Source: Chitinophagales bacterium (GTDB lineage: Bacteria > Bacteroidota > Bacteroidia > Chitinophagales > UBA2359). Taken from it: a stretch of 8,608 nt of DNA. Position numbers and translations under genes: made by a program. The first letter of the stretch is position 1. Each line of letters opens with the position of its first letter. The stretch covers positions 1 through 8,608 of the forward strand of contig JAHDDN010000227.1 of assembly GCA_020629335.1 (NCBI GenBank). Direction: 5' to 3'. Of the stretch, positions 1-8,608 are shown in pieces. Below the pieces are notes generated by a model. That model made no database searches. It saw only the letters and a program-made list of their open reading frames with translations, and was not told the DNA's origin.

Positions 1-89
1 CTTGCTGAATGGCAATGATATCGTATCAAGTGATTCTTTCGCTTCGCTCAGAAAGACATCAACACAATCATATTACGCTTGTTCGGAGA

Positions 90-114
90 GGACGTTGCGG
101 TGCAACGTCCCTAC
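90..114 (-). repeat. REP-like hairpin with GTAG head
   Basis: Read on the minus strand, the tetranucleotide GTAG (114-111) is followed directly by a perfect 9-bp stem, GGACGTTGC / GCAACGTCC, with a 3-nt loop. A GTAG or GGAG head placed 5' of a short hairpin is the hallmark of REP sequences moved by RAYT (TnpA-REP) transposases. No such transposase is encoded in the window. A near-identical copy lies at 5546-5570 on the same strand. Assignment to REP rests on form only. Confidence 0.7.
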
Positions 115-140
115 AGGTTTTGGGTCATAAAAATCTCTCA

Positions 141-186
141 GACTGCGCAGCAGTCAATCTGACGTCTCACAGTTTGCACAGCAAAC
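141..186. repeat. Pair of 15-nt micro-palindromes with 3-nt loops
   Basis: Two consecutive hairpins have the same design: GACTGC-GCA-GCAGTC at 141-155 and GTTTGC-ACA-GCAAAC at 172-186. Each has a 6-bp stem whose loop is closed by GC on both sides. Similar units occur at 274-288 (loop GAA, one mismatch), 333-347 (loop GCA) and 1370-1384 (loop AGC). Stem sequences differ while the architecture is kept. Confidence 0.6.
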
Positions 187-296
187 AGTCTGATATCTCT
201 ATAGACTATCGACCAAAAAACAGCGAACGAAGTGAGTCATCTCTCCGCGAGCAAAGCGAGCAGCCTCTCATCTGACAGCGAAGCGGTCTGACATCT

Positions 297-331
297 ATGG
301 ACCATCGACCATGGACCATCGACTATCGACC
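297..331. repeat. Tandem ATGGACCATCGACC units
   Basis: The unit ATGGACCATCGACC occurs at 297-310 and again, extended by TATCGACC, at 311-331. A related GACTATCGACC lies at 204-214. The last unit supplies the TAG stop codon (complement of 323-325) of the symporter gene. Confidence 0.7.
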
Positions 332-1204
332 AGTTGGCGCAGCCAACGAATAACGCAACAGTAAGGCAAACCCCACCACCGTACTAAATGAAAAAACCGA
401 ATAAACCAGCGCTGGCTTGATCACATCTTCACTGCCCAAAAGGGTGGCACCGATTAGGAGGGCGAGCATCGTATTTTGCATACCGACCTCTATGCAGATA
501 GTGATGATATTGGGCTTGTCTAAAGAGAAGGCTTTACCGACAGCTAAGGCTAATAATAGACTGAGTAGATGCAAGCCTAAAGTATAAGGCAGTAAGGAAA
601 GGCTTTCTGCTAAGGTGACACCAGCTCCCCCCTCCTCTTCTCCTGCGAATAACTTAATACCAATTACCAAGCCCAAAGCCAATACAGTGACAGGCTTTAG
701 GTAGCGACTTGCTTTCTCGGCAAAATCGTTTTGGTAGTGCTTGACTAGCATTCCTAGGATCGCTGGTACTAAGACGACTAAGAAAATTTGCGCAATGGTG
801 GTGAGATAGGGCAAAGAGAATTGACCACCCCCTAAATCAAAAAATTGAATGGCCATGTTTACCAGTAGTGGGATGGAAATTAGGGTGATGAGACTATTCA
901 CACTGGTTAGAGCAATGGATAGGGCGACATTCGCATTCATTAGGTAGCTAATAAAATTAGAGGTGGTGCCGCCTGGACAGGCAGCTAATAATACTAAGCC
1001 TACTTGATAGGCTGGTGCTAAACCACTCCAATGACCCACACCAAAGGCTAAGGCTGGCAATAGAATCATCTGTAAGACCAAGCCGATACTCAAGGACTTG
1101 GGATAGTAGAAGATATTGATAAAATCTTGAAATCGTAGGGACAGACCGATCCCAAACATGATTAATGCCAATACAAAACTGATCAGTATATCGATAAATG
1201 TCAT
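323..1204 (-). CDS. Bile acid:sodium symporter family transporter (SBF/ASBT)
   Basis: This is an inner-membrane secondary transporter of the SBF (bile acid:Na+ symporter) family. Members move organic anions with sodium; the substrate here cannot be read from sequence. The 293-aa protein is hydrophobic throughout, with about nine or ten membrane segments, and normal in length. Family marks are MFGIGLSL near residues 16-23, the crossover motif ACPGGTTSN at 75-83, and EVGMQN at 239-244, which matches the conserved E-x-G-x-Q-N sodium-site region. The ATG at 1204-1202 opens directly into the first membrane helix, so the start is firm. It is transcribed divergently from the PDH E2 gene. The last seven residues (LAAPTGR) and the stop codon are encoded by a 15-nt palindrome (333-347) and a GACTATCGACC repeat, so the natural C-terminus was probably replaced by repeat sequence just after the last membrane helix. 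Family is confident, substrate unknown. Confidence 0.9.
   Translation of the reverse strand: MTFIDILISFVLALIMFGIGLSLRFQDFINIFYYPKSLSIGLVLQMILLPALAFGVGHWSGLAPAYQVGLVLLAACPGGTTSNFISYLMNANVALSIALTSVNSLITLISIPLLVNMAIQFFDLGGGQFSLPYLTTIAQIFLVVLVPAILGMLVKHYQNDFAEKASRYLKPVTVLALGLVIGIKLFAGEEEGGAGVTLAESLSLLPYTLGLHLLSLLLALAVGKAFSLDKPNIITICIEVGMQNTMLALLIGATLLGSEDVIKPALVYSVFSFSTVVGFALLLRYSLAAPTGR
333..347. repeat. Micro-palindrome inside the symporter 3' end
   Basis: GTTGGC-GCA-GCCAAC is a perfect 6-bp hairpin with a 3-nt loop, of the same design as those at 141-186. It lies within the coding sequence and encodes part of the terminal LAAPT residues of the symporter. Confidence 0.65.
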
Positions 1205-1246
1205 TCTTTTATATAGCTAATGCTTGTTTTCTCTTTAATTACAACT

Positions 1247-1254
1247 CAAAAGTA
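1247..1254 (-). promoter_or_regulatory. Possible -7 element of the symporter gene
   Basis: The minus strand reads TACTTTTG, an exact match to the Bacteroidota -7 consensus TAnnTTTG. It lies 42 nt before the ATG, which would leave a leader of roughly 35 nt. I see no TTG at the usual -33 distance, so this is a weak call. Confidence 0.3.
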
Positions 1255-1342
1255 TTATTTTTACACATTCTTAAGAAATTAAGTAATGATGAAGAAATAA
1301 ATGAACAAAGATTGACACAGGATTTTTTTCAGCTAAGAAGGC

Positions 1343-1396
1343 AAAAGCCTGTCCTGTAAGGAACGTAGGCGATGCAGCGCATCGGTGAGGCTTTTT
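1343..1396 (+). promoter_or_regulatory. Folded leader upstream of PDH E2 (candidate three-way junction)
   Basis: AAAAGCCT (1343-1350) pairs perfectly with AGGCTTTT (1388-1395). Two hairpins sit between the arms: TCCT-GTA-AGGA at 1352-1362 and CGATGC-AGC-GCATCG at 1370-1384. The 3' arm ends in a run of five T. This could be a 5'-UTR control element or attenuator for the E2 gene 79 nt downstream, or a repeat. The second hairpin is preceded by GTAG (1365-1368), as in REP sequences. It matches no riboswitch class that I recognise. Transcription through it is assumed. Confidence 0.45.
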
Positions 1397-1474
1397 AACG
1401 CACTTAGCAGTAAAAAAGACCAGTCAAGATTGAACATTTATTTAAGAATCATTACAAAACAAAAACACAAGAGA

Positions 1475-2800
1475 ATGTTGGAAGTTGTTCGTATGCCTTT
1501 GATGAGTGATACTATGACAGAGGGCACCATCGTGGAATGGCACAAGAATGTAGGCGATTCTATCAGTGCTGGAGATGTTTTAGCAGAAATTGAAACTGAT
1601 AAAGCAACTATGGAGTTTGAAAGCCCTGAAGATGGGGTATTGCTTCATATTGGGCCTAAAGTGGGGGATACTGTCCCTGTGAACGTGATTATTGCGATTA
1701 TTGGGGATAAGGGAGAAGATTTTCAATCTATTTTGGATGCGGAAGCAAGCGGCAGTTCAGCAGTTAGCGAACCCGCTCCTGAAGTACTAGCTGAAAAACC
1801 AGCAGTAGTAGCTCAAAGCGCTCCTACTGTAACTGAAACAGCTCCTATCAAAACGATCACTACCGTACCTGGTGGCCAAACAGCTGCTTCGGAAAATGGT
1901 AGCTCTGATAATCGTCTGAAAGCTTCTCCTTTAGCTAAGCGATTAGCCGCTGAAAATAATATCGATTTACACTCGGTGAGTGGATCAGGAGATCATGGTC
2001 GTATCATCAAGCGTGATATTGAATCTGTTCTGGCGAATCCTCAAACTCAAGCGGTTGCTCCAGCAGTTGCGCCTGCGGCAACAGCAGCGGTCTATATGCC
2101 TTCAGCTCCAGTGGGACAAGATTCTTTCGAGGATGTGCCTTTAAGCAATATGCGTAAGGTTATTGCTCGTCGATTGTCAGAGAGTAAGTTTGGGGCTCCG
2201 CATTTCTACTTGACGATTGCCGTGAATATGGATAAGGTTTGGAATGCTCGTAAGAGTATGAATGAGATGTCTCCTGTCAAAATTTCATTTAATGATATTG
2301 TGATTAAGGCTTGTGCGATGGCTTTGCGCCACCACCCAGCAGTGAATGCTGATTGGCTGACAGATCGCATCCGTTATAATCATCATGTGCATATTGGTAT
2401 GGCCGTAGCAGTTGATGATGGCTTGGTGGTACCAGTGATCCGACATGCAGATAACAAATCATTGAGCCAATTGGCCAATGAAACAAATATTGCAGTAGAT
2501 AAGGCGAAGAATAAAAAATTAAGCCCTGATGAAATGCAAGGCAATACTTTCTCTATCTCTAATTTGGGGATGATGGGTATTGAGGAATTTACGGCTATCA
2601 TTAATCCGCCAAATGCTTGTATCATGGCGGTTGGTGCGATCCAACAGGAGCCAGTAGTAATAGATGGTGAGTTGAGTGTGGCTAGAATGATGAAGGTGAC
2701 ACTTTCTTGTGATCATCGTGTGGTGGATGGAGCGACAGGGGCTTCTTTCTTACAAACGTTTAAGGCGATGTTAGAGGATCCATTGAGGATTTTAGTATGA
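1475..2800 (+). CDS. pdhC: Pyruvate dehydrogenase complex E2, dihydrolipoamide acetyltransferase
   Basis: This is the core enzyme of the cytoplasmic pyruvate dehydrogenase complex. It passes the acetyl group from E1 via a lipoyl arm to CoA, giving acetyl-CoA. From the ATG at 1475 it is 441 aa. One lipoyl domain covers residues 1-78, with lipoyl-lysine K43 in ETDKATMEFE, the PDH-type context. An Ala/Pro-rich linker follows, then the E1/E3-binding domain (about 147-185, ASPLAKRLA to GRIIKRDI), a second linker, and the acetyltransferase domain (about 217-441) with the active-site motif DHRVVDG (H414, D418). The open frame runs upstream to a GTG at 1385, but that adds 30 residues encoded by the folded leader. 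MLEVVRMPLMSDTMTEG is a canonical lipoyl-domain start, with AAGAGA just before it. Many Bacteroidota E2 proteins carry two lipoyl domains; this has one. No E1 or E3 gene is adjacent on the right, and to the left a divergent gene intervenes. Symbol aceF is equally used. Confidence 0.93.
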   Translation: MLEVVRMPLMSDTMTEGTIVEWHKNVGDSISAGDVLAEIETDKATMEFESPEDGVLLHIGPKVGDTVPVNVIIAIIGDKGEDFQSILDAEASGSSAVSEPAPEVLAEKPAVVAQSAPTVTETAPIKTITTVPGGQTAASENGSSDNRLKASPLAKRLAAENNIDLHSVSGSGDHGRIIKRDIESVLANPQTQAVAPAVAPAATAAVYMPSAPVGQDSFEDVPLSNMRKVIARRLSESKFGAPHFYLTIAVNMDKVWNARKSMNEMSPVKISFNDIVIKACAMALRHHPAVNADWLTDRIRYNHHVHIGMAVAVDDGLVVPVIRHADNKSLSQLANETNIAVDKAKNKKLSPDEMQGNTFSISNLGMMGIEEFTAIINPPNACIMAVGAIQQEPVVIDGELSVARMMKVTLSCDHRVVDGATGASFLQTFKAMLEDPLRILV

Positions 2801-2813
2801 GTAAGTTAGTATT

Positions 2814-2870
2814 TTGGTAGTAAGTATGTTAGTATTTTTTAAACTAATAGACTAACATACTTACTACTAA
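2814..2870 (+). terminator. Long AT-rich stem-loop after PDH E2
   Basis: GTAGTAAGTATGTTAGT (2817-2833) is perfectly complementary to 2851-2867, giving a 17-bp stem around a 17-nt loop. A G-T pair and two A-T pairs can extend it outward. It starts 17 nt after the E2 stop codon, which suits transcript termination or 3'-end protection. No T-run follows the right arm, however, so it is not a textbook intrinsic terminator. The arms are built from GTAAGTTAGTA-like units that also occur as a direct repeat at 2801-2811. Confidence 0.45.
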
Positions 2871-2885
2871 CATACACCAAAAAAA

Positions 2886-3096
2886 GCGCAAGGGATAGTA
2901 GCGGTATGTGGCGTCGAGAGACTGCTTACGAAGCTTAGTGATGTGATGGCTGGCCCGCAGGGCAGACAAACAGCACTTAGCGTAGTAGCAGACGAACAGC
3001 CACATAAGAGCGGATAGCCCGACCCATTTTTTGCCATCATTGGGCCGACACACAGGTACGGCCCCTACAAATGATGGCAAAAAATGGGTTGCGCCC
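2886..3096 (-). repeat. 211-bp composite structured repeat, copy A
   Basis: This segment recurs at 5601-5811 in opposite orientation with equal length and about 31 differences (hand count, near 85% identity). In element orientation (minus strand) it has two parts. First comes a perfect 19-bp palindrome, CCCATTTTTTGCCATCATT and its complement (3088-3070 and 3041-3023), whose loop holds a GTAG REP-like hairpin. Second is a long imperfect helix from GGGCTATCC (3019-3011) to TATCCC (2896-2891). That helix contains TATGTGGC/GCCACATA and an 86-nt interior (2998-2913) with covarying pairs. The ends are GGGCGCA and TTGCGC. The minus-strand open frame across it (2844-3098) is not a gene. From memory, similar GGGCTATCCGCT elements are common between genes in Bacteroidota; I cannot verify this here. 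Confidence 0.85.
3042..3068 (-). repeat. REP-like GTAG hairpin nested in copy A
   Basis: On the minus strand GTAG (3068-3065) is followed by GGGCCG (3064-3059), an 11-nt loop, and CGGCCC (3047-3042). It occupies the loop of the 19-bp palindrome, as if a REP unit had entered or been captured at the centre of an ATCATT/AATGAT dyad. It is identical to the unit in copy B. Confidence 0.65.
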
Positions 3097-3114
3097 AAAT
3101 AATCAAAATCAAAT

Positions 3115-3153
3115 GGCCCAAAAAGAGCAAAATGTTTCTTTTTGGGCCTTTTT
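3115..3153 (+). terminator. Strong intrinsic terminator
   Basis: GGCCCAAAAAGA (3115-3126) and TCTTTTTGGGCC (3137-3148) form a perfect 12-bp stem with a 10-nt loop, followed by TTTTT (3149-3153). It is a textbook Rho-independent terminator on the plus strand. It probably ends E2 transcripts that read through copy A, and isolates the CoA-binding gene downstream. An A-run on the left arm's side does not make it strongly bidirectional. Confidence 0.85.
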
Positions 3154-3300
3154 ATTAGAAAAAATCATTAATTAATGCCTATAACACTATGAATCCTGTG
3201 ACTTTCCTACTATTTTTACGAATAAATTAAGCGTACTATTGATATTTATTGAGTCAACAACCATCAATTTATTTTTTACGTTATTAAAGCATATTACCGT

Positions 3301-3307
3301 GGAAGAG
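3301..3307 (+). promoter_or_regulatory. Ribosome binding site deciding the CoA-binding start
   Basis: GGAAGAG ends 6 nt before the ATG at 3314, ideal spacing. It supports this start over the TTG at 3239, which would add 25 residues with no family counterpart. Confidence 0.6.
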
Positions 3308-3313
3308 TTACTA

Positions 3314-3709
3314 ATGATGAAGGAAATGGAAACACTAACAAAAGATTTAAAGAAAAAAACAGTTGTGTTAGGCGCATCGACTAATCCAACTAGGTATTCT
3401 AATATCGCAGTTAAGCGATTGTTGGGAGCTGGATATGAAGTCGTGCCTATCGGTATTAAAGATGGGGAAATTGCTGGATTGGAGATTGTGAAAGATCGAC
3501 CTCAATTGGAAGATGTACATACGATTACAATGTATTTGAGCCCTGAAAATCAAGCGGAATATTACGATTATATAGTGAGTTTGAAGCCTAAGCGTATTTT
3601 GGTGAATCCTGGTGCGGAAAATTTAGACTTATTAAGCATTGCTCGTGACAATGGTATCGAATTAGAGTTTGCTTGTACCTTGGTACTCCTATCCTCAGAG
3701 CAATATTAG
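3314..3709 (+). CDS. CoA-binding domain protein (CoA_binding_2, YccU-like)
   Basis: This is a small single-domain Rossmann-fold protein of the CoA-binding family related to the N-terminal domain of succinyl-CoA synthetase alpha. Its cellular role is not established. From the ATG at 3314 it has 131 aa, usual for the family. The nucleotide-binding turn is VVLGASTNPTRYSN (residues 17-30), followed by the helix IAVKRLLGAGYEVVPI. The C-terminal family signature is ILVNPGAEN (95-103) and ELEFACTLVLL (116-126). ATG codons also occur at 3317 and 3326 in frame (the last behind AAGGA), so the exact start is uncertain by up to four residues. It lies between a strong terminator and the recN promoter and so is probably monocistronic. 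Confidence 0.85.
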   Translation: MMKEMETLTKDLKKKTVVLGASTNPTRYSNIAVKRLLGAGYEVVPIGIKDGEIAGLEIVKDRPQLEDVHTITMYLSPENQAEYYDYIVSLKPKRILVNPGAENLDLLSIARDNGIELEFACTLVLLSSEQY

Positions 3710-3809
3710 GGATTAAACCTTAAATGCCACTCCCTTTTGTACACATTTTATCAACATTGAACTGCATAGTCGTATTATAGCAGTATTATCTATTTTTTGA
3801 GCAAGCCTA

Positions 3810-3840
3810 TTGTAAACATCCTTTATTTTTTGTATTTTTG
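3810..3840 (+). promoter_or_regulatory. Bacteroidota-type promoter of recN
   Basis: TTG at 3810-3812 (-33) and TATTTTTG at 3833-3840 (-7, matching TAnnTTTG) are separated by 20 nt, within the range for the Bacteroidota primary sigma factor. Transcription would start about 7 nt further on, leaving a short leader of about 14 nt before the ATG at 3861. No inverted-repeat operator (such as a LexA box) is obvious next to it. Confidence 0.65.
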
Positions 3841-3860
3841 TTTACCAAAAGGCTTTAGAT

Positions 3861-5525
3861 ATGCTTCAAAGACTGACAATACAAAATTATGCGCTCATAT
3901 CCGAACTGGATATTGAGTTCTCTGACCAACTTTCCATTATTACTGGTGAAACGGGTGCTGGTAAATCTATTATCTTAGGGGCCATGTCGCTGATATTAGG
4001 TAAGCGAGCGGATGCTAATGCCCTTCATGACAAGAAAAAGAAGTGTATCATTGAAGGTGCATTCGAGATTAAGGACTACCAATTAAAGCAATTTTTCCAA
4101 GCGGAAGATTTAGACTACGATCATCATACGATTATCAGAAGAGAAATTACGCCTTCGGGTAAGTCGAGGGCTTTTGTGAATGACACGCCTGTCAAATTAA
4201 CCACCCTTAAATTATTAACAGAACAATTAGTAAATGTTCATGCGCAGCATCAATCGCTCTTGCTTAATGATCATTTGTATCAATTGGGGATCATTGATAC
4301 ATTGGCTGGACACAAAAAAGAATTGGATAACTATCAAGAGATTTTCTACGACTATCAAGATAATCGGAAGCAGTTGAGCCAATTAATGAATGATAAAGCG
4401 ACCTTACAACAAGATTTAGATTTCATCGCTTTTCAATTAAATGAATTTAATGAGGCAGAATTGACCACGGCGGATGAGCAAGAAAATTTAGAAAAAGAGG
4501 TCAAACAATTAGAGAATGCGGAGTCGATCAAAAAGGCTTTGGTCGAAAGTATTTATATCATTAATGAACAGGATAATTCTATCATCCAACAACTGGATAA
4601 AGCGCAAGAAGTATTGCAAGAAAATGCTTCTTATATGCCTAAGTTGGAGGAATTGTCTTATCGACTCAATAGCTTAAATATCGAGCTGAAAGATGTCGCC
4701 GCAGAATTGGAAGGTATAGAAGAGGATAGCAGTATGAACGAGTCTCGTATCCATGAGATTCATGCCCGCCTAAATGTATTCTATAAATTACAAAATAAAC
4801 ATCGAGTCAAAACTTTGGGCGATTTATTAATCATCCAAGAAAATTTAGCGAACCGATCTGATAATATTGGTAACTTGGATGAGCGTATCCAAACTTTAGA
4901 AAAAACGATTGGTGAGCAAAAAATTACCTTACTCAAAAAAGCACATAAAATATCTCTCAATAGACGTAAGCAGATTCCGATTTTTGAAGCTAAAGTGGGC
5001 AAGCTCCTCAAACAAATGGGCATGTCTAATGCGAAGATCAGAGTATATCAAACCAAATACCGATCAGAAGAATTACGCGTGACAGGAATGGATCAAATTG
5101 ATTTCCTATTTTCAGCGAATAAGGGAATGCCTGAAATTTCTTTACGCAAAGTTGCTTCTGGTGGCGAATTATCACGCCTCGTTCTTGCCATTAAATCGCT
5201 AATCGCTGATTCTAAAGCCTTGCCAACTCTTATTTTTGATGAGATTGACACGGGTATTTCAGGAGAAGTGGCACTCAAAGTCGGCAGGATCATGGAGAAA
5301 TTGGCTCGTAAGCATCAAGTGATTTGTATCACGCACTTACCACAGATTGCCAGCAAAGGAAATGAGCATTTCTTCGTCTACAAAAATAACGCTAAGCGCA
5401 AAACAACTTCTCAGGTAAAACGCCTCAGTGAAGAACAAAGAGTAGTAGAAATTGCCAAAATGTTAAGCGGCGATAAACCTGGCGAAATGGCCTTAGCCAA
5501 TGCCCAAGAATTGTTGGAGGCATAG
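3861..5525 (+). CDS. recN: DNA repair protein RecN
   Basis: RecN is a cytoplasmic SMC-like ATPase that acts early in double-strand break repair, binding DNA ends and promoting RecA-dependent recombination. The 554-aa length fits the family. Residues 1-140 form the N-terminal ATPase lobe, opening with the typical MLQRLTIQNYALI, with Walker A GETGAGKS at 29-36 and the Q-rich HAQHQ at 127-131. A long charged coiled coil covers roughly 150-370. The C-terminal lobe has the ABC signature SGGELS (433-438), Walker B LIFDE (457-461) followed by DTGISG, and the switch histidine in ITHLPQIAS (H492). All catalytic motifs are intact. The start has a promoter 20 nt upstream and AAAAGG as a weak binding site. 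It appears monocistronic. The stop codon TAG at 5523-5525 shares its G with the first base of a REP-like sequence, so repeats begin exactly where the gene ends. Confidence 0.96.
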   Translation: MLQRLTIQNYALISELDIEFSDQLSIITGETGAGKSIILGAMSLILGKRADANALHDKKKKCIIEGAFEIKDYQLKQFFQAEDLDYDHHTIIRREITPSGKSRAFVNDTPVKLTTLKLLTEQLVNVHAQHQSLLLNDHLYQLGIIDTLAGHKKELDNYQEIFYDYQDNRKQLSQLMNDKATLQQDLDFIAFQLNEFNEAELTTADEQENLEKEVKQLENAESIKKALVESIYIINEQDNSIIQQLDKAQEVLQENASYMPKLEELSYRLNSLNIELKDVAAELEGIEEDSSMNESRIHEIHARLNVFYKLQNKHRVKTLGDLLIIQENLANRSDNIGNLDERIQTLEKTIGEQKITLLKKAHKISLNRRKQIPIFEAKVGKLLKQMGMSNAKIRVYQTKYRSEELRVTGMDQIDFLFSANKGMPEISLRKVASGGELSRLVLAIKSLIADSKALPTLIFDEIDTGISGEVALKVGRIMEKLARKHQVICITHLPQIASKGNEHFFVYKNNAKRKTTSQVKRLSEEQRVVEIAKMLSGDKPGEMALANAQELLEA

Positions 5526-5570
5526 GACGTTGCAGTGCTTTATGTGGACGTTGCAGTGCAAGGTCCCTAC
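5525..5570 (-). repeat. Truncated plus full REP-like hairpin downstream of recN
   Basis: A partial copy, GGACGTTGCAGTGC (5525-5538), is followed 21 nt later by a full one (5546-5566). Read on the minus strand, the latter has GTAG (5570-5567) and then a 9-bp stem with one G-G mismatch and a 3-nt loop. It matches the unit at 90-114 at all but a few positions, including the GTAG head. The direct repeat suggests tandem insertion followed by loss of half of one unit. Confidence 0.7.
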
Positions 5571-5600
5571 GGGTATTTTGGTAAATGATTTTTATTTTTT

Positions 5601-5811
5601 GGGCGCATCCCATTTTTTGCCATCATTTGTAGGGGCCGTACCTGTGTGTCGGCCCAATGATGGCAAAAAATGGGTCGGGCTATCCGCTCTTATGTGGCTA
5701 TTCAGCAGCTACTCCGCTAAGGCGCACTTGTCTGCCTTGCAGGCCAGCCTGCGTCCGCCTAAGCTCCGTAAGCTACTTCATCACGCCACATACCGCTTCT
5801 ATCCCTTGCGC
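5601..5811 (+). repeat. 211-bp composite structured repeat, copy B
   Basis: This is the inverted second copy of the element at 2886-3096, with no insertions or deletions between them. Palindrome arms are 5609-5627 and 5656-5674. The long helix runs from GGGCTATCC (5677-5685) to TATCCC (5800-5805). TATGTGGC (5691-5698) and GCCACATA (5785-5792) enclose the 86-nt interior. Positions 5609-5699 are identical in both copies, a 91-bp match. Interior differences are largely compensatory: for example GCCC-TGC-GGGC in copy A is GCCT-TGC-AGGC here. It stands between recN and the toxin-antitoxin operon. Open frames across it (5500-5847 and 5657-5839) are repeat translations. Confidence 0.85.
5629..5655 (+). 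repeat. REP-like GTAG hairpin nested in copy B
   Basis: GTAG (5629-5632) is followed by GGGCCG (5633-5638), an 11-nt loop and CGGCCC (5650-5655). It lies in the loop of the 19-bp palindrome and is identical to the nested unit in copy A. Confidence 0.65.
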
Positions 5812-5876
5812 AAATCCTATTATAAACTTGATTTTATAAGAAATTAAGGCTAAATTGTTATAGAATTTTATTTTTA

Positions 5877-5887
5877 AAGTATTACTT
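5877..5887. promoter_or_regulatory. Possible operator of the toxin-antitoxin operon
   Basis: AAGTA-T-TACTT is an 11-bp dyad ending 19 nt before the antitoxin ATG. Autorepression at such a site is usual for type II toxin-antitoxin operons, but an AT-rich dyad this short can arise by chance. Confidence 0.3.
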
Positions 5888-5906
5888 AACAAGAACTTTC
5901 ATAAAT

Positions 5907-6104
5907 ATGGATATTACCCAATTAGAGAAAAACACGCTTAAAGAAATGATAGTGCTAATCTTAAAAGAAGATAAAGAATTGCTTAAAGAAATTATTAGAG
6001 AAGTATTAATAGAGGAAGATCCCAATCAAAGAGCCAGTAAAATAGAAAAAATGATCGATGAGGACTTCGAGAAATACAATGAGGTTTTTAAAGCATTAGC
6101 CTAA
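5907..6104 (+). CDS. Antitoxin of the Doc-type toxin-antitoxin pair
   Basis: This 65-aa acidic, helix-rich protein is judged an antitoxin from its size and its position 1 nt ahead of a Doc toxin gene. It has no clear DNA-binding N-terminal domain of the Phd/YefM kind. Residues 10-36 form an amphipathic charged helix (KEDKELLKEIIREVLIEE). The C-terminal stretch IDEDFEKYNEVFKALA (about 50-65) resembles the F-x-x-[YF]-x-x-x-F-x-x-L-A tail of antitoxins paired with Doc-like toxins, the part expected to wrap around the toxin and block its active site. The ATG at 5907 has only a weak A-rich binding site. Low-similarity small antitoxins diverge fast, so the family name is left open. Confidence 0.7.
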   Translation: MDITQLEKNTLKEMIVLILKEDKELLKEIIREVLIEEDPNQRASKIEKMIDEDFEKYNEVFKALA

Positions 6105-6105
6105 T

Positions 6106-6570
6106 ATGAATTACTTACAGAAAGATCATATTATTCTCATCAATCGAAAAACCTGTTTAAAACATGGCGGGAATTTTATTCCTCCTTTTAATTTTCACAA
6201 TGAGGAGCCTCTTAATTATTTGATTGATGCTGTCGAGGCAGAAATGTTTGGTGCCCCCTTATACGACGGTATTGATAAGAAAGCCGCATTGTATATGTTT
6301 AGCATCATTAGTAATCATGTTTTTCAAGATGGTAATAAAAGAACGGGCTTAGAATCTGCCATTCTCTTTTTAAGGTTAAATGGTGCGAATTTACAAGAGG
6401 AACTTGTTCAAGTAAAAACGGAAGATGGCAAATTAATTCCACAAAAAGGCACTAACAGCACTGAAATCTTAATTGAATTTACCTTAGAAGTCGCTGCTGG
6501 AAAAATCAGCTTAGAAGAATGTACTTTATGGTTTTCAAAAAACATTATTTGGGAAGACCTTGTTCAATAA
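6106..6570 (+). CDS. doc: Death-on-curing (Doc) family toxin, Fic fold
   Basis: This is a type II toxin of the Doc branch of the Fic superfamily. Phage P1 Doc phosphorylates elongation factor Tu and stops translation; the same reaction is likely but not shown here. The 154-aa protein has the Doc-form active loop HVFQDGNKRT at residues 71-80, matching H-x-F-x-[DN]-[AG]-N-K-R, with catalytic H71 and the K78 that separates Doc kinases from AMP-transferring Fic proteins (HPFxxGNGR). The helix GLESAILFLRLNG (81-93) follows, as in Doc. The length is somewhat above P1 Doc (126 aa). It begins 1 nt after the antitoxin stop, so the two are surely cotranscribed. It is convergent with the gene at 6622-7218. 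All key residues are present, so it is probably active. Confidence 0.9.
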   Translation: MNYLQKDHIILINRKTCLKHGGNFIPPFNFHNEEPLNYLIDAVEAEMFGAPLYDGIDKKAALYMFSIISNHVFQDGNKRTGLESAILFLRLNGANLQEELVQVKTEDGKLIPQKGTNSTEILIEFTLEVAAGKISLEECTLWFSKNIIWEDLVQ

Positions 6571-6621
6571 CATCAATACAAACATTCATCGTTCGTCATT
6601 TATAATTCATCATTAAGAACA

Positions 6622-7218
6622 TTATTCATCTTTTATTGTTAAAACGTATTTCATCAACTCATCAAAGCCTTTCGCTTCCTTAAATTTATGATCCCGATAA
6701 GCCGTACACAAAAACTGTATCTTAATCGGCTGATCATCATGAAAAAGCTGTTCTATCGTAATATTGCCGAATAATTGCTCGGCTATGTCTTTCCCTATAT
6801 TGAGTCGATAGCTCGGTTTTAAATAATGCCGCTCTTTGCGTTCTACATGATTTTCTCTTACAAAATTTCGTACATCCGACATATAAGTACGGTACTCCAT
6901 CTCCAACATCCTCTCCTTTAACCAATCAAAGAAATAGCTAAATTCCAACTTTTCATCTGATTCTCCAAAATGAAAGATAAAACCTGTAGATGCTCTATGA
7001 TTCAGTAGCATGACGTCAGGGTGATTACTAGCAAGGCCATGATAAGCTTTCATGGATTGCTGGAGCTTCTCTAAAAAAGCATTGTTCTTCCCTTTAGCTT
7101 TCCATTGATCGTATGCGTTTACATATGATGCCGCTCGTTTTAATTGCTCTCTCACGATAGGCACATTTGCTTTTTCTTGCTTCTGAAATAGGTCTTTGAA
7201 AAATTGCTTTAAATTCAC
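6622..7218 (-). CDS. Hypothetical protein, not recognised
   Basis: I do not recognise this 198-aa protein. It is soluble, rich in charged and aromatic residues, with no signal peptide or membrane segment. The N-terminal third is predicted helical (KQFFKDLFQKQEK, REQLKRAASYVNAYDQWK). A middle part, FIFHFGESDEKLEFSYFFDWL (residues about 80-100), looks like beta strands leading into a helix. No catalytic motif stands out. The start is GTG at 7218-7216: an in-frame stop lies 12 nt upstream and the next internal ATG is at residue 56, so GTG is the best choice although its binding site is weak. It is divergent from the Rieske gene and convergent with doc; the 51-nt gap to doc holds ATTCATC repeats but no terminator. 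Base composition and codon use look like the neighbours. Confidence 0.7.
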   Translation of the reverse strand: MNLKQFFKDLFQKQEKANVPIVREQLKRAASYVNAYDQWKAKGKNNAFLEKLQQSMKAYHGLASNHPDVMLLNHRASTGFIFHFGESDEKLEFSYFFDWLKERMLEMEYRTYMSDVRNFVRENHVERKERHYLKPSYRLNIGKDIAEQLFGNITIEQLFHDDQPIKIQFLCTAYRDHKFKEAKGFDELMKYVLTIKDE

Positions 7219-7282
7219 GATATTGTTTGTTTAGCATATTAAACGCACAAACTTGTACTTTGTTGACTAGTAAAATTTGCAG

Positions 7283-7630
7283 ATGGAATACCAATGGAAA
7301 AAAATCACGACTCCCCTTCATTTAGACAGCTTGCATCAAGGGAAGGTACTCAAGATACGATTAAATAACAAAGATTTATTCTTGACCTATCATCAAGAGC
7401 AGTATTTTGCAGGCGATGCTAAATGTCCTCATGCTGGTGGGCCTTTATATGGTGGAAAGTGTTCTCATGCAGGAACGGTCGTATGTCCGTGGCACCGTTA
7501 TGAGTTTAGCTTATCTAGTGGTAGAACTACTAATGGGGAAGGTTATTATATCAATACTTATCCTGTTGAGAAAAGGGAGAAAGGGCTCTATGTGGGTTTC
7601 CCTATCAAAAAATGGTGGGAGTTTTGGTAG
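7283..7630 (+). CDS. Rieske [2Fe-2S] ferredoxin-like protein
   Basis: This is a small cytoplasmic electron carrier with a Rieske-type 2Fe-2S cluster. The 115-aa protein has the two ligand loops CPHAGGPL (C48, H50) and CPWHRYEF (C68, H71), a C-x-H-x17-C-x2-H spacing typical of Rieske ferredoxins and the NirD-like group. The first ligand loop continues G-G-P-L, the second ends in Y-E-F as in soluble members. There is no signal peptide or membrane anchor, so it is not the cytochrome bc1 Rieske subunit. The ATG at 7283 is preferred over the TTG at 7277. Its partner oxidoreductase is not in the window. The murF-like gene starts 31 nt later and may be cotranscribed. Confidence 0.87.
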   Translation: MEYQWKKITTPLHLDSLHQGKVLKIRLNNKDLFLTYHQEQYFAGDAKCPHAGGPLYGGKCSHAGTVVCPWHRYEFSLSSGRTTNGEGYYINTYPVEKREKGLYVGFPIKKWWEFW

Positions 7631-7661
7631 TACTTAAGGAATCCTTATTTAAACACAGAGT

Positions 7662-8608
7662 ATGCAGTATGATATGAATAACATTGCGAAGATTATCAAA
7701 GCCGAAAATCTTCGTATTAAAAATAATAGCAAAATCACCCAATTGCTTTTGGATAGTCGTAAGTTAGGCTTAGCTGAGGAAGGTTTGTTTTTTGCCATCA
7801 AAGGGCCTACTCATGATGGGCATCACTATATACAGCAATGCTATGAAAAAGGAGTACGCAATTTTGTGGTCCAAGAAAAACCAGACTTAAGGGCTTTTCC
7901 TAAGGCCAATTTTTTATTAGTAGATGATAGTGTGACTGCTCTGCAAAAATTAGTGGCTCATCATCGTTCCCAATTTCAGTACCCAGTCATTGGGATTACG
8001 GGTAGTAATGGCAAAACGATTATTAAAGAATGGTTATTTCAACTGCTGTGGCAGGATTATGATATTGTGAGAAGTCCTAAGAGTTATAACTCTCAGGTGG
8101 GAGTTCCGCTATCGGTATGGGAGATGGATGCTCACCATCAAATGGGTATTTTTGAAGCAGGTATTTCGCAGCTTGGAGAAATGGAACACTTGGCTCCCAT
8201 CATACAAGCAGACATTGGTATACTCAGCAATATACAGTCTGCCCATGATGAAGGTTTTGATAATCGCACCCAAAAGTTAGTGGAAAAACTTAAATTATTT
8301 GACTCAACCAAATGGCTGTTTTATTGTGCAGATCATTTACTCATTCGGTCCTACCTTCATCAACATCCTATCAAAGCGAATACCCTTAGTTGGGGGAAAC
8401 ATACATCCGCTGATTTAAAAATAAAACGATTAAGGAAGAAAGCAGATGGCACCCACTTACTACTACAGTATGGAGAGAAAATATTCCCTCTGCTCCTCCC
8501 TTTTTCAGATGAAGCCTCTATAGAAAATGCGCTGCACTGCTGCCTACTACTACTGCATTTAAAATACGATACGAGCATTATTAATGAGCGAATGCAAAAG
8601 CTCAATCC
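7662..8608 (+). CDS. murF: MurF, UDP-MurNAc-tripeptide:D-Ala-D-Ala ligase (partial; probable MurF-Alr fusion)
   Basis: MurF is the cytoplasmic Mur ligase that adds D-Ala-D-Ala to UDP-MurNAc-tripeptide using ATP, the last soluble step of peptidoglycan precursor synthesis. Only the first 315 codons are present; the frame is open to the window edge. Visible motifs are DSRKL and FFAIKGPTHDGH in the N-terminal UDP-substrate domain, the P-loop GITGSNGKT (residues 111-119), SYNSQVGVPLS (141-151), EAGISQLGEME (165-175) and NIQSAHDEGF (190-199). In Bacteroidota this sequence type normally continues into an alanine racemase domain, giving about 800 aa; whether it does here cannot be seen. The ATG at 7662 is chosen because MQYDMNNIAKII aligns with the usual short lead before I-A; an in-frame ATG at 7674 is the alternative. 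The binding site is weak. Confidence 0.9.
   Translation, partial: MQYDMNNIAKIIKAENLRIKNNSKITQLLLDSRKLGLAEEGLFFAIKGPTHDGHHYIQQCYEKGVRNFVVQEKPDLRAFPKANFLLVDDSVTALQKLVAHHRSQFQYPVIGITGSNGKTIIKEWLFQLLWQDYDIVRSPKSYNSQVGVPLSVWEMDAHHQMGIFEAGISQLGEMEHLAPIIQADIGILSNIQSAHDEGFDNRTQKLVEKLKLFDSTKWLFYCADHLLIRSYLHQHPIKANTLSWGKHTSADLKIKRLRKKADGTHLLLQYGEKIFPLLLPFSDEASIENALHCCLLLLHLKYDTSIINERMQKLN

Follow-up and report, generated by a model that had tools for sequence, protein, structure and literature searches.

Two copies of a Flavo-1-related hairpin repeat in a Chitinophagales contig: stems kept by paired changes and a possible replication-oriented DNA fold

Introduction

Flavo-1 (RF01705) is filed in Rfam as 'Gene; sRNA', and Weinberg et al. 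2010 (PMC2864571), in the part of the text available, rated it as probably an RNA, probably not cis-regulatory and probably not a riboswitch. The family is also listed among sRNAs in the accessible text of PMC9029176, and its matches in the F. psychrophilum transcriptome seemed to be indistinctly sense or antisense according to the portion of PMC9723704 that could be consulted. In the open-licence PMC literature, so far as its text is searchable, no report of a three-way junction, a second hairpin or a replichore bias was found for Flavo-1, and the letter string GCGGATAGCCC led, in the literature texts accessible, only to mycobacterial SSB papers.

Two mobile systems are relevant for comparison. 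The transposed strand of IS608 prefers the lagging-strand template, and its orientation is correlated with replication (PMC5371812, available extract), while transposase genes of subclass 2.6 in Bacteroidetes reportedly have atypical structures on their flanks (PMC6006769, available extract).

Here we analysed a window, by which we mean the whole 8,608-nt stretch of contig JAHDDN010000227.1 from a Chitinophagales bacterium, in which two copies, A and B, of a dispersed element are found. In our assessment there is about an even chance that A and B represent a structure-selected, replication-oriented dispersed hairpin element related to Flavo-1, acting as a single-stranded fold at the DNA level rather than as an RNA gene. 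As far as searched, the unit in the window and its three-way junction anatomy are new, and the base of its first hairpin is already known as Flavo-1.

Results and Discussion

Anatomy of the two copies

Read on the strand that carries GGGATAG, the general layout consists of the five-base 5′ arm of an outer stem P1 (usually GCGNN), an A, hairpin H1 (GGGATAGnAGCGG ... AGCGGATAGCCC), GA, a second hairpin H2, a short linker, the 3′ arm of P1 and usually CC; in the many copies compared, H2 usually starts with CC and ends with GG (Table 1). An earlier note on this DNA had described a 211-bp element with a conserved hairpin. The conserved fold was borne out, but not the size, each copy being 209 nt long, and the 86-nt fold turned out to be one arm, H1, of a three-way junction P1/H1/H2 and not the whole structure. 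The strand folded at that time was the complement of the better-folding GGGATAG strand.

Table 1. Positions of the element's parts in the window, with the evidence for each
Feature	Position	Strand	Basis
Copy A, complete element, 209 nt (P1 - H1 - H2 - P1′)	2886-3094	+ (sense, GGGATAG strand)	Three-way junction in unconstrained minimum-energy fold, -97.1 kcal/mol
Copy A, P1 5′ arm GCGCA, then linker A (2891)	2886-2890	+	Complementary to 3090-3094; P1 rule
Copy A, hairpin H1; base GGGATAGTAGCGG (2892-2904) and GAGCGGATAGCCC (3008-3020)	2892-3020	+	Sub-threshold Flavo-1 match, 20.8 bits
Copy A, H1 interior, closed by TATGTGGC/GCCACATA	2913-2998	+	A/B comparison, chance test, window-type alignment
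Copy A, GA junction linker	3021-3022	+	GA after H1 in nearly all copies inspected
Copy A, hairpin H2, CCCATTTTTTGCC...GGCAAAAAATGGG	3023-3088	+	Same sequence in copy B
Copy A, P1 3′ arm TGCGC	3090-3094	+	P1 rule; fold
Copy B, complete element, 209 nt	5603-5811	- (sense strand = minus)	Three-way junction fold, -102.0 kcal/mol
Copy B, P1 5′ arm GCGCA; linker 5806	5807-5811	-	Fold / copy comparison
Copy B, hairpin H1	5677-5805	-	Sub-threshold Flavo-1 match, 21.8 bits
Copy B, H1 interior, partner of 2913-2998	5699-5784	-	A/B comparison, chance test
Copy B, hairpin H2, identical to that of A	5609-5674	-	Copy comparison
Copy B, P1 3′ arm TGCGC	5603-5607	-	Copy comparison

A full-length comparison of A with B shows 31 differences, of which 29 fall inside the H1 interior (34% of its 86 nt), and H2 and the outer stem are unchanged. 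The two interiors, taken as the reverse complement of 2913-2998 for A and as 5699-5784 for B, align without gaps, and a recount reproduced the 29 differences exactly, together with all eight double changes listed earlier and two 'repaired' pairs, 7-78 and 26-58, which are inferior in A and good in B. The 91-nt block described as identical between the copies (2998-3088 of A) was also confirmed. Since H2, lying within this run, is identical while the H1 interior differs at 29 positions, A and B are mosaic.

When the A/B differences were re-dealt to positions with the same base (20,000 trials, with the structure folded from one copy only), the strand used in the earlier note gave 7 double-compensated pairs versus 1.38 expected with the structure from A (7 reached in 1 of 20,000 trials; 3 pairs broken) and 4 versus 1.35 with the structure from B (619 of 20,000; 4 broken). 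For the opposite strand the counts were 8 versus 1.44 with the structure from B (0 of 20,000; 3 broken) and 5 versus 1.29 with that from A (80 of 20,000; 3 broken). The double changes are real and beyond chance, with few pairs breaking and a strength that varies with the copy supplying the structure. To say that covariation between two copies proves the fold was too strong, although many more copies support it. Similarly, 'selection on structure, not sequence' was half right: structure is kept by paired changes, but the outer frame GGGATAGnAGCGG/AGCGGATAGCCC, which also formed part of the search pattern, shows strong sequence conservation.

The earlier note had also taken structural selection as the simplest explanation, leaving aside two other sources of paired changes, module exchange and template switching. 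In the former, recombination between copies would have swapped in an H1 interior that had gained its paired differences elsewhere in the distant past. We consider this a tentative possibility of some weight, with somewhat less than even chances. It fits the identity of A and B over 91 nt, including all of H2, alongside their divergent interiors, and near-identical H1 cores with different H2 are found elsewhere (L054/L179 and L042/L188; L and G numbers are our handles for loci and genomes). However, it accounts for the history of A and B and not for the existence of paired differences.

Copy A lies in sense orientation 85 nt past the stop codon of a 2-oxoacid dehydrogenase acyltransferase gene, and may be within the 3′ untranslated region of that gene. 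Just 3′ of it is a terminator-like, T-tailed hairpin at 3107-3156 (GGCCCAAAAAGA...TCTTTTTGGGCC, then T-rich sequence). Copy B is antisense to recN.

Several other features were observed in the window. A separate inverted repeat (2809-2875, 30-nt arms 87% complementary, 7-nt loop) is located 3′ of the acyltransferase stop codon and ahead of copy A, and palindromic repeats resembling GGACGTTGC(g/a)GTGCAACGTCCCTAC at 90-116 and 5526-5575 appear by eye to be another kind of dispersed repeat. A 65-aa ORF with no Pfam match (5907-6104) precedes a Fic/DOC-family gene (6106-6570; PF02661, 41.6 bits), and the two are possibly a toxin-antitoxin-like pair.

Relation to Flavo-1

The H1 base of both window copies could be aligned to the Flavo-1 model without any non-standard pair and with the conserved bases in place, but both copies miss the gathering score of 42 bits (Table 1). 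The comparison with Rfam suggested earlier thus led to a family that shares the H1 base and whose threshold neither copy reaches. Of 18 scanned loci with the window's H1 base, 14 reach the gathering score, the exceptions being L005, L015, L023 and L024, and L003, L009, L021, L022, L038, L046, L052, L053 and L093 both pass the threshold and show P1 and H2 like those of the window. Since the window element is below threshold and yet continuous with passing loci, it is a related variant of Flavo-1 and not a formal member by score. In the genome of L093, 3 of 4 copies inspected had a TAGC / GCT-type base and were without H2.

Folding strand and gene context

After loci from six genomes had been added, the set of relatives comprised 213 distinct element cores. 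In 208 of them the lower minimum energy belonged to the GGGATAG strand, and the energy of H2 preferred the same strand, 144 to 21. The conserved helices contained 129 G-U pairs versus 31 C-A cells, which correspond to G-U on the other strand, as counted in helices predicted on the GGGATAG strand with G-U allowed. Better folding of this strand fits either RNA or single-stranded DNA; tolerance of G-U on one strand is equally expected of RNA, and so it weighs against a reading in terms of DNA only.

An RNA-level function would have the copies act as a small RNA, or as an mRNA-borne element that protects or ends transcripts, with selection on the transcript. This one-strand tolerance, the filing of Flavo-1 as an sRNA, and the sense placement of copy A between a stop codon and a T-tailed hairpin are all in its favor. 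However, 141 copies with genes on both sides had no fixed orientation relative to them (++ 34, -- 51, +- 31 and -+ 25), and promoter-like TAnnTTTG was found within 84 nt upstream of 192 copies 10 times in sense and 13 times in antisense (shuffled mean 8.8), giving no promoter signal. In its layout the element resembles a replication-linked DNA element more than an RNA gene. The antisense position of copy B and the indistinct strand of Flavo-1 matches in the F. psychrophilum transcriptome (PMC9723704, available portion) also speak against an RNA function, which moreover does not predict the replichore orientation described below, and we consider it unlikely. Of the 141 copies, 24 overlapped an ORF called by a simple finder, and convergent spacers were somewhat over-represented (31 of 141 versus 75 of 515 element-free gaps).

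Paired changes in P1, H1 and H2

Among 187 elements with enough flanking sequence, 167 had the reverse complement of their own five-base P1 arm downstream in the expected setting, versus 6.9 expected from the arms of other elements, and a stricter rule gave 116 versus 5.1. Arms other than GCGTG were paired in 68 of 85 cases, and the pair sets included GCGTG/CACGC, GCGCA/TGCGC, GCGTT/AACGC, GCGTA/TACGC and GCATG/CATGC, plus a string of single cases.

For H1, covariation was assessed in three lineages with different interiors, aligned by sequence only, against a null in which substitutions were scattered on the tree (40 simulations with a fitted tail), using a purpose-written script and not R-scape. 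The significant pairs fell within the predicted H1 structure in 4 of 4 cases for the lineage of 117 copies, 3 of 4 for that of 16 copies (the fourth being a non-standard pair) and 5 of 5 for that of 15 copies, or 12 of 13 in sum. An alignment of many copies lacking covariation above phylogeny, which had been named as the result that would speak against the fold, was therefore looked for with this script and did not occur.

Pair counts gave a similar picture, although they are favored by structures derived from the same sequences. In the 117-copy lineage, 95.4% of pair cells were standard, and 22 of 45 pairs had two-sided changes in at least 2 copies. In 15 copies of genome G007, 93.9% of cells were paired, compared to 73.0% after shuffling and 33-45% when partners were slid. 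Two-sided changes were seen in 32 of 47 pairs (0 of 500 shuffles), and the covariation score was 0.553 versus 0.159. In four window-type H1 sequences 96.3% of cells were paired and two-sided changes affected 9 of 40 pairs. Neither value was reached by any of 500 shuffles, and the number of further pair types was unexceptional (117 of 500 shuffles). P1 and H1 stems are kept by paired changes, and it is the GGGATAG strand that folds best, as a three-way junction.

In the 117-copy lineage, marked by TAGCTTG, copy pairs that were 90-95% alike showed 199 one-sided versus 85 two-sided changes, and the ratio of two-sided to one-sided changes climbed from 0.43 through 0.77 to 1.24 with falling identity. 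Since this ratio turns with divergence as stepwise compensation predicts, selection is favored for H1. In the two smaller lineages the trend was less clear, the most similar copies giving 3 to 2 and 5 to 4.

The arms of H2 are near-perfect and often unrelated in sequence from locus to locus, and turnover of H2 may well proceed by mutation or exchange. At L034 and L308, apparently the same site, where the flanks are about 76-84% similar, the outer pairs of H2 were kept and the inner arms were swapped for different complementary arms; over the whole element 18 pairs differed on both sides, 2 on one side and 49 were unchanged. Three other same-site pairs had 1, 0 and 3 two-sided versus 5, 6 and 4 one-sided changes, in two-sequence folds that partly ran into the flanks.

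Paired changes could also be a product of mutation rather than selection, if template switching within the hairpin, known as quasi-palindrome correction, uses one arm to rewrite the other. Such switching has been described for RNA genes and can make paired changes without selection (PMC8794818, available text). Long, near-perfect H2 arms that are unrelated between many loci agree with this process, as do the replaced inner arms of L034/L308 and an H1 interior in which unpaired columns, taken together, do not exceed paired columns in conservation (mean top-base frequency 0.751 versus 0.798). On the other hand, some unpaired H1 positions do not vary although the stems around them do (8 of 29 unpaired columns at 95% or above, 13 of 55 for paired columns), which counts against template switching because repeated arm copying should erase them, an argument weakened by the overall conservation just given. 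Half-changed pairs occur frequently among the most similar copies of the largest lineage, although the two small lineages do not show this, and a preference for one strand is not predicted. We therefore regard template switching as quite improbable.

Distribution of copies

A pattern built on the H1 base matched both window copies, with 0 matches in shuffles, and at least 117 stretches in genome contigs plus one viral contig. The matches listed are from Bacteroidota, except for six Treponema or Spirochaetaceae loci, and plasmids had no match to window 2881-3111. The RecN encoded in the window is 66% identical to that of G003 (Chitinophagales), and in 60 relatives of G003 exact matches were found in 8, very unevenly (81, 51, 14, 13, 3, 2, 1 and 1), with 0 for a reversed-pattern control. 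Among 60 relatives of G008, a DNA search gave no window-like element outside G008, where it was on two contigs, perhaps mis-binned. Matches to the Flavo-1 model were present in 13 of 17 genomes picked for holding elements, numbering at least 11-80 in 10 of the 17 (with at most 150 candidates scored per genome), and in 0 of 14 control genomes. Flavo-1 itself is a dispersed repeat, the unit of which recurs tens of times in some genomes.

Several draft contigs terminate at or near element copies. No clean empty site was seen in the genus of L093, where the element is present, judged by eye, at 6 of the 7 loci having both flanks and L279 has an unrelated spacer, and comparison of G001 with G002 gave one same-site pair and one contig end but otherwise no pair with both flanks.

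Some single loci are worth recording. A viral contig from IMG/VR (L001, 30-155) contains a complete element including P1 and H2. L305 (9475-9857, equal to L036) has two elements about 130 bp apart, one per strand, and L061 has tandem element ends about 80 nt apart with one common P1 3′ arm, which look nested or duplicated. An unrelated second dispersed repeat was noticed at L208 (1233-1403); genome G002 has it at three places that are 84-89% alike.

Possible mobilization by a RAYT (TnpA_REP) transposase, as for REP-like repeats and for example by subclass 2.6 of Bacteroidetes, was also considered. Sub-threshold Flavo-1 hairpins were found about 330 nt upstream of a RAYT-type gene in G003 (L131, 922-1068, equal to L319, 1027-1173; 34.2 bits) and about 180 nt from another in G379 (L430, 2186-2265; 37.4 bits), and because of this second case we raised our estimate slightly, from extremely to very improbable. 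However, a Flavo-1-like hairpin was nearby at only these 2 of 36 RAYT loci scanned with the model, and was absent from the other 29 of the first 30. Flavo-1 matches are present in 13 of the first 30 genomes (7 over threshold), so the missing association is not wholly explained by genomes that lack the element. RecN loci, taken from element-bearing genomes and thus not a matched control, matched by pattern at 4 of 21, and element ends, with one error allowed, were found at 0 of 13 Y1 loci. Of 21 element-bearing genomes or records, many of them incomplete, 13 were without a Y1_Tnp match and 8 had one. These tests of RAYT/Y1 loci revealed no transposase partner for the element, and a RAYT transposase is disfavored as a general partner.

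Orientation relative to replication

The orientation of Flavo-1 matches was compared with replichores in three genomes of one genus (that of L093, Chryseobacterium), chosen for a contig 1 holding nearly all bases. Replichores were set by the GC skew of 20 sampled windows only, and gene-strand bias had the same sign. Listed matches were opposite to the skew-inferred leading strand in 41 of 54 (p=0.00018), 49 of 63 (p=1.1e-5) and 24 of 33 cases (p=0.014), or 114 of 150 in total. A split fitted to the elements gave 44, 49 and 25. In 200 sign shuffles the first two values were never reached and the third, for G208, was reached 18 times, which is not significant. This strong test covers Flavo-1 model matches in one genus and not the architecture of the window.

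Six draft genomes were used for copies that share the 3′ end of the window copies. Within contigs, 105 same-strand cases were counted versus 95.3 expected (7 of 5000 shuffles), a clustering carried by G015 (9 of 5000) and partly by G145 (288 of 5000), with none in the other four. On eight sampled contigs, 29 of 42 such ends were opposed to the skew (p=0.02), with gene orientation free to vary; the largest misfit was contig C12 of G145, with 7 of 7 on one strand and a mean skew near zero. The folding strand tends to be on the leading-strand template, and this is weaker for window-type copies.

The rule for IS200/IS605-type elements, by which the active strand lies on the lagging-strand template, does not describe these data, the bias of 114 in 150 being of opposite sign; insertion of the IS608 type would give the sign opposite to the observed orientation. 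Hairpins are lost more from the lagging-strand template, and loss of copies with the better hairpin on that template would give the sign that is observed.

Because orientation is linked to replication, we argue for DNA-level biology, in keeping with the preferred reading of A and B as copies of a structure-selected DNA element. The element would work as a single-stranded fold, recognized or tolerated while its strand is single-stranded around replication, and selection would keep H1 foldable because copies propagate or persist via this single-stranded state. Orientation would then be set by replication and not by transcription, either by biased insertion or by loss of copies whose better-folding strand is on the lagging-strand template, and H2 would be a loosely constrained arm, the contents of which are exchanged wholesale.

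A wider proposal, possible but on balance rather unlikely, is that Flavo-1 is a family of non-autonomous DNA elements that multiply or survive via a single-stranded three-way-junction DNA fold around replication, with a lineage-specific H1 co-evolving with a putative binding partner and H2 rewritten as a cassette. If this were true, Flavo-1 would move from the lists of sRNAs to the structured repeats, and its incomplete single-hairpin model would be extended to a three-way junction. It would also provide a natural experiment, in which tens of copies per genome read out paired changes, fork orientation and hairpin turnover, and a warning that covariation alone does not demonstrate that a motif acts as RNA.

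Comparison with known systems

The closest described system is Flavo-1, with which the window copies share the H1 base GGaUaG-AGCGG ... AGCGGAtAGC and occurrence in Bacteroidota; their H1 interior of ~100 nt, their GCGNN P1 stem and their second hairpin H2 are all absent from its 76-position model. Like REP sequences and REPtrons, they are dispersed intergenic palindromic repeats with tens of copies, but they form a 209-nt three-way junction instead of one short hairpin and have no general association with RAYT. With IS200/IS605 elements such as IS608, the window and Flavo-1 elements have in common strand-specific DNA hairpins and a replication-correlated orientation, whereas no transposase is tied to them and their better-folding strand is on the leading-strand template, the opposite sign. 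Integron attC sites have as their hallmarks R and L boxes and an integron integrase. ERIC and MITE-type elements are imperfect intergenic palindromes of 100-200 bp without a gene-orientation rule, and the window element, also an imperfect intergenic palindrome without such a rule, is distinguished from them by its own sequence, its three-way junction, its lineage-specific H1 interiors and its hypervariable H2.
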